Below, piece after piece: positions 1-64,000 of a stretch of DNA of 64,000 nucleotides. Source of the DNA: a virus. Positions within the stretch are counted from its first letter, which is position 1. Each line of letters starts with the position of its first letter. A program made the position numbers and the translations under genes. Location: IMG/VR virus record IMGVR_UViG_3300036832_000786, positions 48,651 to 112,650 of that record; one strand, 5' to 3'. The notes beneath the pieces were generated by a model. It did no database searches, had not been told where the DNA came from, and was given only the letters and a program-made list of their open reading frames with translations.

Positions 1-1
1 C

Positions 2-2398
2 GAGGCTCCCGGTCGGGTCGAGGATGAGGAGGGCTATCAGTTTGTCGGCGAATCCGGTGACCTGTTGCGCCCCTACATCCCGGACAAGTTCCAAAAGCAT
101 ATCCGCTGGAACAACATTCTAAACTGTAGACCGCCGGACAACCGTGATCCCGATCGGATTGAGCGGGAGTGTTGTCGACCACGAATCGAGCATGACATTG
201 CGCTGACCAAACCGGATGCGATCTTTGGCATGGGGGCGCAGCCGTTGTCCTGGGCCGGGCGGATCGGCGGTATCTACCAGTGGCGCGGTCGCCGGTTCCC
301 GATCAAGGTTGGTGACCATCTATGTTGGTACTACCCGATGCTGCATCCGGCGGGTATCATCCACCAACGGCGCGCCGGTTGGCGCAGTGCCAATGATGAC
401 GAGTTCGCTTTGGAACTCGATTTGCGCCGGGCATTTGCCGAGGTTGCCGCCGGGTTGCCAGAACCCATTGTCCATACAGAGGAATTTGCCAAGAGTAACA
501 TTGTTTGTGTCACCGGTCGTAGGCGTGACGACCTTGACTACCTATTGGAGTTCCTCAAATACGCCAGTGCGCAGCGGGTGACCGGCGTCGATTATGAGAC
601 ACAAAACCTGCGTCCGTATAATACTGACTCGGAGATACTCACCGCAGCGGTGGCGACCGAGGACGAAACGGTGGCGTTTGCTTACCGTCACCCCGATGCT
701 GGATGGAGTGACCGCCAGTTAAACGCGGTTGATGACGCCTGGATGAAGTTCCTTCAGTCACGCGCCAAGAAGGCGGTGCACCAACTGTCATTTGAGATGG
801 AGTGGACATGTTACTTTTACGGTAACGAGTTCGCCCGGTCGGTTCCTTGGGAAGATACGATGACCCAGGCTTATGTGATTGATGAGCGGGTCGGTGACAC
901 CAAGCCGGGCGCATTGTCACTCGAATGGCTGACGCAGCAACACTTCGGGGTCAACATCAAAAAGTTGTCACCGAAGATGAACAAGGCGAGGATGCGAGAT
1001 GAGAGTCTTGAAACGTTACTTCCTTACAATGGCATTGATGCCAAATATCACCGGTTGGTCTATCTGGCACAAAGCGCCACCATCAAAGAAGCTGACCTTG
1101 TGGCAGTGTATGAAGAAAAGGTACGCCAAGTTCCAACAGTGGTGCTCACGCAGCTTAAGGGTATCCCGCTCGATGCAGTGGTAAACACCGAGTTACGGCG
1201 GGAGTATGCGCGTAAGCTGGCCAAGGCTAAGGAACAGGTACAGTCACTGCCGGAAGCCCAAGAGTTCAAGAAACTCGCCCGCGAGGAGTTCAATCCGGGA
1301 TCACCGCAACATGTCATCATTATGCTGCGTGACATCCTCAAGACCCGCGCCGGGCAGGAGGGTCCAGGCTGGTCGACCAAGGAAGCGGTGCTGAAGGAAG
1401 TCAAGCACCCGATGTCACGGGCAATCTTGAACTACCGCAAAGTACAGAAAATCAAAGGTACCTACGTCGACCCGTATTCACCGGACAGTCCGAACGTGTA
1501 TCCCGGTAACATTATTCACACCAATCTCGGCACCTGTTTCACCGAAACCGGTCGACTCAATAGTGAAGACCCCAATATCCAAAACGTGCCAGCCAGGGAG
1601 GATGAAGCCAAAAAGGTACGCAGGCAGATTGCTTCCAAGGTGATGGCGTCGTTTGATTATGGGCAGATCGATGCGCGGATCATTGCCTGCGGCTCGCGTG
1701 ACCGTCACTATTGCAAGGCACTGTGGGAAGACTACGACATCCACATGGAGTGGGCGGAACGAATCGCTCATACAGTGCCCCGGCTGGTTGGTGGCAAGAA
1801 GGGGCTTAAAGACCCAAAGGTGATGGGTGACTTCCGCCAGAATGTGAAGTCGGTGTGGGTGTTCGCGCTGTTCTATGGTGCCGCATTGTGGTCTACCGCC
1901 AAGCGGTTGGAATGTGAGGAACGGGAACTGACCAAACTGTACGACGAGTTTTGGACACAGTTTGCCGGTGTCCGTAAGTGGCAGGACGAAATCGGCAAGC
2001 AGTTCCACAAGCTTGGGTACGTGCAGTTGTTTGGTGGGTTACGGCGTCACGCACCGTTGGGTCATGGTCAGCAAATCAATACGCCGGTACAGGGTGCTAC
2101 CAATCGGATCGTCATGTTGGGGATGAACCGACTCAGTGAAACCGGTGACCCGCTGTTGCAGGCAAACATGCAGATACACGATGACCTGACATTCTGTTTC
2201 AATTCGCACCGTACCTACGAAGACTCCATGCCCCGGATACTCGACATCATGCTCGATGGCCGGGAGTTCGATTGGTTTGCGGTACCGCTGATCGCCGAGG
2301 TTAAGACCGGTTCTAATTGGGCCGAGATGACCAAGGTCGGTAACTTTTCCAGTGTCGAACGGTTGGGTTGGCCACAACGAGCGAAGGAGTTTGTGTGA
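2..2398 (+). CDS. Uracil-DNA glycosylase / family A DNA polymerase fusion (5' end outside window)
   Basis: The reading frame is open from base 2, so the gene starts upstream of the window; a TTG at 65 is internal. The first codons read EAPGRVEDEEGYQFVG, the glycine-rich active-site motif of family 4/5 uracil-DNA glycosylases. It is followed by NCRPPDNRDPDR and a terminal MLHPAGI motif, so roughly bases 2-370 are a UDG-type domain. A DnaQ-like 3'-5' exonuclease follows (VDYET near 587, HQLSFEMEW near 780, NGIDAKYH near 1030). The palm domain has motif A (FDYGQIDAR near 1650), motif B (RQNVK...LFYGAA near 1840) and motif C (IHDDL near 2173). SPO1-type phage polymerases have a similar N-terminal UDG-like domain. 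The role would be genome replication, with the UDG part possibly sensing uracil. The next gene starts within the stop codon. Identity is confident; activity of the UDG domain is unknown. Confidence 0.93.
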   Translation, partial: EAPGRVEDEEGYQFVGESGDLLRPYIPDKFQKHIRWNNILNCRPPDNRDPDRIERECCRPRIEHDIALTKPDAIFGMGAQPLSWAGRIGGIYQWRGRRFPIKVGDHLCWYYPMLHPAGIIHQRRAGWRSANDDEFALELDLRRAFAEVAAGLPEPIVHTEEFAKSNIVCVTGRRRDDLDYLLEFLKYASAQRVTGVDYETQNLRPYNTDSEILTAAVATEDETVAFAYRHPDAGWSDRQLNAVDDAWMKFLQSRAKKAVHQLSFEMEWTCYFYGNEFARSVPWEDTMTQAYVIDERVGDTKPGALSLEWLTQQHFGVNIKKLSPKMNKARMRDESLETLLPYNGIDAKYHRLVYLAQSATIKEADLVAVYEEKVRQVPTVVLTQLKGIPLDAVVNTELRREYARKLAKAKEQVQSLPEAQEFKKLAREEFNPGSPQHVIIMLRDILKTRAGQEGPGWSTKEAVLKEVKHPMSRAILNYRKVQKIKGTYVDPYSPDSPNVYPGNIIHTNLGTCFTETGRLNSEDPNIQNVPAREDEAKKVRRQIASKVMASFDYGQIDARIIACGSRDRHYCKALWEDYDIHMEWAERIAHTVPRLVGGKKGLKDPKVMGDFRQNVKSVWVFALFYGAALWSTAKRLECEERELTKLYDEFWTQFAGVRKWQDEIGKQFHKLGYVQLFGGLRRHAPLGHGQQINTPVQGATNRIVMLGMNRLSETGDPLLQANMQIHDDLTFCFNSHRTYEDSMPRILDIMLDGREFDWFAVPLIAEVKTGSNWAEMTKVGNFSSVERLGWPQRAKEFV

Positions 2399-3798
2399 TG
2401 GCACGGTCATTCACTGATCCCCGCCGACTCTATCGGAGCGGCGCTTCTGACAGTTCGCGTGAAGTGGCTGAGAAGACTACTGTCATTGATGACTGTTTAG
2501 CGTTGCTTGAGATTTATGCGGAACACGGAGCACTGATCCCGCAGGACGCTTATATTCTGGCCGGTTTCCGATCAGATATGAAAGGTAACCAACCGCGTTG
2601 CAGTGACTTACTCAATTTCGGATGTACCGAGCGGACTGGGAAGAAGGGTGTTACCAAATCAGGGAACAAGGCTGATTTGGCCCGAATCACCGATCTCGGT
2701 CAAGAGTGTCGCGGTGACCCAGATAAGCTAAAGAAATTGAAACAGATACACCGGGAAAAGACCAAGGCTAAGCGAGTCATTATGGAAAGTGATGTGACAC
2801 CGGAAAAGGTGATAGCCAGCAAGGCCGAGATTCTCGGCCGGGAAGAGACATTACAGAACCGGTACCGACCGGCGTTTCTTGATGAGATACTCGGACACGA
2901 CGAGGTTATTGCAGCGATCAAAGCGGCGATCAAAGCCGGTGAGCGCGCGTTCGTCCTAACCGGGATATCGGGTGTCGGTAAGACGACGATGGCATTGCGG
3001 TTTGCCGAGGAGGTGATCGGCGCGTCGGGGGATCAGATTATACCGCTGGACGCCGCCAAGTTTAATGGTGTCGAAACGATGACGACGCTGTCGGATACAG
3101 TCGAGCGTCACCGCGACCACCCGTTCTTGACCGGTGGTCTGCGGGTGTATATTCTCGATGAAGTCCACGCGATAACCAAAGCCGGTTGGAGTGTGCTACT
3201 AAACGCGCTCGAAAATCTGCCGCCGGGTTGGTACTTCTTCTTGTTGACTAACGACCTAGATAAGGTACCTCCTGAGATAAAGTCACAACGCTGCGCGGTA
3301 TTTGAGTTACTGCCGGTACCGACCAACGACACAGTCAAGATACTTAAGGACGTGGTGCATTGTGAGGGGTGGTCAACACCAAAAGAGATAATCGGCTTGT
3401 GTGCGCGAGAGTCACTTGGTTCACCGCGCCGCGCTATTACGCATCTTGGAGCTTGTTACCACTGCACCGACCGAGATCAGGCAGCGAGATTGATCCGTGC
3501 CGCAGTGACAAAGACGCAAGGTGACTGGGGGTACAAGCTGGCGCAGGCGTTACAGACACCGCTACGATCGGCGCTTCAACGAATCTTGCGCGATGCGAGG
3601 GAAGCAAAAGAACATCCTGAAGGTATGCGCCGGGTGGTTTGTATTTTTTACGAGACAGTGGGTTTGAACGCCAAGGATGATCGGACGTGGTCATACGCCG
3701 AGATGGTGTTAAACAATTTCGCGGATGTAGTGACAGACTCTTACCAGTTACTTTTGGCAGCCATGCGGACACTACGGGAGGCTAACAATGGCAAATGA
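2398..3798 (+). CDS. Clamp-loader-like AAA+ ATPase with N-terminal helical/wHTH domain
   Basis: This 466-residue protein starts at ATG 2398, which overlaps the polymerase TGA and has AAGGAG eight bases upstream. Residues 1-150 look like a winged-helix domain (PQDAYILAGFRSDM...ITDLG). The AAA+ core starts with NRYRPAFLDEILGHDEV, as in DnaX, RFC and T4 gp44. It has Walker A GISGVGKTT (about 188), Walker B YILDEVHA (about 251), sensor 1 LLTND (about 281) and an SRC-like KSQRC (about 297), followed by SPRRA in the lid. The family loads sliding clamps on primed DNA. No sliding clamp or second loader subunit is visible in the window, so the partner is probably upstream. Position directly after the polymerase supports a replisome role. 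Confidence 0.85.
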   Translation: MARSFTDPRRLYRSGASDSSREVAEKTTVIDDCLALLEIYAEHGALIPQDAYILAGFRSDMKGNQPRCSDLLNFGCTERTGKKGVTKSGNKADLARITDLGQECRGDPDKLKKLKQIHREKTKAKRVIMESDVTPEKVIASKAEILGREETLQNRYRPAFLDEILGHDEVIAAIKAAIKAGERAFVLTGISGVGKTTMALRFAEEVIGASGDQIIPLDAAKFNGVETMTTLSDTVERHRDHPFLTGGLRVYILDEVHAITKAGWSVLLNALENLPPGWYFFLLTNDLDKVPPEIKSQRCAVFELLPVPTNDTVKILKDVVHCEGWSTPKEIIGLCARESLGSPRRAITHLGACYHCTDRDQAARLIRAAVTKTQGDWGYKLAQALQTPLRSALQRILRDAREAKEHPEGMRRVVCIFYETVGLNAKDDRTWSYAEMVLNNFADVVTDSYQLLLAAMRTLREANNGK

Positions 3799-4267
3799 CC
3801 AACGTGAGCATGAGGCTTACGAAGACCTTTGTGCTTCGCGGGATCAGATTAATCATCTGTCACTCGGAGAGAGTATCCTTGAGCAACCGCAGTTGTTTGG
3901 TCACTGCGCGTCATGGTGCGCGCATGTCATCGCTCGCCGTGATGCGCTCAAGGATAACATCCAGGACACCGAGTCTGCGGTTGAGTTACGGGTGCGGAAC
4001 GAGATCGCCGAGTCCGGCGAGAAGACCACCGAAGGCAAGGTTGCCGCGATGGTCCGGGTGGACCCCGAGGTGAAGGAAGCCCGTAAGCGGTGGCACAAGG
4101 CTAAGGAAGTTGCTGATCGGTGGACGTACCTGTTGGACTCCTACAAACAGCGATCCTATTCGCTCACCCAGTATGTCAACTGGCGGGCCGGTGACTATGT
4201 TGACGAGAAGATGGGGCATACCCCCACAGCGTCGCGGGCGTCACTCAGTAGAAGGATGCGACAATGA
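3788..4267 (+). CDS. UvsY-like recombination mediator (putative)
   Basis: A 159-residue, highly charged, mostly helical protein whose start overlaps the ATPase gene by 11 bases. The N-terminal SLGESILEQPQLFGHCASW, the lysine/arginine-rich middle and the ending RWTYLLDSYKQRSYSLTQYV follow the general plan of phage recombination mediators. In those, a long helix ends in an aromatic and basic segment. UvsY-type proteins load UvsX recombinase on ssDNA coated by gp32. Both expected partners are encoded just downstream (4397 and 5505), which is the main support. Sequence similarity itself is weak, so the function is inferred from position and shape. Confidence 0.5.
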   Translation: MANDQREHEAYEDLCASRDQINHLSLGESILEQPQLFGHCASWCAHVIARRDALKDNIQDTESAVELRVRNEIAESGEKTTEGKVAAMVRVDPEVKEARKRWHKAKEVADRWTYLLDSYKQRSYSLTQYVNWRAGDYVDEKMGHTPTASRASLSRRMRQ

Positions 4268-4404
4268 CACCGATCTTCATTGTCACTGGCTACCTGTTCC
4301 TGATGGTCAGTGTCTATGTTGCTGGCTACCTCGCGTCATGCGGCTGGCATCGAGCCAAGCGCGAGTCACTTAACAAGATGATGCAGGAGGTGACACATGG
4401 CTAG
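4264..4404 (+). CDS. 46-residue single-pass membrane protein
   Basis: The ATG lies inside the ATGA overlap with the preceding gene, and the stop lies inside the next gene. Residues 4-25 (IFIVTGYLFLMVSVYVAGYL) are hydrophobic and are followed by a basic cytoplasmic-type tail (WHRAKRESLNK), so a single N-terminal membrane helix is expected. The SD of the following SSB gene (AGGAGGTGACAC) is embedded in its last codons, suggesting translational coupling. No homologue is recognised. Confidence 0.6.
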   Translation: MTPIFIVTGYLFLMVSVYVAGYLASCGWHRAKRESLNKMMQEVTHG

Positions 4405-5485
4405 AGGTGCAACACGACGGCGTGAGTTTGACTACCAACCACCGAGTTACGAACAAACGGTGGAGCGTGCCGATCGGCAAGGCTCGATGTATGACAACTT
4501 GTTTAAGTCGGTGAAGACCTACCGGGCGGCCGAGGGCCGCAACATCGTGCGTATCCTGCCGCCGACCTGGAAGGGAGCGGCCCATTACGGGTTGCCGATC
4601 TGGGTACATTATGGTGTCGGTCCCAAGGAGGCGGCGTATCTCTGCCTGCGGGAAAACAAATCGTCACCACACAAGCGGTGTCCGCTTTGTGAGGAACTGT
4701 ACAATCTCGGTGCGCGGGCAACACCCGATGACCGCAAGGCATTGTTACCGACACAGAGCATTCTCTATTACATCCTCGACCGGAACCAACCGCAGAGCGG
4801 TGTCATGTTGTGGCGAGTATCGGGTACCGCTGACAGTGAAATCGCGGCACAGAGTGTCAATCGTCGTAAGGGTAGTGTGCTCAATATCGTGGACCCGGAG
4901 CATGGTTACGACCTGGAGTTCCTGCGCACCGGCCAGAAGCTGAATACCCGGTACCGGGGGTATCAGGTGGTCCGTGAAGAGAGTCCTATGTGCGAGGACG
5001 ATCGGACTTATGAGGAGGTGCTCGACTTCATTTTCGACAACCCGTTGCCGGGGGTACTGAACTTCTATCGGCCGGAACATATCGAGGGCGTGTATTCCGG
5101 CAAGGTTGGAGGTGACGAAGAAGATGACACTAGCGGTCGCGATCGTGGCCGTCCACGCGGGCGTGATGATGAAGACGACGAGCGGGAAGCCCCACGGATG
5201 CGGTCACGCGCCGCGCCACCGCCGGATGACGAGGAGGAGGAGGAAGAAGAAGCCGCGCCGCGACGGTCACGGCTGGCACGGGAGATTGATGACGAGATAC
5301 CGGAGCCGGAACCCAAGCCGCGCCGCGCGCGCGGCCGGGTGGAGGTGGAAGAAGAGGAGCCGGAAGACGAGCCGGCCGAAACCGCGCCCCGGAGCACGCG
5401 CCGCCGGGCCGATGATGACGAGGAGGAGGAGGTAGACGATCGGCGCTCCCGCCTGCGGCAGCGGTTGAGCCGCAACCGCGATTAG
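4397..5485 (+). CDS. gp32-like single-stranded DNA-binding protein
   Basis: 362 residues, start supported by AGGAGGTGACAC just upstream. The core (residues 1-235) includes RAAEGRNIVRILPP and a likely zinc site, CLRENKSSPHKRCPLCEE (about 82-99), comparable to the His/Cys zinc module of T4 gp32. The C-terminal third (about 240-362) is low complexity with long Asp/Glu runs alternating with Arg-rich patches. gp32 and SSB proteins typically carry an acidic tail for partner binding, but here the tail is unusually long and of mixed charge. The flanking mediator- and recombinase-like genes fit a T4-like gp32/UvsY/UvsX set. Confidence 0.82.
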   Translation: MARGATRRREFDYQPPSYEQTVERADRQGSMYDNLFKSVKTYRAAEGRNIVRILPPTWKGAAHYGLPIWVHYGVGPKEAAYLCLRENKSSPHKRCPLCEELYNLGARATPDDRKALLPTQSILYYILDRNQPQSGVMLWRVSGTADSEIAAQSVNRRKGSVLNIVDPEHGYDLEFLRTGQKLNTRYRGYQVVREESPMCEDDRTYEEVLDFIFDNPLPGVLNFYRPEHIEGVYSGKVGGDEEDDTSGRDRGRPRGRDDEDDEREAPRMRSRAAPPPDDEEEEEEEAAPRRSRLAREIDDEIPEPEPKPRRARGRVEVEEEEPEDEPAETAPRSTRRRADDDEEEEVDDRRSRLRQRLSRNRD

Positions 5486-5504
5486 TCACTAACACCGGAG
5501 GGGT

Positions 5505-6551
5505 ATGATGGCACGGGTAGCAATTGAAGACGACAACGTGGTGGACGCTGGTCACTACTTCGCCCGGCGCAGCAACAGTATCGAATTCATCCCCTCCGGT
5601 GCCGCTGTTTTGGATTGTGCGCTGGGCGGCGGCTGGCCGTTGTCACGAATCAGCAATATCATTGGTGACGAAAGTTCCGGGAAGACGCTGATGGCGATCG
5701 AAGCCTGCGCCAATTTCGCCCGGCTGTATCCAAAGGGGAACATCTACTATCGCGAAAGTGAGGCAGCCTTTGATGTTCCATATGCCGAGGCGATGGGTAT
5801 GCCGGTGGACCGGGTACAGTTTATTGAACCGGACGATTTTGTCACCATTGAGGACTTTTACGAAGACCTGCACAAGGCGGTGGAACAGACTGCCAAACGT
5901 GACAGTGCCGCCTTATACATCGTGGATTCGCTCGACGGATTGAGTGACAAAGCCGAGCAAGGTGCGGCGTTTGACGCCGCGAGTTACAACGTCACTAAGG
6001 CCAAGCAGATCGGTAAGTTGCTGCGGATGTGTAAGGGCGAAGTGTCCAAGGCGCGGATGAACCTGATGATCATCAGTCAGACACGGGACCGGATCACCGA
6101 AGGGTTTATGGCGCGATACGCTAAGAAGAAGACCCGCAGCGGTGGCCGCGCGCTCGACTTTTATGCAAGTCAGTGTCTGTGGCTGAGTCACTTGGACACG
6201 ATCCGCGAGCAAAAGTCCAAGGTTAAGCGGCCGGTTGGTATCCGTATTCGTGCCAAGTGTGAGAAAAACAAGATTTCACTGCCATTACGGGAGTGTGAAT
6301 TCACCATACGTTTTGGTCAGGGGATCGATTCGCTGGCGTCCGGTCTGGACTGGCTCGATGACGTGGGCCGGTGGGGCGACGTGATCGATGTCACGCGGCC
6401 GACATATATGAAGCGGGTCGATGCCATGTCCGAACCCGATTATTGGGCCGAGGTCGCGCGGGTTGATGAGGCGGTGACCGGGATATGGGCCGAAACCGAA
6501 GAGCTATTCCTCGCCGGTACGCGCCGCAAATACCGCTATGCCGCCGAATAG
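5505..6551 (+). CDS. UvsX/RecA-like recombinase
   Basis: About 348 residues, with GGAGGGG before tandem ATG codons at 5505 and 5508. The RecA-fold ATPase core has Walker A GDESSGKT (about 53-60), a Walker B-like YIVDSLDGL (about 143) and the LMIISQTRDR segment that normally leads to DNA-binding loop 1/2. The protein is shorter than cellular RecA, lacks an obvious C-terminal domain, and matches the size of phage UvsX proteins. It would catalyse strand exchange for recombination-dependent replication and repair, with the gp32-like, UvsY-like and SbcCD-like proteins of the same region. Confidence 0.88.
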   Translation: MMARVAIEDDNVVDAGHYFARRSNSIEFIPSGAAVLDCALGGGWPLSRISNIIGDESSGKTLMAIEACANFARLYPKGNIYYRESEAAFDVPYAEAMGMPVDRVQFIEPDDFVTIEDFYEDLHKAVEQTAKRDSAALYIVDSLDGLSDKAEQGAAFDAASYNVTKAKQIGKLLRMCKGEVSKARMNLMIISQTRDRITEGFMARYAKKKTRSGGRALDFYASQCLWLSHLDTIREQKSKVKRPVGIRIRAKCEKNKISLPLRECEFTIRFGQGIDSLASGLDWLDDVGRWGDVIDVTRPTYMKRVDAMSEPDYWAEVARVDEAVTGIWAETEELFLAGTRRKYRYAAE

Positions 6552-6759
6552 ATGTAAGAATTGTGGCGGTGACCACCCCGTCAAGGCACCGTGCCGCGTC
6601 CATGAGATTGCCCGCCGGGCCGGGAAATATGATAGGATTCGTGCGGGAGAGCCGGTGCGGGAGGCGAAATGGCCAGCGGGTACCTGGGGTCACGCGGATT
6701 ACTGGCTGGGGTACTACATCGGCACGGTGCGAGATACCTTGTTAAGGGAACCACGATGA
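6538..6759 (+). CDS. Small putative zinc-binding protein
   Basis: 73 residues beginning within the last codons of the recombinase gene. The N-terminus RCKNCGGDHPVKAPCRVH has a CxxC pair plus His and Cys, consistent with a small zinc knuckle. The rest is polar with an aromatic cluster (WGHADYWLGYY). No clear SD is seen, so translation would depend on coupling to the upstream gene. Function unknown. Confidence 0.5.
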   Translation: MPPNRCKNCGGDHPVKAPCRVHEIARRAGKYDRIRAGEPVREAKWPAGTWGHADYWLGYYIGTVRDTLLREPR

Positions 6760-6898
6760 CGCTTGAATGTTTTTACAGGAAAACGTATATGAGACATCTG
6801 AGCGGTGTCGGCCAACGCGGTGAATCTTCCCGTGGGTCGGACAGACCCTCGTTGGGGTGTCGCACTAAGAAGCCCCCACTGACAACCGCATCTTTATT

Positions 6899-6928
6899 AG
6901 CCGGGCGGCAGTAATGAGCCGCCCGGCT
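6899..6928 (+). promoter_or_regulatory. Perfect 11-bp hairpin with a start codon in its loop
   Basis: AGCCGGGCGGC (6899-6909) and GCCGCCCGGCT (6918-6928) are exact reverse complements, separated by an 8-base loop AGTAATGA. The candidate ATG of the winged-helix gene (6914) lies in that loop. There is no T-tract, so this is not a typical intrinsic terminator. It could control translation initiation or protect an mRNA end. Confidence 0.6.
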
Positions 6929-7198
6929 GTGCGCACGCGTGAGATGCGGGTTGGGATCGACAACCCGATCGTCATCCAGTTGAAGACGCGTCCGCGTCCT
7001 AGTGAAGCCAACCTGCTACACATTCTCGGCGAGTTCCCGAACCGCTACGTCGCGGTCAATGACTTGTGCGCGCGGTTGAAAGTGTCACGAACCAGTTTGA
7101 AGATACACGCGTGCCGATTGCGGAAACACCTGACAGGTGACTGGCTTGTGCAGGGAATAGGTAATGGTTACCGGCTGATCGATTTGAGGGATAAGTGA
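6914..7198 (+). CDS. Winged-helix DNA-binding protein (OmpR/PhoB-type effector domain)
   Basis: 94 residues. The segment LLHILGEFPNRYVAVNDLCARL followed by SRTSLKIHACRLRKHL and a final GIGNGYRLID matches the C-terminal DNA-binding winged helix of response regulators, including the wing GxGYRL. No receiver domain is present, so it would act as a stand-alone regulator. The first ATG (6914) lies in a hairpin loop; an internal ATG at 6944 is an alternative start. Confidence 0.65.
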   Translation: MSRPAVRTREMRVGIDNPIVIQLKTRPRPSEANLLHILGEFPNRYVAVNDLCARLKVSRTSLKIHACRLRKHLTGDWLVQGIGNGYRLIDLRDK

Positions 7199-7200
7199 CC

Positions 7201-7419
7201 ATGAAAGTATCATGCACCATCGATTATATGACACTTGAGAGTGACAGTGGACGTGAGATTGATAGTGTCGAGGTGACATGTAAGCGGTGTGACCATTCGA
7301 CCCAGTCTTATGGTGACGGTGCGGCCAGTGTCCGGCGGTGTCTAGTATTGCTACGCGAAGAGTGTCCGCGCCACGAAGAGAATTATTACGCCGCCGAAGG
7401 CGGCGAGGATGAGTGCTGA
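7201..7419 (+). CDS. Small CxxC protein of phage type
   Basis: 72 residues starting at ATG 7201, preferred over an in-frame GTG at 7195. The centre VEVTCKRCDHSTQSYGDGAASVRRCLVLLREECPRHE has a CxxC pair plus later Cys and His, suggesting a zinc ribbon-like fold. The acidic C-terminus overlaps the next gene. Proteins with this pattern are common in phage early regions, but the function is unknown. Confidence 0.6.
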   Translation: MKVSCTIDYMTLESDSGREIDSVEVTCKRCDHSTQSYGDGAASVRRCLVLLREECPRHEENYYAAEGGEDEC

Positions 7420-7667
7420 TGCGGTGCGAAACCTGCCGGGGAACCGGTGATCGGCTCAACCCAGCATTAGATGTTAGGGTACATCCTCGTAATGGGGTTA
7501 GTATCAAGAACCCACACAGTCTGCCGATATTAGTACCTTGCGCCGAGTGTGGCGGGTGTGGCATTTTAAGTTGCTGCGATGGCGCAGGAGGCACCGAAGC
7601 CGATCTAGGAGGCTCAGATGTCCCGCTGGCCCGACAACGGGGTTTGGGAACCAAAGGACGCGTTTAA
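7419..7667 (+). CDS. DnaJ-type zinc-finger small protein
   Basis: 82 residues, with ATG overlapping the previous TGA. It has a CETCRGTG motif and a CAECGGCG motif, the paired CxxCxGxG arrangement of DnaJ-like zinc fingers, plus an additional CC. The last 50 bases overlap the next gene, and these C-terminal codons are less convincing than the Cys region. Likely a metal-binding adapter; partner unknown. Confidence 0.5.
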   Translation: MRCETCRGTGDRLNPALDVRVHPRNGVSIKNPHSLPILVPCAECGGCGILSCCDGAGGTEADLGGSDVPLARQRGLGTKGRV

Positions 7668-7815
7668 TCGGGCACCCCGCCCGGCATTGACCGAATGTGA
7701 ACCGTCACGGAAACTGGCGCGCCGCCTGCGGCTTATGCGTTGGCTGGTGAAGTTCGTCCTGTTTGGCGGGTTCTTTGTGGTGGTCATGATCGGCCTGTTC
7801 TACTTTGCGAGGTGA
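7618..7815 (+). CDS. 65-residue single-pass membrane protein
   Basis: Strong SD (CTAGGAGGCTC) before ATG 7618. The N-terminal 40 residues are polar and basic; residues 45-63 (KFVLFGGFFVVVMIGLFYF) form one hydrophobic helix at the C-terminus, so the topology is tail-anchored. Function unknown. Confidence 0.6.
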   Translation: MSRWPDNGVWEPKDAFNRAPRPALTECEPSRKLARRLRLMRWLVKFVLFGGFFVVVMIGLFYFAR

Positions 7816-7816
7816 C

Positions 7817-8011
7817 ATGAACTACCCTGATGTCAATCCGACCTGGGGCTTGCGTTACTATGATGGTCACTTCCATCTCCACTTGATGTGGATGCACTGG
7901 AGGACCGGTTACTGGACAGCGACACGCACCGTGTCGCGTCGTTATAGGACACTCGACATCGCACTTGCGTCTACGAGGGATATAGGTGCGGTGATGCTCT
8001 TTCCGGTGTAA
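7817..8011 (+). CDS. 64-residue aromatic- and His-rich protein
   Basis: ATG 7817 follows CGAGGTGAC. The sequence carries GHFHLHLMWMHWRTGYW, an alternating His pattern like the HxHxH motifs in several virion proteins of this window. Unknown function. The first repeat cluster starts directly after its stop. Confidence 0.5.
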   Translation: MNYPDVNPTWGLRYYDGHFHLHLMWMHWRTGYWTATRTVSRRYRTLDIALASTRDIGAVMLFPV

Positions 8012-8024
8012 GAGTCACCTCCGT

Positions 8025-8123
8025 GAACAGAAACACAGTAAGGGAACGAGTCTTGGTGGTAGAGTGACACAAATCGAAAGAACGAGTCATACGGCGCACA
8101 CAGAAACACGCAAGAGGAACGAA
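8025..8123 (+). repeat. 36-bp repeat cluster A (3 units)
   Basis: Block-1 copies start at 8029 (AGAAACA), about 8066 (GACACA) and 8102 (AGAAACA), 36-37 bp apart, each followed about 15 bases later by a GARYGARY-like block. The last unit's block 2 (GAACGAAGTGAC) runs into the GTG start of the SbcD gene. Confidence 0.75.
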
Positions 8124-9965
8124 GTGACAGCGATATTGGTGAGTGACACTCATCTCACGGATCGTCCGAACGACGAATACCGTTGGGGTTTGTGGCCTTG
8201 GCTGCGTGAGCAAGTCAAGCGGGTGCAGGCTGACGAGATCGTACACCTGGGTGACATGACCGATGCCAAGGACCGTCACCCGGCCCGGCTGGTCAATCGG
8301 TTGGTGGAGTCGGTTGGCGGTATTACCGATCTGTGCCGCCTCTACCTGTTAAAGGGGAACCACGATTATATCGATCCTCTCGATCCGTTCTTCGGATTCA
8401 CCGGCTCGCATTCCAAAATCAAGTATATAAAGATACCCTTAATGGCTCAACTGTCGATCGGCAAGGCCACCTTTGTTCCTGCCGGTGAAACCTGGAACTT
8501 CCAGCTACACGATTTCCCTTACTGTTTCACCCATGTCACCTTTGATGGGGCGGAAGCCGAAAATGGTTCCTTGCTACCGGGTGTCGATCCGGCGAGACTC
8601 AAGGATTACGCGGGGATGGTGTATTGCGTGACCGAAGGTCACGAAGTTCTGACTAAGTCGGGATGGGTTGATATCTCGACCACGCCGGATGAGATAGCGG
8701 TGTGGGATGATGGTGCGATCACTTTTGAAACACCCTTGCGGTGGAATGTTGGGGAAGCAGACGATTTGATATCCGTGACGACAAGGGCGATGTCTATAGT
8801 AGGCACGCGGGAACACCAGATGCCGGTCGTGGAGGGAAGTGGAGTCGGTAAGCGGTGTCTGGACGAGTTACCGGGCACTCATGATATATCTCCTGGTGTC
8901 GGTACATACGATAAAGGAACTAAATCTGTTGAGCATGTCCAGCTTATCGCTGCGTTCCAGGCTGATGGGCACCGAGATCGTCACGGTGACATAACTTGGA
9001 CATTCGGGAAGCAGCGAAAGATTGATAGACTGAGGGCGTTGCTAGAAGCTTCTGGGTTGCGGTTCTCTGAGTATCCGGTAACTCGCGGATATACGCGGTT
9101 CCTTGTCCATAGGCACCAGGGTCAAGAAAGCTGGCCAAAGCATTGTGGCGCTGAAATTTTAGAGTGGAACAATGATAGCCTGGAAGATTTTTGTGAGTCT
9201 CATTTATGGTGGGACGCCAGTGTCGGTCAGTATCCTCGCATTGAGGCGAAATCGAAGGAACACCTTGAATGGTTGGCTGTTGCTTACATGTGTACAGGTC
9301 GGATGATCCGGGTGACCAAACTGGTGAAGCCGAGAGGTATGTATTGGCGGCTGTCACTCAGGAATAACAGCGTTCATGGATTTTATAAGTCGGAGGTGGA
9401 TGAGGTACCGGGCGCGCATAAGGTCTACTGTCCTACGGTGCGTTCGGGGTTCTTTATGATGCGTCGGGAAGGTAAGGTTTTTGTTTCCGGGAACAGCGGG
9501 GATATCCACGTCCCGCAGAAGGTCCGCAAGAACATTGAGTATGTGGGTGCACCGTACCATATCCGTTTTGGTGACACCTTCACTCCGCGTGTCCTGGTGG
9601 TATACAATAATGGTAAAACCAACGAGTTACACTACCCGGCACCGCGTAAGATAGTGTTCAGCCTCGACAACCCCAAGGGACTCGACCGGCTGATCGCGGA
9701 ACCGGGTGACCATGTCCGTATCCGGTATCATTTGCGCCGTAGTGACTATGACACTTGGCACGAAGTCCGCGAGCGGATCAGGCAGTACGCCACCGAGCGG
9801 GGATGGGTACTGTTTGGTGTCGAGGCGATGCCGATCGAAACCAAAGAGCGCGACAGAAGCAAGGTTGACGAGTTACTGACACCGGATCAGTTATTCGATG
9901 ACTATGCCAAGCGTCACAAGCTGAGCGAGGAGTACATCAGGATCGGGCGAGAGTTACTGCTATGA
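8124..9965 (+). CDS. SbcD/gp47-like nuclease subunit interrupted by an intein
   Basis: I prefer GTG 8124, preceded by AAGAGGA, because the following MTAILVSDTHL places the first metal motif (SDTH) at the usual position; GTG 8064 is 20 codons upstream inside repeats. Calcineurin-like phosphoesterase motifs follow: LGDMTD and GNHDYID. The host sequence breaks after GMVY and resumes with SGDIHVPQ, the last metal-binding motif (GDIH). The 290-residue insertion between them is an intein. After splicing the protein would be about 323 residues, close to T4 gp47. With the SbcC-like partner at 10240 it would form an end-processing nuclease that supplies ssDNA for UvsX. The extein function is confident. 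Confidence 0.9.
   Translation: MTAILVSDTHLTDRPNDEYRWGLWPWLREQVKRVQADEIVHLGDMTDAKDRHPARLVNRLVESVGGITDLCRLYLLKGNHDYIDPLDPFFGFTGSHSKIKYIKIPLMAQLSIGKATFVPAGETWNFQLHDFPYCFTHVTFDGAEAENGSLLPGVDPARLKDYAGMVYCVTEGHEVLTKSGWVDISTTPDEIAVWDDGAITFETPLRWNVGEADDLISVTTRAMSIVGTREHQMPVVEGSGVGKRCLDELPGTHDISPGVGTYDKGTKSVEHVQLIAAFQADGHRDRHGDITWTFGKQRKIDRLRALLEASGLRFSEYPVTRGYTRFLVHRHQGQESWPKHCGAEILEWNNDSLEDFCESHLWWDASVGQYPRIEAKSKEHLEWLAVAYMCTGRMIRVTKLVKPRGMYWRLSLRNNSVHGFYKSEVDEVPGAHKVYCPTVRSGFFMMRREGKVFVSGNSGDIHVPQKVRKNIEYVGAPYHIRFGDTFTPRVLVVYNNGKTNELHYPAPRKIVFSLDNPKGLDRLIAEPGDHVRIRYHLRRSDYDTWHEVRERIRQYATERGWVLFGVEAMPIETKERDRSKVDELLTPDQLFDDYAKRHKLSEEYIRIGRELLL
8625..9494 (+). mobile_element. Intein (290 residues) with degenerate LAGLIDADG-type region
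   Basis: It begins with Cys in CVTEGHEVLTKSGW (block A) and has a block B-like GTREHQMPVV. It ends with VYCPTVRSGFFMMRR, then KVFVSGN (blocks F/G), and Ser is the first downstream extein residue. The middle contains LIAAFQADGH and a second LAVAYMCTG segment, resembling the two DOD homing-endonuclease helices. The second one is degraded, so endonuclease activity is doubtful. The penultimate residue is Gly rather than His, a known but less common variant. Codon use is visibly more AT-rich than the flanking exteins, consistent with transfer. Confidence 0.88.
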
Positions 9966-10240
9966 ACCGTCTAAAAGTCACAGAGTCAACCGATTTAATC
10001 GAGATGACTAATAGTCAAAGGAAGATCGCTGATATGATATTCAGTGTAGTTGCAAGCGAGCTTGCGGCACAAGGATACAATCCCGGTGATCCTGCTATAG
10101 GATGGAGTCTCGTTGCCATGTTGGGGGCGTATTATAGGGAGACAGGTTGTGATCAAGAATACCGGCGAGTGTTTACGAGACTGATCGAGGCGCAGTTTAA
10201 TCTTGAGGAAAGTGAGTCTCGTATGTGTGGGAGTGACTAA
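9962..10240 (+). CDS. Hypothetical protein between SbcD and SbcC
   Basis: 92 residues; ATGA overlap with SbcD and TAATG overlap with SbcC, so it sits within the same translational unit. The sequence is helical and acidic (NSQRKIADMIFSVVASELAAQG...), without recognised motif. A role linked to the SbcCD nuclease is only suggested by position. Confidence 0.6.
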   Translation: MNRLKVTESTDLIEMTNSQRKIADMIFSVVASELAAQGYNPGDPAIGWSLVAMLGAYYRETGCDQEYRRVFTRLIEAQFNLEESESRMCGSD

Positions 10241-12087
10241 TGCCCTTACTGAGCCTGAAGAAACTGACGGTGACCAACTTCCGGGCGGTGACAAGCACTG
10301 TCGAGGTCGATTTCGACCAGCCGCCCGGTCTGTACTTTGTCGCCGGGCGTAATGAATCACGCCCACGGCTGGGAGCAAACGATGCTGGTAAATCTACCCT
10401 GTTCTGCGAAGCCCTTTCTTGGTTGCTCCAAGCGCGCACTAGCCGCTCCAACCGACCCGGTGCCGATATCGTCAACTGGTACGCTGACGGTAACACTGCC
10501 GGTGTCACGGGAGTGTTTGTGCTTGATGGTGTCACGCACGTACTGGAACGATACCGTAATCCAAGCCGCCTCACCCTCGATGGTCGCACCGTCGAGCAAC
10601 GCGATATCGATCAGTTACTACCGTTATCAGACACCGCGCTAAGACGTACCCTATTGATTGATCAGTTTGGCACCATGTTTATGGGGCTGCGGCCGGAAGA
10701 GAAGTCACGAATATTCTCCGAGACACTGAGCCTTGACAAGTGGATCAAGGCATCCGATGGCGCGGGCCGCAAGGTGACCGATACCGAGCGGGCGATCCAG
10801 CGGTTGGAACAGGAATTGGCAGTCACCACCGGTACCCTGGCGGAAGTCACCGATCAACGCGAGGCAGCGGTAGACTGCGAAACAAAATTCGAGATTGAGC
10901 AACTCGCCGCGATCAGGCGGTTAAGGCTTGAGGTGCGCGATGCCGAAGCGGCCCGCGCGAAGTCCGAAGCAGTGTTGAACGCCGCGCGCGCGGAGTTCGC
11001 GGAGTTCTCTGGTGACGACCTGCGGGAACTGGAAGACTACCGCGCCACGGAGCGTAAACTGATCCGCACTATCGCCACTACCGAACAGGATGCAGCGAAC
11101 GGCGCGGAGAAGATTGTGGCGTTGCAGCGGGAGTTGCGCAGGTACACCGATGCAAAGGGTGTCTGTCCTGAATGTGGCCAGGAGGTGAGTGACGAGCACA
11201 TTGCCGAGAAAGCCGCCGGGGTGCGCAAGAGGATTAAGGAGGCGAGGGTGGAACTAGCGGAGCACAGTAAAGCATTTGCCGAGTTACCGGCAGAGCTTGA
11301 AGCGGTGCGGGTTGCGATCAGTCAGTTCGAACAGGCGCTCGCGGGGTACCAGAAGGCACAAAGCGCGGTGTCGGTCGCCGCCGGGCAGTCGATCCACGAC
11401 ACCCGCGAGATGCACCGGCTGAACAAGTTACTGAAAGAAACGACAGAACAGGATAACCCGTTCAATGATCAGTGTGACAAGCTCGATGCGCGGCTGACTG
11501 AGTTACGCGATACCCGTAAGCGGCAACGTAGCGAGTTGAACGAGGCGCGCCGGTTAATGGCGGTGTATGTGTTCTGGCAGAACGGGTTTCGCGAGATACG
11601 GCTCGACCAGATCGACACCACGCTGATGGAACTGGAACTGGCAGCAAACCGTCACAGTGAGTCACTCGGCTTGGATGACTGGGAGATACAGTTCGCCACC
11701 GAACGCGAAACCGCTTCGGGATCATTGTCACACAAGTTCACTGTGTACCTGTTCCCGCCCGGCCAGGACAAGCCGGTGGATTGGGAGAACTATGCTGGTG
11801 GTGTGTCACAACGGTGGCAGTTGGCAGTGACCAGTGCTCTGGCCGAGATACTGTTAGCGCGTGCTGGTATCGACACCGATTTTGAGATACTCGATGAATG
11901 CTCAACCCATCTTTCGCGGGAAGGTATTGAGGATTTGTTGTCGTGTCTTCGGAATCGTGCCCGCGAACTCAATCGGCGTATCTATTTTATAGACCATCAT
12001 ATGCTTGATCATGGTGCGTTTGACGGTGTGTGTACTGTGGCGAGAACAAATGATGGTGTGACTCTGGAATGGAGTGGCGGCGTATGA
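10240..12087 (+). CDS. SbcC/gp46-like ATPase subunit
   Basis: 615 residues. Walker A GANDAGKST (about 45-53) follows the LKKLTVTNFRAV start typical of Rad50/SbcC proteins. Two coiled-coil arms flank a zinc-hook CPECGQEV (about 309). Walker B is EILDECSTHLS (about 549). The length matches T4 gp46 rather than cellular SbcC (about 1,000), meaning shorter arms. It would use ATP to control the SbcD nuclease at DNA ends, feeding recombination-dependent replication. The following small reading frame starts inside its stop codon. Confidence 0.9.
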   Translation: MPLLSLKKLTVTNFRAVTSTVEVDFDQPPGLYFVAGRNESRPRLGANDAGKSTLFCEALSWLLQARTSRSNRPGADIVNWYADGNTAGVTGVFVLDGVTHVLERYRNPSRLTLDGRTVEQRDIDQLLPLSDTALRRTLLIDQFGTMFMGLRPEEKSRIFSETLSLDKWIKASDGAGRKVTDTERAIQRLEQELAVTTGTLAEVTDQREAAVDCETKFEIEQLAAIRRLRLEVRDAEAARAKSEAVLNAARAEFAEFSGDDLRELEDYRATERKLIRTIATTEQDAANGAEKIVALQRELRRYTDAKGVCPECGQEVSDEHIAEKAAGVRKRIKEARVELAEHSKAFAELPAELEAVRVAISQFEQALAGYQKAQSAVSVAAGQSIHDTREMHRLNKLLKETTEQDNPFNDQCDKLDARLTELRDTRKRQRSELNEARRLMAVYVFWQNGFREIRLDQIDTTLMELELAANRHSESLGLDDWEIQFATERETASGSLSHKFTVYLFPPGQDKPVDWENYAGGVSQRWQLAVTSALAEILLARAGIDTDFEILDECSTHLSREGIEDLLSCLRNRARELNRRIYFIDHHMLDHGAFDGVCTVARTNDGVTLEWSGGV

Positions 12088-12197
12088 CCGAAACCTGGAA
12101 ACCCATTCCCGATTGGCCTTGGTATGAGGCTGGTGACCAAGGTCGGATAAAACGTAACAACAGACACAAGATGTCGGAACGGAGTCGTAAGAATTGA
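12084..12197 (+). pseudogene. NUMOD4 fragment of an HNH homing endonuclease, ending in repeat DNA
   Basis: ATG overlaps the SbcC stop (GTATGACC). The 37-residue product starts TETWKPIPDWPWYEAGDQGR, a clear NUMOD4 motif (W-K-x-I-P...Y-E-x-S-x-x-G-R), which normally begins an HNH endonuclease of about 170 residues. Here the HNH part is missing. The remaining codons (NNRHKMSERSRKN) are encoded by the first unit of repeat cluster B. It looks like the stump of a homing endonuclease whose body was lost or replaced by the repeats. Confidence 0.6.
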
Positions 12198-12370
12198 CAG
12201 ACACAAGTGTGATGAACGAGTCACGAAGATCGATAGAAACAAATAATGTGAATGAGCTAAGACCCAATGACAGACACAAAGCAGATGAGCGAGTCACTGA
12301 TCTAGACCTGAAACACTTGGAGAGAGCGAACCAACCAAGTTGAAAGACACATGTCGCCAGAGTGCGCCCT
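12159..12370 (+). repeat. 36-bp repeat cluster B (6 units)
   Basis: Block-1 copies start at 12162, 12199, 12235, 12272, 12309 and 12345: spacings 37, 36, 37, 37 and 36. Block 2 (GAACGAGTCA, GAGCGAGTCA and similar) begins 15 bases after each block 1 where clear. The last unit leads into a structured stretch, AGTGCGCCC...GGGCG...CGCACT (12361-12389). Confidence 0.8.
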
Positions 12371-12516
12371 TTCGGGCGGGAGACGCACTGACTTGTAAAC
12401 ATGGAAGATTCTGGCGTTCCTGCCTACGTTGTAAAAAACTTGTTGCGTGGAGGAACCTGGATCGATTGAAATGGATACAAGCCCAGCCTATCGAGAGTAC
12501 GCCGCCCCCGGTGTAG
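12340..12516 (+). CDS. Possible small zinc-ribbon protein (start uncertain)
   Basis: The open frame contains LTCKHGRFWRSCLRCKKL (C-x-H...C-x-x-C), a good small zinc-binding pattern, and ends at a TAG overlapping the next gene. The only available upstream start is TTG 12340 inside a repeat unit, without a convincing SD. The Cys pattern is the main support. It could instead be a 5'-truncated remnant. Confidence 0.35.
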   Translation: MKDTCRQSAPFRAGDALTCKHGRFWRSCLRCKKLVAWRNLDRLKWIQAQPIESTPPPV

Positions 12517-12608
12517 AAGAAGGTTTGCTCCGAGGGATGTTCTTTGGTATTCTGATCGAAGGCATCACGGCTGGGGTGGTGTGGGCTTTGGTCACTATTA
12601 TTCCATGA
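12471..12608 (+). CDS. 45-residue membrane protein
   Basis: ATG 12471 to TGA 12606-12608. Residues 19-44 (LLRGMFFGILIEGITAGVVW then ALVTIIP) are hydrophobic, giving one membrane helix. Its stop overlaps the ATG of the nuclease-like gene (CCATGA). Function unknown. Confidence 0.5.
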   Translation: MDTSPAYREYAAPGVEEGLLRGMFFGILIEGITAGVVWALVTIIP

Positions 12609-13135
12609 AGAGTGGCGGGGGCAAGGAGAAGGGCGCGCGCAATGAGCGCCGCTTGAGCCGCGAGCTATCGTTACTGATTTCCAATGGTGAGCGCGACGAC
12701 TTGCTTTGGAGAAGTGCGATGAGCGGGGGTACCGCCACCGCCGGTAAGCGCATGGGCGCTACCAGAGGTGCACAGGCCGGTGACTTAAGTTCGATCGACG
12801 GCACTAGTCACTGGCTGGTGCGCGATTGGTATATCGAGGCCAAACACTACCGCGATCTTCAGATACTGCGTGGCTTGCTGGTGAACACCGGCAGGCTGCA
12901 TCGGTTCTGGTTGAAGACGGTGAAGGAGGCGAGTCACTACGGTAAGCGCCCGATGTTGATTGCCAAACAGAACCGGTTACCGGAATTGTTGATTGTCACT
13001 AAAGGTCAGCGGCTGAGCACGATTATCCGGTCACCGGTTATCACCCTGCCAAACTGGAACGCGGATGTCTACCTGTTTGCCGGGGTGGAACTGACACCCG
13101 TTGTGCACAAGCATCGGGTGATGTTGGAGTGTTAA
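12605..13135 (+). CDS. PD-(D/E)XK-type nuclease (putative)
   Basis: 176 residues starting at ATG 12605. KGARNERRLSRELSLLISNG, SAMSGGTAT, GDLSSID and YIEAKHYRDLQI give the order helix, Asp, E-x-K expected of a PD-(D/E)XK or VRR-Nuc-like fold (D in GDLSSID, ExK in IEAK). Such phage proteins may be Holliday junction resolvases or other endonucleases. Proximity to the SbcCD/UvsX recombination genes fits, but the exact substrate is not clear. Confidence 0.55.
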   Translation: MKSGGGKEKGARNERRLSRELSLLISNGERDDLLWRSAMSGGTATAGKRMGATRGAQAGDLSSIDGTSHWLVRDWYIEAKHYRDLQILRGLLVNTGRLHRFWLKTVKEASHYGKRPMLIAKQNRLPELLIVTKGQRLSTIIRSPVITLPNWNADVYLFAGVELTPVVHKHRVMLEC

Positions 13136-13147
13136 ACCAGCACCAAT

Positions 13148-13320
13148 GAATGAAACAATCGACTAGAGTGAACCACCTACTGAGATAGACATAAATGTTC
13201 TGGGTGAACCAAGGCAAAGGATTAGACACATACGCGAAGAGTGAACCCTAGACCATGATTTGAAACAGCCGCTGGGAGTGAGCCAACTGACACGAAGGGA
13301 AGCAAAAGGAGGGAGTGACT
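13148..13320 (+). repeat. 36-bp repeat cluster C (4-5 units)
   Basis: Block-1-like copies at 13151 (TGAAACA), 13187, 13224 and 13261 are 36-37 bp apart, with GAGTGAACCA or GAGTGAGCCA block 2. A final degenerate copy near 13288 precedes AAAGGAGGGAGTGACTTGCG, the RBS of the next gene. Confidence 0.75.
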
Positions 13321-13324
13321 TGCG

Positions 13325-13597
13325 ATGGCGGGCAAGGGTAGACCCTCGAACTGGACGCAGGGGCAGGTGACACTGTTGCAGGCTTGCGCGCAGTATGGCT
13401 ACACCATGCCGTACACTGCTAAGTTACTCAGTATGACGGTACCGGCGGTGGGGATGAAGGCGCACAGGTTAGGCATCAAGTTCCACGGCAAAGCCGGCGC
13501 ACCGCAGGGTAACATCAACCGTAGACTATACTTGCTGCGCCAGGAGATAGAGGATACTCTAGCGCGTGACCAAGCCAAGTACGGTTTAGTCGGGTAG
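13325..13597 (+). CDS. Helix-turn-helix protein, GcrA/Myb-like
   Basis: 90 residues with AGGAGGGAGTG upstream of ATG 13325. NWTQGQVTLLQACAQYG, then MPYTAKLLSMTVPAVGMKAH and RLGIKF, matches the N-terminal helical DNA-binding pattern of GcrA-like and SANT-type proteins. A conserved Trp is followed by a recognition helix with AVxxKAxRLG. Likely a sequence-specific regulator. It is flanked on both sides by repeat clusters, so the repeats are conceivable targets (inference). Confidence 0.6.
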   Translation: MAGKGRPSNWTQGQVTLLQACAQYGYTMPYTAKLLSMTVPAVGMKAHRLGIKFHGKAGAPQGNINRRLYLLRQEIEDTLARDQAKYGLVG

Positions 13598-13608
13598 TCA
13601 TACAGGGA

Positions 13609-13875
13609 AATAGACACAAAATCGGAGAACGAGCCAAGCCTGTAGACAGACACAAACAAACGGAACGAGTCAACCCGCTAGAAGAGACACAAACGAGTTG
13701 AACGAGTCAGGTGCGCAGTAGAGAAACAAATAAGCGAACGAGCCAGTATTGCTGATAGACACAAAAACAGGGAGCGAGCCATCTGGCTGGGTAGATGCAG
13801 TAACAATGAGTGAACCAAATCTCGGACAGACACAATCGAGTTGAGCGAGTCATAAAACGGGAGTAGAATCAACAG
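13609..13875 (+). repeat. 36-bp repeat cluster D (8 units)
   Basis: Block-1 copies start at 13612, 13648, 13685, 13722, 13757, 13793, 13828 and 13865 (spacings 35-37). Block 2 appears as GAACGAGCCA, GAACGAGTCA, GAGCGAGCCA and GAGTGAACCA, starting 15 bases after block 1 in the clear units. Confidence 0.85.
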
Positions 13876-13887
13876 CATAGAACGGGG

Positions 13888-13915
13888 TTGCCAGACCGGT
13901 TCCCGGCTCTATAAT
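13888..13915 (+). promoter_or_regulatory. Sigma70-like promoter
   Basis: TTGCCA (13888-13893), a 16-base spacer and TATAAT (13910-13915). It lies just after repeat cluster D and would drive the following small gene and onward. GTTGCC/GGCAAC inverted repeats flank the -10 region. Confidence 0.45.
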
Positions 13916-13958
13916 AGGTCACGCGGCAACGCGCGGTGTTAAAGGGGGTAAGTACCTA

Positions 13959-14093
13959 ATGGCGGCGCGCCGAGTACCTGCCGCGCTTGTATCTTTCGGA
14001 ACAAATGGCGGTACATCGCAACCGACAAGCTGTGGTGTACTTGTTCCCCACAGTGGGATATGGGCGCACCGCATGCAGCCGTGGTCACCGTAA
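13959..14093 (+). CDS. Possible 44-residue protein
   Basis: ATG 13959 has AAAGGGGG about ten bases upstream and a promoter-like sequence 45 bases before it. The product (MAARRVPAALVSFGTNGG...) has no recognised motif. Another frame across the same bases is also open and contains CRAC and CTC cysteines but has no start codon, so the coding frame is uncertain. Confidence 0.33.
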   Translation: MAARRVPAALVSFGTNGGTSQPTSCGVLVPHSGIWAHRMQPWSP

Positions 14094-14124
14094 GGGCAGG
14101 CGGGGTGACACAGTCGGATGATAT

Positions 14125-14258
14125 GGCAGAAACAGTAAACGAGAGCGAGTCACGATATATGACAGACACAATGTATCGGAACGAGCCAACGGCTTAACAG
14201 ACGCAAACACGGTGAGTGAACCAGATTCTATGACAGACACATACTCTATGGGTGACCT
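14125..14258 (+). repeat. 36-bp repeat cluster E (4 units)
   Basis: Block-1 copies at 14128, 14164, 14199 and 14235 (spacings 35-36). The last unit, ending GGTGACCT, directly precedes ATG 14259, so its block 2 occupies the ribosome-binding position. Confidence 0.8.
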
Positions 14259-14453
14259 ATGACACGCCGTATCATCCGGCTCTATGTTTCGGAAGGTCAC
14301 TACACCAGCGCCGTTTACGCGCGATGCGACGACGACACCATTTGGAAACTGAGTCACTACAGTGACGCCCCGCATTATCGCTGGCAGAAGATTCCACCGA
14401 TCCCACAGGACGAAGAACCAACGGATATTGACAGACACAAGGACCGGGAGTGA
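14259..14453 (+). CDS. Small hypothetical protein with repeat-encoded C-terminus
   Basis: 64 residues, preceded by GGGTGACCT. The body (RRIIRLYVSEGHYTSAVYAR...) looks like a small beta-rich protein with repeated aromatic residues. The last codons (DIDRHKDRE-stop) are the first unit of repeat cluster F read in frame; GAGTGA supplies the last Glu and the stop. Function unknown. Confidence 0.6.
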   Translation: MTRRIIRLYVSEGHYTSAVYARCDDDTIWKLSHYSDAPHYRWQKIPPIPQDEEPTDIDRHKDRE

Positions 14454-14719
14454 CCCATCCATCCGGACAGACACACTGATCGCAGAGTGAACCACTCCTG
14501 TTGATTAGACACGCATCGCCAGAGTGAGCCAACCCGCAGACAATGATGCCGGCTCGAACCCTCAGTGCCGATAGACGCAGACTACCAGTGTGACCCATCT
14601 TCGCAGATAGACACAAAATAGCAGAGTGAACCAAGTTGCCGGACAGACACAAGGACGTAGACGTGAACCATTCATTAAGACTAGACACAATGGATAGGAG
14701 TGTCACCGGAGAGTGACCC
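14430..14719 (+). repeat. 36-bp repeat cluster F (about 8 units)
   Basis: Block-1 copies at 14433, 14469, 14507, a degenerate one near 14538, then 14573, 14609, 14645 and 14683. The first unit overlaps the end of the preceding CDS. The last ends GAGTGACCC immediately before ATG 14720. Confidence 0.8.
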
Positions 14720-14908
14720 ATGATCGAGATACAGAGGGACGGTAAGTTCCGGGTACGCCTAAGTCACGATGAGCGGATCGAAGTGACCAATATTGACACC
14801 AGGGAACTGGCTGAACAGATCGACAAAGCCCTTCACGAAGCCTACCATCGTGGTACGTTGTCACCGACAATGCGACCGCCGCGACGGCGTGGTGATGATG
14901 ACGGTTAG
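14720..14908 (+). CDS. 62-residue hypothetical protein
   Basis: The start is preceded by GAGAGTGACCC from the last repeat unit. The product MIEIQRDGKFRVRLSHDERI followed by TNIDTRELAEQIDKALHEAY has a beta-strand plus helix pattern and an Arg/Asp-rich tail. No family is recognised. About 200 bases without a clear gene follow, holding a promoter-like element. Confidence 0.6.
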   Translation: MIEIQRDGKFRVRLSHDERIEVTNIDTRELAEQIDKALHEAYHRGTLSPTMRPPRRRGDDDG

Positions 14909-15047
14909 ATGACAAGCTCCAAGGGGGCCGCCCGATTTTGTCCTTTGGGTTGGGCTGGTCCCTGTTGAGGCCCGTGGCCCGGTGCGGGTGGAGAGACACT
15001 GGGTATTTCACTAAAATCGTGGAAACTTTGTTTCCGTTTGCAATGAG

Positions 15048-15075
15048 TTTACACCGATCCGCATTTGTGGATAAT
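15048..15075 (+). promoter_or_regulatory. Sigma70-like promoter upstream of terminase genes
   Basis: TTTACA (15048-15053), 16-base spacer, GATAAT (15070-15075), in a locally AT-richer stretch between 14909 and 15110 that has no convincing gene. It would drive the terminase small-subunit gene starting at 15111. Confidence 0.45.
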
Positions 15076-15110
15076 GCCCCCGGTGTAGATTTGTCAGTTG
15101 GGTGTAGGGG

Positions 15111-16004
15111 ATGCCGGACGACCATCGCCATCGGGTGTTGATCGAGAGCCTTGCCCAGTCCAAGCCTAGGGTGACGCTGGATGAGTTGCCGGTGCCGTAT
15201 GAGGGCAGGCTGTTAAATGAGGGGGTGAGCAAGCGCGAGGAGACTTTCCTGCGGCACTGGGTGACGAGTTATGGCCGGCCGATGGAGAGCGCCATTGCCG
15301 CCGGTTATCTCGCTCCTACCGCTCGCCAGAAGGCGTATGACCTCCTCGCCTCGCCGCGTATCCAACGCCGTCTGGCCGAGATCGAACGGGAGTTGATGGT
15401 CGGCACCAATATCGATGCCGAGAACCTATTTCGCGAGATCGTGGTGACCAACCTGCGGCTCGCCAGGGCACGCGTGCCGGTCCAGGTGTGGAACCCGCCG
15501 TGCCGGTATTGTTATGGTACCAACCACGAATACCAACGGACCCACGCCGAGTTCGAAGGCGACTTTGACGCCCATATCAGCAAGCCGATCAAGATCAATA
15601 AGCACACCGGCAAACCGTACCGAATACCGTTGTTTGATCCCAAGGGTGGCAGTGGTTACGATGAGACACTGCCGCCGCATCCCGAATGCCCGCAGTGTCG
15701 GGGTGATGGTGACACTAAGCACCCGGTAGTGCGGTTTAAGGATTCCAGGTTTTTTACCGCTGAGGAGCGCGAGTTGTTTAATGGCGCGGAGGTGACAAGC
15801 CAGGGTGTCAAGACCCTGTGGAAGGATCAGGCGCAGGCCAGGAACTTTCTCAACGACCTCGCGCTACGGATGACCGAACACCGCCGACCGGAGGATGCGA
15901 TCGACATTACCGAGATGTCAGCGGAGCGGCTGAAACAGTTCCTTGAGTTCGCCAGGGACCAGGGTTTTGATGTCGACCCCGAAGCCCTGGAGGATGCCGA
16001 GTGA
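15111..16004 (+). CDS. Terminase small subunit with zinc-finger insertion
   Basis: 297 residues. SKREETFLRHWVTSYG and the segment around AIAAGYLAPTARQKAYDLLA with SPRIQRRLAEIEREL match the helix-turn-helix DNA-binding region of terminase_2/XtmA small subunits. Residues about 125-215 carry an inserted Cys-rich region (PCRYCYGTNHEY and PECPQCRGDGDTKH) that probably binds zinc. The acidic helical C-terminus would bind the large subunit. Start ATG 15111 has a weak GTAGGGG upstream. The large subunit lies 2.6 kb downstream, separated by accessory genes and repeats. Confidence 0.78.
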   Translation: MPDDHRHRVLIESLAQSKPRVTLDELPVPYEGRLLNEGVSKREETFLRHWVTSYGRPMESAIAAGYLAPTARQKAYDLLASPRIQRRLAEIERELMVGTNIDAENLFREIVVTNLRLARARVPVQVWNPPCRYCYGTNHEYQRTHAEFEGDFDAHISKPIKINKHTGKPYRIPLFDPKGGSGYDETLPPHPECPQCRGDGDTKHPVVRFKDSRFFTAEERELFNGAEVTSQGVKTLWKDQAQARNFLNDLALRMTEHRRPEDAIDITEMSAERLKQFLEFARDQGFDVDPEALEDAE

Positions 16005-16008
16005 CTCA

Positions 16009-16620
16009 ATGTCGAGTGGTGACGAGGGTCGCCCAGCGGGGATACTCCATCGGCTTCTGGGTTACGCAGATAAGCCGTGGAAGGCGATTGTTGTCATCAT
16101 CGGGGCGATGTTGGCGGGTGGCGGTTTTGTCATCTGGGATTTGCGTCACGAATTGTTTGAGTACTGGCGACAGTCACCGGCCGAGCTTAATGTCGCGATG
16201 TTACCAGAGGTGCTCAAGGATATTCAACGTGACACCAGTGCGGATTTGATCGGGGCGTGGTCAGTTGATCTAAAGTTCAATTCCGAGTATTTTCTGGCAG
16301 GCCGGTACGCGGATGGCAAGGTGTGGGAGTTTAAGCCGGCACGCGCACCGTTGCTTGCCGATAAGACACCAACCGGTTTAGTGATTCGTTTGCTTTCGGG
16401 ACAACCCATCTGTGGTAATGTCGAGGAGGGTGTCAGCCTCTTGGTCAAGGCGATGGAAGTTGCAGGGATGGACCGTGTGTGTCTGATCCCGGTACCGCCG
16501 GAACGCCGCGAACAATTGTTGGCGATGCTCGCGATCGGCTGGATCAAGGCATATCCACCAGATTATGAGGCGGCGGTGATCGACGGAGCGACACAGACGG
16601 CGATCAGGTTGCGCAAGTGA
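16009..16620 (+). CDS. Membrane-anchored hypothetical protein
   Basis: About 203 residues from ATG 16009. Residues about 20-42 (WKAIVVIIGAMLAGGGFVIW) form one membrane helix, followed by an alpha/beta soluble domain with GMDRVCLIPVPPERREQLL. An N-terminal anchor with the domain outside the cytoplasm is the simplest topology. It could be a holin or lysis-associated protein, but nothing diagnostic is seen. Confidence 0.6.
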   Translation: MSSGDEGRPAGILHRLLGYADKPWKAIVVIIGAMLAGGGFVIWDLRHELFEYWRQSPAELNVAMLPEVLKDIQRDTSADLIGAWSVDLKFNSEYFLAGRYADGKVWEFKPARAPLLADKTPTGLVIRLLSGQPICGNVEEGVSLLVKAMEVAGMDRVCLIPVPPERREQLLAMLAIGWIKAYPPDYEAAVIDGATQTAIRLRK

Positions 16621-16763
16621 CAGTTACACCGCCCGCGTGTGTCATCGTCGCGCGGGTGTGTGGGGGCGGGATACTGTCATGGCTTCGTGGCAGTATAGGG
16701 AGTGGGTCTAATATCCTGGTGCGGAAGAAGCCGCCGCACTGTAACTCAGAAGTAGGAGCGTAA
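16617..16763 (+). CDS. Possible 48-residue protein
   Basis: GTG 16617 overlaps the preceding TGA (GTGA) and the frame fills the gap up to the Pro-rich gene at 16766. The product VTVTPPACVIVARVCGGGIL... is mildly hydrophobic. No SD or family match supports it strongly. A CCCGCG/CGCGGG hairpin lies in its first third. Confidence 0.33.
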   Translation: MTVTPPACVIVARVCGGGILSWLRGSIGSGSNILVRKKPPHCNSEVGA

Positions 16764-16765
16764 AT

Positions 16766-17404
16766 ATGGCAGGAGTTCCTGTTGTTATTCGCGGCCGGAT
16801 GTATCGTACCGGTTTGCACGTTGGTGGCGGTCCAATGCCGGGTGGTCCGCGTCCCGAGCATCCTATTGCGCCGGGTGGCCCTGGTGAGTCACCTCCAGGT
16901 ATCTGGGGTGGTGTACCACCGGAATACGTCGACATCGGCCTACCCGGTGACCAACCGTATCCCGATCAAGGGCTGCCACCGTTTCCGTCTCATCCTATCG
17001 TCATTCCACCGGAGTTCATCGCGGATGTTCATCCCGAACATCCGATCGTGATCCCACCGCCGCCGCAGCCCCCATTGGGCTTCTGGGGCGGGCGTCCACC
17101 GGAGTATGTCGATATCGGTGGACCGGGACCACAGCCGGGACCGTCACACCCGATTGTGATCCCGCCGGATATCGGTATCTGGCCACCCGATGCCAAACCC
17201 GAACATCCGATCGTGATTCCGCCGCCGACGCCGACCTACCCGCCACGACCGACGCATCCGATCGTGCTCCCGCCCGATGCACCACCGGAAGTGCTCGACA
17301 AGTGGGATGTGGTCGCCTACTGGACACCCACGAACGGTTGGGGCGTCGCCATTGTTCCCGGTGAGGGTCACGACTCTCCCATCGTGACGCCATCGGCGGA
17401 ATAG
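16766..17404 (+). CDS. Proline-rich repeat protein (HPIVIPP repeats)
   Basis: 212 residues. After an N-terminal MAGVPVVIRGRMYRT the protein has repeated blocks such as SHPIVIPP, EHPIVIPP and THPIVLPP, and duplicated GxWGGxPPEYVDIG segments. The C-terminal 35 residues (KWDVVAYWTPTNGWGVAI...) look folded. Extended Pro-rich proteins of this kind occur in phage virions and as spacers. The N-terminal AGVPVVIRG also occurs in the protein at 42524. A strong terminator follows. Function unknown. Confidence 0.65.
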   Translation: MAGVPVVIRGRMYRTGLHVGGGPMPGGPRPEHPIAPGGPGESPPGIWGGVPPEYVDIGLPGDQPYPDQGLPPFPSHPIVIPPEFIADVHPEHPIVIPPPPQPPLGFWGGRPPEYVDIGGPGPQPGPSHPIVIPPDIGIWPPDAKPEHPIVIPPPTPTYPPRPTHPIVLPPDAPPEVLDKWDVVAYWTPTNGWGVAIVPGEGHDSPIVTPSAE

Positions 17405-17429
17405 TCTCTAGGGTTATTGAGTGCTGAGG

Positions 17430-17463
17430 GGGTCGGGCGTATACTCTGCGCCCGACCCTTTTT
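17430..17463 (+). terminator. Rho-independent terminator
   Basis: Perfect 10-bp stem GGGTCGGGCG (17430-17439) / CGCCCGACCC (17449-17458), loop TATACTCTG, then five T (17459-17463). It ends the transcript of the Pro-rich gene and separates it from repeat cluster G. Confidence 0.9.
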
Positions 17464-17467
17464 ATGA

Positions 17468-17770
17468 GGTAGTGAACCCTATGCGGGGATGGAAACATGT
17501 AATGTGAGTGAACCCACAGCAAGATAAGACACAACGTAGGGAAGTGAACCCTTGACCACGATTATAGAAACATGTGGGCGTAGTGAACCGAGTACCTAGA
17601 TCGAAACATAGTAGGGTAGTGAACCATTCGGCCTGACAGACACCAAACGAGTGAGTGACTCATTACAATGACAGACACAGACAAGTGAAGGAGCCAGCCG
17701 GTTGAACAGACACATGCGTCAAGAGTGAACCGTGGAAGTGGAACAGACACATAATAGGAAAGTGACACCG
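17468..17770 (+). repeat. 36-bp repeat cluster G (about 8 units)
   Basis: Block-1 copies near 17491 (GGAAACA), then 17527, 17566, 17602, 17638, 17673, 17708 and 17745 (35-39 bp apart), with GAGTGAACC or TAGTGAACC block 2. It lies directly downstream of the terminator. Bases 17771-17880 that follow hold no confident gene. Confidence 0.8.
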
Positions 17771-17826
17771 GGCTTGCGGCCTTGGTCCGTAGTCCTGCCC
17801 TTTGGCACCACCGGAGGGAAGTGGCA

Positions 17827-17928
17827 GTGACCTGCCGCCGGGGGTGTGGCGACCGAGCCACGGAGTGTCGGTCGCGGCTTAGTCAGTCGGTTGGATTAGA
17901 CACAGAGGGGAGAAACGAGTCATCATAG
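17827..17928 (+). CDS. Doubtful 33-residue Cys-rich reading frame
   Basis: GTG 17827 has GGAGGG at eight bases' spacing. The product begins VTCRRGCGDRATECRSRL and its final residues (GLDTEGRNESS) are encoded by the first unit of repeat cluster H. The size and repeat-derived end make it doubtful; the SD and three Cys are the only support. Confidence 0.22.
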   Translation: MTCRRGCGDRATECRSRLSQSVGLDTEGRNESS

Positions 17929-18280
17929 ATGATAGACACAACATACCGGAACGAGTCACAAGCGTTGACTTGAGACGTGTAGCAAGAACGAACCATCCAA
18001 AGCCGGTAGACACAAACACGGTGAGTGAGCCAGAACCCAAGACTGACACAAGATGATGCAGTGAGCCAAGCTTTTGGACAGAAACATACCACGCGTGTGA
18101 ACCATCGAACCGGGATAAGACACATTAGGCGAGAGTGAAGCCAAGACCTCCGAACTGACACATTCAATCTGTGTGAGCCATCCTGACAGACAGACGCATC
18201 GATGGAGTGCGAACCATCTAGGTAGACAGAAGCATGAGTCGAAGAGTATAACCGGTAGTGCGAACCCAAACAGGGAGCGA
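17895..18280 (+). repeat. 36-bp repeat cluster H (about 10 units)
   Basis: Block-1 copies at 17898, 17934, near 17973 (degenerate), 18008, 18044, 18080, 18118, 18156, 18192 and near 18228, about 35-38 bp apart. Block 2 varies (GAACGAGTCA, GTGAGTGAGCCA, GAGTGCGAACCA). The cluster leads into the RBS of the DPN-rich small gene. Confidence 0.8.
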
Positions 18281-18286
18281 CACTAG

Positions 18287-18466
18287 ATGTCCGATCCACG
18301 ACCCGGTGAACACCCAAGTGAACAACCTGGGCAACAACCGCCACCGCAACCAGGGCAACCCCCGCCGCACGATCCGAACGATCCGAACGACCCCAACCGG
18401 CCGCACGATCCGAACGATCCTAACCGGCAATCGCCGCAAGAACCTAATCCGGCGCGGCGCGCGTAA
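18287..18466 (+). CDS. 59-residue Pro/Asp/Asn-rich protein
   Basis: ATG 18287 with CAGGGAGCG upstream. The product is wholly low complexity: QPGQQPPPQPGQPPP, then repeated DPN units (HDPNDPNDPNRP, HDPNDPNRQ) and a basic end PARRA. It is probably disordered. Repeats at DNA level (CGATCCGAACGATCCGAACG) may expand or contract. Function unknown. Confidence 0.5.
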   Translation: MSDPRPGEHPSEQPGQQPPPQPGQPPPHDPNDPNDPNRPHDPNDPNRQSPQEPNPARRA

Positions 18467-18520
18467 ACTGAGATTCGGGATAGCGGCTTGCATGCAGCGT
18501 CGGAAACATCCCGATAGAGG

Positions 18521-18571
18521 ACGGAGTAGCAAGTAGGGGTCAGCATGTAACACCGCCGAAACCTACTCCGT
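18521..18571 (+). promoter_or_regulatory. Inverted repeat before the terminase large-subunit gene
   Basis: ACGGAGTAG (18521-18529) and CTACTCCGT (18563-18571) are exact 9-bp complements with a 33-base loop that also contains AGTAGG, partly complementary to CCTACT in the right arm. It may be an alternative-pairing leader structure 22 bases before ATG 18593, or a terminase recognition element. Confidence 0.45.
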
Positions 18572-18592
18572 GCCTTGCTTTAGTGACCGACC

Positions 18593-20116
18593 ATGTTTAT
18601 CGACATCAACAACCCGGTGCACCGCAAACGGTTCCAGGAGTCTGTGAACGTTGCGGCGCAGTTGTATATCAACAAACGGTCAGGCCCGGCGTGGTTACGC
18701 TACCCGACACAACCGGTCAAATTTATCACCGATGTCCTACGCCAGCATAAGGGTGACACTTGGCGTGGCTGGCGGATTATTCTAAAGGCGGCGTTTGGCC
18801 AACCGCTCGAACTCGATGAGATACCGTTCTTTAGCGCGGTGTCGGGTGGCCGGTTACCGCCGACCCGCCGTGTCAAGGAACTGTGGTGTATCGTCGGCCG
18901 TCGTGGCGGCAAGGATTCCACCGCGAGTGTCATCGCGGTTGAGGCGGCACGCCTTGTAGACACTTCCAAGCTCCGACCCGGTGAACGTCCGCTGGTCGCG
19001 TGTCTCGCGAACACCCGCGAGCAAGCCACGATCGCGTGGCGCTATATCAAGGGTTACTTTGACACCAATCGCGGCTTGGAACGTTGGTTGGAAAATAAGA
19101 TCACCGGCCAGACGATCGACTTGAACAATGGTGTCAGTATCACTGTCGCCACCAATAACTTCCGTGCACCGCGTGGTTACCCGATCGCCTGCGCAATCCT
19201 TGACGAGGTGGCCTTTTACCGATCGGAGGACTCAGCGACACCCGATGTCGAAACCTACCGGGCGTTGCGACCGGGGATGCTGACCATTCCCAACAGTATG
19301 ATCGTTGGTATCTCGTCACCGCACAAAAAGTCCGGGTTACTGTTTCAGAAGTTCGAGGATCATTTCGGCCAGGATAGTGACGATGTCCTGGTGATCAAAG
19401 CCACCACGGAACAACTCAACCCTGTCATCGAGGAGTTGTACCCCGGTGAGATACAAAAGGCGTTTGAGGAAGACCCCGAATTCGCCGCCGCCGAATACGG
19501 GGCTGAGTTTCGTAGCGATCTTGCTGACTATGTTGATCGTGATGTGGTTCGTAACTGCACAGATCAAGGGGTGTTTGAGCGACCTTGGGACGAAGCCAAC
19601 CGGCCGCAGTACTACGCTTTTGCTGACCCGTCCGGCGGTAGTCGTGACTCTTTCACCATCGCCATCGCGCACGCCGAAGGTGACTTAGGGGTTCTCGATC
19701 TGGTGCAGGAAGTGCGCGCGCCGTTCCAGCCGGAAGTGGCAACCGAAACACTGGTTGAGACACTCAAGCGGTACCGCATCGGTAAGGTGATAGGTGACCG
19801 TTACGCAGGGGAATGGCCACGGGAACAATTTATCAAGCGCGGTATTGTGTACGAGCCAACCGAAGTGACCAAAAGTGACATGTACGTGAATTTCCTGCCG
19901 TTGATGAATTCACGCCGTGTCCGGCTGGTTGATAACCAAAGACTCTTTAATCAGTTTTGTCAGTTGGAGTTACGCACGGTGCGTGGTGGTCGTGACACTG
20001 TCGATCACCCCAAGGGCGGTATGGATGACATAGCCAACGCCGCGACCGGTGCGTTGCTCCAGGTGATCGGTGACGAACGCGCGGCGGTGGTGCGCAGGTA
20101 TTTGTTAGGAAGGTGA
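18593..20116 (+). CDS. Terminase large subunit
   Basis: 507 residues. The ATPase domain has Walker A IVGRRGGKDSTAS (about 100) and Walker B AILDEVAFY (about 201). The RNase H-like nuclease domain has FADPSGGSRDSF (about 343), VIGDRYAGEWP (about 399) and a late GGMDDIANAATG (about 472), giving the acidic metal-binding triad. It cuts concatemeric DNA and powers packaging through the portal (23558). The family is confident; the packaging strategy (cos or headful) cannot be read from this sequence. Confidence 0.93.
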   Translation: MFIDINNPVHRKRFQESVNVAAQLYINKRSGPAWLRYPTQPVKFITDVLRQHKGDTWRGWRIILKAAFGQPLELDEIPFFSAVSGGRLPPTRRVKELWCIVGRRGGKDSTASVIAVEAARLVDTSKLRPGERPLVACLANTREQATIAWRYIKGYFDTNRGLERWLENKITGQTIDLNNGVSITVATNNFRAPRGYPIACAILDEVAFYRSEDSATPDVETYRALRPGMLTIPNSMIVGISSPHKKSGLLFQKFEDHFGQDSDDVLVIKATTEQLNPVIEELYPGEIQKAFEEDPEFAAAEYGAEFRSDLADYVDRDVVRNCTDQGVFERPWDEANRPQYYAFADPSGGSRDSFTIAIAHAEGDLGVLDLVQEVRAPFQPEVATETLVETLKRYRIGKVIGDRYAGEWPREQFIKRGIVYEPTEVTKSDMYVNFLPLMNSRRVRLVDNQRLFNQFCQLELRTVRGGRDTVDHPKGGMDDIANAATGALLQVIGDERAAVVRRYLLGR

Positions 20117-20135
20117 CTCTTTAGGAGGCAAGACA

Positions 20136-20510
20136 ATGAGACGCCTTATCGCAATGGGTATGGTCGCGGTGGGGTTGGCGTTGTTCCCGATCAACAACGC
20201 GCATTCTTATGGTGACGATACCATAACCTGGACTTTTACCAATCATACCGATGACGCGGTACAGATCGAATTCACCACCGATCCGCCGAGCCATGTCTGG
20301 CCGGGTGACAACAAGGCTTACACCATCCAGCCGCACAGTACACGTTCGGAGACACTCAATTGTGTGTCGGGGCAGAAGATTTGCTATGGCGGCTGGGTCA
20401 GGGGTAACGACAAACAATATTGGGGAGCCGGGAACAACGGTGACTATAATTGCGATAATTGCTGCGTCCGCTGCGGCTCGCGCAATCCCCATATCGGCCT
20501 AAACAATTAA
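20136..20510 (+). CDS. Secreted Cys-rich hypothetical protein
   Basis: 124 residues, with TAGGAGGCAAG upstream. The N-terminus MRRLIAMGMVAVGLALFPI followed by NNAHS is a typical signal peptide with cleavage near residue 23. The mature part resembles a small beta-sandwich (TWTFTNHTDDAVQIEF) and ends with six Cys in a short span (NCVSG...ICYGG...NCDNCCVRCG), suggesting disulfides in the periplasm. Unknown function; possibly involved in host envelope modification. Confidence 0.6.
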   Translation: MRRLIAMGMVAVGLALFPINNAHSYGDDTITWTFTNHTDDAVQIEFTTDPPSHVWPGDNKAYTIQPHSTRSETLNCVSGQKICYGGWVRGNDKQYWGAGNNGDYNCDNCCVRCGSRNPHIGLNN

Positions 20511-20524
20511 GTGGGGAGGTGACC

Positions 20525-20686
20525 ATGTTGGGAATCGTCTTGCTTGTCGTCCTGGTGATCCTGATCATCGGGGTGTTGCCAACCTGGGGCTATTCCAGCC
20601 CCTACGGTTATGGCTACTACCCGTCCGGCATCCTGGGCGTGGTCTTGGTCATTATCCTTATCCTGGTGCTCCTGGGGCGCGTCTGA
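20525..20686 (+). CDS. DUF3309-like small membrane protein
   Basis: 53 residues from ATG 20525 with GGAGGTGACC directly upstream. Two hydrophobic helices flank a Gly/Tyr turn (LPTWGYSSPYGYGYYPSG, then ILGVVLVIILILVLLGRV), exactly the arrangement of DUF3309 proteins, which are common in alphaproteobacteria. Its TGA overlaps the next ATG. Confidence 0.7.
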   Translation: MLGIVLLVVLVILIIGVLPTWGYSSPYGYGYYPSGILGVVLVIILILVLLGRV

Positions 20687-20898
20687 TGGCGTTGGACGCG
20701 GTCGAGATCGAGATCGCGCGCTTTCGCGACAATTTCCACTGCCCGATGCCGTCCGAGGAATGCTATTGGTACGAGGATAAGGACGGGGCCGCGTGGTGCG
20801 AGCTTTGCAATTCAGGCTACTTGCGAAGCGCCAGGGAGCGCCTGCGGCGGCTGTACGAGCGAATCGCTCAACGGGACAGCGGCTCGATAAATTCGTAG
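20686..20898 (+). CDS. Small Cys-containing hypothetical protein
   Basis: 70 residues, ATG overlapping the previous stop. HCPMPSEECYWYEDKDGAAW then CELCNSGYL gives four Cys in two pairs, consistent with a zinc site, followed by a basic helix. Its last 31 bases overlap the end of the divergent minus-strand gene. Confidence 0.55.
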   Translation: MALDAVEIEIARFRDNFHCPMPSEECYWYEDKDGAAWCELCNSGYLRSARERLRRLYERIAQRDSGSINS

Positions 20899-21044
20899 GG
20901 CGAGCGGATTAGTTGCGGGGGTGGGATCGTCACCTGTATAGTGACGGCGGATTCGCGCGGGGTGCGACTGACACAATAGGTGTAGGTGACCGCAGCGGTC
21001 ACGGCGGCGAGCGCAAACGCGATGCGGGGTAGCCGATGATCCAT
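20868..21044 (-). CDS. 58-residue membrane or exported protein on the minus strand
   Basis: Read from 21044 to 20868: MDHRLPRIAFALAAVTAAV then TYTYCVSRTPRES..., a basic start and one hydrophobic helix followed by a polar, Pro-containing tail (QVTIPPPQLIRSP). The plus strand has no gene from 20899 to 21035. The minus-strand codons show the same GTGACC/GTCACC-rich usage as the phage genes. It would be the only minus-strand gene in the window. The SD is weak. Confidence 0.45.
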   Translation of the reverse strand: MDHRLPRIAFALAAVTAAVTYTYCVSRTPRESAVTIQVTIPPPQLIRSPYEFIEPLSR

Positions 21045-21872
21045 ATTCACTTTCACGATGCGTTTGTCGAGGCCGAGCATCCGCGCGCCAAGGGTGGTAG
21101 CCACGGCGGGCAGTTTGTCGCCAAGGGAAGCGCCGAAGGTTTTGTGTCACCTAATGAGGGTAACCTCGACTTCTCGACCGCGCTAAAAGCGCTGCAGGGT
21201 AAGCAGGTCGCCGCCTTCCGCAAACTGTCACCAGAGATCGATCGGCTGGCCGGGATCGAGGACAGCGAAACCGAACCGGTACTCGGTGCGTGGAAGACCG
21301 GAGCGGAACATTCCACCCTGACCCATATGCACCACACCACACCGGAACGCGCGGAACTCGCACTGGCACTCAAGGGATTGCTGACCAATCAGTTACAGGT
21401 TCTGCGCTTTGTACCAGGAAAAGGTAACGAATATATTGCCAGTTTTGAGGCCAAAGGGTCACCAGAGGAGATACACGAAGACCTGTTGCGGCATAAGGTG
21501 GCGTTCCATACCCTGCAACTCAAACAGGATGGCGCGACCGTACATGTTTACGGTTCCGACCAAGAGACACTTGAATCAGTGTCGGACGCCGCCAAGGAAC
21601 ATGACGCCGGGGTCAAAGTGTTACCAGGGAAAGGAAAGTTTATTGGCACAGAGAAAGAAGACGGTACCGATGCGGAGCAAAGGGAAGACGCGCGACGCAT
21701 CTACCGAGACATCATTGACCGGGCTGTCGCTGCCGGAAAACTGCGAGGTGACTTCCGTTCCAAGTGGGACGATATTAGGGATCGTTGGCGGAATCAGACG
21801 ACCGACCGGCGGTACCGCGACCGAAGAAGACCCATCCGAATAGGTGACCGGTACTGGTTGTGGCCAACGTGA
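21036..21872 (+). CDS. Putative virion-associated protein with HxHxH N-terminus
   Basis: 278 residues. The start MIHIHFHDAFVEAEHPRAKG combines an alternating-His strand with an EHPRxxGG...GQFVAKG module marker. Similar markers (DEHPRDEDGKFTAG) introduce domains in the polyvalent protein at 32537. The middle has alpha/beta character (EYIASFEAKGSPEEIHEDLL), and the C-terminus is basic. Function unknown; probably a protein packaged in or attached to the head. Confidence 0.55.
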   Translation: MIHIHFHDAFVEAEHPRAKGGSHGGQFVAKGSAEGFVSPNEGNLDFSTALKALQGKQVAAFRKLSPEIDRLAGIEDSETEPVLGAWKTGAEHSTLTHMHHTTPERAELALALKGLLTNQLQVLRFVPGKGNEYIASFEAKGSPEEIHEDLLRHKVAFHTLQLKQDGATVHVYGSDQETLESVSDAAKEHDAGVKVLPGKGKFIGTEKEDGTDAEQREDARRIYRDIIDRAVAAGKLRGDFRSKWDDIRDRWRNQTTDRRYRDRRRPIRIGDRYWLWPT

Positions 21873-21873
21873 C

Positions 21874-22101
21874 ATGTTCAGGTGGCGTAAAATGGCGATG
21901 TCATCCGATGAAGAGTTACGCTTGAAGTGTCTGGAACTCGCGTTGCACGGCAAGGAACGTGGCGTGCTCGCGCGGGCGCGGAGTTACTATAGCTTCACCA
22001 AAGGTGACAAAAAGCCGGAAGACCCGCAGGCCAAGATACCAGTGCAGTACACCCAGGAGGGAGAGGCGAAACGTGTCATGAGCATGATCAAGCCAACGTG
22101 A
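21874..22101 (+). CDS. Small basic hypothetical protein
   Basis: 75 residues from ATG 21874 (GTGAC upstream); ATG 21892 is an alternative. SSDEELRLKCLELALHGKER is followed by a basic linker and PVQYTQEGEAKRVMSMI. Helical and charged; no recognised family. A GTGA overlap links it to the following microprotein. Confidence 0.5.
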   Translation: MFRWRKMAMSSDEELRLKCLELALHGKERGVLARARSYYSFTKGDKKPEDPQAKIPVQYTQEGEAKRVMSMIKPT

Positions 22102-22193
22102 GGGAGATACTGTTACTGTTTATCGCCGCGATTCTGGTTACGCTTGGCGCACTGGCGGTGGTGATAGTGGCGGTCCAGTTAGCAATCGGATAG
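22098..22193 (+). CDS. 31-residue membrane microprotein
   Basis: GTG 22098 overlaps the previous TGA. Nearly the whole product is one hydrophobic helix (REILLLFIAAILVTLGALAV and VIVAVQLAIG). One of several single-helix microproteins in the window; function unknown. Confidence 0.42.
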   Translation: MREILLLFIAAILVTLGALAVVIVAVQLAIG

Positions 22194-22208
22194 AAAGGAT
22201 CAAACCTA

Positions 22209-23447
22209 ATGGCACAGTCACAACAACCCCCATCACGCGGTCAGTCACAACAACCCCCGTCACGGCGACCGCAGGAATCAGAGTCACCGCATCAACGGCA
22301 GTTTCCGCCGCGCCCCATGCCGCAGGGCAGGACATCGCGCGTACCCTTTAGACCAAACCCCGATGGGCCGATCCCGCGCGGTAACAGTCAGCCACGCGGC
22401 GGTCAGCGCAGTACCCGATCGACCGATATTCCCGGTGCGACACCGCCGCCTGCCGAAGGCGGTTGGGGTTACATCCCTGAGTGGGGTTGGGGTAACTTTC
22501 CTCCACAGTCCGCGCCACCTAATGGTGGTGGCGGTGGTGAACAACCGCCCGATCCCGGCAATGGTGGTGGTGAACAACCACCTGATCCCGGCACCGAGCC
22601 TGGGGTGATCTTTGAAGACACCTTCCGTGGCGGCGGGCTTGACCAGGGCAAATGGTGGACGCGGTATATCTATGGTGGTCCCGATGGACCGGGCACGCTG
22701 GATTATTTGAATGACGAAGTCGAGCGGTTCCGCGAAACCGGTAACCACAAGTTTGACAATAACGGGCTACACCTGACCGCTGAACCGAGGAGTGACCAAC
22801 TCGGCGGTCTGTATCCGAGCGGGATGGTTCGGTCAAAGTCACTGTTTGATCTGGCATCGGGTGAAGAATTCTATTTTGAGTGCCGCGCCAAGGTGCCCGC
22901 CGGTCAAGGCATCTGGCCCGCCTTCTGGCTCAGTTCCGATGCCCGTGAACCCGGTGTTATGGAAACCGCGTTGTGGCCACCGGAAATCGACATCATGGAG
23001 ATTGTCAACAACGGGGTGGAAGACACCACGACGATGCTGGGGTGTCGCTGTCAGGTTAATGACTGGAACAGTAACCCGCAGAAATACGAGGGCCAGGAAG
23101 CGGACCAGAACTTTAACTGGGAATATACGGTGTGGTACGCACCGTTTGATTTCGCGCACGATTACCATCTGTTCGGGTTACACTACAAACGGCCGAACTT
23201 CACCTTTTACTGTGACCGCAGCATGATCTATGCCGGGGTCTATGACTGGGTGTGGAATGATCGCCAGCCAGCCCCGCCCGCGCATGTGTTGTGCAATCTG
23301 GCGATCGGCGGGCACTGGGCCGGGCGGCACGGGATCGATGACCGCGCGTTTCCGCAGGCACTCGATGTCGACTATATTCGGGTGTATTCCAGCCTCACCG
23401 GTAACTTGCCGCAAAACTCGATCGGCAAAGACTACGACATCAGGTAA
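22209..23447 (+). CDS. Glycoside hydrolase family 16 protein
   Basis: 412 residues, with AGAAAGGATC upstream. Residues 1-135 are Gln/Pro/Gly-rich (QSQQPPSRG occurs twice) and probably a disordered linker. The rest is a GH16 beta-jelly roll: VIFEDTFRGGGLDQGKWW at the start, the catalytic signature PEIDIMEIV (E-x-D-x-x-E, about 258-264), GIWPAFWLSS, and a final ALDVDYIRVYSS. GH16 enzymes cleave beta-1,3/1,4-glucans and related galactans. In a phage this suggests degradation of host exopolysaccharide, as a virion enzyme or released at lysis. No signal peptide is visible. It lies between the terminase and portal genes. Confidence 0.88.
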   Translation: MAQSQQPPSRGQSQQPPSRRPQESESPHQRQFPPRPMPQGRTSRVPFRPNPDGPIPRGNSQPRGGQRSTRSTDIPGATPPPAEGGWGYIPEWGWGNFPPQSAPPNGGGGGEQPPDPGNGGGEQPPDPGTEPGVIFEDTFRGGGLDQGKWWTRYIYGGPDGPGTLDYLNDEVERFRETGNHKFDNNGLHLTAEPRSDQLGGLYPSGMVRSKSLFDLASGEEFYFECRAKVPAGQGIWPAFWLSSDAREPGVMETALWPPEIDIMEIVNNGVEDTTTMLGCRCQVNDWNSNPQKYEGQEADQNFNWEYTVWYAPFDFAHDYHLFGLHYKRPNFTFYCDRSMIYAGVYDWVWNDRQPAPPAHVLCNLAIGGHWAGRHGIDDRAFPQALDVDYIRVYSSLTGNLPQNSIGKDYDIR

Positions 23448-23459
23448 GCCACGCTGCGC

Positions 23460-23557
23460 CACAGAATCAGGCATCGAGAGTGAACCACCGGCGACGATAG
23501 ACACACGCGCGGCAAGTGAGCCACCCAACGCGATAGACACAAAATGGGCGAGTGACT
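23460..23557 (+). repeat. 36-bp repeat cluster I (3 units) leading into the portal RBS
   Basis: Block-1 copies at 23463 (AGAATCA), 23499 and 23535, exactly 36 bp apart. In the last unit block 2 is GAGTGACT followed at once by ATG 23558, so the repeat serves as the portal gene leader. Confidence 0.8.
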
Positions 23558-25726
23558 ATGGCACGGACACAACGTAGTAAGAGTGTCGCAGGCGCAGCCA
23601 GACGGGAAGCGGCGCGTCCGTTCCCGTCTGAGGTGACACGCAGCCAGACGATCACGCGTGACACCTACCAGAACTTTATGACCCGTACAGGCATGGGTAC
23701 CGATAACCTCAACAGTTACGGTACCTATGGTTACTACCCGATCACCCGCTTAAGAATCATCCTCGACTTCGCCTACCGCTCGTCGTGGATATGCCGTACC
23801 GGTGTCGAAGCGGTGGCCGAGGATATGACCCGCGAGGGTTTTACCCTTGGTAGTGACATGGACCCGACAGAGCGCGGTGACATCGAGGCCGCGTTTAACG
23901 AGGAGTTCGCTATTTGGGACAAGCTGGCGGAAACCATCACCTGGGCGCGGCTCTATGGTGGTGCCGGTGCGTTTATCATGATCGATGGGCAAGACCCCAA
24001 GACGCCGCTGCGCGCCGAGACTGTAGCAAAGAATTCCTTTTGTGGGTTGTTACCGCTCGACCGCTGGCTGGTCGATCCGTCACTCACTGACTTAGTCACT
24101 GACCAACGGTCACTCGATTACGGCAAGCCAAAGTTCTACACCACGGTTGGTGACACCCCGCTGCCGCCATCAACGCGGATACACCACACCCGGTTTATCC
24201 GCTTTGATGGTGTCAAGCTGCCGTACTATCAACGGCTCAGTGAAAACCTGTGGGACATGTCGGTGCTGGAACCCCTGTGGGACCGGTTGATGAGTTTCGA
24301 TATGACCACCGCGTCAACCGCGCAGTTAGTGAATCGGGCCAGTGTCCGCAAGCTGTTTATCGAGAAGTGGAAGGAAACAGTCGGTACCGGCGGTGACATG
24401 CTGGCCGCGCAGTTACAGGCGATCGACTTCTTGCGGTTCTATCAACAGAACGAGGGTATCAGTGTCTTAGACGCCAACGACCGGATGGAGTCCGATGTCT
24501 ATTCCTTCACCGGGCTTGACGCGGTCCTGGTGCAGATGGGGCAGCAAATCTCCGGTGCTCTCGGTATCCCCTTGGTGAGACTCTTTGGTCAGTCACCGGT
24601 TGGTCTTAACTCAACCGGAGAGAGTGACATCCGCAACTATTACGATATGATTAAATCCCAACAGGAGAGAAGGTTTCGCCGACCGGTTGACGGTCTGATC
24701 GAGATTATCGCTAAGTCACTTGGTATCAAAATCCCCAACGGCTTTGGCTGGAACTTTAATCCCTTGTGGCAGTTGCAGGAGATCGAAAAGGTACAGATCA
24801 GTTCCGGTGTCACACAACAGGTGTTACAAGCTTTTGAGGCGGGTGTCATTACCGATCAGGCACTGATTTTTAAGGAACTCAAGCAACAGTCACACCGCAC
24901 GGGTGTGTGGACAAATATCACCGATGAGATGATCGACCAAGCAGAGAACGCGCCACCGCTTGCACCACCCGGCAGCATGGGGGCTGCCGGTGCAGGCGGG
25001 CCGGGCGCTGGAGGTGAGCCACCCGCGCCTTCATTCCTCCCTGGAGGGGGCGGTGGTGGCAATGCGTCGGCACTTCCAAAACCCGGCGGGCAGGACGAGG
25101 AGCGGTCATTCCTTCCGGGTCGTCGTGGGGGGAACAGTCGCCGCTCCTCGTTTTTGCCAGGAGGTATGCGGACGATACTCGGTGCCGGTGGCGAAAAGGC
25201 GAGCGACGATGACGAACCGGAGTTACCGTTGTTTGCCAATCATCCCTCCGAATGGACAGTACCGCGTGACGAAGTCACTAAGAAACCTATCTTTCATATC
25301 TATACCAGTGACCAGAACCACCCGCCAAAGCGGACCACCACCTATGCCGGGTTTCATGTCGTGGTCGAGTGTGAGCAAGGTGACCAACGACATGTCGGCA
25401 GTTCCGGTGGCGCGACGATGCTCGCACCCTATGGTTACTTCCCTGGCACGGTGGCCAATGATGGTGACTGTCTCGACGTGTTCCTGGGTCCGCACGAATC
25501 GAGCAATCGGGTGTTTGTCATCGACACCTGTGAGCCGGGCACCAAGAAGTATCACCAGCCCAAGGTATTCCTGGGTTGGGGTACCGGCAGTGACGTGTTG
25601 AAAGTGTTCAACGGGTTCTACGCCGATGGCAGCGGGCCGGATCGCTTCTTGCGTGGCAAGGAGTACACACTGGGGGATTTCCGTCAGTATTTTGACAATT
25701 TCGTAACCGAGCGCAAGGCTGTATAG
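23558..25726 (+). CDS. Portal protein (DUF1073 type) fused to an inorganic-pyrophosphatase-like domain
   Basis: 722 residues from ATG 23558 (GTG 23552 is an alternative). Residues 1-460 are a DUF1073/phage_portal_3-type portal, with DFAYRSSWICRTGVEAVAED, AFIMIDGQDP, ALGIPLVRLFGQSPVGLNST and ESDIRNYYDMIKSQQ. A Gly/Pro-rich linker with repeated SFLPG motifs follows (about 465-555). The last 150 residues (HIYTSDQNHPPKRTT, YGYFPGTVANDGDCLDVFLG, KEYTLGDFRQYFDNF) match the phage InPase-like domain, whose DGDxxDVF resembles pyrophosphatase metal sites. The portal forms the DNA channel ring. The fused domain would be displayed on each of about 12 subunits; its activity is unproven. Confidence 0.87.
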   Translation: MARTQRSKSVAGAARREAARPFPSEVTRSQTITRDTYQNFMTRTGMGTDNLNSYGTYGYYPITRLRIILDFAYRSSWICRTGVEAVAEDMTREGFTLGSDMDPTERGDIEAAFNEEFAIWDKLAETITWARLYGGAGAFIMIDGQDPKTPLRAETVAKNSFCGLLPLDRWLVDPSLTDLVTDQRSLDYGKPKFYTTVGDTPLPPSTRIHHTRFIRFDGVKLPYYQRLSENLWDMSVLEPLWDRLMSFDMTTASTAQLVNRASVRKLFIEKWKETVGTGGDMLAAQLQAIDFLRFYQQNEGISVLDANDRMESDVYSFTGLDAVLVQMGQQISGALGIPLVRLFGQSPVGLNSTGESDIRNYYDMIKSQQERRFRRPVDGLIEIIAKSLGIKIPNGFGWNFNPLWQLQEIEKVQISSGVTQQVLQAFEAGVITDQALIFKELKQQSHRTGVWTNITDEMIDQAENAPPLAPPGSMGAAGAGGPGAGGEPPAPSFLPGGGGGGNASALPKPGGQDEERSFLPGRRGGNSRRSSFLPGGMRTILGAGGEKASDDDEPELPLFANHPSEWTVPRDEVTKKPIFHIYTSDQNHPPKRTTTYAGFHVVVECEQGDQRHVGSSGGATMLAPYGYFPGTVANDGDCLDVFLGPHESSNRVFVIDTCEPGTKKYHQPKVFLGWGTGSDVLKVFNGFYADGSGPDRFLRGKEYTLGDFRQYFDNFVTERKAV

Positions 25727-25749
25727 TGCGCGCCCCAGCCTTATGTGGG

Positions 25750-26072
25750 AACAGAAACAGCGAGGCAGAGCGAGTCGGAGATCGTGAGGTAGAAACAAGA
25801 TCGATGAGCGAGCCGTGATAGCCGAAGGGACACAATAGCTCGAAGCGAGCCACCATGAATGATAGACACAAAGGAGTCGGGCGAGTCAGGTCGGCAGATT
25901 GAAACACGGTGGTCTGAACGAACCATCCGACGCGATAGACACAATGCGCTAGAGTGAGCCATCTACAGTGACAGACACGGGATCGGTTAGTGAACCTCGA
26001 CACCGGAACAGACGCATCAGGTTGAAGTGAACCACAGTGATCGGAAGCGGAATCAATAGAGGGAAGTGACAC
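25750..26072 (+). repeat. 36-bp repeat cluster J (about 9 units)
   Basis: Block-1 copies at 25753, 25791, 25828, 25864, near 25900, 25937, 25973, 26009 and a degenerate one near 26045. The last unit runs into GGAAGTGACAC before ATG 26073. The 346 bases between portal and next gene hold nothing else recognisable. Confidence 0.82.
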
Positions 26073-26291
26073 ATGCTTGTTGGCTTCACCTTGTTCCTGA
26101 CCAGTAAAGGGTGGCAGTGCTCGACCAAGCAGGCCGAGCAAGATGGCTGGTCGGTGAAGCATATACCGGAGGAACACGCACAACGTATCCTCGCCCAATT
26201 GAGCCAGGATAAAGGCATAGAAACAGACAGGACGCGTGAACCCAATCCGACGAAGGTGAAACAGTTACGGCGAGTGCTGATCGAAGAGTGA
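26073..26291 (+). CDS. 72-residue hypothetical protein with an internal repeat unit
   Basis: Start follows GAAGTGACAC from a repeat unit. MLVGFTLFLTSKGWQCSTKQ... has a hydrophobic start and a helical middle. A repeat unit (AGAAACA at 26219, GCGTGAACCC) is read through in frame as IETDRTREPN, and another repeat begins just after the stop. No family recognised. Confidence 0.5.
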   Translation: MLVGFTLFLTSKGWQCSTKQAEQDGWSVKHIPEEHAQRILAQLSQDKGIETDRTREPNPTKVKQLRRVLIEE

Positions 26292-26299
26292 ACCTAGCA

Positions 26300-26405
26300 G
26301 TGGAACAGAAACATGCTGTGCGAGTGAACCCTATTGCGCGACAGACACAGGAAAGCTGAGTGAACCATTCCCGCAGACAGAAACAGTTTTGAGGAGTGAT
26401 ACGCA
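26300..26405 (+). repeat. 36-bp repeat cluster K (3 units)
   Basis: Block-1 copies near 26307, 26342 and 26378 with GAGTGAACC block 2. The last unit (GAGGAGTGATACGCA) provides the SD for ATG 26406. One further unit lies inside the preceding CDS at 26219. Confidence 0.75.
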
Positions 26406-26606
26406 ATGAATGTCGATTTCAGTGCTGTGGAACTGGCACAGATTGTCAAGATGTGCGAGTCGGGCAACATGGCGGATACCGTCATCGCCAAGATACACCA
26501 CACGGCGATGCGGGCTATCCAGAACTTTCAAAAGGACGTGACCGAGCCGCCGGAACCGGCAGCCGATCCGCGCGAGGCGTCACAACAATGGCGGTCACCG
26601 ATCTAA
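26406..26606 (+). CDS. 66-residue hypothetical protein
   Basis: GAGGAGTGA upstream of ATG 26406. DFSAVELAQIVKMCESGNMA then DTVIAKIHHTAMRAIQNFQK is a two-helix amphipathic pattern followed by a polar Pro-rich tail. No family recognised. Confidence 0.55.
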   Translation: MNVDFSAVELAQIVKMCESGNMADTVIAKIHHTAMRAIQNFQKDVTEPPEPAADPREASQQWRSPI

Positions 26607-26611
26607 ACCTC

Positions 26612-26780
26612 GTGGTCCGACAGAAGCACATGTCGTGAGTGAACCAAGGTGTAGGATAGACGCAAAATATCGGAGTGAACCTTGTAGAGTGACTAGACAC
26701 AGAATGGTTGAGTGAACCACTACAGTTGACAGACACATACAGATTGAGTGAGCCGTCAATGGAGATTGGACACAAATAGG
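26612..26780 (+). repeat. 36-bp repeat cluster L (5 units)
   Basis: Block-1 copies near 26619 (AGAAGCA), 26657, 26694, 26730 and 26767 (GGACACA), spaced 36-38 bp, with GAGTGAACCA or GAGTGAGCCG block 2. Confidence 0.8.
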
Positions 26781-27005
26781 ATGTGCGCTTTTTGTTACGG
26801 TGCAAGGGCGGCGTTGTGGCGTATGGTACGCCGAGGACAGTACCTGCATACCCAGCCGTTAAGGGGAACAGAAACATCCGGGTTGAGCGAGTCACCGGCA
26901 CTGACAGAATCACATCGATGGAGCGAGCTAGAGGCTGCGATAGAAACAACTACTCAGAGCGAGCCAACACTCCAGAAAGACACAAACGCTGAGAGCGAGC
27001 TATGA
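26781..27005 (+). CDS. Doubtful reading frame running into repeats
   Basis: ATG 26781 opens MCAFCYGARAALWRMVRRGQ, with a CxxC pair, but from about residue 30 it is translated repeat DNA (SGLSESPALTESHRWSELEA and onward). An overlapping frame from GTG 26783 is equally open over the first 90 bases. A genuine short gene may have existed at 26781-26865; its identity is not clear. Confidence 0.22.
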   Translation: MCAFCYGARAALWRMVRRGQYLHTQPLRGTETSGLSESPALTESHRWSELEAAIETTTQSEPTLQKDTNAESEL

Positions 27006-27345
27006 AGGCCGATAGACACAAGTTTGTAGAGCGAGCCGGGTAGATTGAGAGACGCGGGCCACGGGAGTGAACCAATCACTACGATTAGACACACGCTCGA
27101 TGAGTGAGCCAAGATCAGCGATTAGACACATGCTTACGGGGCGAACCCATTCGAGGAACGGAAACAAGCAAGGGAAGTGAGCCAGTAGGCCCGACAGACA
27201 CAAACCCGTGCGGTGCGACTGTTAAGTGAGCCTTGTGGCGAGACAGACACAATGCTGGAAAGTGAACCCACTTAGGCGATAGAAACAGTCCAGTTGAGTG
27301 AACCCACGCTTATGATTTAGACACACGCTCGATGAGTGACAACCG
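26866..27345 (+). repeat. 36-bp repeat cluster M (about 13 units), the longest
   Basis: Block-1 copies near 26869, 26904, 26941, 26977, 27014, 27050, 27087, 27125, 27160, 27197, 27244, 27281 and 27319. Block 2 is GAGCGAGCCA-like in the first half and GAGTGAACCA-like in the second. A 23-bp stretch at 27085-27107 recurs exactly at 27317-27339. The last unit precedes ATG 27346. Confidence 0.85.
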
Positions 27346-27759
27346 ATGGCCATGCTTGATAATAGTGACGAACGGGTCCAGGGCGCGCTGCGCGAGCTTA
27401 GCCAGACGCTGGGCCGGTTTGTCAGTAGCTTTGCCAAGTTCGATCAGTCACTGATCGATCAGGTGAAGTACGTGGTCAAGGAGCACGCCAACAAGTTCAA
27501 GATCGAGTTCGGGTACGAGTTCCCGCCGTTGGGTCTGTTTGTATTGCCGACCGCGCGGTTTATCATCTGCGCCCGGCGTGATCTCGATGACAAAGAAATC
27601 CATCAGCACTTACTGATCTGGTTGCGTCAGTTTGCGGCAAAAGGTATTCATCCTAGTGCGTTGGAAGTGGCGGTCGCGGTGCGGCAGTGCTGGCCGCACT
27701 ACCGCCCACCGATCGAGGCTTACCGCAGGGACACTCGCAAGAAGCTGATCCTGCATTGA
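27346..27759 (+). CDS. Hypothetical protein, 137 residues
   Basis: ATG 27346 follows GAGTGACAACCG. The first half is helical (RVQGALRELSQTLGRFVSSF) and the second contains EFPPLGLFVLPTARFIICAR and HHxLIWLRQ-like helices. No motif recognised. It starts the head-gene block after the repeat-rich region. Confidence 0.6.
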   Translation: MAMLDNSDERVQGALRELSQTLGRFVSSFAKFDQSLIDQVKYVVKEHANKFKIEFGYEFPPLGLFVLPTARFIICARRDLDDKEIHQHLLIWLRQFAAKGIHPSALEVAVAVRQCWPHYRPPIEAYRRDTRKKLILH

Positions 27760-27785
27760 CCGATGAGCCGGTGATGGAGGTGGCG

Positions 27786-27941
27786 ATGGTACAGCTAATT
27801 TTGCTTGTCCTGGCGTTCGTCCTGGCACTGGTGGAAGCCTTCACCCCGTATTGGTGGACAGCCCCGACCCGGCCGCATCTCGGTTGGCTGGCGTTGGCGT
27901 TTTATTTTCTGTCGATCGTGCTGAGCCAGGGGCATATCTAG
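27786..27941 (+). CDS. 51-residue membrane protein
   Basis: ATG 27786 has GGAGGTGGCG at ideal spacing, better than ATG 27774. Two hydrophobic segments (LILLVLAFVLALVEAF and LGWLALAFYFLSIVL) around a WWTAPTRP turn suggest a helical hairpin. The stop is directly followed by the next ATG. Confidence 0.6.
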   Translation: MVQLILLVLAFVLALVEAFTPYWWTAPTRPHLGWLALAFYFLSIVLSQGHI

Positions 27942-28829
27942 ATGGCGCACTATCACGTCAGGGTCGGTGACGCGTGGGGGATGGTTGGGGGTGGTGGGAA
28001 GGGCTTGGCGATGCCGGGGCCAACACTGCCCAAGGTGACACCGCCAAAGGCCGCGCCCGCTAAGGCTCCCAAAGCACCGACTGCCAAGCCGCCGACACTG
28101 CCCAAGGCCAAGCCGCCGCAGCCGCCTACGCTGCCAAAGCCCGGCGGCGGCGGTAATAAGGCGGCCGGGATCAAAGCGCCGTCCCTAACGGCGGGAGCGG
28201 GCGCGATCGGGCAGGCCGGGCGCGCGGGGGCCGGACTGGCGCGCTCCGTCGAGCGCGGCGTCAACCGGTTGTCAGCCTTTGGCGAGGAGTTTAACCGCGA
28301 TGCGGCCGGGAGGGATGAGATGGGTCACTACCATTTCAACATACCCAGTCGCGGTTCCCGGATGAGCCAGGATTACGGTACTTCCGAAGGTGCGCAGAAA
28401 CGGGCACAAGGTGTCACACGCGCCGAAGTGGAACAACGCAACTCGACCCACAGTCACGCCAACCAAGCCGCCTACCACAAGAAACAGTCGGCGGTGCACA
28501 GTCAGGCCGGGCGGAACACCGCATCACAAGCGCACGCCACCGCATGGAAGGCGCACAGTGACGCGTGGCGTAATCCGTCACCGGGGAACTCGGCGCATGC
28601 CTGGGGCGCGACCCGTAACACCAAACAGTTTGGTGACTCCGGTACCAGCGAGGGCGCGCGCAAAGCGGCAGCGACCCGCGCCGGTCGTGGTCACGCGGTG
28701 ACCGGTGGTGCCGCCACCGGCAAGTTCAAGCCTTATGGTGTCGATATCAAGGCCGGTTCCAATACGCGGCAGGCCGAACCGCGCCGCGACCCGGAACCGT
28801 TCCGGGGTTATGACGGTCGTAGGAAGTGA
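27942..28829 (+). CDS. Low-complexity virion-type protein with GTSEGA motifs
   Basis: 295 residues. Starts MAHYHVRVGDAWGMV, then a Pro/Lys/Ala-rich stretch (repeated TLPK and AKPP) that is probably disordered. The second half has GHYHFNIPS and two copies of a module motif, YGTSEGAQKRAQG and SGTSEGARKAAAT. This motif recurs in the next protein (DGTSEGAKKGW) and marks modular phage head-associated proteins. The function of the domains is unknown. Confidence 0.55.
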   Translation: MAHYHVRVGDAWGMVGGGGKGLAMPGPTLPKVTPPKAAPAKAPKAPTAKPPTLPKAKPPQPPTLPKPGGGGNKAAGIKAPSLTAGAGAIGQAGRAGAGLARSVERGVNRLSAFGEEFNRDAAGRDEMGHYHFNIPSRGSRMSQDYGTSEGAQKRAQGVTRAEVEQRNSTHSHANQAAYHKKQSAVHSQAGRNTASQAHATAWKAHSDAWRNPSPGNSAHAWGATRNTKQFGDSGTSEGARKAAATRAGRGHAVTGGAATGKFKPYGVDIKAGSNTRQAEPRRDPEPFRGYDGRRK

Positions 28830-28832
28830 TCG

Positions 28833-30542
28833 ATGACGACACACGTACACTTCCACGACTTTTTGCAGAGTGACAAAAAGCCGTTTAACGAGGCGCAGCA
28901 CAAGCGGAATCGTGGCAAGTTCGCGACGATGCAGGGACCGGGTGCGCAGCAAAAGAATCCGGGACTAAAGGAGCGCAGACCGCCAGGAACCGCCAAGCAG
29001 GGCGTGCACGCGCGGCCGAAGGAAAAACCGCAGCCGCCGTCGCGGTTGCAGACCTTTCGCCAGGGGGCCGCTGCTAAGGTGGCGGCAGCGGTGCAGAAGG
29101 CGCGGCAGCAAGCCGAGGGGTTGGGCAGTGAAGCTTTTGCGGTACCCGGTGACCTAAAGACACTGACCGAAGGCTTTAACCAGCCCGGTAGCGAGATTCG
29201 TGGGAAGATCGGTACCCAGGCGGCAAAGAATGTCGGCCGCTACCTCAAGGGGATGAGTACAGAGCTTGGCGAAACGATTTATCACGCGGGCAAGGGACTG
29301 ACACGGATACCGCAGGGTATCCCGATGCTCGATAAGGAACAGGAGGCGTGGAAGTCACTGGGCCGCAAGTTTGTGATATCGACACTTCTGCGGTCGATGG
29401 ATTTGGCCGTCCCTGGTTCCGGTGTCCTGGCGGAAGCCGCCGGTCACGCGGTCGGTCATGTGGTCGGCCACGTCGCGCAGCATGTCGGTGAGCACGCGGT
29501 CGACCACGCCACGCAGCATGTTATCGAGCATGTTGCGCAACATGTGACCGAACACGCGGCCGACGAGCATTTGATGAAGCTGGGTGGCACCGGTACCCGT
29601 TTGGCTGGCCGATCGATCCTGGGACGCGGTGCACTCTTTGGCAGACAGCGGCGGCTGGGACAACAGGAACAGATGTCGCGGCACGATCACGCGTTCCGCG
29701 ATGCCGAGCCGAGCCAGGAAGAGATTATGAAGGCTTGCGCCGACTGGCTAAACACCGTGGCCAAGAGTATCGTCACCGCGCCGATCCCGATGAAACAGAT
29801 ACTGGCAACGATGCCCAAGCCCAACGGCAAAGGTGACAAAGCCAGCCCGATGTTTGGTGGTCTAGGCGGTAACAACCCGTTTAAGGATGACGGTACGAGT
29901 GAAGGTGCCAAAAAAGGTTGGATGCACCGTCACGGACCCACCAAGGCAAAGCCGGAACTGCGCAAGATGACCCGCCCGGCGGAACCGCCAAAGCCTGAAA
30001 CCAAGCAGACTTGGGAAGAGATGCGGGCGCGGCGGAACTACACCCCGCCACCCATGCCCAAGGCTAAAAGTCCGCAGCGGGTGCCAAACCAGCCGCACGC
30101 ACCAAAGCCGCATGAACAGGATGTCCTGTCACGGCGCGCCGCCGCACCGCTAACCACCGAGAAACGGTCACAGGCCCCCGCGACAACCGGTGTCCGAATC
30201 CAGCCGATCTACGGTCAGGGTGAACAAAAACGTACCGAAAGTACCCGCAAGAGCACACAGACACCGTACAAGGAGATTCGCGAGAACGTCAGCATGACGC
30301 AGCGCGAGCGCGAGGGTCCGGCGCGGGAGCGGCAGGCGGCGACGGCAAAGTCACAGGTTGCCGAACTTAAGGAACTGCACGGACGCCGAACGTCACTGAC
30401 ACCAAAAGAAACCGATCGGATGAACCGGTTGATCAAGGAACACGGTTTGGGCGCGATGGCGGCACCGACAGTAACACCGAGTCCACCCAGGCGGTTCCTA
30501 CAACAGAGAGGAGGCAGAAGATGGTTATCAAGAACGCGGTAA
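28833..30542 (+). CDS. Large modular virion-associated protein with His-rich helical repeat
   Basis: 569 residues. The N-terminus TTHVHFHDFLQSDKKPF and NEAQHKRNRGKFAT resembles the start of the protein at 21036. Residues about 203-248 are a tetrapeptide repeat with His every fourth residue (GHVVGHVAQHVGEHAVDHAT and onward). A DGTSEGAKKGWMHRHG module motif occurs near residue 350, and the C-terminal 220 residues are basic and Pro-rich. It overlaps the following lipoprotein gene by 22 bases. Probably structural or co-injected; no catalytic motif seen. Confidence 0.55.
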   Translation: MTTHVHFHDFLQSDKKPFNEAQHKRNRGKFATMQGPGAQQKNPGLKERRPPGTAKQGVHARPKEKPQPPSRLQTFRQGAAAKVAAAVQKARQQAEGLGSEAFAVPGDLKTLTEGFNQPGSEIRGKIGTQAAKNVGRYLKGMSTELGETIYHAGKGLTRIPQGIPMLDKEQEAWKSLGRKFVISTLLRSMDLAVPGSGVLAEAAGHAVGHVVGHVAQHVGEHAVDHATQHVIEHVAQHVTEHAADEHLMKLGGTGTRLAGRSILGRGALFGRQRRLGQQEQMSRHDHAFRDAEPSQEEIMKACADWLNTVAKSIVTAPIPMKQILATMPKPNGKGDKASPMFGGLGGNNPFKDDGTSEGAKKGWMHRHGPTKAKPELRKMTRPAEPPKPETKQTWEEMRARRNYTPPPMPKAKSPQRVPNQPHAPKPHEQDVLSRRAAAPLTTEKRSQAPATTGVRIQPIYGQGEQKRTESTRKSTQTPYKEIRENVSMTQREREGPARERQAATAKSQVAELKELHGRRTSLTPKETDRMNRLIKEHGLGAMAAPTVTPSPPRRFLQQRGGRRWLSRTR

Positions 30543-30802
30543 TTGCCGGTGTCCTTGTGTTGGGTCTGGCGGCATGCCAAAAGCCGCCGGAAGCGGTGGC
30601 GACGATCCCGCCACCGCCGCCACCGCCGCCACCACCGATGATGGCACCACCACCGGTCCCGGAAGCGCCGCCGCCGTACCGTCACTATCACCGGGGGCGG
30701 TATCACTACTACGCGCACCGGCACAGTTACTACGCGCACCGTCACAACGTAAACTATCACCGGCATGTGAAACCCCACCATTCCGGTATGCCGAGCCAGT
30801 GA
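30521..30802 (+). CDS. His/Pro-rich lipoprotein
   Basis: 93 residues, with GAGAGGAGGCAGAAG upstream. VIKNAVIAGVLVLGLAAC is a signal peptide with a lipobox (LGLAAC), so the protein should be lipid-anchored at Cys19. It continues with a run of ten Pro, then a His/Tyr-rich tail (HYHRGRYHYYAHRHSYYAHR). It could be a small outer-membrane lipoprotein (spanin-like) or a metal-binding protein; no inner-membrane spanin partner is evident beside it. Confidence 0.6.
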   Translation: MVIKNAVIAGVLVLGLAACQKPPEAVATIPPPPPPPPPPMMAPPPVPEAPPPYRHYHRGRYHYYAHRHSYYAHRHNVNYHRHVKPHHSGMPSQ

Positions 30803-30805
30803 CCC

Positions 30806-31081
30806 ATGCCGCGCGCGATCTATACGCCGTATGAGGACGCGCTGATCAAGGCGGCGAGTCTCGATGAATTGGCGGGACTCGCCGAGCGGCTAGGGCGCAG
30901 GCGGCAGAATATCCTGAACCGGCGGACCCGGTTGTTACGCGGTGACGATCCACGGGAGGATTTCCGTAAGCCGCCGGAACAACCAAAGCCGTACAGACGG
31001 ACACCCGATGTCCTGATCGGGCGTCCGAAATGGTTTGACGATATCGAGGTGATGACAACCCGGTTGAGGTCAGGCCGATGA
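30806..31081 (+). CDS. Small basic putative HTH protein
   Basis: 91 residues. PYEDALIKAASLDELAGLAE and RLGRRRQNILNRRTRLLRG resemble a SANT/Myb-like helix-turn-helix with an Arg-rich recognition helix. It precedes the MuF gene with a four-base overlap (ATGA). Function unknown. Confidence 0.45.
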   Translation: MPRAIYTPYEDALIKAASLDELAGLAERLGRRRQNILNRRTRLLRGDDPREDFRKPPEQPKPYRRTPDVLIGRPKWFDDIEVMTTRLRSGR

Positions 31082-31935
31082 TGCAGAACCCGGCACTGTT
31101 TGTGTCTACCATTGCACAGTCACTAGGTACCCATGATGCACAGTCACGGCGACAACGGCAACGCGAGAGTGACAACTTTGCTCGCGTTAGGAATGCCTAT
31201 TACGGGTATGCTGCTAAGCTGCGGCGTATTGCGCGCCATGTACAGGACATCATTCGTTCTTATTCTCCAGGCGACCCGGCTGGCGTGGAGGCGATCAATC
31301 GTTATCTCCGTGATTACGCGGGTATTCTTCGGCCTTGGGCACGACAAGCGGCGACACTAATGATCGCCGAAGTGTCACGTCGTGACTATACCGCGTGGGT
31401 ACGTCACGCGCGCATGATCAACCAGGAACTCGACAAGGAACTGTTGTGGGGCGGTACGGTAACCGGTGACGAAATGCGCCGGATCATCGATGCGCAGGTT
31501 GACCTGATCACCAGTATCCCGCTCGACGCGGCGCAAAAGGTGCAAGACCTGTCACAAGCCTATTGGGTGGCAGGCCAGCGTTACGGCGCGTTGCGCACCA
31601 ATATCATTGCGAGTGACTATCTGCGTGAGTTTAGCCAGATACCGCAACAAGTGTACAATCGCGCTACACTGATCGCCAGGACCGAAACAGCGAAAACATC
31701 CGCAGCGGTGACACAGTCCCGTGCGCAGTATATCGGGTCGACACATTATATCTGGAAGACAGCGAAAGATGCCGATGTTCGGCCGATGCACAAGCGGCTT
31801 GAGGGTACCGTTCACGCGTGGGACGATCCGCCGATCGCCGAGGAGCGCGGTGACCGTCACCACCCCGGTGAATTTCCAAACTGCCGGTGTTGGGCTAGCC
31901 CGATTCTACCGGCACCGGAGGAGATCGGCGCATGA
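31078..31935 (+). CDS. MuF/SPP1 gp7-like head morphogenesis protein
   Basis: 285 residues. The C-terminal third has the minor-head motif: LIARTETAKTSAAVTQSRAQ, then W-x-x-AKDADVRPMHKRLEG, then HHPGEFPNCRCWASPI, with conserved His and Cys typical of MuF. The N-terminal two thirds are helical. Family members are minor capsid proteins bound near the portal and are sometimes ejected with DNA. Position shortly after the portal and before the capsid genes is normal. Confidence 0.85.
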   Translation: MMQNPALFVSTIAQSLGTHDAQSRRQRQRESDNFARVRNAYYGYAAKLRRIARHVQDIIRSYSPGDPAGVEAINRYLRDYAGILRPWARQAATLMIAEVSRRDYTAWVRHARMINQELDKELLWGGTVTGDEMRRIIDAQVDLITSIPLDAAQKVQDLSQAYWVAGQRYGALRTNIIASDYLREFSQIPQQVYNRATLIARTETAKTSAAVTQSRAQYIGSTHYIWKTAKDADVRPMHKRLEGTVHAWDDPPIAEERGDRHHPGEFPNCRCWASPILPAPEEIGA

Positions 31936-32102
31936 TTGAGCGACAGACTATTGAGGGGCGCGGCGCGACCGTGGCGTACCTCGACCGCGATTTCGAACCC
32001 GCCGGTAAGGATGATTGGTCACTCGCCAAAATCATCTTTGACGATGGAGAGATCGTCTTCGTACGGAACGCCGAGAACGATGAGGCTGAAGATGACGGCT
32101 GA
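31932..32102 (+). CDS. 56-residue acidic hypothetical protein
   Basis: ATGA overlap with the MuF gene. MIERQTIEGRGATVAYLDRD with DWSLAKIIFDDGEIVFVRN forms a likely small beta-barrel-like domain with an acidic end (NDEAEDDG). No family recognised. Confidence 0.55.
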   Translation: MIERQTIEGRGATVAYLDRDFEPAGKDDWSLAKIIFDDGEIVFVRNAENDEAEDDG

Positions 32103-32328
32103 GAGAGAGCCGGGTTGCCGGTATTGCGGACGCACCAATGTACCGGGTTTCTTTGCGAGAGAACAACACGGCGACCAAGTCACCGCGTGGTTTTTGTGTC
32201 AACGGTGTAATAACGCTATGTACGAAGAGATGATGGCGGAACAGCGCGCCGAAGAAGAGTTCTTTGGTGACGCGACCCCGGAAGAGCGCGAGGCGTTTTT
32301 AGAGAGTCTCGATCAGATGAAACAGTGA
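32092..32328 (+). CDS. Small zinc-finger protein
   Basis: 78 residues from ATG 32092; GAGG lies six bases upstream. CRYCGRTNVPGFFAREQHGD and FLCQRCNNAMYEE give two CxxC pairs separated by about 25 residues, a treble-clef or zinc-ribbon arrangement, followed by an acidic helix. Function unknown. Confidence 0.6.
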   Translation: MTAEREPGCRYCGRTNVPGFFAREQHGDQVTAWFLCQRCNNAMYEEMMAEQRAEEEFFGDATPEEREAFLESLDQMKQ

Positions 32329-32334
32329 GGCGAG

Positions 32335-32399
32335 CCGGTCACCTTCTTAGAGGTGACTGGTTTCTGTGCGGGAGTGCCCGCCTAATTGAGCGCACAGTG
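32335..32399 (+). promoter_or_regulatory. Hairpins, possible weak terminator
   Basis: GTCACCT (32338-32344) / AGGTGAC (32351-32357) with loop TCTTAG, followed by GGTTTCTG: a seven-bp hairpin with a short T-rich tail. A second structure follows, CTGTGCG...CGCACAG, with an inner GCGGG-AGTG-CCCGC. The 113 bases from 32329 to 32441 hold no gene. Confidence 0.4.
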
Positions 32400-32441
32400 C
32401 CTACGCGGTAGCGGGCCGGTGGTAGGTGTTGAGAGGTACCG

Positions 32442-32540
32442 ATGAACGAACAGCCGAGCCGCTTGGTATTTTGGTGTATCATCGCGGCGATCGTTGTGGT
32501 TGTGTCAGGCACCGTCATCTTTTGGATGTATGGCCAATGA
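32442..32540 (+). CDS. 32-residue membrane microprotein
   Basis: ATG 32442 with GAGAGGTACCG upstream. Residues 8-29 (LVFWCIIAAIVVVVSGTVIF) form one hydrophobic helix. Its TGA overlaps the ATG of the 1,593-residue polyvalent gene, so it may couple its translation. Confidence 0.5.
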   Translation: MNEQPSRLVFWCIIAAIVVVVSGTVIFWMYGQ

Positions 32541-35500
32541 TTTATCTGCATTTGCGTGACGGTGTCTACAAGGTTAGGGATCAGAGCGCACTGCCGGTGC
32601 CGCTCGATCCCGATCTGTTGTTCCTGGCCGAGAACGCCAAGCAGCAAAACATCATCCAGGAACTCTACCGGGTGCAGATGGAGCGTAACCGCTCGCGCGG
32701 GCCATTTGGTGACGCTGGTGAGTGGAAGGAAGAGGAACACAAACGTAGCAAGGGTGGGCAGTTCCAGACACTGTACCATGTCACCCCAACCAAAAATAAG
32801 CGGTCCATCATGAAGAACGGGCTGCAACGGTTCAAAACCTCGCAGTGGGTCAAGGCCGGGAGCGGCGAGCGTTACGGTGGTGGCGAGGTGTATGCGTTCG
32901 AGCATCCGAGCGACGCGATCCGCTGGGCCGCGCGGATGGATTGGGATTTACACAAAGCGACCGGCACCGGCAAGATCAGTATGGTGCACTTCACCCCACC
33001 GCCGGAAAGCGAGTGGGAAGAAGACCCGTCCGACCCGCTGAGTCACGCAGGAAGCAAGGGACGCTGGTTTAAATCACAGGCAGCGGTTCCCGCCAAACAT
33101 ATCACCAAGTTCGAACCGGTGACGCGTGAGCATATGCGGCGACTGGTACAGGGTGACGCTGCCGAGTTCAAGGAAGACGAACACCCGCGTGACGAGGACG
33201 GGAAGTTTACTGCGGGGCACCGCGCGGGTAGCAGGCGGCAGCAAGAGGTACCGTCTGTCATCGAGAAGCCGGAACCGTCACCGTCCGCGCCACCAGCAAC
33301 CGCTGAAAGCTACGCGCCGAGTACAGACACCCATATCTGGATGTCGGCGCGCGGTTACGAGTACAGTGGTTACGACAAGCTAAGCGAGGAGTTCCTGTAC
33401 CGTAGCGGTGACGGTGGTGTTGTTGCGATCCCGCGCTCTGAGGAAAACAGTAACTTCCCGAGGTGGCGTTACAAGTCATCGACCACCAAGTTGTGGAAGA
33501 CCGGCGAATCCTGGAGCGAGTTAAACGATTTGCTGCATGATGACATGGCAAAGAAGAGCGGTGACATGCCGCCGGACATGAAAAAGTACGCGGAACCGTT
33601 CTTTAGGCGCAAGGATTTCGCGCTCGATCACTTTGAGCCGAAGTGGGATACCTGGGTTTACAAGAACAACAATGCCGATACCAAGGTTGAGATAAGAGCG
33701 CCGTTTCGCAAGGGCGGCGATGTGCGTTGGGAACATCTGACACCGCAGGGTAACTTCAACGGTGAAGGTTGGGATGCGCTCGACGATCACTTGTCGGAGT
33801 ATGTGGAGACACCAGAAGGTCAGGCGCACACCATCACCGGGCGTGACGTGCAACAGAAGCTCAAAGAACACGGGTTTGATCTGACCGCCGAGCGATCCGG
33901 CAATGTCGAGTTACACAACAAGGATGGTGACAGAATTGTTGTGTCTTACAGTAGCCGCCAGTCGGCTGACGATGTCGGGCCGAGCGAGATACGCTGGACA
34001 ATCCGGCCCAAGGAAAGCGTGGGTACTGTTGCTGGTACCGGTTGGGAGTCGCTGACTGAAAAGTTACAGCATTTACCGGAACTGCATGTCGAGGCAACGC
34101 AGAAGTACGAAGCCAATAAAAAGCACTACACGGAAATCGGTAACGATATGATCAAGAGCCTGGGTTACACCCCCGGCAAGCTCACTGTCACCGATGATGA
34201 GTACAATTTCACCCTTAACGGGATACCGGGCAAAGCTGCCGGTAGCGCCGACTTAGTCACCGGAGAAGTTACACTCTACGCGCACCAGTTGACTGGGTAC
34301 AACGATAGTACACTGCGTGGTATCCTGGCGCATGAGATTATGCACCAAAAGTTCCAGAACGTACTCAACGAGTACCGCAAGGAACGTGACGAGGTACACG
34401 CCGACCAGCGTAACCCGCCGGGTGAGGGAGGCTACGCGCCGAGGTATGTGATCAAGCCGGATGACGAACTGCGTGAAGAGTTCGCCCCGGATTATCCGGT
34501 GTACGCGGTGATGGAACCGTTACTCGGTTTTAGTCACAACAACATGGACAAGTTGGCCAAGACCGATGGTGTCACTGCGTACAGCCGTGATTGGTGGAAG
34601 GCGCATAGGAACAACACTGCGACCTGGGAACAGGCGTATCATGAGACACTCGCCGAGATATCAAATCTCGAAGTGACCGACCCGGCAGAGTACAAGAAGG
34701 TGGCGAAGCCGTGGCGTGACTTGCACAAGGCGGTTGTGACACTCTACCGGGATCGCGAACGTCGCGCGTGGAACCGCGCGGAGCATCTCTCCGAGCGCGA
34801 ATCCTGGCGCAAGGGAATCGAGCCAGTTGGTGCGACAGAATCAAAAACGATGAGCGCGGCTGCACCGTCTGGTGCCGCGCCAGCGCCGACACCCGGCAAG
34901 GTGGCCGGGTTACCGGAGGGACAGTTACCGCATCAACTGGAACGGTTTACCGAGCGGTATGACCTGTCGGCAACCAGGGTACCAAAGCGAAACTTTGAGT
35001 CCGGTGACCGTTACGAGGTGCTGATAAAAGCACCAGCACCATCGCATATTAAGGAGGTCGGCGAAGGTCGGCGAACGGAACAGTATGATCCGTCACTTGC
35101 TGAAACCTTTGTGCAAGACCCCGACGAGCCGCTTCTGCGGCGCGAAGTCGCGCGGATCAAACCAGGACTCCCTGACGAGATACCGCTGACCAAAGACCCG
35201 AACCTGATGTATCGCGGTATTTCGTCCGGTGAGTACGAACACTTTCTGAAGACCGGCAAGATCAAGTCACAACAGGAATACAATATTGGTTCGGAACAGG
35301 AAGGGCTGACGTATTGGGCGACTGATCCGCGTTCGGCTGAGAGTTACGCGAACGGGTTCGCCCCGCCGCAGTATAAGCCGACATTTGAACACCCGTGCTA
35401 TGTGTTGGTAGCGCGCCGCGCCTCACCCGAAGATATGCGCAAGGTAAAGGGTACCGGTGACAACGAGCTTGGTGTCACGCGTGCAGTTGATAGGGATGAA

Positions 35501-37318
35501 GTTACCGAGGTGTGGCGTGGGCGTGTCGCGGCAATGCGTGTTGGTAACTATGACGTAGTTGAGCGGGATGGTTACCTACACATGAGTAGTGGCTCGAACC
35601 CGTCTGCCTGGGTGGTGTGGGAAAAGGTGGCGACGGCGACTGGTGACCGTGCGCCGTTTAAGGAGGAAGAAGTCAATCGTAACATGGCGAAGGGGCACGA
35701 AGGCGAGTTCGCGTCACAGGGTGGTGGTACAAAAACCACGCCAAAGGAAGAGAAACAGAGAGTAGGAGTGTCACCGAAGGCGACGCGCGGCAAGCAGAAC
35801 AAGCTACTAAAAGGTTCCGCGCCAAATAGTCACCCGGCGACAATCTCGACTCGCCGCCCGACCCATGTCAAAGCGGTGGAGGGTGACGAATACCGCCGTG
35901 TCGATCTCGATGCGATGAAGCTGGACGCCGACAATTTCAAGCACGATGTCGAGTTGTTCAAGAACGCAGAACAGTACCCAAACTTCCGGCCCGGTGAACT
36001 CAAAGGGACACCGGATAAACAGGCGCGCACGATTATCGATCACATGAAAAAGAACCTGCGGTTCCTCTACGAACAAGCCCCCGAAAAGGTCCGCACCGAG
36101 GGTCATAAATGGTACGAAGGCGCGCATCGACTCGCGCAAGAGGATGCCGATAAGTATAAGTTACCGGTACAGTCGGTGGTTGGTGTCTATGCTGCGTTGT
36201 CACCACAGAACCTGTGGGACATGAATGTGCATCAGGCGAAAGTGGTACTTGATACCTACTTCAACCACCAGGACACCAAATGGGACGACAAGATGTCCGA
36301 TACTGGCAAGGCGATCTGGATTGCCAAAAAGATACCGGAGTCACCGCAGGCGGCAAAGAACGCCGCGCAGAAGGAAGCCTTGTACAACATGATCAAGGGC
36401 AAGACCCTGGCGGAAATGAAGACCCCGGTGCAGAAGGCGATGTGGATCAGGACTTACGATCAGGCACACAACAAGCGTAGCTTTGATGCACTCAGCCCAG
36501 ATGGTCGGGTGATCGGTACCTATTTGACCGACAAGGGTAAGCCCACCACAAACGCGTGGCACACAACCGGCTCCATCGCCAATGCGATCATCTCGCTAGA
36601 GTCAAATGGTGACCGAGATATTATCAGTCCGGCGATGGGTAACCAGCACAAGGTGCGTTCCTTTTACAACAACATCCTCGATCCTGATAGTGACAACGAT
36701 GATGTAACAATGGACACGCATGCGGTTGGCGCGGCGTTACTGTCACCAATGGGACAGTCGCACACTGCGGTGATGCATTCGTTGGGATCAAAACCCGCGA
36801 CGGCGGCGGATGCTCGTCGGTTGCATTATGTGGCACCAACCAGTAACTCTTTGACCGGGATGAGCGGTACCTATCCGCTGTTCGCCGAGGCGAACCGTGA
36901 GTTGGCCAAAGAGTTGGGAATCAAGCCGCGTGTGCTACAGTCGATCACTTGGGAAGCCAAGCGCCGTCTGTTTGACCGTCACCTGACCAAGGAAGCTGCG
37001 CAGAGTGTTTATGCGGCGTGGCGCGACTACCACAATGGCAAGGCCAGCCTGGAGGACACCCAGAAGAAGATCGTCCGGCTCGCTGGGGGCTTCTCTAAGG
37101 GGCAGGAGGGTACCAGTGAAAACGATGAGCGAGCAACTAATAGAGACGCTGCGCGAGGCCGGGCTACCGGTGACGCGCGAAAACTACATTCTCCTGAACT
37201 GGGGGTCCGAGCCACCCGACCCTTGGACACCGGAGGACGAGGACGAGCTACCCGAAGAGTTGCAGATGGGGCGCGACTCGTCTGGCAAAACGCACGATTC
37301 GCCGTGTTCTTGCGCTAG
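32537..37318 (+). CDS. Giant polyvalent protein: two ADP-ribosyltransferase-like domains and a metallopeptidase motif
   Basis: 1,593 residues from ATG 32537 (ATGA overlap); the longer upstream frame lacks an SD and crosses another gene. Modules: an ART-like fold at about 78-195 (LYHVTPTKNKRSIMKNGL, GEVYAFEHPSDAIRWA); the marker DEHPRDEDGKFTAG at about 212-227; a zinc-metallopeptidase helix LRGILAHEIMHQKF (HExxH, about 595). A second ART-like domain lies at about 890-1020 (LMYRGISSGEYEHFL, LTYWATDPRSAESYA, DEVTEVW). A marker GHEGEFASQGGG follows near 1050, then a helical domain at about 1155-1515 with VVGVYAALSPQNLWDMN. The order resembles phage polyvalent proteins thought to be packaged and delivered into the host. 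ADP-ribosylation of host targets is a plausible role, unproven. Confidence 0.75.
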   Translation: MIYLHLRDGVYKVRDQSALPVPLDPDLLFLAENAKQQNIIQELYRVQMERNRSRGPFGDAGEWKEEEHKRSKGGQFQTLYHVTPTKNKRSIMKNGLQRFKTSQWVKAGSGERYGGGEVYAFEHPSDAIRWAARMDWDLHKATGTGKISMVHFTPPPESEWEEDPSDPLSHAGSKGRWFKSQAAVPAKHITKFEPVTREHMRRLVQGDAAEFKEDEHPRDEDGKFTAGHRAGSRRQQEVPSVIEKPEPSPSAPPATAESYAPSTDTHIWMSARGYEYSGYDKLSEEFLYRSGDGGVVAIPRSEENSNFPRWRYKSSTTKLWKTGESWSELNDLLHDDMAKKSGDMPPDMKKYAEPFFRRKDFALDHFEPKWDTWVYKNNNADTKVEIRAPFRKGGDVRWEHLTPQGNFNGEGWDALDDHLSEYVETPEGQAHTITGRDVQQKLKEHGFDLTAERSGNVELHNKDGDRIVVSYSSRQSADDVGPSEIRWTIRPKESVGTVAGTGWESLTEKLQHLPELHVEATQKYEANKKHYTEIGNDMIKSLGYTPGKLTVTDDEYNFTLNGIPGKAAGSADLVTGEVTLYAHQLTGYNDSTLRGILAHEIMHQKFQNVLNEYRKERDEVHADQRNPPGEGGYAPRYVIKPDDELREEFAPDYPVYAVMEPLLGFSHNNMDKLAKTDGVTAYSRDWWKAHRNNTATWEQAYHETLAEISNLEVTDPAEYKKVAKPWRDLHKAVVTLYRDRERRAWNRAEHLSERESWRKGIEPVGATESKTMSAAAPSGAAPAPTPGKVAGLPEGQLPHQLERFTERYDLSATRVPKRNFESGDRYEVLIKAPAPSHIKEVGEGRRTEQYDPSLAETFVQDPDEPLLRREVARIKPGLPDEIPLTKDPNLMYRGISSGEYEHFLKTGKIKSQQEYNIGSEQEGLTYWATDPRSAESYANGFAPPQYKPTFEHPCYVLVARRASPEDMRKVKGTGDNELGVTRAVDRDEVTEVWRGRVAAMRVGNYDVVERDGYLHMSSGSNPSAWVVWEKVATATGDRAPFKEEEVNRNMAKGHEGEFASQGGGTKTTPKEEKQRVGVSPKATRGKQNKLLKGSAPNSHPATISTRRPTHVKAVEGDEYRRVDLDAMKLDADNFKHDVELFKNAEQYPNFRPGELKGTPDKQARTIIDHMKKNLRFLYEQAPEKVRTEGHKWYEGAHRLAQEDADKYKLPVQSVVGVYAALSPQNLWDMNVHQAKVVLDTYFNHQDTKWDDKMSDTGKAIWIAKKIPESPQAAKNAAQKEALYNMIKGKTLAEMKTPVQKAMWIRTYDQAHNKRSFDALSPDGRVIGTYLTDKGKPTTNAWHTTGSIANAIISLESNGDRDIISPAMGNQHKVRSFYNNILDPDSDNDDVTMDTHAVGAALLSPMGQSHTAVMHSLGSKPATAADARRLHYVAPTSNSLTGMSGTYPLFAEANRELAKELGIKPRVLQSITWEAKRRLFDRHLTKEAAQSVYAAWRDYHNGKASLEDTQKKIVRLAGGFSKGQEGTSENDERATNRDAARGRATGDARKLHSPELGVRATRPLDTGGRGRATRRVADGARLVWQNARFAVFLR

Positions 37319-37343
37319 GTGCCGCCGTCATGCTCACCCATGA
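37116..37343 (+). CDS. Small acidic protein overlapping the end of the giant gene
   Basis: GTG 37116 lies five bases after GGAGGG; ATG 37125 is the alternative. The product KTMSEQLIETLREAGLPVTR...NYILLNWG, then PEDEDELPEELQM and a CxC/CRR end, has a convincing protein-like pattern and resembles small phage proteins found beside head genes. It overlaps the last 200 bases of the giant gene in another frame, where the giant protein becomes unusually Arg-rich. Function unknown. Confidence 0.6.
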   Translation: MKTMSEQLIETLREAGLPVTRENYILLNWGSEPPDPWTPEDEDELPEELQMGRDSSGKTHDSPCSCARCRRHAHP

Positions 37344-38169
37344 TTTCTACGTCACCGAACAGCTTGGCCCGCAACAGGCAATGACACCAGAGGGCTTTCT
37401 GGTGGTCAAAGCGGTGCCGCTGGCGCGCACCGGCAAGCAGCTTTATTCGGACAAGGAGATTCCGATCAAGGGTGACGCTCAGGGCAAGATCATTATCGAT
37501 CGCGACCCGGATGAGGTGTTCCGGCCGCAGACCATTGCCTCATTGCAAGGCAAGCCGATCACCCTCGACCACCCGATGGATGACGTAAACCCTGACAATT
37601 ATCATGAGTTGGCGGTTGGTCACGTCCTCAACCCGCGCCGGGGTACGGGCGTCTTTGATCACCTGTTGATCGGTGACCTAATGATTCATGACAAAAAGGC
37701 GATCGAAGCCATAAGGAATAAGTTGCTACGTGAGGTGTCTGTGGGCTATAGAGCGAATTATCAGGAGACTGGTGACGCTCGCGGACGCCAGACTGACATT
37801 CTGTGCAATCACCTCGCGCTCGTCAAGGACGGGCGTTGCGGTGTCGTCTGCCGGATCGGGGATAAGGCTTTCTTTTCGTTCACCGACACCGAAGACGGTG
37901 ACGACAGCAAGCTGGAGCACTCGGAGGTAAACTACGAGTCTGATGCAGAGGGACCGGACCATTGCGGCATCTGCACTCATTACGAAGGTCACGCCTGTGA
38001 CATCGTTAAACCACCCATCGTCCCTGAAGGGTGGTGCAACCGCTTCGACGCTTCCGTCCGCAGCCGCAAAATTGCCAATACCGGGGATTGGTCCCGTGTC
38101 AACGAGGTCGGCGAGATATACCAGCGCCGCCGGGCGAAACGTGGGCGACACGTCCATATCCATGTTTGA
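37330..38169 (+). CDS. DUF2213-type prohead-protease-like protein with HiPIP-like Cys motif
   Basis: 279 residues. AMTPEGFLVVKAVPLARTGKQ, LQGKPITLDHPMDDVNPDNY, EVSVGYRANYQETGD and NHLALVKDGRCG match DUF2213 proteins, the candidate capsid maturation proteases of this head type. After residue 205 comes CGICTHYEGHACDI...EGWCNRF, a four-Cys pattern ending in GWC as in high-potential iron-sulfur proteins. The protein ends RGRHVHIHV. It lies before the candidate scaffold and capsid genes, as expected for a protease. Whether the Cys motif binds Fe-S or zinc is unknown. Confidence 0.75.
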   Translation: MLTHDFYVTEQLGPQQAMTPEGFLVVKAVPLARTGKQLYSDKEIPIKGDAQGKIIIDRDPDEVFRPQTIASLQGKPITLDHPMDDVNPDNYHELAVGHVLNPRRGTGVFDHLLIGDLMIHDKKAIEAIRNKLLREVSVGYRANYQETGDARGRQTDILCNHLALVKDGRCGVVCRIGDKAFFSFTDTEDGDDSKLEHSEVNYESDAEGPDHCGICTHYEGHACDIVKPPIVPEGWCNRFDASVRSRKIANTGDWSRVNEVGEIYQRRRAKRGRHVHIHV

Positions 38170-38185
38170 GGAAAGGGGTTGACCT

Positions 38186-39166
38186 ATGGCGAGAACAGCA
38201 TGGCTGGACCGTATGGTGCGCCGGGTTCGTGATGCGGACACCGAAGAGGAAGCCCGCGAGGCGACCAAGGACTTTATCGATCCGACCGGCGCGCCAAACG
38301 GCGGCGGCGGTCCTGATGACGGTGACACTCATATCCATCTCCACATGGGCAAAGGTGGCGAAGCGGGAGGCGCAGGTATGGCAGGGGATGACGACCCGCC
38401 GATTGATACGGGTGCTGGCGGGCAGCCGGATATCCAGCAACTCGCTGCCGCCGTTGCCGAATTGTTGCAACGTGTCGAGCAACTTGAAGGCGGCGGCGGC
38501 AACGGTGGCGGGGAAAACGGTGACGACGGCGAGGATGTCGAACTGGAAGACCCGGAAACCAAGGATCGACGGAGGTTCCGTATGCGGCGCGGTGACGCCA
38601 TGACGCGTGATGATGACATTCCGGTGCCGGAACGCCTGGGTGAGGATATGGTCGGCGAAACCGATCTGCCCGGTCTGGAAGACCTGAAGCAGGGTGGTTC
38701 CACGGGTGACCGTCGCCGCTACCGTGATTACGCGCGGACCCACGATTCGGCGGATGCCGAAGACCTGTGGAGTGACACGATGGCGGCGGCCGAGATTCTT
38801 CAACCCGGTGTCAAGGTTCCGACCTTTGATGCGCGGTTGACACTCGAAAGTACCGCACGCCGTCTGTGCGCGTTCCGCCGCCGGGTGCTCGATCACGCGC
38901 TGAGTGACGACAACACTAAGGCGATCATCCACGACGCGATCGGCACGATCGACACCAAGACGCTGACTTGTGACAGTGTCAAAATGGCGTTCAATGCTGC
39001 CGCCGCCCAGGTTCGCGTGCTCAATCGTGGCGGTATGACCCGGCAGGCGGTGACGCGTGACAGTGGGAACGGTGTCGCCCGGCGCGGCCCACCGACAATT
39101 TCCGAGATGAACGCGCAAGCCAAAGAGTTCTGGAACACCCGGAACACCAACGGCGCAACGCGGTAA
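38186..39166 (+). CDS. Candidate scaffolding protein
   Basis: 326 residues from ATG 38186. The N-terminal half is acidic and Gly-rich with THIHLHMGKGG and a helical segment (DIQQLAAAVAELLQRVEQLE, coiled-coil type). The C-terminal half contains conserved-looking helices (RLCAFRRRVLDHALSDDNTK) and a basic end (AQAKEFWNTRN). An acidic coiled-coil protein between a protease-like and a major capsid gene is typically the scaffold. The assignment rests mostly on position. Confidence 0.5.
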   Translation: MARTAWLDRMVRRVRDADTEEEAREATKDFIDPTGAPNGGGGPDDGDTHIHLHMGKGGEAGGAGMAGDDDPPIDTGAGGQPDIQQLAAAVAELLQRVEQLEGGGGNGGGENGDDGEDVELEDPETKDRRRFRMRRGDAMTRDDDIPVPERLGEDMVGETDLPGLEDLKQGGSTGDRRRYRDYARTHDSADAEDLWSDTMAAAEILQPGVKVPTFDARLTLESTARRLCAFRRRVLDHALSDDNTKAIIHDAIGTIDTKTLTCDSVKMAFNAAAAQVRVLNRGGMTRQAVTRDSGNGVARRGPPTISEMNAQAKEFWNTRNTNGATR

Positions 39167-39196
39167 CAGTCACTTTTCGGGTAACAGGAGGGCGCG

Positions 39197-39715
39197 ATGC
39201 CTGATAGTGTTTTCACGTTCCGCATGCCAGCCGGTATTCCTGGCGAATGCAGCCGGTTCAATGTCATCGGCACCACGATCAAGCCGGAAAACCAGAACAG
39301 TACCACACCGTTCACCCTGTTCGGCCAAGTCGGTACCATTGACGCCAACGGGGCGCGCCCCGTCCTGGCGACAGACACCGCGATCCCGCCAGTGGTCGGT
39401 ATCGCGGTGCGTCCGTTCCCGACCAGTGACATGACAGTGGCACTGCCGGGTGTGGTACCTTTTGGTCCCGGTGTTCCCGCGCCACGCGGTGTGATCGATA
39501 TCATGTACCGTGGTTATGTCACCATGAAGCTCAACGGTGCCACGGCGGCAGCGAAGGGCGGCGCGGTGTACGTGTACTACGCCGCCTCTGCCGGTTCCCA
39601 TGTCCAGGCCGGGATCGAAGCGGCGAGCGGTGCCAATCTGTGGCTGTTGACCGGTGCCTATTTCTCTGGCCCGGCCGACGCCCAAGGCAACGTCGAGATC
39701 GCATTCCACATTTAA
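39197..39715 (+). CDS. Capsid cement/decoration protein
   Basis: 172 residues, with AACAGGAGGGCGCG upstream. It is beta-rich without long helices: FTFRMPAGIPGECSRFNVIG, VVGIAVRPFPTSDM, GVIDIMYRGYVTMKLNG. The pattern is that of phage structural cement proteins (Gp24-like), encoded directly before the major capsid protein. It would stabilise the expanded head at capsomer interfaces. Confidence 0.7.
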   Translation: MPDSVFTFRMPAGIPGECSRFNVIGTTIKPENQNSTTPFTLFGQVGTIDANGARPVLATDTAIPPVVGIAVRPFPTSDMTVALPGVVPFGPGVPAPRGVIDIMYRGYVTMKLNGATAAAKGGAVYVYYAASAGSHVQAGIEAASGANLWLLTGAYFSGPADAQGNVEIAFHI

Positions 39716-39757
39716 GGTTATGGGGTGACCACCCTGCGATAGAGGAGGGGTAACAAA

Positions 39758-40807
39758 ATGTACGCTCATCAGATGGCGAGCGCGGTAAACGGCGGGTGGC
39801 CAACCCTCGACCGTGCCTACAGTTACACCGATGCCGCAGACGGTAGTGTTCGTACCGTGGACTCTGCGGGTGCCTTTTTGGTGAACGAACTGGAACGGCT
39901 CGACCCGACCTTGCACATGCCGCTGGCGGCGGTGACTTGGTCGCGTGACATCGATCTTCGCGAAGATGTCACGATCGCGGATGAGTCGGCGAGCTTCACC
40001 AACAGTACCTTTGCCGCGCCCGGCGGTATTGTTCCCGCCGGTATTAACTGGGGCGGTAAGGTGTCAACCGCGATCGCCGGTATCGCCACCGATATCAATA
40101 AGACCGCGCAGCCGTTGAACCTCTGGGAAATGGAACTCAAATACTCCATCCCGGAACTCGAGTCCGCGATCAAGGTCGGCCGACCTATTGATCAGCAAAA
40201 GTTTGAGGGATTAAACCTCAAACATCAAATGGACATCGATCAGGTTGTGTACGTGGGTGACTCCACGATGCAGATGACCGGGTTCTACAACAACGCGAGT
40301 ATCACGGTGAATACCGCCGTGGCGGGCGGTGGCGGCTCGACCAAGTGGTCGGGTAAGACACCGGCAGAAATCCTCGCCGATGTGAACACGGTTCTGACCA
40401 ACACCTGGGCCGCGAGCGGTTACTCGGTGATCCCCGATCGCTTGATTGTTCCCCCGGCGCAGTACGGTGTCCTGATCTCGCAGGTTGTCAGTGCCGCTGG
40501 TAACATTTCGACCTTGAAGTTCCTCGAAGAGAACAACCTCGCTGCGCAGCGCGGTGGCAAGCTCGAAATCTATCCGTGCAAGTGGGGCATCGGCATGGGT
40601 GCCGGTGGTACACCGCAGGTATTGGGCACTGTCGATCGGATGATCGCCTACAGCAAAGACCCGCTGCGGGCGCGCTACCCGATGACACCGCTGCAAAAGA
40701 CGCCGATCCAATACCAGGGCATATATCACGTTACAACCTACTACTGCCGCCTGGGGCAGATGGAAGTGATATACCCGTCCACCTTCAGCTACCTCGACGG
40801 CATCTAA
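39758..40807 (+). CDS. Major capsid protein (DUF2184 / GpE-like)
   Basis: 349 residues, with GAGGAGGGGTAAC upstream. Segments INKTAQPLNLWEMELKYSIP, ELESAIKVGRPIDQQKFEGL, LNLKHQMDIDQVVYVGDSTM, GYSVIPDRLIVPPAQYGVL and YQGIYHVTTYYCRLGQMEVI match DUF2184 major capsid proteins, with an HK97 fold. Length, composition and position after the cement gene agree. No N-terminal cleavage site can be assigned from sequence alone. Confidence 0.85.
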   Translation: MYAHQMASAVNGGWPTLDRAYSYTDAADGSVRTVDSAGAFLVNELERLDPTLHMPLAAVTWSRDIDLREDVTIADESASFTNSTFAAPGGIVPAGINWGGKVSTAIAGIATDINKTAQPLNLWEMELKYSIPELESAIKVGRPIDQQKFEGLNLKHQMDIDQVVYVGDSTMQMTGFYNNASITVNTAVAGGGGSTKWSGKTPAEILADVNTVLTNTWAASGYSVIPDRLIVPPAQYGVLISQVVSAAGNISTLKFLEENNLAAQRGGKLEIYPCKWGIGMGAGGTPQVLGTVDRMIAYSKDPLRARYPMTPLQKTPIQYQGIYHVTTYYCRLGQMEVIYPSTFSYLDGI

Positions 40808-40864
40808 ACGGAACCGTCACTGAGGGTTACGGGTTAGCAGGTTAGTCACTAAGGAGGGCTGGTC

Positions 40865-41392
40865 ATGCCTGATACGGTTTTTGTCACCAACCGCACGGTT
40901 GTGCAGTTGCCCGCGACACCCGACAACCCGGATGGTGGCGTGGTGGTGTTGGAGCCGGGACTCAACGAGGTGCCGGACTACGCAGCGAAGGCACCGTTCC
41001 TCGTCAATCTGGCGCGTGTCTCCGCGCCCGAAGTCAAGCAGGCTCAGGCTGACGCTGAGGCTGCGAAGAAGGTTCTTGAGTCACAAGCACAGGCTTCTCA
41101 AGCGGTTGCCGAGGCACAGAAGGCGAACCTTGACGCCAAGATGAAGGCGGGCGAGGATTGGGCCGGAAAACGTCAAGCGGCGATGGATAAAGGGTTACCG
41201 TTCGCTGAGCCGCACCCCGATCCGGTGACCGAACAGTCTATTGTGCTGACCTCGCCGCCGCACGTTTACTCTGCCGCCGGGTTTATCGGCAAAGCCGAGC
41301 CGCTTGGTGGTGGTGCCGGTGGTGCGGCGCAACACGCGCCCCGTGTCACACCCGACACTGGTGAACATCACGGGGGCCGCGCCACCAAGTAG
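40865..41392 (+). CDS. Hypothetical head-region protein
   Basis: 175 residues, SD AAGGAGGG. The start PDTVFVTNRTVVQLPATP and VVVLEPGLNEVPDYAAKAPF looks folded; residues about 60-105 are an Ala/Gln/Glu-rich coiled coil (QADAEAAKKVLESQAQAS); the Gly/His-rich C-terminus is probably disordered. Unknown function; may be a head or connector accessory. Confidence 0.55.
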   Translation: MPDTVFVTNRTVVQLPATPDNPDGGVVVLEPGLNEVPDYAAKAPFLVNLARVSAPEVKQAQADAEAAKKVLESQAQASQAVAEAQKANLDAKMKAGEDWAGKRQAAMDKGLPFAEPHPDPVTEQSIVLTSPPHVYSAAGFIGKAEPLGGGAGGAAQHAPRVTPDTGEHHGGRATK

Positions 41393-41399
41393 GTGACCA

Positions 41400-41591
41400 A
41401 TGGCTGATGTGACGGATTACACCCAAATTTATCTGTCACCGTCCTGTGAGAAGTGTAAGGGTGAAGAGCGGACTTGGTGTCAGTCGGACGTGTACGATCC
41501 ATGCCCGGAGTGCGGTCGGGTATCGACTTGTTACCTTGCGGCTGACCAAGTCCACGCGCTGATGGAACAGGTGAGGCAGGCGGGTTTCTGA
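41400..41591 (+). CDS. Small zinc-binding protein
   Basis: 63 residues. CEKCKGEERTWCQSD and PCPECGRVSTCYL give several CxxC pairs (likely one or two zinc sites), then a short helix. ATG is preceded by AGGTGACCA, and its stop overlaps the next ATG. Function unknown. Confidence 0.6.
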   Translation: MADVTDYTQIYLSPSCEKCKGEERTWCQSDVYDPCPECGRVSTCYLAADQVHALMEQVRQAGF

Positions 41592-41737
41592 TGGCCGATT
41601 TGACCAACCGTGAAGAGCGCGTCCGCCAGCGTGCCGAGGAACTTTGGCGGGAAGCGGGTCAGCCCCAAGGCCGCGACGAAGAGTTCTGGCGAGAGGCTGA
41701 GAAGGAGATCGACGCGGACCCATCACCGGAGGTGTGA
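41591..41737 (+). CDS. DUF2934-like small protein
   Basis: 48 residues. NREERVRQRAEELWREAGQP followed by GRDEEFWREAEKEI is the characteristic DUF2934 signature (RIRxRAYxLWxxxGxPxGRDxEHWxxAE). These small proteins are common in Hyphomicrobiales and other proteobacteria, with unknown function. Ends GAGGTGTGACATG, with the next gene starting two bases after the stop. Confidence 0.7.
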   Translation: MADLTNREERVRQRAEELWREAGQPQGRDEEFWREAEKEIDADPSPEV

Positions 41738-41738
41738 C

Positions 41739-42356
41739 ATGCCGCTGACCCCGAAGGGTACCAAAATTATGTCCTCGATGAAGGAACAATATGGTTCCGA
41801 AAAGGGTGAGAGCGTGTTCTACGCATCGAAAAACAAGGGAAAGATTACCGGTGTTGACAGTACCAAGGTGACTCATTCCCGCTCGATACCGGGGTTAGGG
41901 AGAACCACAGTGACACATACCAATGATGTCGAACAACAGATCACTGGCGCTCTCCCGGTTCCCGAACGTCACAAGGATTTGCTGGGCGAGGTGTCCGAAC
42001 CGGAAACCACACCGCGTGGTCCGATGGTTGAAGCTAAACCGCCGGAAAGAAACAAGAATGCCGGTGATGCTGGCAATATCGTCAAGGGTGATCCTGGCCC
42101 GCCGCCGCTGTCATCTATGTTCAATCCCAAAAAGCTGGGTGACGCCAAAAAGAAGTCCGAGGATCAGTCCAGCACCTTTTTGAATGTGCAATCCGGCGCG
42201 GCAATGAACAATCTGGGCGGGAACATCCCGACACCTAATATCAGTGCCACGCCGGGCGCGCCGTCGAGTTCCTCGACCACACCACCGGTTTCGACCGGTG
42301 ATTCTTTGCGTGCGATGAACGTTGCCAATCGGCAGTTTTGGTCACGCAAGCGGTAA
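41739..42356 (+). CDS. Hypothetical protein with basic N-terminal module
   Basis: 205 residues from ATG 41739. The N-terminus PLTPKGTKIMSSMKEQYGSE followed by KGESVFYASKNKGKITGVD is a recurrent short basic module of phage proteins. The remainder is Pro/Ser/Thr-rich and probably disordered, ending AMNVANRQFWSRKR. Function unknown. Confidence 0.6.
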   Translation: MPLTPKGTKIMSSMKEQYGSEKGESVFYASKNKGKITGVDSTKVTHSRSIPGLGRTTVTHTNDVEQQITGALPVPERHKDLLGEVSEPETTPRGPMVEAKPPERNKNAGDAGNIVKGDPGPPPLSSMFNPKKLGDAKKKSEDQSSTFLNVQSGAAMNNLGGNIPTPNISATPGAPSSSSTTPPVSTGDSLRAMNVANRQFWSRKR

Positions 42357-42357
42357 A

Positions 42358-42396
42358 ACGGCGATGGAAACCAGTGAACTGATCTCGCATCGCCGT
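42358..42396 (+). promoter_or_regulatory. 9-bp inverted repeat in an intergenic gap
   Basis: ACGGCGATG (42358-42366) and CATCGCCGT (42388-42396) are exact complements with a 21-base loop. Bases 42397-42480 after it hold short imperfect repeats (CCATGCC three times, AAGCC twice, GGGTC three times). No gene is seen from 42357 to 42523. It may be a leader structure for the next gene or a weak terminator without T-tract. Confidence 0.5.
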
Positions 42397-42523
42397 CCAT
42401 GCCTGCCGGGTCGCGTCCCGCCATGCCAAGCCAAGCCTTGTCGGGTCATACCGGGCCATGCCCCGTCTGCCTGGGTACTTTATCCCGTTTGGGTCACGGC
42501 ACGCAAGCGTTAGGGAGAGTATC

Positions 42524-42751
42524 ATGGCGAAACCAAAGGCGGGAGTTCCCGTCGTCATTAGGGGCGTGATGTCGAACACCGCCCCCGTTTACGAATATGA
42601 TATCATTGTGATGACCGGCAATTCACCTAATGTTGAAGAGTTGCTGGCGCAGCTTAATGAGTTGGGGAGCCAGGGCTGGCACATGGTCAGCACGGGGGGG
42701 GGGCGGTACATCTTTATGGAGCGTCCGAGAGTGGATACGCCAGAGGGCTAA
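42524..42751 (+). CDS. DUF4177-like small protein with poly-G tract
   Basis: 75 residues, with TTAGGGAGAGT upstream. YEYDIIVMTGNSPNVEELLA followed by QLNELGSQGWHMVST...GRYIFMER matches DUF4177-type proteins (LNxLGxxGWxLVS). The N-terminus AKPKAGVPVVIRGVM shares AGVPVVIRG with the Pro-rich protein at 16766. Ten consecutive G (42694-42703) encode TGGGR; slippage there would truncate the last 17 residues or so. Confidence 0.65.
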   Translation: MAKPKAGVPVVIRGVMSNTAPVYEYDIIVMTGNSPNVEELLAQLNELGSQGWHMVSTGGGRYIFMERPRVDTPEG

Positions 42752-42754
42752 GAC

Positions 42755-43129
42755 ATGACTGTCACCTATATCAATTCGCTTAAAGACACGCGGATGACCA
42801 GTGTCATCACGGCGTTTGATGCGGGCGCGTCGTTTGCCACACTGGAAATCTGCACGGCAGCTTATGCCACGGTGTTGTGCATCATCACGCTGAGCAAGCC
42901 GTCCTTTACCGAGGCGTCCCAAGCGATCACAATGGCAGGCGTTCCCAAGAGCGGCACTGCGAGTGCTTCCGGCACGGCGGCAGCGGCTAGGATCAAGGAC
43001 AGTAACGCCAACGTCGTTGTCAACAACCTGACGGTTGGTACTTCGGGTAGTGACATCAACCTGAACAGTACCTCGATCACCAACGGGCAGACGGTGACAA
43101 TTACCGCCGGGACCATCACGCACGGGTGA
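42755..43129 (+). CDS. Beta-rich virion protein (putative)
   Basis: 124 residues with Ala/Thr/Ser/Asn-rich strands (KDSNANVVVNNLTVGTSGSD, SITNGQTVTITAGTITHG), typical of small decoration or fibre-type proteins. Starts three bases after the previous stop. No family assigned. Confidence 0.55.
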   Translation: MTVTYINSLKDTRMTSVITAFDAGASFATLEICTAAYATVLCIITLSKPSFTEASQAITMAGVPKSGTASASGTAAAARIKDSNANVVVNNLTVGTSGSDINLNSTSITNGQTVTITAGTITHG

Positions 43130-43132
43130 CGC

Positions 43133-43501
43133 ATGACTTGGGTCCGCTCCGGATTTTGCATTCGTTGCGGTGAATGCTGTTACGGCGATCCGTTTCTGAG
43201 TGACGCCGCCGATCCGCGTATCAGTCCGGCGATGCGCGAGCCGCCGCAGCGTATGGGTTGGTGTCCGTTACTGCGTTTCCACGAAGGTGACCCAAAGGGA
43301 AACACCACCTGTATCGGTCACATAGGCGAAGTCCCGGCTGGCCAGGAAGACCCTTACTACATGAGCGGGTGCAATGTCTGGCCGGACCATCCCGATCAGA
43401 TACGCGATTATCCGTCTTGCACCTACACGTTCGAATGGGTCGATCTGCCGCCGATCACCGGCTCACTCACCGTTTCTGATCCTGGTGACGAACTGGCCTA
43501 A
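43133..43501 (+). CDS. YkgJ-like Cys-cluster protein
   Basis: 122 residues. FCIRCGECCYGDPF near the N-terminus is the CxxCGxCC motif of YkgJ-type (PF03692) metal or Fe-S cluster proteins. Further Cys occur at GWCPLLRF, TTCIGH, MSGCNVWP and YPSCTYTF, eight or more in total. The family's biochemical role is unclear; Fe-S or zinc/iron binding is assumed. It is unusual among head-tail junction genes. Confidence 0.7.
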   Translation: MTWVRSGFCIRCGECCYGDPFLSDAADPRISPAMREPPQRMGWCPLLRFHEGDPKGNTTCIGHIGEVPAGQEDPYYMSGCNVWPDHPDQIRDYPSCTYTFEWVDLPPITGSLTVSDPGDELA

Positions 43502-43503
43502 AC

Positions 43504-44616
43504 ATGGCCATAAAGACACTCTATCTTCTCAATACCGCTGCGGCCACGCCGAATTGGAATGGCAGTATCCAAGACGGCGGCACCGCGCCGACCGGTGCCA
43601 ATGCGGCCTTTGGCTGGGGGCCAGCTAAGACCGCTGTCACGACACCGTATTTTCAGGGGCGTATCGGTGCGACGGCGACTGTTACTACCGCTTCAGCGTC
43701 TTCGTATATTTCGGGGGCCAGTGCGCCGCTAGTCGGTACTGGCAACAGTGTTACCACGGCAAGCGACAGTTTTGTCAGTCCCACGCCTTATACCGGTGTC
43801 TTCGCCAGCGGTAACTGGACGTTTAATTTTGGCTTTCGCGAAACTACGGCGGGTGTAACTGGACATGTCAATTTCCGAGTGTGGGCGGGCACCAATCCAA
43901 ATGGTACGGGGGCACGGTCACTAGCGGCGATCCAGACTGGTTCGACAATCACACTTTCGTCTAGCACGACCACATACACCTCGACAGCAACCTGGGCCGC
44001 GCCGCAGATCACCCTCAACAATGAATATTTGTTTATTCAGGTCGAATGGCAAGAAACCACCGCTGGAACGGCCAATAATAACAATGCCTTTTTCTACCAG
44101 TCGGGTTCAACGATTGTCACTACCGATTTCCAGGCGACGATCACCGGTACGCTGGGCGCGACCGATATTATTGATGTCTCCAGCATGGCGGGTAGGGGTA
44201 ACGCTTTTGGTCCGTTAGCCTCGACCGAAGCGTTTGACGTTGCGGCTTTCGCAGGCGGTCCCGACACCGCGCAGTTTGCCGGTGGCCCGGTTATCGGTGT
44301 GGTGCTCGACGCGACCGAAGAGGGTGACACTGCGCAGTTTGTCGGCGGTGTCTACGGAACTGGTGTCCTCGATGTCACTGATCAGCCAGATGTTGTTACT
44401 ATTCAGGGTGCGGTCCATTCCCATAATTCGGTGTCTGGCGTGCCCGGTGTGATACCGGAGGTGCCCTATGACCGATACACCTACGAGATCAATTCTCGCG
44501 TGGCCGCGTCTGGTTCTGGGGGCCGCAGCATGGGTAGTGGTAGCGATGATCGTGTGGTTGGTGGTAGTAATGGTGGGCGTGTAGTAGCCGTTCCCCCGTT
44601 GAGGAGGGCAGCATAA
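43504..44616 (+). CDS. Beta-rich structural protein
   Basis: 370 residues, Thr/Ala/Gly-rich with YLLNTAAATPNWNGSIQDGG, WTFNFGFRETTAGVTGHVNF and FIQVEWQETTAGT: a jelly-roll-like domain plus a second half with repeated DVSSMAG, DVAAFAGGPD, DATEEGD and DVTDQPD segments. The last 50 residues (SGSGGRSMGSGSDDRVVGGS) are read across an overlapping small membrane-protein frame (44468), so the true C-terminus is less certain. Likely a virion component. Confidence 0.6.
   Translation: MAIKTLYLLNTAAATPNWNGSIQDGGTAPTGANAAFGWGPAKTAVTTPYFQGRIGATATVTTASASSYISGASAPLVGTGNSVTTASDSFVSPTPYTGVFASGNWTFNFGFRETTAGVTGHVNFRVWAGTNPNGTGARSLAAIQTGSTITLSSSTTTYTSTATWAAPQITLNNEYLFIQVEWQETTAGTANNNNAFFYQSGSTIVTTDFQATITGTLGATDIIDVSSMAGRGNAFGPLASTEAFDVAAFAGGPDTAQFAGGPVIGVVLDATEEGDTAQFVGGVYGTGVLDVTDQPDVVTIQGAVHSHNSVSGVPGVIPEVPYDRYTYEINSRVAASGSGGRSMGSGSDDRVVGGSNGGRVVAVPPLRRAA
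44468..44584 (+). CDS. 38-residue membrane microprotein embedded out of frame
   Basis: ATG 44468 has CCGGAGGTGCCCT upstream, a strong SD. The product TDTPTRSILAWPRLVLGAAA then WVVVAMIVWLVVVMVGV is a clean single membrane helix with a short polar start. It lies inside the end of the 43504 gene in another frame. The SD plus the membrane helix make it credible. Confidence 0.5.
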   Translation: MTDTPTRSILAWPRLVLGAAAWVVVAMIVWLVVVMVGV

Positions 44617-45374
44617 TGGCAGCGGCATTTGGCTCGATCAAGCCTGCCCCGGCGTCCGACTTCTTTGTCTTCGACTTCACCCAGCAAATCGGCCCGATGG
44701 GCGGTACGATCACCGCCGCCATATGGACGGTGACGATCGACCCGTCGTCACCGATATCCGATCCCGATCCGACGAGCCGCATCCTGCAAACGCCGACCTA
44801 TTCCAGTACAAAGACATCGGCGATGCTGGGCGAGATGATCGACGGTGTCTATTATATCATCAACGCCGAGGTGACGCTCAGTGACGAACGGGTGCTCCTC
44901 GATTCGGCCACCCTTCAGTGCACGTCGAAGGAGGCGGCCGACGCCACGCTGACGGTCGGCCAATTCCGCATCAACTTCCCGGCGTTTGCCGACACCGCAC
45001 GGTTTACTGACGGTGAGGTGCAGTACTGGATCAATCAAGCCTGCCAGCCGCCCAATACGACACCAGCGATCAATCAATACCGCTGGGGGCAATTTTATCA
45101 GCTTGGCTTGCAGCTATGGGTGGCGCATAATCTGGCCGTTCAGGATATGCTCAACCAGCGGGCGGGATTTCCGGGGATGCCCGGTGCGACGTATATGTCG
45201 ACCCCGCTGACAGGTTCTGGTGTCGCGAGTTCTAAGTCGGTCGATGGTGTCAGTTTGAGTTACGACAACCAGATCGGCATGGAACATGACGCGGGATGGT
45301 GGGGTATGACACCGTGGGGGAACCAGTTCCTCTACTACCTGCGGATGGCAGGCGCAGCCCCAATCCAGTTGTGA
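44616..45374 (+). CDS. DUF4054 head-tail adaptor with extra N-terminal domain
   Basis: 252 residues, SD GAGGAGGGCAGC. Residues 1-105 form an Ig-like beta domain (FFVFDFTQQIGPMGGTITAA, SAMLGEMIDGVYYIINAEVT). Residues 110-252 match DUF4054: VGQFRINFPAFADTARFTDG, YQLGLQLWVAHNLAVQDM, SSKSVDGVSLSYDNQ and WGMTPWGNQFLYYLRMAG. DUF4054 proteins resemble HK97 gp6-type connectors that bind under the portal. Confidence 0.8.
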   Translation: MAAAFGSIKPAPASDFFVFDFTQQIGPMGGTITAAIWTVTIDPSSPISDPDPTSRILQTPTYSSTKTSAMLGEMIDGVYYIINAEVTLSDERVLLDSATLQCTSKEAADATLTVGQFRINFPAFADTARFTDGEVQYWINQACQPPNTTPAINQYRWGQFYQLGLQLWVAHNLAVQDMLNQRAGFPGMPGATYMSTPLTGSGVASSKSVDGVSLSYDNQIGMEHDAGWWGMTPWGNQFLYYLRMAGAAPIQL

Positions 45375-45375
45375 C

Positions 45376-45549
45376 ATGGAACAGCGCACAGTCCTGACGA
45401 TCAACGTCCTCAGAGCTTTGAAGGCGTTTTGGATCGCACAACCGGGTCAGATCGAGGAAGCGAACGCTCTACGGGAACTTTACCGTGCGCTCGATGCTTA
45501 CTTAGGAGGTGACAATGAGTCCAACAATGGCAAAGAAACTTCAACGTAA
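45376..45549 (+). CDS. 57-residue helical hypothetical protein
   Basis: ATG 45376 one base after the previous stop. EQRTVLTINVLRALKAFWIA with QIEEANALRELYRALDAYLG is two amphipathic helices. Its end overlaps the next gene, whose SD (TTAGGAGGTGACA) is inside it. Function unknown. Confidence 0.5.
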   Translation: MEQRTVLTINVLRALKAFWIAQPGQIEEANALRELYRALDAYLGGDNESNNGKETST

Positions 45550-45850
45550 CATCGACTATCACGCGTCGATGGCGGAACATTACCAAGGTAAGGTGGACGA
45601 TAAAAAGAAGAATGGAGAGTCACCGCCAAAGGAAAACAGTCGCAGTACCAAGCCAACCGCCTCCGCGCAGCCGCCGCAGACTGACCAGGATCAGGTGTTG
45701 GCCGAGCTTCACGCGGGTGTCGTGGAACAGCTTATGCCCATTTTGAAGGCGGGGGTGGAACTGGATGCCATCGCGACCGCGCAACAGAGTATGCCGGTAC
45801 AGCGCAACCTCAGTGGTGACCTGAAGCCTTCGGCGGGCCGGTTACACTAG
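45515..45850 (+). CDS. Hypothetical charged protein
   Basis: 111 residues from ATG 45515, preceded by GGAGGTGACA. AKKLQRNIDYHASMAEHYQG is helical and basic, the middle is Lys/Pro/Ser-rich, and a helix follows (ELHAGVVEQLMPILKAGVEL). No family recognised. Confidence 0.55.
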   Translation: MSPTMAKKLQRNIDYHASMAEHYQGKVDDKKKNGESPPKENSRSTKPTASAQPPQTDQDQVLAELHAGVVEQLMPILKAGVELDAIATAQQSMPVQRNLSGDLKPSAGRLH

Positions 45851-45851
45851 G

Positions 45852-46439
45852 ATGGCGCAGGGTCGGCGGGTCAACGCGCACCTGGAAGTGCTTGTGGACA
45901 ACCATCAAATGGTGGCCGATGCAATCAAGCGACTGGCCAATACTACCGTTATGGTCGGTATCCCGTCCGATCAGGAACAACCGCACTTTGACGAAAAAGG
46001 CAGTCAAGCCAAGGGAACCGAAAAGCGCACCGACACCCCGGCAGGGATCGGCAACGCCAACATCGGGTACATCCACGAAACGGGGGCGGGGAATGTTCCG
46101 CCGCGTCCCTGGCTTAGCCCCGGTGTCAGAAACAACCAACGACAATGGATAGCCTATATGCGGCGGGCCGGTGTCTTGTCATTCCAGGGTAAGCCGGATG
46201 CGGCAGACAAGGCGTGGCACGCGGCGGGGATGAACGCGGTGGACGGGGTCAAGGATCGTATCCAATCCAACATCCCGCCGCCACTGTCGGAGGTGACGGT
46301 GGCGCGCCGTCGTCAGCGTTCGGCCGGTAGCAGTTACCGGCGAAAGGCGACAACCGCCAACGAAACCACCGCGCTTATTGACACTGCCCAGTTGATAAAT
46401 AGTGTCTCGTATGTAGTTCGGCACAGAGGAAAAAACTGA
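45852..46439 (+). CDS. HK97 gp10-like tail completion protein
   Basis: 195 residues. TTVMVGIPSDQEQPHFDEKG, the IGNANIGYIHETGAGNVPPR...PWLSPGV block and the C-terminal TALIDTAQLINSVSYVVRH are classic for the gp10-like family (VGIP...N..A..HExG....PxRPFL...L.dTG.L..si). The protein helps complete the head-tail interface. It sits between adaptor and neck genes as usual. Confidence 0.8.
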   Translation: MAQGRRVNAHLEVLVDNHQMVADAIKRLANTTVMVGIPSDQEQPHFDEKGSQAKGTEKRTDTPAGIGNANIGYIHETGAGNVPPRPWLSPGVRNNQRQWIAYMRRAGVLSFQGKPDAADKAWHAAGMNAVDGVKDRIQSNIPPPLSEVTVARRRQRSAGSSYRRKATTANETTALIDTAQLINSVSYVVRHRGKN

Positions 46440-46870
46440 TGCCAAGTTTGGACGTGACAGAGGCTTTTGATGTCTCGTTCTGGGATCAGATCGTGGTGAT
46501 CCGCCGGGTGGCGACTGTCGGTGCCAAGGGTCGGGTGACAACCAAAGATACGCCAATGTCGGCATTGGCAGTAGTCACCGCAGCGTCACCAGTTGATCTA
46601 CAGAGGGTGCCCGAATGGGGGATGATGAACAAGACGATCTCGCTCTACACCCCGTTCCGCTTGCAGGGACCGGCCACCGATGAAGCGGGAAATGTCACTC
46701 ATCCCGATGAGATACTGTGGTGTAACTCCCTGTATATCGTCAATTTCCTGGAGGATTACTCGCGGTACGGACGCGGTTTTGTCCACGCGGTAGCTACCTC
46801 GAAACACAATGTGGACTACGCGCCGACCCCGCTGCCCATCCCGATACCGACACCGATAGGAACTGCGTGA
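46439..46870 (+). CDS. Head-tail junction protein (putative)
   Basis: 143 residues; ATG overlaps the previous TGA. Beta-rich with SFWDQIVVIRRVATVGAKGR, ISLYTPFRLQGPATDEAGNV and LYIVNFLEDYSRYGRGFVHA, and a Pro-rich end (PLPIPIPTPIG). The pattern and position fit the small stopper or completion proteins found before the neck terminator. No firm family. Confidence 0.6.
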   Translation: MPSLDVTEAFDVSFWDQIVVIRRVATVGAKGRVTTKDTPMSALAVVTAASPVDLQRVPEWGMMNKTISLYTPFRLQGPATDEAGNVTHPDEILWCNSLYIVNFLEDYSRYGRGFVHAVATSKHNVDYAPTPLPIPIPTPIGTA

Positions 46871-47559
46871 TGGCGTTTGTCACCGACAGCCGGTTAGCGG
46901 GATATCTGGGTCCGGCGTCACCGGGGCCGGAACCGACCGAAGACGATACCTGGGAAGACTTCCTGCATGATGTCTTTGCCGGTATCACCGGGCTGCCTGA
47001 TGATATGGTGCGGCCACGCTGGCAAGAGGAACCGCCACTGCGGCCGGATATTGGTGTTGATTGGATGGCGTTTGGCACCCAATCGACGCGCACCGATTTC
47101 GCCCCGGTGACGATCCATTTCGACAATATTGGTGACGGTTACGACGCGATGCAGGAAATGGAGGAACTCGACATCCTGTGTTCGTTCTATGGACCCAATG
47201 CCGAGAAGTACCAAAGCTACCTGCGGCGCGGTTTGTATGTTGATCAGAATCAATCGGTATTTCGTGCGAATGCTGTCGGTATGGTGTCCACGACCGGGTT
47301 CACCCGCGCGGCGGAATTCTTCAAGGAACGCTGGTGGCCGCGCAGTGACATGACGGTGACCCTGCGCCGCGAAGTCAGGATGAACTACAATGTGCTGAAC
47401 CTGTTGGGCGCGAAGGGTACGCTCACCGCGCAGCCACCCGGCCGGTTTGATGTCATCCACGATGATTTTGACACCAGTGTCACGTTGGCTGACGAGACAC
47501 ATTGGGATGGTCAAGCGACTCAATGGGATGGCGGTGACACTCGGTGGGACGTGCCATGA
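46870..47559 (+). CDS. Neck/tail terminator-like protein (LIC_12616 / gp12-like)
   Basis: About 230 residues, ATG overlapping the previous TGA. DDMVRPRWQEEPPLRPDIGV with DWMAFG, then a beta-rich domain (FAPVTIHFDNIGDGYDAMQE, MEELDILCSFYGPNA, YLRRGLYVDQNQSVF) matches the family annotated LIC_12616 or phage neck terminator. The C-terminus has three WDG-type repeats (THWDGQATQWDGGDTRWD). It probably caps the tail where it meets the head. Confidence 0.72.
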   Translation: MAFVTDSRLAGYLGPASPGPEPTEDDTWEDFLHDVFAGITGLPDDMVRPRWQEEPPLRPDIGVDWMAFGTQSTRTDFAPVTIHFDNIGDGYDAMQEMEELDILCSFYGPNAEKYQSYLRRGLYVDQNQSVFRANAVGMVSTTGFTRAAEFFKERWWPRSDMTVTLRREVRMNYNVLNLLGAKGTLTAQPPGRFDVIHDDFDTSVTLADETHWDGQATQWDGGDTRWDVP

Positions 47560-48179
47560 CATCGGCTATCGATCCCAGCAAGCCGACCGCAGGCGACGCA
47601 CTGACACAGGACGTGCGTGACAATTTCGCGACCGCCGCTCAAGAGATCAGTGGCCTCCAGACCACGGTCGCCGACTTACAAGCCACCGTGCAGGATCAAT
47701 ACGATACGATCACCCAGTTGCAAAGCGATGTCGCGCAATTAAAGTCGCGCTCTCAGCTTGCTCTGACGACGATCACACTCAACCCACCAAACACAAGTTC
47801 CACCGCATTTGTCACTGCCGGGATCGGTAACCAGTTCACCCCGACAAATGACACCCGTGCGATCCTCATGCTCGATGGGATGCTAGGGAATACCGGAAAT
47901 GGTAACAGTAGCGAGTTACAGCTTGTCTGGGGTCAGGGGGCTTCACCGGCTACGGGAACGCTACTGAGCGCCACCAACGGCACGCCGGTCGGCAATCTGG
48001 TTAGCATACTATCGTCACGCTCGAATGATCTCGATCCCTTCGGTGTCAGTACGATGCTGACCGGATTGGTCAGCGGTCAGCAATACTGGCTCGATGCCGT
48101 CTATCGCGCCGTCAACGGCACAGCGACGCTATCGCAGATGTCACTGACAGCCTTTGAAGTCCTGGACCCGTTGCCATGA
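47556..48179 (+). CDS. Coiled-coil plus beta-domain virion protein, paralogue 1
   Basis: 207 residues from ATG 47556 (ATGA overlap). SAIDPSKPTAGDALTQDVRD, then a coiled coil (EISGLQTTVADLQATVQDQY), then a jelly-roll-like domain (TRAILMLDGMLGNTGNG, SSELQLVWGQGA, MLTGLVSGQQYWLDAVYR). It is clearly related to the following gene. A trimeric neck whisker or fibre is likely from the coiled-coil-plus-globule design. Confidence 0.6.
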   Translation: MTSAIDPSKPTAGDALTQDVRDNFATAAQEISGLQTTVADLQATVQDQYDTITQLQSDVAQLKSRSQLALTTITLNPPNTSSTAFVTAGIGNQFTPTNDTRAILMLDGMLGNTGNGNSSELQLVWGQGASPATGTLLSATNGTPVGNLVSILSSRSNDLDPFGVSTMLTGLVSGQQYWLDAVYRAVNGTATLSQMSLTAFEVLDPLP

Positions 48180-48784
48180 CCTCGAATATCGATCCTTCGA
48201 TCCCGCATGAGGGTCACGCTTATACCTCCAACGTGCGTGACAACTTTCAGGTTGCGTCAACCGAAATCACCGCGTTACAGGATGCGGTTACGTCACTCAA
48301 TACACAAGTCACTCAATTGTTGAATGACGTTGTCAACCTGAAGGCACGCACGGTAGCGGCGACAAACCAGACATCGGATGTACCGCTTGACACCAATTCG
48401 CCGGATTTTGTCACTTCCGGGCTGGATATGCTGTTTCAGACGACATCCAGTTCACGCGCCATCTTTGGCATCGAGGGTGCGTTGGGCAATGATCAACAGG
48501 GTAACGTTAGCGAAGTACAACTGGTGTGGGGAACCGGTAATACGGCACCACCAGCGGGAACCTTGGTAACTGATACAGACGGTACACTGACCGGTACTTT
48601 GGTTAGCATCACCGCGCCAGCGACGGGGGAATTACCCTTTGCGGCTACAGCACTGCTAACAGGTATGATACCGGGTGACAATTATTGGATTGGTGTCGCT
48701 TACCGTTCTCCGGCTGGAGGGAACGTCATGTTGTCTGCGTGTACGATCACCGCGTTTGAACTCTTAGACCCGATTACCCCGTAG
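48176..48784 (+). CDS. Coiled-coil plus beta-domain virion protein, paralogue 2
   Basis: 202 residues; ATGA overlap. Same plan as the previous protein: SNIDPSIPHEGHAYTSNVRD, coiled coil (ITALQDAVTSLNTQVTQLLN), then SRAIFGIEGALGNDQQGNVS, EVQLVWGTGN and LLTGMIPGDNYWIGVAYR, ending TAFELLDPITP versus TAFEVLDPLP. This is a tandem gene duplication followed by divergence. Confidence 0.6.
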   Translation: MTSNIDPSIPHEGHAYTSNVRDNFQVASTEITALQDAVTSLNTQVTQLLNDVVNLKARTVAATNQTSDVPLDTNSPDFVTSGLDMLFQTTSSSRAIFGIEGALGNDQQGNVSEVQLVWGTGNTAPPAGTLVTDTDGTLTGTLVSITAPATGELPFAATALLTGMIPGDNYWIGVAYRSPAGGNVMLSACTITAFELLDPITP

Positions 48785-48793
48785 GAGGGAACT

Positions 48794-50287
48794 ATGGCAC
48801 AAGGTTTGTCTGTCAGCCGCGTGGTTGATGTCCAAGTCAATTTCTCTCCGCAGGCGATCCCGACAGCGCGGTTTGACACCTTGCTGATCATGGGTGACAG
48901 CGGGGTTGTCGATACCGGCGAGGCGATCCGTGAGTACAACACGATCAATGACGTGGCGCAGGATTTTGGCACCACGGCACCGGAATACCTCGCGGCGTTG
49001 TTGTTCTTCTCGCAGGTACCGCAGCCGAGTACCTGTTACATCGGCGAGTGGGCGAACACTGCGACCCACGGTCGGCTGACCGGTGGGTTACTGACCAGCC
49101 AGCAAATGCTGATGAGTAACTGGACGACGATCACCAACGGCGGGTTCAGTGTCGCGATCGACGGTGCGGCGGCGGTCCAGGTTAGCAGTTTGAACTTCAG
49201 TTCTGCCAACAACCTGAACGGGGTTGCGACCACGATCCAGACCGCGCTGCGCACCGCTGCCAGTGCCCCACAACTGACCTTTACCTGGAACGGTAGCCAG
49301 TTTATTTGTCAGAGTGGAACTTCCGGTACAACGTCATCGGTGGCGTTCTTTGGCGTACCGACCGGTGGCGCTACCAATATCTCGGCGCAGTTGATGATGA
49401 CCAGCGCCACGGCGATCCGTAGTGTCTCCGGTATCGCGATTGAAACCCCGGTGGCGTCTATTGTGCGTGTCGATGGGCGCGGCTGGTATGCGGTGACCTT
49501 TGCCGCGTCGCGGGTACTGACCGATATCGAACATCTGGCGATCTCGGCCTATATCGAGGCAGCGTCCGACAAGCATATGTACGGGATCACCACCAACGAG
49601 CAAACCTGTCTCGACCCGGCGAATGTCACCGACATCGGGTCACAGGCGATGTTGGCCGACTACATGCGGACGGTGATCCAGTGGTCACTGTACAACCCCT
49701 ATGCCATTTGCTCGATCTTTGGCCGGGCTTTGACCGTGAACTTTGAGGGGTCCAATACGACCTTGACCCTGAAGTTCAAGGTGGAACCGGGTGTCATACC
49801 GGAAATCCTTTCCGGGTCAAACGCGACGACACTCGCGAGCAAGCGGATCAATGTCTACGTTCAATACAACAATGGCGCGGCGATCACCCAGGAAGGTGTC
49901 ATGTCGGGCCGGGCGTATTTTGATGAGATGCACGGACTCGACTGGTTGAGCAATCGTATCCAAAACGATCTGTTCAACGTGCTCTACACCAGCCCAAAAA
50001 TCCCGCAGACCAACCCCGGTGTGCATATTCTGGTGACAACTTGTGATGCGTCACTGTCACAGGGGGCGACAAACGGATTGATCGCGCCGGGAGTGTGGAA
50101 CGCGCCGGGTTTTGGTGAGCTTCATCAAGGCGATACCCTGCATAACGGCTGGTACACCTTCGCCAACAATGTTGACACTCAGTCACAGGCGGATCGTGAA
50201 GCGCGTATTGCACCACTGATTCAGATCGCTGCCAAGCTGGCTGGTGCCATCCATTTTGTCGACGTTTTGATCAACGTGAACAGGTGA
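48794..50287 (+). CDS. Tail sheath protein (DUF3383)
   Basis: 497 residues, SD TAGGAGGGAAC. LSVSRVVDVQVNFSPQAIPT, FDTLLIMGDSGVVDTGEAIR, PEYLAALLFFSQVPQPST, IEAASDKHMYGITTNEQT, NATTLASKRINVYVQYNNGA and IQNDLFNVLYTSPKIPQTNP are the conserved stretches of DUF3383, the sheath of one group of contractile-tail phages. It shows that this is a myovirus. The next gene is a homing endonuclease inserted before the tail tube region. Confidence 0.88.
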   Translation: MAQGLSVSRVVDVQVNFSPQAIPTARFDTLLIMGDSGVVDTGEAIREYNTINDVAQDFGTTAPEYLAALLFFSQVPQPSTCYIGEWANTATHGRLTGGLLTSQQMLMSNWTTITNGGFSVAIDGAAAVQVSSLNFSSANNLNGVATTIQTALRTAASAPQLTFTWNGSQFICQSGTSGTTSSVAFFGVPTGGATNISAQLMMTSATAIRSVSGIAIETPVASIVRVDGRGWYAVTFAASRVLTDIEHLAISAYIEAASDKHMYGITTNEQTCLDPANVTDIGSQAMLADYMRTVIQWSLYNPYAICSIFGRALTVNFEGSNTTLTLKFKVEPGVIPEILSGSNATTLASKRINVYVQYNNGAAITQEGVMSGRAYFDEMHGLDWLSNRIQNDLFNVLYTSPKIPQTNPGVHILVTTCDASLSQGATNGLIAPGVWNAPGFGELHQGDTLHNGWYTFANNVDTQSQADREARIAPLIQIAAKLAGAIHFVDVLINVNR

Positions 50288-50299
50288 TGGACTAAGCCA

Positions 50300-50327
50300 T
50301 TGATATTGTTGTGTTTTTCAATATTAT
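50300..50327 (+). promoter_or_regulatory. Sigma70-like promoter before homing endonuclease and tRNA
   Basis: TTGATA (50300-50305), 16-base spacer, TATTAT (50322-50327), in an AT-rich gap after the sheath gene. It could give independent transcription of the endonuclease gene, the tRNA and the tail genes downstream. Confidence 0.5.
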
Positions 50328-50383
50328 TGCTACAGCCACGGCTGAAGCGTAGAGTAGAGAGGAGGTGACAGGAGGATTGTGAG

Positions 50384-51073
50384 ATGAGGCGACCCCGCGT
50401 GCTGATCGAGGGTGACTATTTTGTGTACGCACTTTTTAGACCGGATAACGGGGCCGTGTTTTACATCGGAGGCGCTAGTAGAGAGAAGCGCCTCCGTGAA
50501 CGAGGAACTAGAGGGCGAGGTAAGATGATCAGGGCTTTGGAACGGGCGGGTTATACGGAAATTCCATCTATCGTGATCCGGGCTGGGTTAACTCGTCTTG
50601 CGGCACAGGAATTAGAGAGTGCGTTTATACAGGCTATCGGATGCATGCCTGATGGTCCGTTAGTTAATAAATTTCGTATTGGGGTTATTATCGATGAAGA
50701 GGGTCGGCGTAATATGTCACTCGCTGCTAAGGCGCGGGATCGCTCCGGTGACGACGAGACGCGCCGTCGCGCGCGGATGGGTGACTCGGATGTTCGGGTT
50801 AGGATGAGCGACTCGGCAAGGAAGCGAGAACGGACAGTGGAGTTTGAAACGCGGCGGTTAGCGGCGGCTCATTCACCGGAGGCACGGAAAAAGCGTGGTG
50901 TCAGCCAAGCTAGGCGAGGTTGGATCACTAATGGGATTGAGGAAGTTCGCGCTCTGAAAACCGATCCGATCCCCAATGGCTGGCGGCGTGGTCGATTATC
51001 CGGTGTCGCCTCTGAAGCGACCCGCGAAAGGATGAGAGCTAGTAGACTTCGTTACATCAAAGAAGGTGTTTGA
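50384..51073 (+). CDS. GIY-YIG homing endonuclease
   Basis: 229 residues with GAGGAGGTGACAGGAGG upstream. FVYALFRPDNGAVFYIGGAS is the GIY-YIG signature; the following RGKMIRALERAGYTEIPSIV and AAQELESAFIQAIGC carry the conserved Arg and Glu positions. The middle is basic with NUMOD3-like segments (NMSLAAKARDRSGDDETRRR, RMSDSARKRERTVEF). The C-terminus RRGWITNGIEEVRALKTDPI with PNGWRRGRL is the DNA-binding tail typical of phage homing enzymes. It appears free-standing, between the sheath gene and a tRNA gene, and should be mobile by DNA cleavage and repair. Confidence 0.82.
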   Translation: MRRPRVLIEGDYFVYALFRPDNGAVFYIGGASREKRLRERGTRGRGKMIRALERAGYTEIPSIVIRAGLTRLAAQELESAFIQAIGCMPDGPLVNKFRIGVIIDEEGRRNMSLAAKARDRSGDDETRRRARMGDSDVRVRMSDSARKRERTVEFETRRLAAAHSPEARKKRGVSQARRGWITNGIEEVRALKTDPIPNGWRRGRLSGVASEATRERMRASRLRYIKEGV

Positions 51074-51090
51074 GTGGTAGGTGACTCTTT

Positions 51091-51166
51091 GGCGGGTGTA
51101 GCTCAGGGGTAGAGCGCTGGGTTGTGGTCCCGAAGGTCGCGGGTTCGAATCCCGTCACTCGCCCCA
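51091..51166 (+). tRNA. tRNA-His (anticodon GTG)
   Basis: Full cloverleaf: G-1 at 51091, acceptor GCGGGTG (51092-51098) pairing with CACTCGC (51156-51162, one G-T), D arm GCTC...GAGC, anticodon loop TTGTGGT with GTG, T arm CGGGTTCGAATCCCG, discriminator C and encoded CCA (51164-51166). The extra 5' G opposite C73 is the identity element of tRNA-His. One mismatch closes the anticodon stem (C-A). It is the only tRNA seen in the window. Confidence 0.95.
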
Positions 51167-51181
51167 TTACAGGAGGAAAGT

Positions 51182-51487
51182 ATGACCAAGGTTCTTGTTG
51201 CAGCGGCGGCGTTTGCACTGTTCCCTTCACTGGCCTTTGCTCAGTGCAGCGAGATTCCCTATCAGGGTTTTATGTGTAACTCGCTGATGACGTTTAAGGG
51301 CGGGATCGAACTGCCGGCGGCAACGACTGTGGCCGGGCTGTCGGCCTTTACCTGCAACGCGCAGGCGCAGGGACAGTTGCGCGTGGTCACCGATGCGACC
51401 ACACCCGCCTATAACGCGGCGCTGACCGGCGGTGGCGCGGTGGTGACGATGGCGTTCTGCAACGGTACGGCATGGGTCGCCCACTGA
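51182..51487 (+). CDS. Exported small protein
   Basis: 101 residues, SD AGGAGGAAAG. MTKVLVAAAAFALFPSLAFA is a signal peptide with cleavage after AFA. The mature part (QCSEIPYQGFMCNSLMTFKG ... GGGAVVTMAFCNGTAWVAH) has four Cys and a C-terminal strand motif often found in phage and prophage exported proteins. Unknown role; sec-dependent export during infection is inferred. Confidence 0.6.
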   Translation: MTKVLVAAAAFALFPSLAFAQCSEIPYQGFMCNSLMTFKGGIELPAATTVAGLSAFTCNAQAQGQLRVVTDATTPAYNAALTGGGAVVTMAFCNGTAWVAH

Positions 51488-51672
51488 CCCTTGCAGAGCA
51501 ACGGCTCCTTGATGCCGTCGTGGAAACGGTGGGTCAGCGCCCTTATGCCATAGGTAACTGTATCTATCGCGGGGCGTTTCGTGATCGTCACTGTGACCGG
51601 CTTGTGCTGAGATACTTGCTTCTAACGGAAGAGGATTACGAGGAGGTGACAAATGGCGACTTACTCGTTTAA
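51472..51672 (+). CDS. 66-residue hypothetical protein
   Basis: ATG 51472 overlaps the end of the exported protein gene by 16 bases, and the end overlaps the tail tube start. RPLTLAEQRLLDAVVETVGQ with CDRLVLRYLLLTEEDYEEVT is helical and acidic. It provides GAGGAGGTGACA, the tube gene SD, within its last codons. Function unknown. Confidence 0.5.
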   Translation: MGRPLTLAEQRLLDAVVETVGQRPYAIGNCIYRGAFRDRHCDRLVLRYLLLTEEDYEEVTNGDLLV

Positions 51673-52126
51673 CGACAATATGTGCGCGATTGCCGGACCC
51701 AATGGTAACTTCAACCTGGGTTACGGATCGTGTAACTCAGAAGGCGGTATCTCGGTGAACATGGTGGAAGACAAGAGCACCATGACGATCGGGGCCGATG
51801 GGTGTGTCATGCACTCGCTGCATTCCGGCAAGGGCGCGACAGTCACCGTCCGCTTGCTGAAGACCAGCCCGACCAATGCGTTGCTGTCACAGATGTACGC
51901 AAATGATACAGGCACTGCCGGAAACCCCGCCGGTACTGCCAATCACGGGCAGAACCAGATCAGTATCCGTGACTTGCAGAGAAATGATGTCATTACGTGT
52001 CAACAGTGCGCGTTCGCGAAATTTCCCGATATCACTTACGCCAAAGAGGGCGGCGAAATGGTGTGGACATTCCATGCCGGTATCGTTGACTTCATCCTTG
52101 GTACGGGACTCGCGGTAGCGTTCTGA
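51653..52126 (+). CDS. Tail tube protein (DUF3277)
   Basis: 157 residues, SD GAGGAGGTGACAA. ATYSFNDNMCAIAGPNGNFN, SEGGISVNMVEDKSTMTIGA, GCVMHSLHSGKGATVTVRLL and TPLLSQMY-like NALLSQMYANDTG match DUF3277, the inner tube partner of DUF3383 sheaths. The order sheath, tube, chaperone, tape measure is conserved apart from the inserted endonuclease/tRNA segment. Confidence 0.85.
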   Translation: MATYSFNDNMCAIAGPNGNFNLGYGSCNSEGGISVNMVEDKSTMTIGADGCVMHSLHSGKGATVTVRLLKTSPTNALLSQMYANDTGTAGNPAGTANHGQNQISIRDLQRNDVITCQQCAFAKFPDITYAKEGGEMVWTFHAGIVDFILGTGLAVAF

Positions 52127-52150
52127 CATTAGTCACAAGGGAGGGTGACA

Positions 52151-52612
52151 ATGGAAGAACTAGAACTTGAAGGTACGTGGTACCGCACCGGTAAGCTTGA
52201 CGCATTTAAGCAGTTTCACTTATTCCGCAAGTTGATGCCACTCTTCAGCGGGATGGGTGAGACTGCGGCGTCACAACTCGCCGCCGCCGCGTCGAACACA
52301 AATGTACCGGAGGGCGCGGTTCGCTGGTCGTCATTTGGTCCGGTCGCCCAGGCGATCGCCGATATGTCACAACAGGACAGCGAGTTTATCGTCAAGACCT
52401 GTCTTGCGGTGTGTACGCGCAAGAACCCAGTGGGGCAGTGGGTGCGTCTAGCGACACCCCAAGGTGACCTGATGTTTGAGGACATCGACCTGGGTATCAT
52501 GCTGCAACTGTCATTTGCCGTGATACAGGACAATCTGGCACCTTTTTTTCCAGGCCGCCCCCTCAACGGTTCGGGAGCCGAGGTGGCCCAAACATCGAAT
52601 CCGCCGATATGA
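52151..52612 (+). CDS. Tail assembly chaperone, upstream part
   Basis: 153 residues from ATG 52151 (GAGGGTGACA upstream). ELEGTWYRTGKLDAFKQFHL, FRKLMPLFSGMGE, SEFIVKTCLAVCTRKNP and DIDLGIMLQLSFAVIQDNLA fit the small helical chaperones encoded between tube and tape measure. An in-frame slippery heptamer lies 14 codons before its stop, and the -1 frame is open into the next gene. As with lambda gpG/gpGT, it would coat the tape measure during tail assembly. Confidence 0.75.
   Translation: MEELELEGTWYRTGKLDAFKQFHLFRKLMPLFSGMGETAASQLAAAASNTNVPEGAVRWSSFGPVAQAIADMSQQDSEFIVKTCLAVCTRKNPVGQWVRLATPQGDLMFEDIDLGIMLQLSFAVIQDNLAPFFPGRPLNGSGAEVAQTSNPPI
52543..52549 (+). promoter_or_regulatory. Programmed -1 ribosomal frameshift site T TTT TTT
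   Basis: In the chaperone frame the codons read CCT TTT TTT CCA, so the heptamer T-TTT-TTT is in the correct register for a -1 slip. After the slip the frame has no stop between 52543 and ATG 52609 and continues to 52788. The product would fuse about 132 residues of the first protein to the 59-residue second part through a 20-residue linker. Confidence 0.75.
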
Positions 52613-52788
52613 CGGAGGGCGAGTACTGGTTAATGCGCCCAGTACTCGAAGGGATGTGTCAGTACGAATCACTGAAAAACGGCGCATTAGACCTTGCTGA
52701 CGTATCGCGGATGAACGAGGCAATCGACGTTCGTAACGAGAACCGTGCGCGTGCCGATGATGCAATGGCCGAGGAACGGAACCGATAG
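52609..52788 (+). CDS. Tail assembly chaperone, frameshifted extension
   Basis: The 59-codon frame (TEGEYWLMRPVLEGMCQYES, DLADVSRMNEAIDVRNENRA) begins in the ATGA overlap with the upstream part. It could also be translated alone from ATG 52609. Its position, -1 register and open connection to the slippery site make it the T domain of a G/GT-type pair, which recruits the tube subunits to the tape measure. The tape measure gene starts directly after its stop. Confidence 0.75.
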   Translation: MTEGEYWLMRPVLEGMCQYESLKNGALDLADVSRMNEAIDVRNENRARADDAMAEERNR

Positions 52789-55740
52789 ATGGCTGACACG
52801 GTCCTAGAGTCATTCCTGATCAAGCTCGGCTATCAAGTCGATCAGGCGAGCCAGAAATCCTTCACCACGGCGATCTCCGAGGGTGTCAAAGGAATAACCG
52901 CGTTCGCCGCCGCCTTGACGGCGATGGCGATCGGTGTCGAGGAGGCGGTACGTCGCACTGCCTTCCAGATGGCACGTCTGGAAGCTTCGGCGCAACTGAG
53001 TAACAAGCCCGCTGACCAACTCAAGGCGTTTGGTTCCTCGCTGGCGGCTGTCGGCGGTAACTATCAGGAGGCAATCGATCAACAGGTAAAATTCACCCAG
53101 GCACTCAACAACTCGCCCTGGATGAAGGGTTACGCGCAGACTGTTATCGGTCAACACTCGCTGGATATCAAAGGAGTCACAGAGCGGTATCACGAACTCT
53201 ACGTGCAATTTGGTCCGGGGAGTCAACAGTTACGCATCTTCGCCGACCAGATGTCGGAAGTTGGTGTTACCATCGGGAACAATCAAATCCTGGCGGCTAA
53301 GAACTGGGATCAGTACCAACGAATCCAAAAACAAATGGAACAGGAGGCTGTCACCTTTCAGAAGCGGTGGGATGTAGCCGACAAGAACTCGATGCGGTTA
53401 CAGCTTGAATTCACCGCACTCGGTAACACCATAGACAATTACTACAAGACCGCGATGGGCGGTGTTATCGGGTACCTCGCTGACGGAACCAAATACGTCG
53501 AGGACTGGCTCGTTGCTCACGAAAGAATCTTTAACGACTGGATGGACGAACTCGAAAAGAACATTAAGGTCGGTGACTGGGAAGCGGTCGGTAAGCAAAT
53601 CGGTGAAGTTATTGGTAAGGGGGTAAAATACTTTTTTGAACACGTTTGGGATTGGCTCGGTGTTGGTGTCAAAGCTGGTATCGATATAGCAAAAGGTATT
53701 GTTGAGGGACTTTATAAAGAAGAGGGGGCGCTGGGAGCCGCTGGTACCGTCATCGGTGGCGTTATTGCGGCAGGTGTATCCGTAGCACTTGTGGGCGGGT
53801 TGTCACGCTCGATATTTCGGTTTTTTACTGGTGGTGGTGGCGCAGGGGCTGGTGCAGGGGCGGGTGGCGCAGCGGCGGGTGGTTTGCTCGGTTTCGTGCG
53901 GCGTTTGTGGCCGGTCGCGGCTGCCGGTATTGGACTCGGAATCCTTAAGGACACCGGGGTTGTCGGCGGCAAGAATTGGAAGGTTTGGGATCCCGCCTGG
54001 GGACCGCCGCCCCCTGGTTGGGATGGCGGTGTTGCTGGGCAGCGCGCGCCGGGGGATGAACCCGATTTTATCGACAAGATCGGTGACTGGCTTCACGAAC
54101 ACTTTAGTGGGAAACGACCTAGCGGTCAGCATGGTGGTATCATCCCGATCAACGCCCATCCGGGTGAAATGTTACTGCCGCAGAACCTTAGTTCCGGTAT
54201 TCAGAGTTTCTTTGGTAACAACAATTGGAGTGACTCAATGGATGATTTGAGTCACTGGCTTACCGGTGACACGACATTTTCGCCGATCATGGATTTTGCC
54301 GATCAGGCTTACGACAAGCTGGTTGACGTATTTGAAGAGGCACTTCGTCGTGTCTGGCCGGATGCTGGTGAAGGCGGCGGCACCGGCAATCAGCCGGGAC
54401 ATGCCGGTGGAGGCGGCGGTCCCGGTGGTGGTGCCGGTGCTGGTGGTGCTCGCGGCGGCGGCAGTAGGAGTAGCACAAACGAACCCCTTACCGCGCCACC
54501 GGAAGAGCCGCCGGGAACACCCAGTGCTTACCGCAAACAACAACGCGAACAAATGTTTGCCGAATACGACAAGTGGACCGATGTGCAGAAGCGTACACTC
54601 TCCCTTGTCATGGGGAGGGAGAGCAAAGATGCATTAGAGAGTCTTGCCAACCGGACCATCTTCGAGAAGGGTACGGCGATGAACCCCCACGGTACACTGT
54701 GGGAGGGTCTAAGCGGGAGGTTTTATAGCACGTTCCGGCAGGCGCAGGCGGATGCGATGCGCGGGGCAGGATCAGTGGCAGTAGCGGACAGGATGGCCGC
54801 TTCGGTACGTGCTGGCAGTGACGTTCTCGGAGGCCGCACCGATCAGGGTATGTGGACTGATCCGGGGCACAGGTGGATGCACGCACCGGGTGCTGCCCCT
54901 GGTACCCAGATCAATGCGTTGGGAATTGCGCGGCGGTTAGCGCACATTCGTGGTGAATGGTATAGTGACAAGGAATCGGTTTCCTTAGCCCGGCGTGACG
55001 CAGACCTCAAGGCTCAGCGTGACTATGATGCCGCGCATGGTGGCGCTTCGGGTAGCGGTAGCACGATGGGCCAAATCCAGGCGGCGATCGGTGACTCTAT
55101 CGCCGAGGGTGTCGATCAGGCACTGGGTCTGCGTGCGGGTGCGGGTACTCTCGCTGATGCGGTAGGTGGTACCACACCAAAGCAAATCCTCGCGCGTGTC
55201 GCGGGTCACATACAGGACTACGCAGGAAAGACCATCGCGCTCGCCAGCGGCAGCAACCCTAACGCCGGTTTTGATGAGTCACAGATGTCGGCGGTTAAGG
55301 AGACAATGGAGCGGCTGCACGCGGTCGGCGCGCATATCGTTTTGCTGGGAGTGGGTAAAGGTGTCAAGGATGCGGATAAGATCAACGCGCGCCTAGCCTC
55401 AATTGCCAGTGGAATGGGTGACCCGTTTACCGGCGGCTTGGAAGGTACCGATCGGCGTGGTGGTGTTGTCCATCCTGATGACTACCGCAAGACCGTCGAG
55501 CAAATCCGCAGGGCTGGGTCACAGATGAGTAGTGGGAGTTGGGGGTCGGATTTTTACCGGCGGCTGACGACCCATTACGCAACAGGTGGGGCGTTATCCG
55601 GCAGCGTTGATAACAGTCACAACACCGTGGTGATCAATGGTGTGAGCAACGAGCACGATATCCAGCGACAGTTGGCGCGGACATCGGGTAACCGGTACGC
55701 TGCCTACTCGATGCGGAACGGAAGGACGTACACCACATGA
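52789..55740 (+). CDS. Tape measure protein with SGNH-hydrolase domain
   Basis: 983 residues starting directly after the chaperone stop. The N-terminal 270 residues are helical (SFLIKLGYQVDQASQKSFTT is the usual start). Hydrophobic segments lie at about 308-388 (GTVIGGVIAAGVSVALVGGL). A Gly-rich linker follows. Residues about 595-730 (GRESKDALESLANRTIFEKG, GRFYSTFRQAQADAM) may be a cell-wall-related domain. Residues about 763-905 are SGNH-like: AIGDSIAEG (block I), GTTPKQILARV, ASGSNPN (block III) and VVHPDDYRK (block V His). Tape measures set tail length and enter the envelope during ejection; an esterase could open wall or capsule polymers. The protein is short for a long tail. Confidence 0.85.
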   Translation: MADTVLESFLIKLGYQVDQASQKSFTTAISEGVKGITAFAAALTAMAIGVEEAVRRTAFQMARLEASAQLSNKPADQLKAFGSSLAAVGGNYQEAIDQQVKFTQALNNSPWMKGYAQTVIGQHSLDIKGVTERYHELYVQFGPGSQQLRIFADQMSEVGVTIGNNQILAAKNWDQYQRIQKQMEQEAVTFQKRWDVADKNSMRLQLEFTALGNTIDNYYKTAMGGVIGYLADGTKYVEDWLVAHERIFNDWMDELEKNIKVGDWEAVGKQIGEVIGKGVKYFFEHVWDWLGVGVKAGIDIAKGIVEGLYKEEGALGAAGTVIGGVIAAGVSVALVGGLSRSIFRFFTGGGGAGAGAGAGGAAAGGLLGFVRRLWPVAAAGIGLGILKDTGVVGGKNWKVWDPAWGPPPPGWDGGVAGQRAPGDEPDFIDKIGDWLHEHFSGKRPSGQHGGIIPINAHPGEMLLPQNLSSGIQSFFGNNNWSDSMDDLSHWLTGDTTFSPIMDFADQAYDKLVDVFEEALRRVWPDAGEGGGTGNQPGHAGGGGGPGGGAGAGGARGGGSRSSTNEPLTAPPEEPPGTPSAYRKQQREQMFAEYDKWTDVQKRTLSLVMGRESKDALESLANRTIFEKGTAMNPHGTLWEGLSGRFYSTFRQAQADAMRGAGSVAVADRMAASVRAGSDVLGGRTDQGMWTDPGHRWMHAPGAAPGTQINALGIARRLAHIRGEWYSDKESVSLARRDADLKAQRDYDAAHGGASGSGSTMGQIQAAIGDSIAEGVDQALGLRAGAGTLADAVGGTTPKQILARVAGHIQDYAGKTIALASGSNPNAGFDESQMSAVKETMERLHAVGAHIVLLGVGKGVKDADKINARLASIASGMGDPFTGGLEGTDRRGGVVHPDDYRKTVEQIRRAGSQMSSGSWGSDFYRRLTTHYATGGALSGSVDNSHNTVVINGVSNEHDIQRQLARTSGNRYAAYSMRNGRTYTT

Positions 55741-57260
55741 GTGACGATCGTGATTTGGTCGCTCCTCCCGGCGGGATTGATATAACCCCAGGCGGCGGTG
55801 CCACTGATCTTAGTAAGTACGCTAAAGTCGGTACCGACTTACAGGTATCTCCCGACTTAAAGCCAGTTGATGAGTTTCATGCCAACAACAGTGACACTTT
55901 TCATACAAGTGACTTGAGTGTACCGTCTGTTGATAAGGACACTTGGCAGCCGGTGTCGGCTAATCTTCAAACGTCACAGGGTCCAGGTTCGGGGCAGATT
56001 GATCAGAAGACGCAGATCAATAACGATGCGCAGTGGATTCGTGCGTTCAGTCTCACTGTCTATTCTCAGGCGAAAACAGGCGGCGGATCGGTTCCGATAC
56101 CGGCGGCGGCTCCTCCCAGACAGCCAAAGCCGCCTGCCAGGATTATTCCGTTCCGCCGTCGCGGTGTAGTTACGCTGCTTGATGATCCGGCGGTGTCTTC
56201 AAAGGGTGACACAATACCAGCTTACGAGAAGCAGACTGCGGATCAACCGGCTATGGATATCTCGAAGTTGCGGTGCAGTTTCAGTATCCAGAAGACCACG
56301 CTTCAGACACCAAACATGCTCTACGCGCGTGTCTATAACCTCTCCCCGGCGACACTCGCCAAGGTGATCGAGTTTACCAGGGTGCAGGTTTACGCCGGTT
56401 ACAAATACGCCGCTTACGGTATCATCTTTGATGGCGAGGTGATCCAGTATCGGCGCGGCAAAGAGAACCCGGTTGACACCTATTTGGAGATACACGCCGC
56501 TGACGGTGACACTATCAACAGTACCACGATGTTCAAAACCTATCCAAAAGGAACCAAGGAACGCCAAAAACTGGACGATCTCAATAACATAAAGAAGAAG
56601 CTAGACCCTAACTTCAAGGTCGATCAGGTCGATGACAAGTTGTATGTCGATGCGTCCCTGCGTGACACTGTGGTTGTCGGGCACGCGCGTGACATCGAAC
56701 GGCGGATGTTCCTGGCTTCGGGCGCACAACACTTTGTCGATAATGGGGCATTTATCGCGATAACAGAGGAGCACTACCGCGCGGGTGAGGTAGTAGTTTT
56801 GTCACCGAATACCGGGTTGGTCGGTTTACCGGAAGTGACCCCGCAGGGTATCCAGGTGAAGTGTCTGTTGAACCCAAAGCTCAAGCTTGGTGGTCTGGTG
56901 CAGATTGATAGTAACCTGTTGTCCGCTGTTGCGTACACACCCGGCACCGCGTCAAAGACCGATGACAAAGGCAATGTGATCCCTGGTGATCCGACCGGCG
57001 GCAAGGTCTACAACACCAATATGTGGCGACAGAACCTCGACAGTGCCTACACGTCACCGATCGGTCAGTACAAGATTTTGCTGATGACCTACACGGGTGA
57101 CACTAGAGGGAACCCGTGGTACTGCGATATGACCTGTATCGCGATGAATAGTAAGGGTGAGGCGATTGTCGGGAACAACGCGGGGAGCGCGTGGAACCGC
57201 CGCGCATCGGAACAGGCGATAAAGGGCACGCAAGCGACGGGTAACCCCAACAGGAGATAA
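55737..57260 (+). CDS. Baseplate hub-type protein
   Basis: 507 residues; ATGA overlap with the tape measure. The first 150 residues are polar and low complexity. From about 165 the protein looks like the hub barrel fold (MDISKLRCSFSIQKTTLQTP, NMLYARVYNLSPATLAKVIE, FTRVQVYAGYKYAAYGIIFD with GEVIQYRRG), then a domain ending in GQYKILLMTYTGDTRGNPWY. This N-P-hub pattern resembles gp27/XkdQ-like proteins. It should form the central hub above the spike encoded at 58366. Confidence 0.72.
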   Translation: MSDDRDLVAPPGGIDITPGGGATDLSKYAKVGTDLQVSPDLKPVDEFHANNSDTFHTSDLSVPSVDKDTWQPVSANLQTSQGPGSGQIDQKTQINNDAQWIRAFSLTVYSQAKTGGGSVPIPAAAPPRQPKPPARIIPFRRRGVVTLLDDPAVSSKGDTIPAYEKQTADQPAMDISKLRCSFSIQKTTLQTPNMLYARVYNLSPATLAKVIEFTRVQVYAGYKYAAYGIIFDGEVIQYRRGKENPVDTYLEIHAADGDTINSTTMFKTYPKGTKERQKLDDLNNIKKKLDPNFKVDQVDDKLYVDASLRDTVVVGHARDIERRMFLASGAQHFVDNGAFIAITEEHYRAGEVVVLSPNTGLVGLPEVTPQGIQVKCLLNPKLKLGGLVQIDSNLLSAVAYTPGTASKTDDKGNVIPGDPTGGKVYNTNMWRQNLDSAYTSPIGQYKILLMTYTGDTRGNPWYCDMTCIAMNSKGEAIVGNNAGSAWNRRASEQAIKGTQATGNPNRR

Positions 57261-57263
57261 GCT

Positions 57264-58034
57264 ATGGCAGCGGTTATGCCCAGCACTCTGGCTGGGCTTC
57301 CGAAAAACATGCTGGCGTATGCCGGGTTCCAACCGGCGTTCTTTATGCCGCATCGCCGGTCGATCGGTGGTATCGTCGCCCAGGTGACAATTGACGAACA
57401 GGCCAGTGACGACGTACAGATCACGGAGCATCCGGTCGAGCAAGGGGCACCGATAGCGGATCATGCTTTTAAGCGCCCTTCGGTGGTGACGATCCGCGCC
57501 GGGTGGTCACGGCAGTACGCTTATGATCTGAGTGCGGAGAGCGGTGTCTACGGTTTGTTGCTGTCCTGGCAGGCGGCGCTGTTGCCGTTTGACGTGATCA
57601 CTGGTAAGCGTAACTACACAAATATGTTGATCGAGCGGTTACAGGTACAAACCGATCAGCATTCCGAGTTCGCGTTGATGGCGACAATCACCTGTCGTCA
57701 GGTGATCATTGTCAGTACCTCGACCACTACGTCGAAAATGTCATCCACCAGTGACAGTTCCCAGAGTGATCCGTCCAAGACTGGGGGTGAGAAAAACAGC
57801 GGTGACAAATCGGCAACGCAAACCGGTACAGTGCCGGACCCGGAAACTGCCGGGCCGACATCACCGGGTGTTTTTGGTCAGGCTGGTGGACCCGACCCCG
57901 AAACCGCTTTTATGAACCCGGCGGTCTCGACACCCGCAGCTAATGCGGTCAATAACCAAATGAATGCGAACGGTGCTCAAGCACCAAACAACCCTCCGGT
58001 TGAAACTGTTGATCCATTCAAAGAAGGCTTTTAA
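57264..58034 (+). CDS. Dit-like baseplate protein
   Basis: 256 residues. GIVAQVTIDEQASDDVQITE then HPVEQGAPIADHAFKRPSVV and FDVITGKRNYTNMLIERLQV are the conserved features of the Dit-like phage tail protein N-terminal domain (TEHPVExGAxIxDH; TGKRxYxNML). The last 100 residues are Pro/Ser/Thr/Asn-rich and probably disordered. Expected in the baseplate around the tube end. Confidence 0.8.
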   Translation: MAAVMPSTLAGLPKNMLAYAGFQPAFFMPHRRSIGGIVAQVTIDEQASDDVQITEHPVEQGAPIADHAFKRPSVVTIRAGWSRQYAYDLSAESGVYGLLLSWQAALLPFDVITGKRNYTNMLIERLQVQTDQHSEFALMATITCRQVIIVSTSTTTSKMSSTSDSSQSDPSKTGGEKNSGDKSATQTGTVPDPETAGPTSPGVFGQAGGPDPETAFMNPAVSTPAANAVNNQMNANGAQAPNNPPVETVDPFKEGF

Positions 58035-58363
58035 TGACTACCATTTGGGAAATTCCGTTGACACCGCAGACGCAGCGTATGCGGATCGATATCAGTGGTA
58101 CCAATTACACGCTGCATTTTAAGTACAACAGTGTCTGCGATACTTGGGTTATGGATGTCAACGATACCGCCGACACACCGATCCTGGAAGGTATCCCGCT
58201 GGTCACCGGTACCGATTTGTTTGGTCAGTTCCGCTATCTGGGGATTGGTGGTGGGTTACCGATGATCGTGATGACGATCGGGCCGGGCCGGTCACCGGAT
58301 GATATACCGAATTACCAGAACTTGGGTATTGACGGTCATCTCTACTTCAAGACCCTGGTGTGA
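58034..58363 (+). CDS. Baseplate plug-like protein (Pam3 gp18-like)
   Basis: 109 residues, TAATG overlap. [59 protein letters not shown] and [20 protein letters not shown] match the small plug family of simple myovirus baseplates. It sits between the Dit-like and spike genes, as in related phages. Confidence 0.75.
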
Positions 58364-58365
58364 CG

Positions 58366-62745
<4,380 letters not shown>

Positions 62746-62755
62746 GGATTTTCTA

Positions 62756-63727
62756 GTGGCGCTCGATTTCCCCAACAGCCCTACCAACGGTCAGATATAT
62801 GTGGCCGGTGATGGTAGCTGGCTGTGGGATACCCAGAAGTGGAAGTCGGGTAACGGTGTCGGGTTCCTCACGACCATCGGTGACACACCGCCGCCGAACC
62901 CTCAACCGGGGTTATTGTGGTGGAACTCGTCACCCGGTATCGGGCAACTGTATGTGTCCTATAACGACGGTTCCTCACAACAGTGGGTCGCCGCCAGTAA
63001 CATGGGTGGCGGGTTGTACCTGCCGTTGACCGGTGGGACGGTTACCGGTAGCGTTACGATCAAGAACAACCTGACGGTAGGTGGCGGCGGTCTTGGTGAT
63101 CTCTATATTGGTACTAACGATTATATCTTCTGGAATGCTGGTTCGCCTTCCAGTCCTTATATGTATGCCTCTTCTGACAATGCTGGTATGTACCTTATTA
63201 TGGGGAATGTGGCTGGTTCGTTGATTGCGTTTGGTACTTACACCGGAACTGCGGGATCGATTAATAGTAACGGTGTGATGAATGTTACTGGTTCTTATCA
63301 AGTTAACGGGCGCAATGTCACGCCGGGGCAGATCGGCTTTGCCAGTTCGTTCCCAAATACCGTTCCCGCCGGGACTGCGGCAGGAATGATGGGCTTTGGT
63401 CGCCTCTTTACGCCCTATAGTAGCACGCGTGTGTTGGCGGTTATAACGGGTTCTCTGACGTTTAATACACTCAATGCCACTGGTAGTGCATATCTGCGCT
63501 ATGGGACTGGGACACCACCGGTTAATGGTGCGACTTCAGCCGGGGCGACGATTAATATGCAACAGTGTGCGACAAGTACAGCGAATGCTTTTCAGATACC
63601 CGTTACATTGATTGGTGTTGTAACTGGACTAACGATTGGCACGCAGTATTGGTTTGATGTGTATCTGAATGTGAGTCCCGGTACGGGTATTTTCTTTAGT
63701 GACGGCTACACGTTTCTAGAGGTCTAG
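62756..63727 (+). CDS. Tail fibre protein
   Basis: 323 residues from GTG 62756 with TGAGGA at good spacing. It starts ALDFPNSPTNGQIYVAGDGS with WLWDTQKW, then the module [20 protein letters not shown] with SSQQWV also found in the spike and in the next gene, then LPLTGGTVTGSVTIKNNLTV, a beta-helix-like stretch typical of fibres. The C-terminal 120 residues (VLAVITGSLTFNTLNATGSA, IGTQYWFDVYLNVSPGTG) are a likely receptor-binding head. Confidence 0.7.
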   Translation: MALDFPNSPTNGQIYVAGDGSWLWDTQKWKSGNGVGFLTTIGDTPPPNPQPGLLWWNSSPGIGQLYVSYNDGSSQQWVAASNMGGGLYLPLTGGTVTGSVTIKNNLTVGGGGLGDLYIGTNDYIFWNAGSPSSPYMYASSDNAGMYLIMGNVAGSLIAFGTYTGTAGSINSNGVMNVTGSYQVNGRNVTPGQIGFASSFPNTVPAGTAAGMMGFGRLFTPYSSTRVLAVITGSLTFNTLNATGSAYLRYGTGTPPVNGATSAGATINMQQCATSTANAFQIPVTLIGVVTGLTIGTQYWFDVYLNVSPGTGIFFSDGYTFLEV

Positions 63728-63737
63728 TCCGGTGCCT

Positions 63738-64000
63738 ATGAATTTCCCTGACGCACCAACCAACGGCCAGACCTTTACGTCCGGTGGTGTAGTGTGGTCA
63801 TGGAATGGTGTATCCTGGAATCCGACATCGACACCGGGTGGTGCCGGTGTCTCGAATGTGTTTATTGGAGACACAGCACCGAGTAACTCTGTCAACGGGA
63901 ACCTGTGGTGGAACTCGTCACCCGGTGACGGTCAACTGTACACCTTTTTTAACGACGGAACCTCTTCCCAGTGGGTGGTGTCAAACAATTTGGGGGCCGG
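63738..64000 (+). CDS. Tail fibre protein (3' end outside window)
   Basis: Starts at ATG 63738 or GTG 63732, in the same form as the previous gene. MNFPDAPTNGQTFTSGGVVW is followed by NGNLWWNSSPGDGQLYTFFN and SSQWVVSNN, the same N-terminal module as the 62756 protein, so this is a paralogous fibre. The frame is still open at the right edge of the window. Confidence 0.7.
   Translation, partial: MNFPDAPTNGQTFTSGGVVWSWNGVSWNPTSTPGGAGVSNVFIGDTAPSNSVNGNLWWNSSPGDGQLYTFFNDGTSSQWVVSNNLGA

Follow-up and report, generated by a model that had tools for sequence, protein, structure and literature searches.

Evidence for a programmed −1 ribosomal frameshift that would join a DUF6889 domain to the tail assembly chaperone of a contractile-tailed phage

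Sequence and conservation among relatives make it very probable that the tail assembly chaperone gene of this contractile-tailed phage is subject to programmed −1 ribosomal frameshifting of the kind known from lambda G/GT. The window, i.e. the whole 64-kb stretch of DNA analysed, is part of a virus record of 112,650 bases, and the features concerned are collected in Table 1. In the mechanism that we infer, the majority of ribosomes would read 52151–52612 and release a short chaperone, while a minority would slip back by one base on U_UUU_UUU as tRNA-Phe in both the P and the A site pairs anew with UUU. The slipped ribosomes would continue in the −1 frame as far as 52788, giving a predicted 212-aa fusion in which chaperone residues 1–133 are followed by the 79-aa, DUF6889-bearing extension. 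If the two products act as in lambda, the tape-measure protein would be coated by the short form, and tail tube subunits would be recruited by the less abundant long one.

Table 1. Features of the chaperone locus, in window coordinates
Feature	Coordinates	Strand	Basis or remark
Tail tube-like structural protein, KPP10_Orf10, PF11681	51653..52126	+	Pfam
Tail assembly chaperone, 0 frame, gpG-like, 153 aa	52151..52612	+	Phage_TAC_15 / PHROG 1688
AGGA (in CAGGAC), Shine-Dalgarno-like putative stimulator	52527..52530	+	12 nt before heptamer
Slippery heptamer T_TTT_TTT	52543..52549	+	Register, conservation, codon constraint
−1 frame extension, 79 aa: linker SRPPPQRFGSRGG... and DUF6889 domain	52549..52788	+	Open frame, Pfam
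DUF6889 ORF of 59 codons with own ATG (ATGA overlap); unlikely to be an independent gene	52609..52788	+	
Putative tape-measure protein, 983 aa	52789..55740	+	PHROG tape-measure and tail families, weak matches

The chaperone ORF starts at ATG 52151, ahead of which lies a good Shine-Dalgarno sequence (aaGGGAGGGtgacaATG), and stops at TGA 52610–52612. An earlier note on this DNA had named the product a tail assembly chaperone, an identity borne out by the match to Pfam PF21822 Phage_TAC_15 (83.7 bits, cut-off 22, E 2e-23), by the match to PHROG 1688, which is a tail assembly chaperone family, and by the position of the gene. Sheath (DUF3383) and tube (KPP10_Orf10) genes lie upstream, the former indicating a contractile tail; the putative tape-measure gene, a baseplate hub gene and a Dit-like gene lie downstream. 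The small ORF thus occupies a G/GT-type position, with the PF11681 tube gene on its 5′ side and the 983-codon putative tape-measure gene on its 3′ side. AlphaFold models were obtained with pLDDT values of 76.5 (chaperone) and 80.6 (second model). Structure searches of the PDB gave no match for the chaperone or the −1 extension, and for the chaperone model no solved chaperone fold (HK97 gp13 / lambda gpG-like) or other PDB entry was matched with E <1; the assignment therefore depends on the Pfam and PHROG matches and on gene order. Among tail-chaperone-like proteins, Bg_9562 is known as an antifungal (PMC9603447).

Several other features of the tail gene cluster were observed. The collagen-repeat tail protein encoded at 58360–62745 (1461 aa) matches the DUF3383 sheath family over residues 235–369 (E 2.5e-16), a domain it has in common with the product of the sheath gene at 48794–50287. 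Between the sheath and tube genes sits a 229-aa ORF (50384–51073) which by eye has the look of a GIY-YIG-type nuclease (YFVYALFRPDNGAVFYIGG) and for which Pfam and PDB searches returned no match. It is present with 99% identity in L003 and missing from the other close relatives whose sheath–tube gap was compared, and this patchy presence suggests that it is probably a mobile insertion. Directly after it, at 51092–51166, lies a tRNA-His gene (anticodon GTG), the sole tRNA of the window.

The heptamer at 52543–52549 is read as CCT TTT TTT CCA, so that T_TTT_TTT stands in exact register for a −1 slip. Starting at 52549, 79 codons can be read in the −1 frame, through the downstream 59-codon frame, before the stop at 52786–52788 is reached. 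Both observations agree with what the earlier note had stated. The window contains no second run of seven T, and the 15 CDSs examined have 5,696 codon boundaries, 13 of which carry an in-register XXXYYYZ of any kind. Within the extension, 39 residues make up the DUF6889 domain, which scores 57.6 bits against Pfam PF21829 (cut-off 23.9, E 1e-15) and also matches PHROG 4364, where a function is not assigned. When the window alone was subjected to synonymous shuffling, seven T appeared at the slip site in 3% of the shuffles and the overlap stayed open in 37%. The window-only evidence for a frameshift site is of moderate significance, unlike the conservation across relatives, which makes the slip site highly significant.

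Relatives were gathered by chaperone sequence, together with annotated phages, and independently by searching genomic and viral contigs with a DUF6889 alignment. This yielded 168 loci with both chaperone and DUF6889 (phages, prophages and metagenomic viruses), which were grouped at 80% identity into 93 families. The DUF6889 frame is −1 relative to the chaperone in 167 of the loci, and in all 168 once the sole exception, L109, is resolved: it has an indel inside the chaperone gene, whose 3′ end is still −1 to DUF6889. An in-register XXXYYYZ lies near the chaperone end in nearly 90% of the loci (19 lack it). Counted by family, a listed slippery heptamer in register near the gene end was found in 79/93, compared with 5/93 for a control stretch of 30 codons upstream in the same gene (Fisher p ~6e-31); about 15% of the families have no perfect heptamer, and most of those are still U-rich at the site. 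The types are TTTTTTT (29 families), AAATTTT (14), TTTTTTG (11), TTTTTTC (8), CCCTTTT (6), CCCTTTC (4) and a few others. Codon usage is also constrained. Phe-Phe sites are spelled T_TTT_TTY in 37 of 38 families, while TTT makes up only 46% of the Phe codons of the same genes, and T is kept as the third base of an otherwise varied preceding codon (CCT, ACT, AAT, GGT, GCT, AGT, GAT). The uniform −1 relationship, the excess of heptamers over the control and the annotation of the product in two public genomes support the reading of the locus as a programmed −1 frameshift, which the earlier note had put forward.

Two loci, L060 (from the endosymbiont Candidatus Glomeribacter) and L132, keep the slippery site and have a −1 frame that closes before the 0-frame stop, which suggests decayed prophage copies. 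Closely similar viruses may also differ at the slip site itself, as do L014 (TTTTTTC) and L013/L015 (TTTTTTT), a natural variant pair useful for the study of shift efficiency.

It had also been proposed that the downstream frame, having its own start in an ATGA, might be expressed in both modes. The start is indeed present: ATG 52609 overlaps the 0-frame TGA as ATGA, an arrangement typical of coupled genes, and it is kept in 10 of the 11 closest sequences. The proposal of two modes fared less well, since no Shine-Dalgarno sequence precedes this ATG in the window or its clade, L010 has ACA in its place, and most relatives have no ATG there, other clades carrying Leu or other codons; independent initiation would thus be a minor extra at most. 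Taken to its limit, the argument from the ATGA would make the DUF6889 ORF a small gene of its own, expressed through termination-reinitiation, with the T run incidental. We consider this highly improbable. In L006 and L012 the 0-frame stop has moved while the ATG position has not. Furthermore, of 167 loci, 70 are devoid of ATG, GTG and TTG between slip site and DUF6889, and in another 49 the start codons there are all GTG or TTG, so that reinitiation cannot be the general mode. Nor would it account for a heptamer in register and for −1 coding ahead of the ATG. Over the latter half of the overlap, which lies before the ATG, sequences of the window's clade change most at −1-frame third positions (0.32, versus 0.13 and 0.18), as is expected only if −1 translation begins upstream of the ATG. 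Across the broad set, 38 independent pairs gave 93/57/94 substitutions at 0-frame positions 3/1/2 in the overlap, against 674/253/141 in the non-overlapping part (chi-square p ~1e-31), a departure from the pattern of a 0-frame gene that fits constraint in both frames and not clear dominance of either.

A combination, in which the window's clade makes both the frameshift fusion and a free 59-residue DUF6889 fragment from the internal ATG, appears unlikely. Conservation of the ATG in this clade, as against Leu or other residues in other clades, would be in keeping with such a fragment, but the missing Shine-Dalgarno sequence and the ACA of L010 would not, and the Met may be merely a conserved residue of the fusion. 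If the combination were true, DUF6889 would serve tail assembly both as part of the fusion and as a free-standing factor. The homopolymeric nature of the window's site would also be compatible with RNA polymerase, and not the ribosome, changing frame by slipping on the run of seven T. Such a run is short for transcriptional slippage, however, and many relatives have non-homopolymer sites at the same place (AAATTTT, CCCTTTT, TTTTTTG, GGGAAAT); on these grounds, we judge polymerase slippage to be extremely unlikely.

Programmed ribosomal frameshifting being the preferred reading, elements that might stimulate it were sought on both sides of the heptamer. Upstream, CAGGA is invariant in the window's clade, and across families the Shine-Dalgarno core peaks at −16/−15 relative to the heptamer, with a spacer of ~12 nt; the 12 nt in the window fall within the 9–14 nt given for −1 stimulators in a review (PMC5009743). 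The motif could stem from a conserved Gln-Asp/Glu pair. The Gln codon in it, however, is CAG in 25/25 families, versus 216:88 (71%) elsewhere in the genes (p 0.0006, which is optimistic as the families are related), and this bias supports selection on the RNA. The element accompanies T-run sites (23/29 TTTTTTT, 6/8 TTTTTTC) and is rare elsewhere (2/14 AAATTTT, 2/11 TTTTTTG), an association that could be caused by shared ancestry. It is plausible that CAGGA acts as a Shine-Dalgarno-like frameshift stimulator. Downstream, folding of 63 and 123 nt gave no support for an RNA structure (z +0.28 and −1.16), and RNAalifold on 15 relatives found no pairs and no consensus structure. A 6-bp hairpin (GCUCCC/GGGAGC) 7 nt downstream was considered and rejected: one pair is compensated in L006, but in the window the hairpin is mismatched, and it does not exceed what shuffled sequences give.

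The frameshift mechanism itself is textbook knowledge from lambda G/GT, a type in which the fusion is expected to be a minor product, needed for tail assembly and absent from the virion. In 2004, Xu, Hendrix and Duda reportedly described a frameshift that is conserved in the tail genes of dsDNA phages. Like lambda, the window has a short chaperone and a −1 extended, presumably minor form encoded between the tail tube and tape-measure genes; the arrangement of a G/GT pair before a tape-measure gene, recognized in the earlier note, was recovered here, with a tube gene upstream, the −1 ORF pair and a conserved in-register heptamer. Sequence similarity to lambda is neither detected nor expected, and the lambda slippery site is of the G_GGA_AAG type, whereas that of the window is U-rich and belongs to a contractile-tailed phage. 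The lambda system and its wide conservation have been reviewed (PMC5009743).

Closer precedents come from the same family. A joined frameshift product is annotated in two public records, those of Klebsiella phage Mulock and Burkholderia phage Magia, and the Magia paper mentions it (PMC7883833). Both phages resemble the window in having a homologous chaperone (27–38% identity) with a DUF6889-like −1 extension before the tape-measure gene. They differ from it in their slippery sites (C_CCT_TTT in Magia, A_AAT_TTT / T_TTT_TTG in Mulock) and, unlike the window, have no ATG at the domain start. In the Vandenendeviridae / Andersonviridae, exemplified by Adele, the myovirus chaperone has a conserved −1 site in the T-rich motif GTTTTT, and the downstream ORF is usually misannotated as a separate gene (PMC12846349). 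Adele is thus similar in strategy, with GTTTTT where the window has the full T_TTT_TTT. Given the Mulock and Magia annotations and the lambda and Adele precedents, the mechanism proposed here is of a known type.

What the present analysis adds is modest: the recognition of DUF6889 as a frameshift-encoded part, a family-wide census and a plausible upstream stimulator. The comparisons make a strong case against DUF6889 (PHROG 4364) as a separate gene in these phages and for its being the C-terminal portion of the Phage_TAC_15 chaperone, reached by frameshifting. The extension is missed or called hypothetical in most phage records examined, and DUF6889 was not found by name in the literature searched. 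The family also provides a natural series of slippery sites at one homologous position (T_TTT_TTT, T_TTT_TTC, T_TTT_TTG, A_AAT_TTT, C_CCT_TTT). Together with an upstream element that is often present with T-run sites and rarely with others, this series could be of use in studying what determines the efficiency of the shift.
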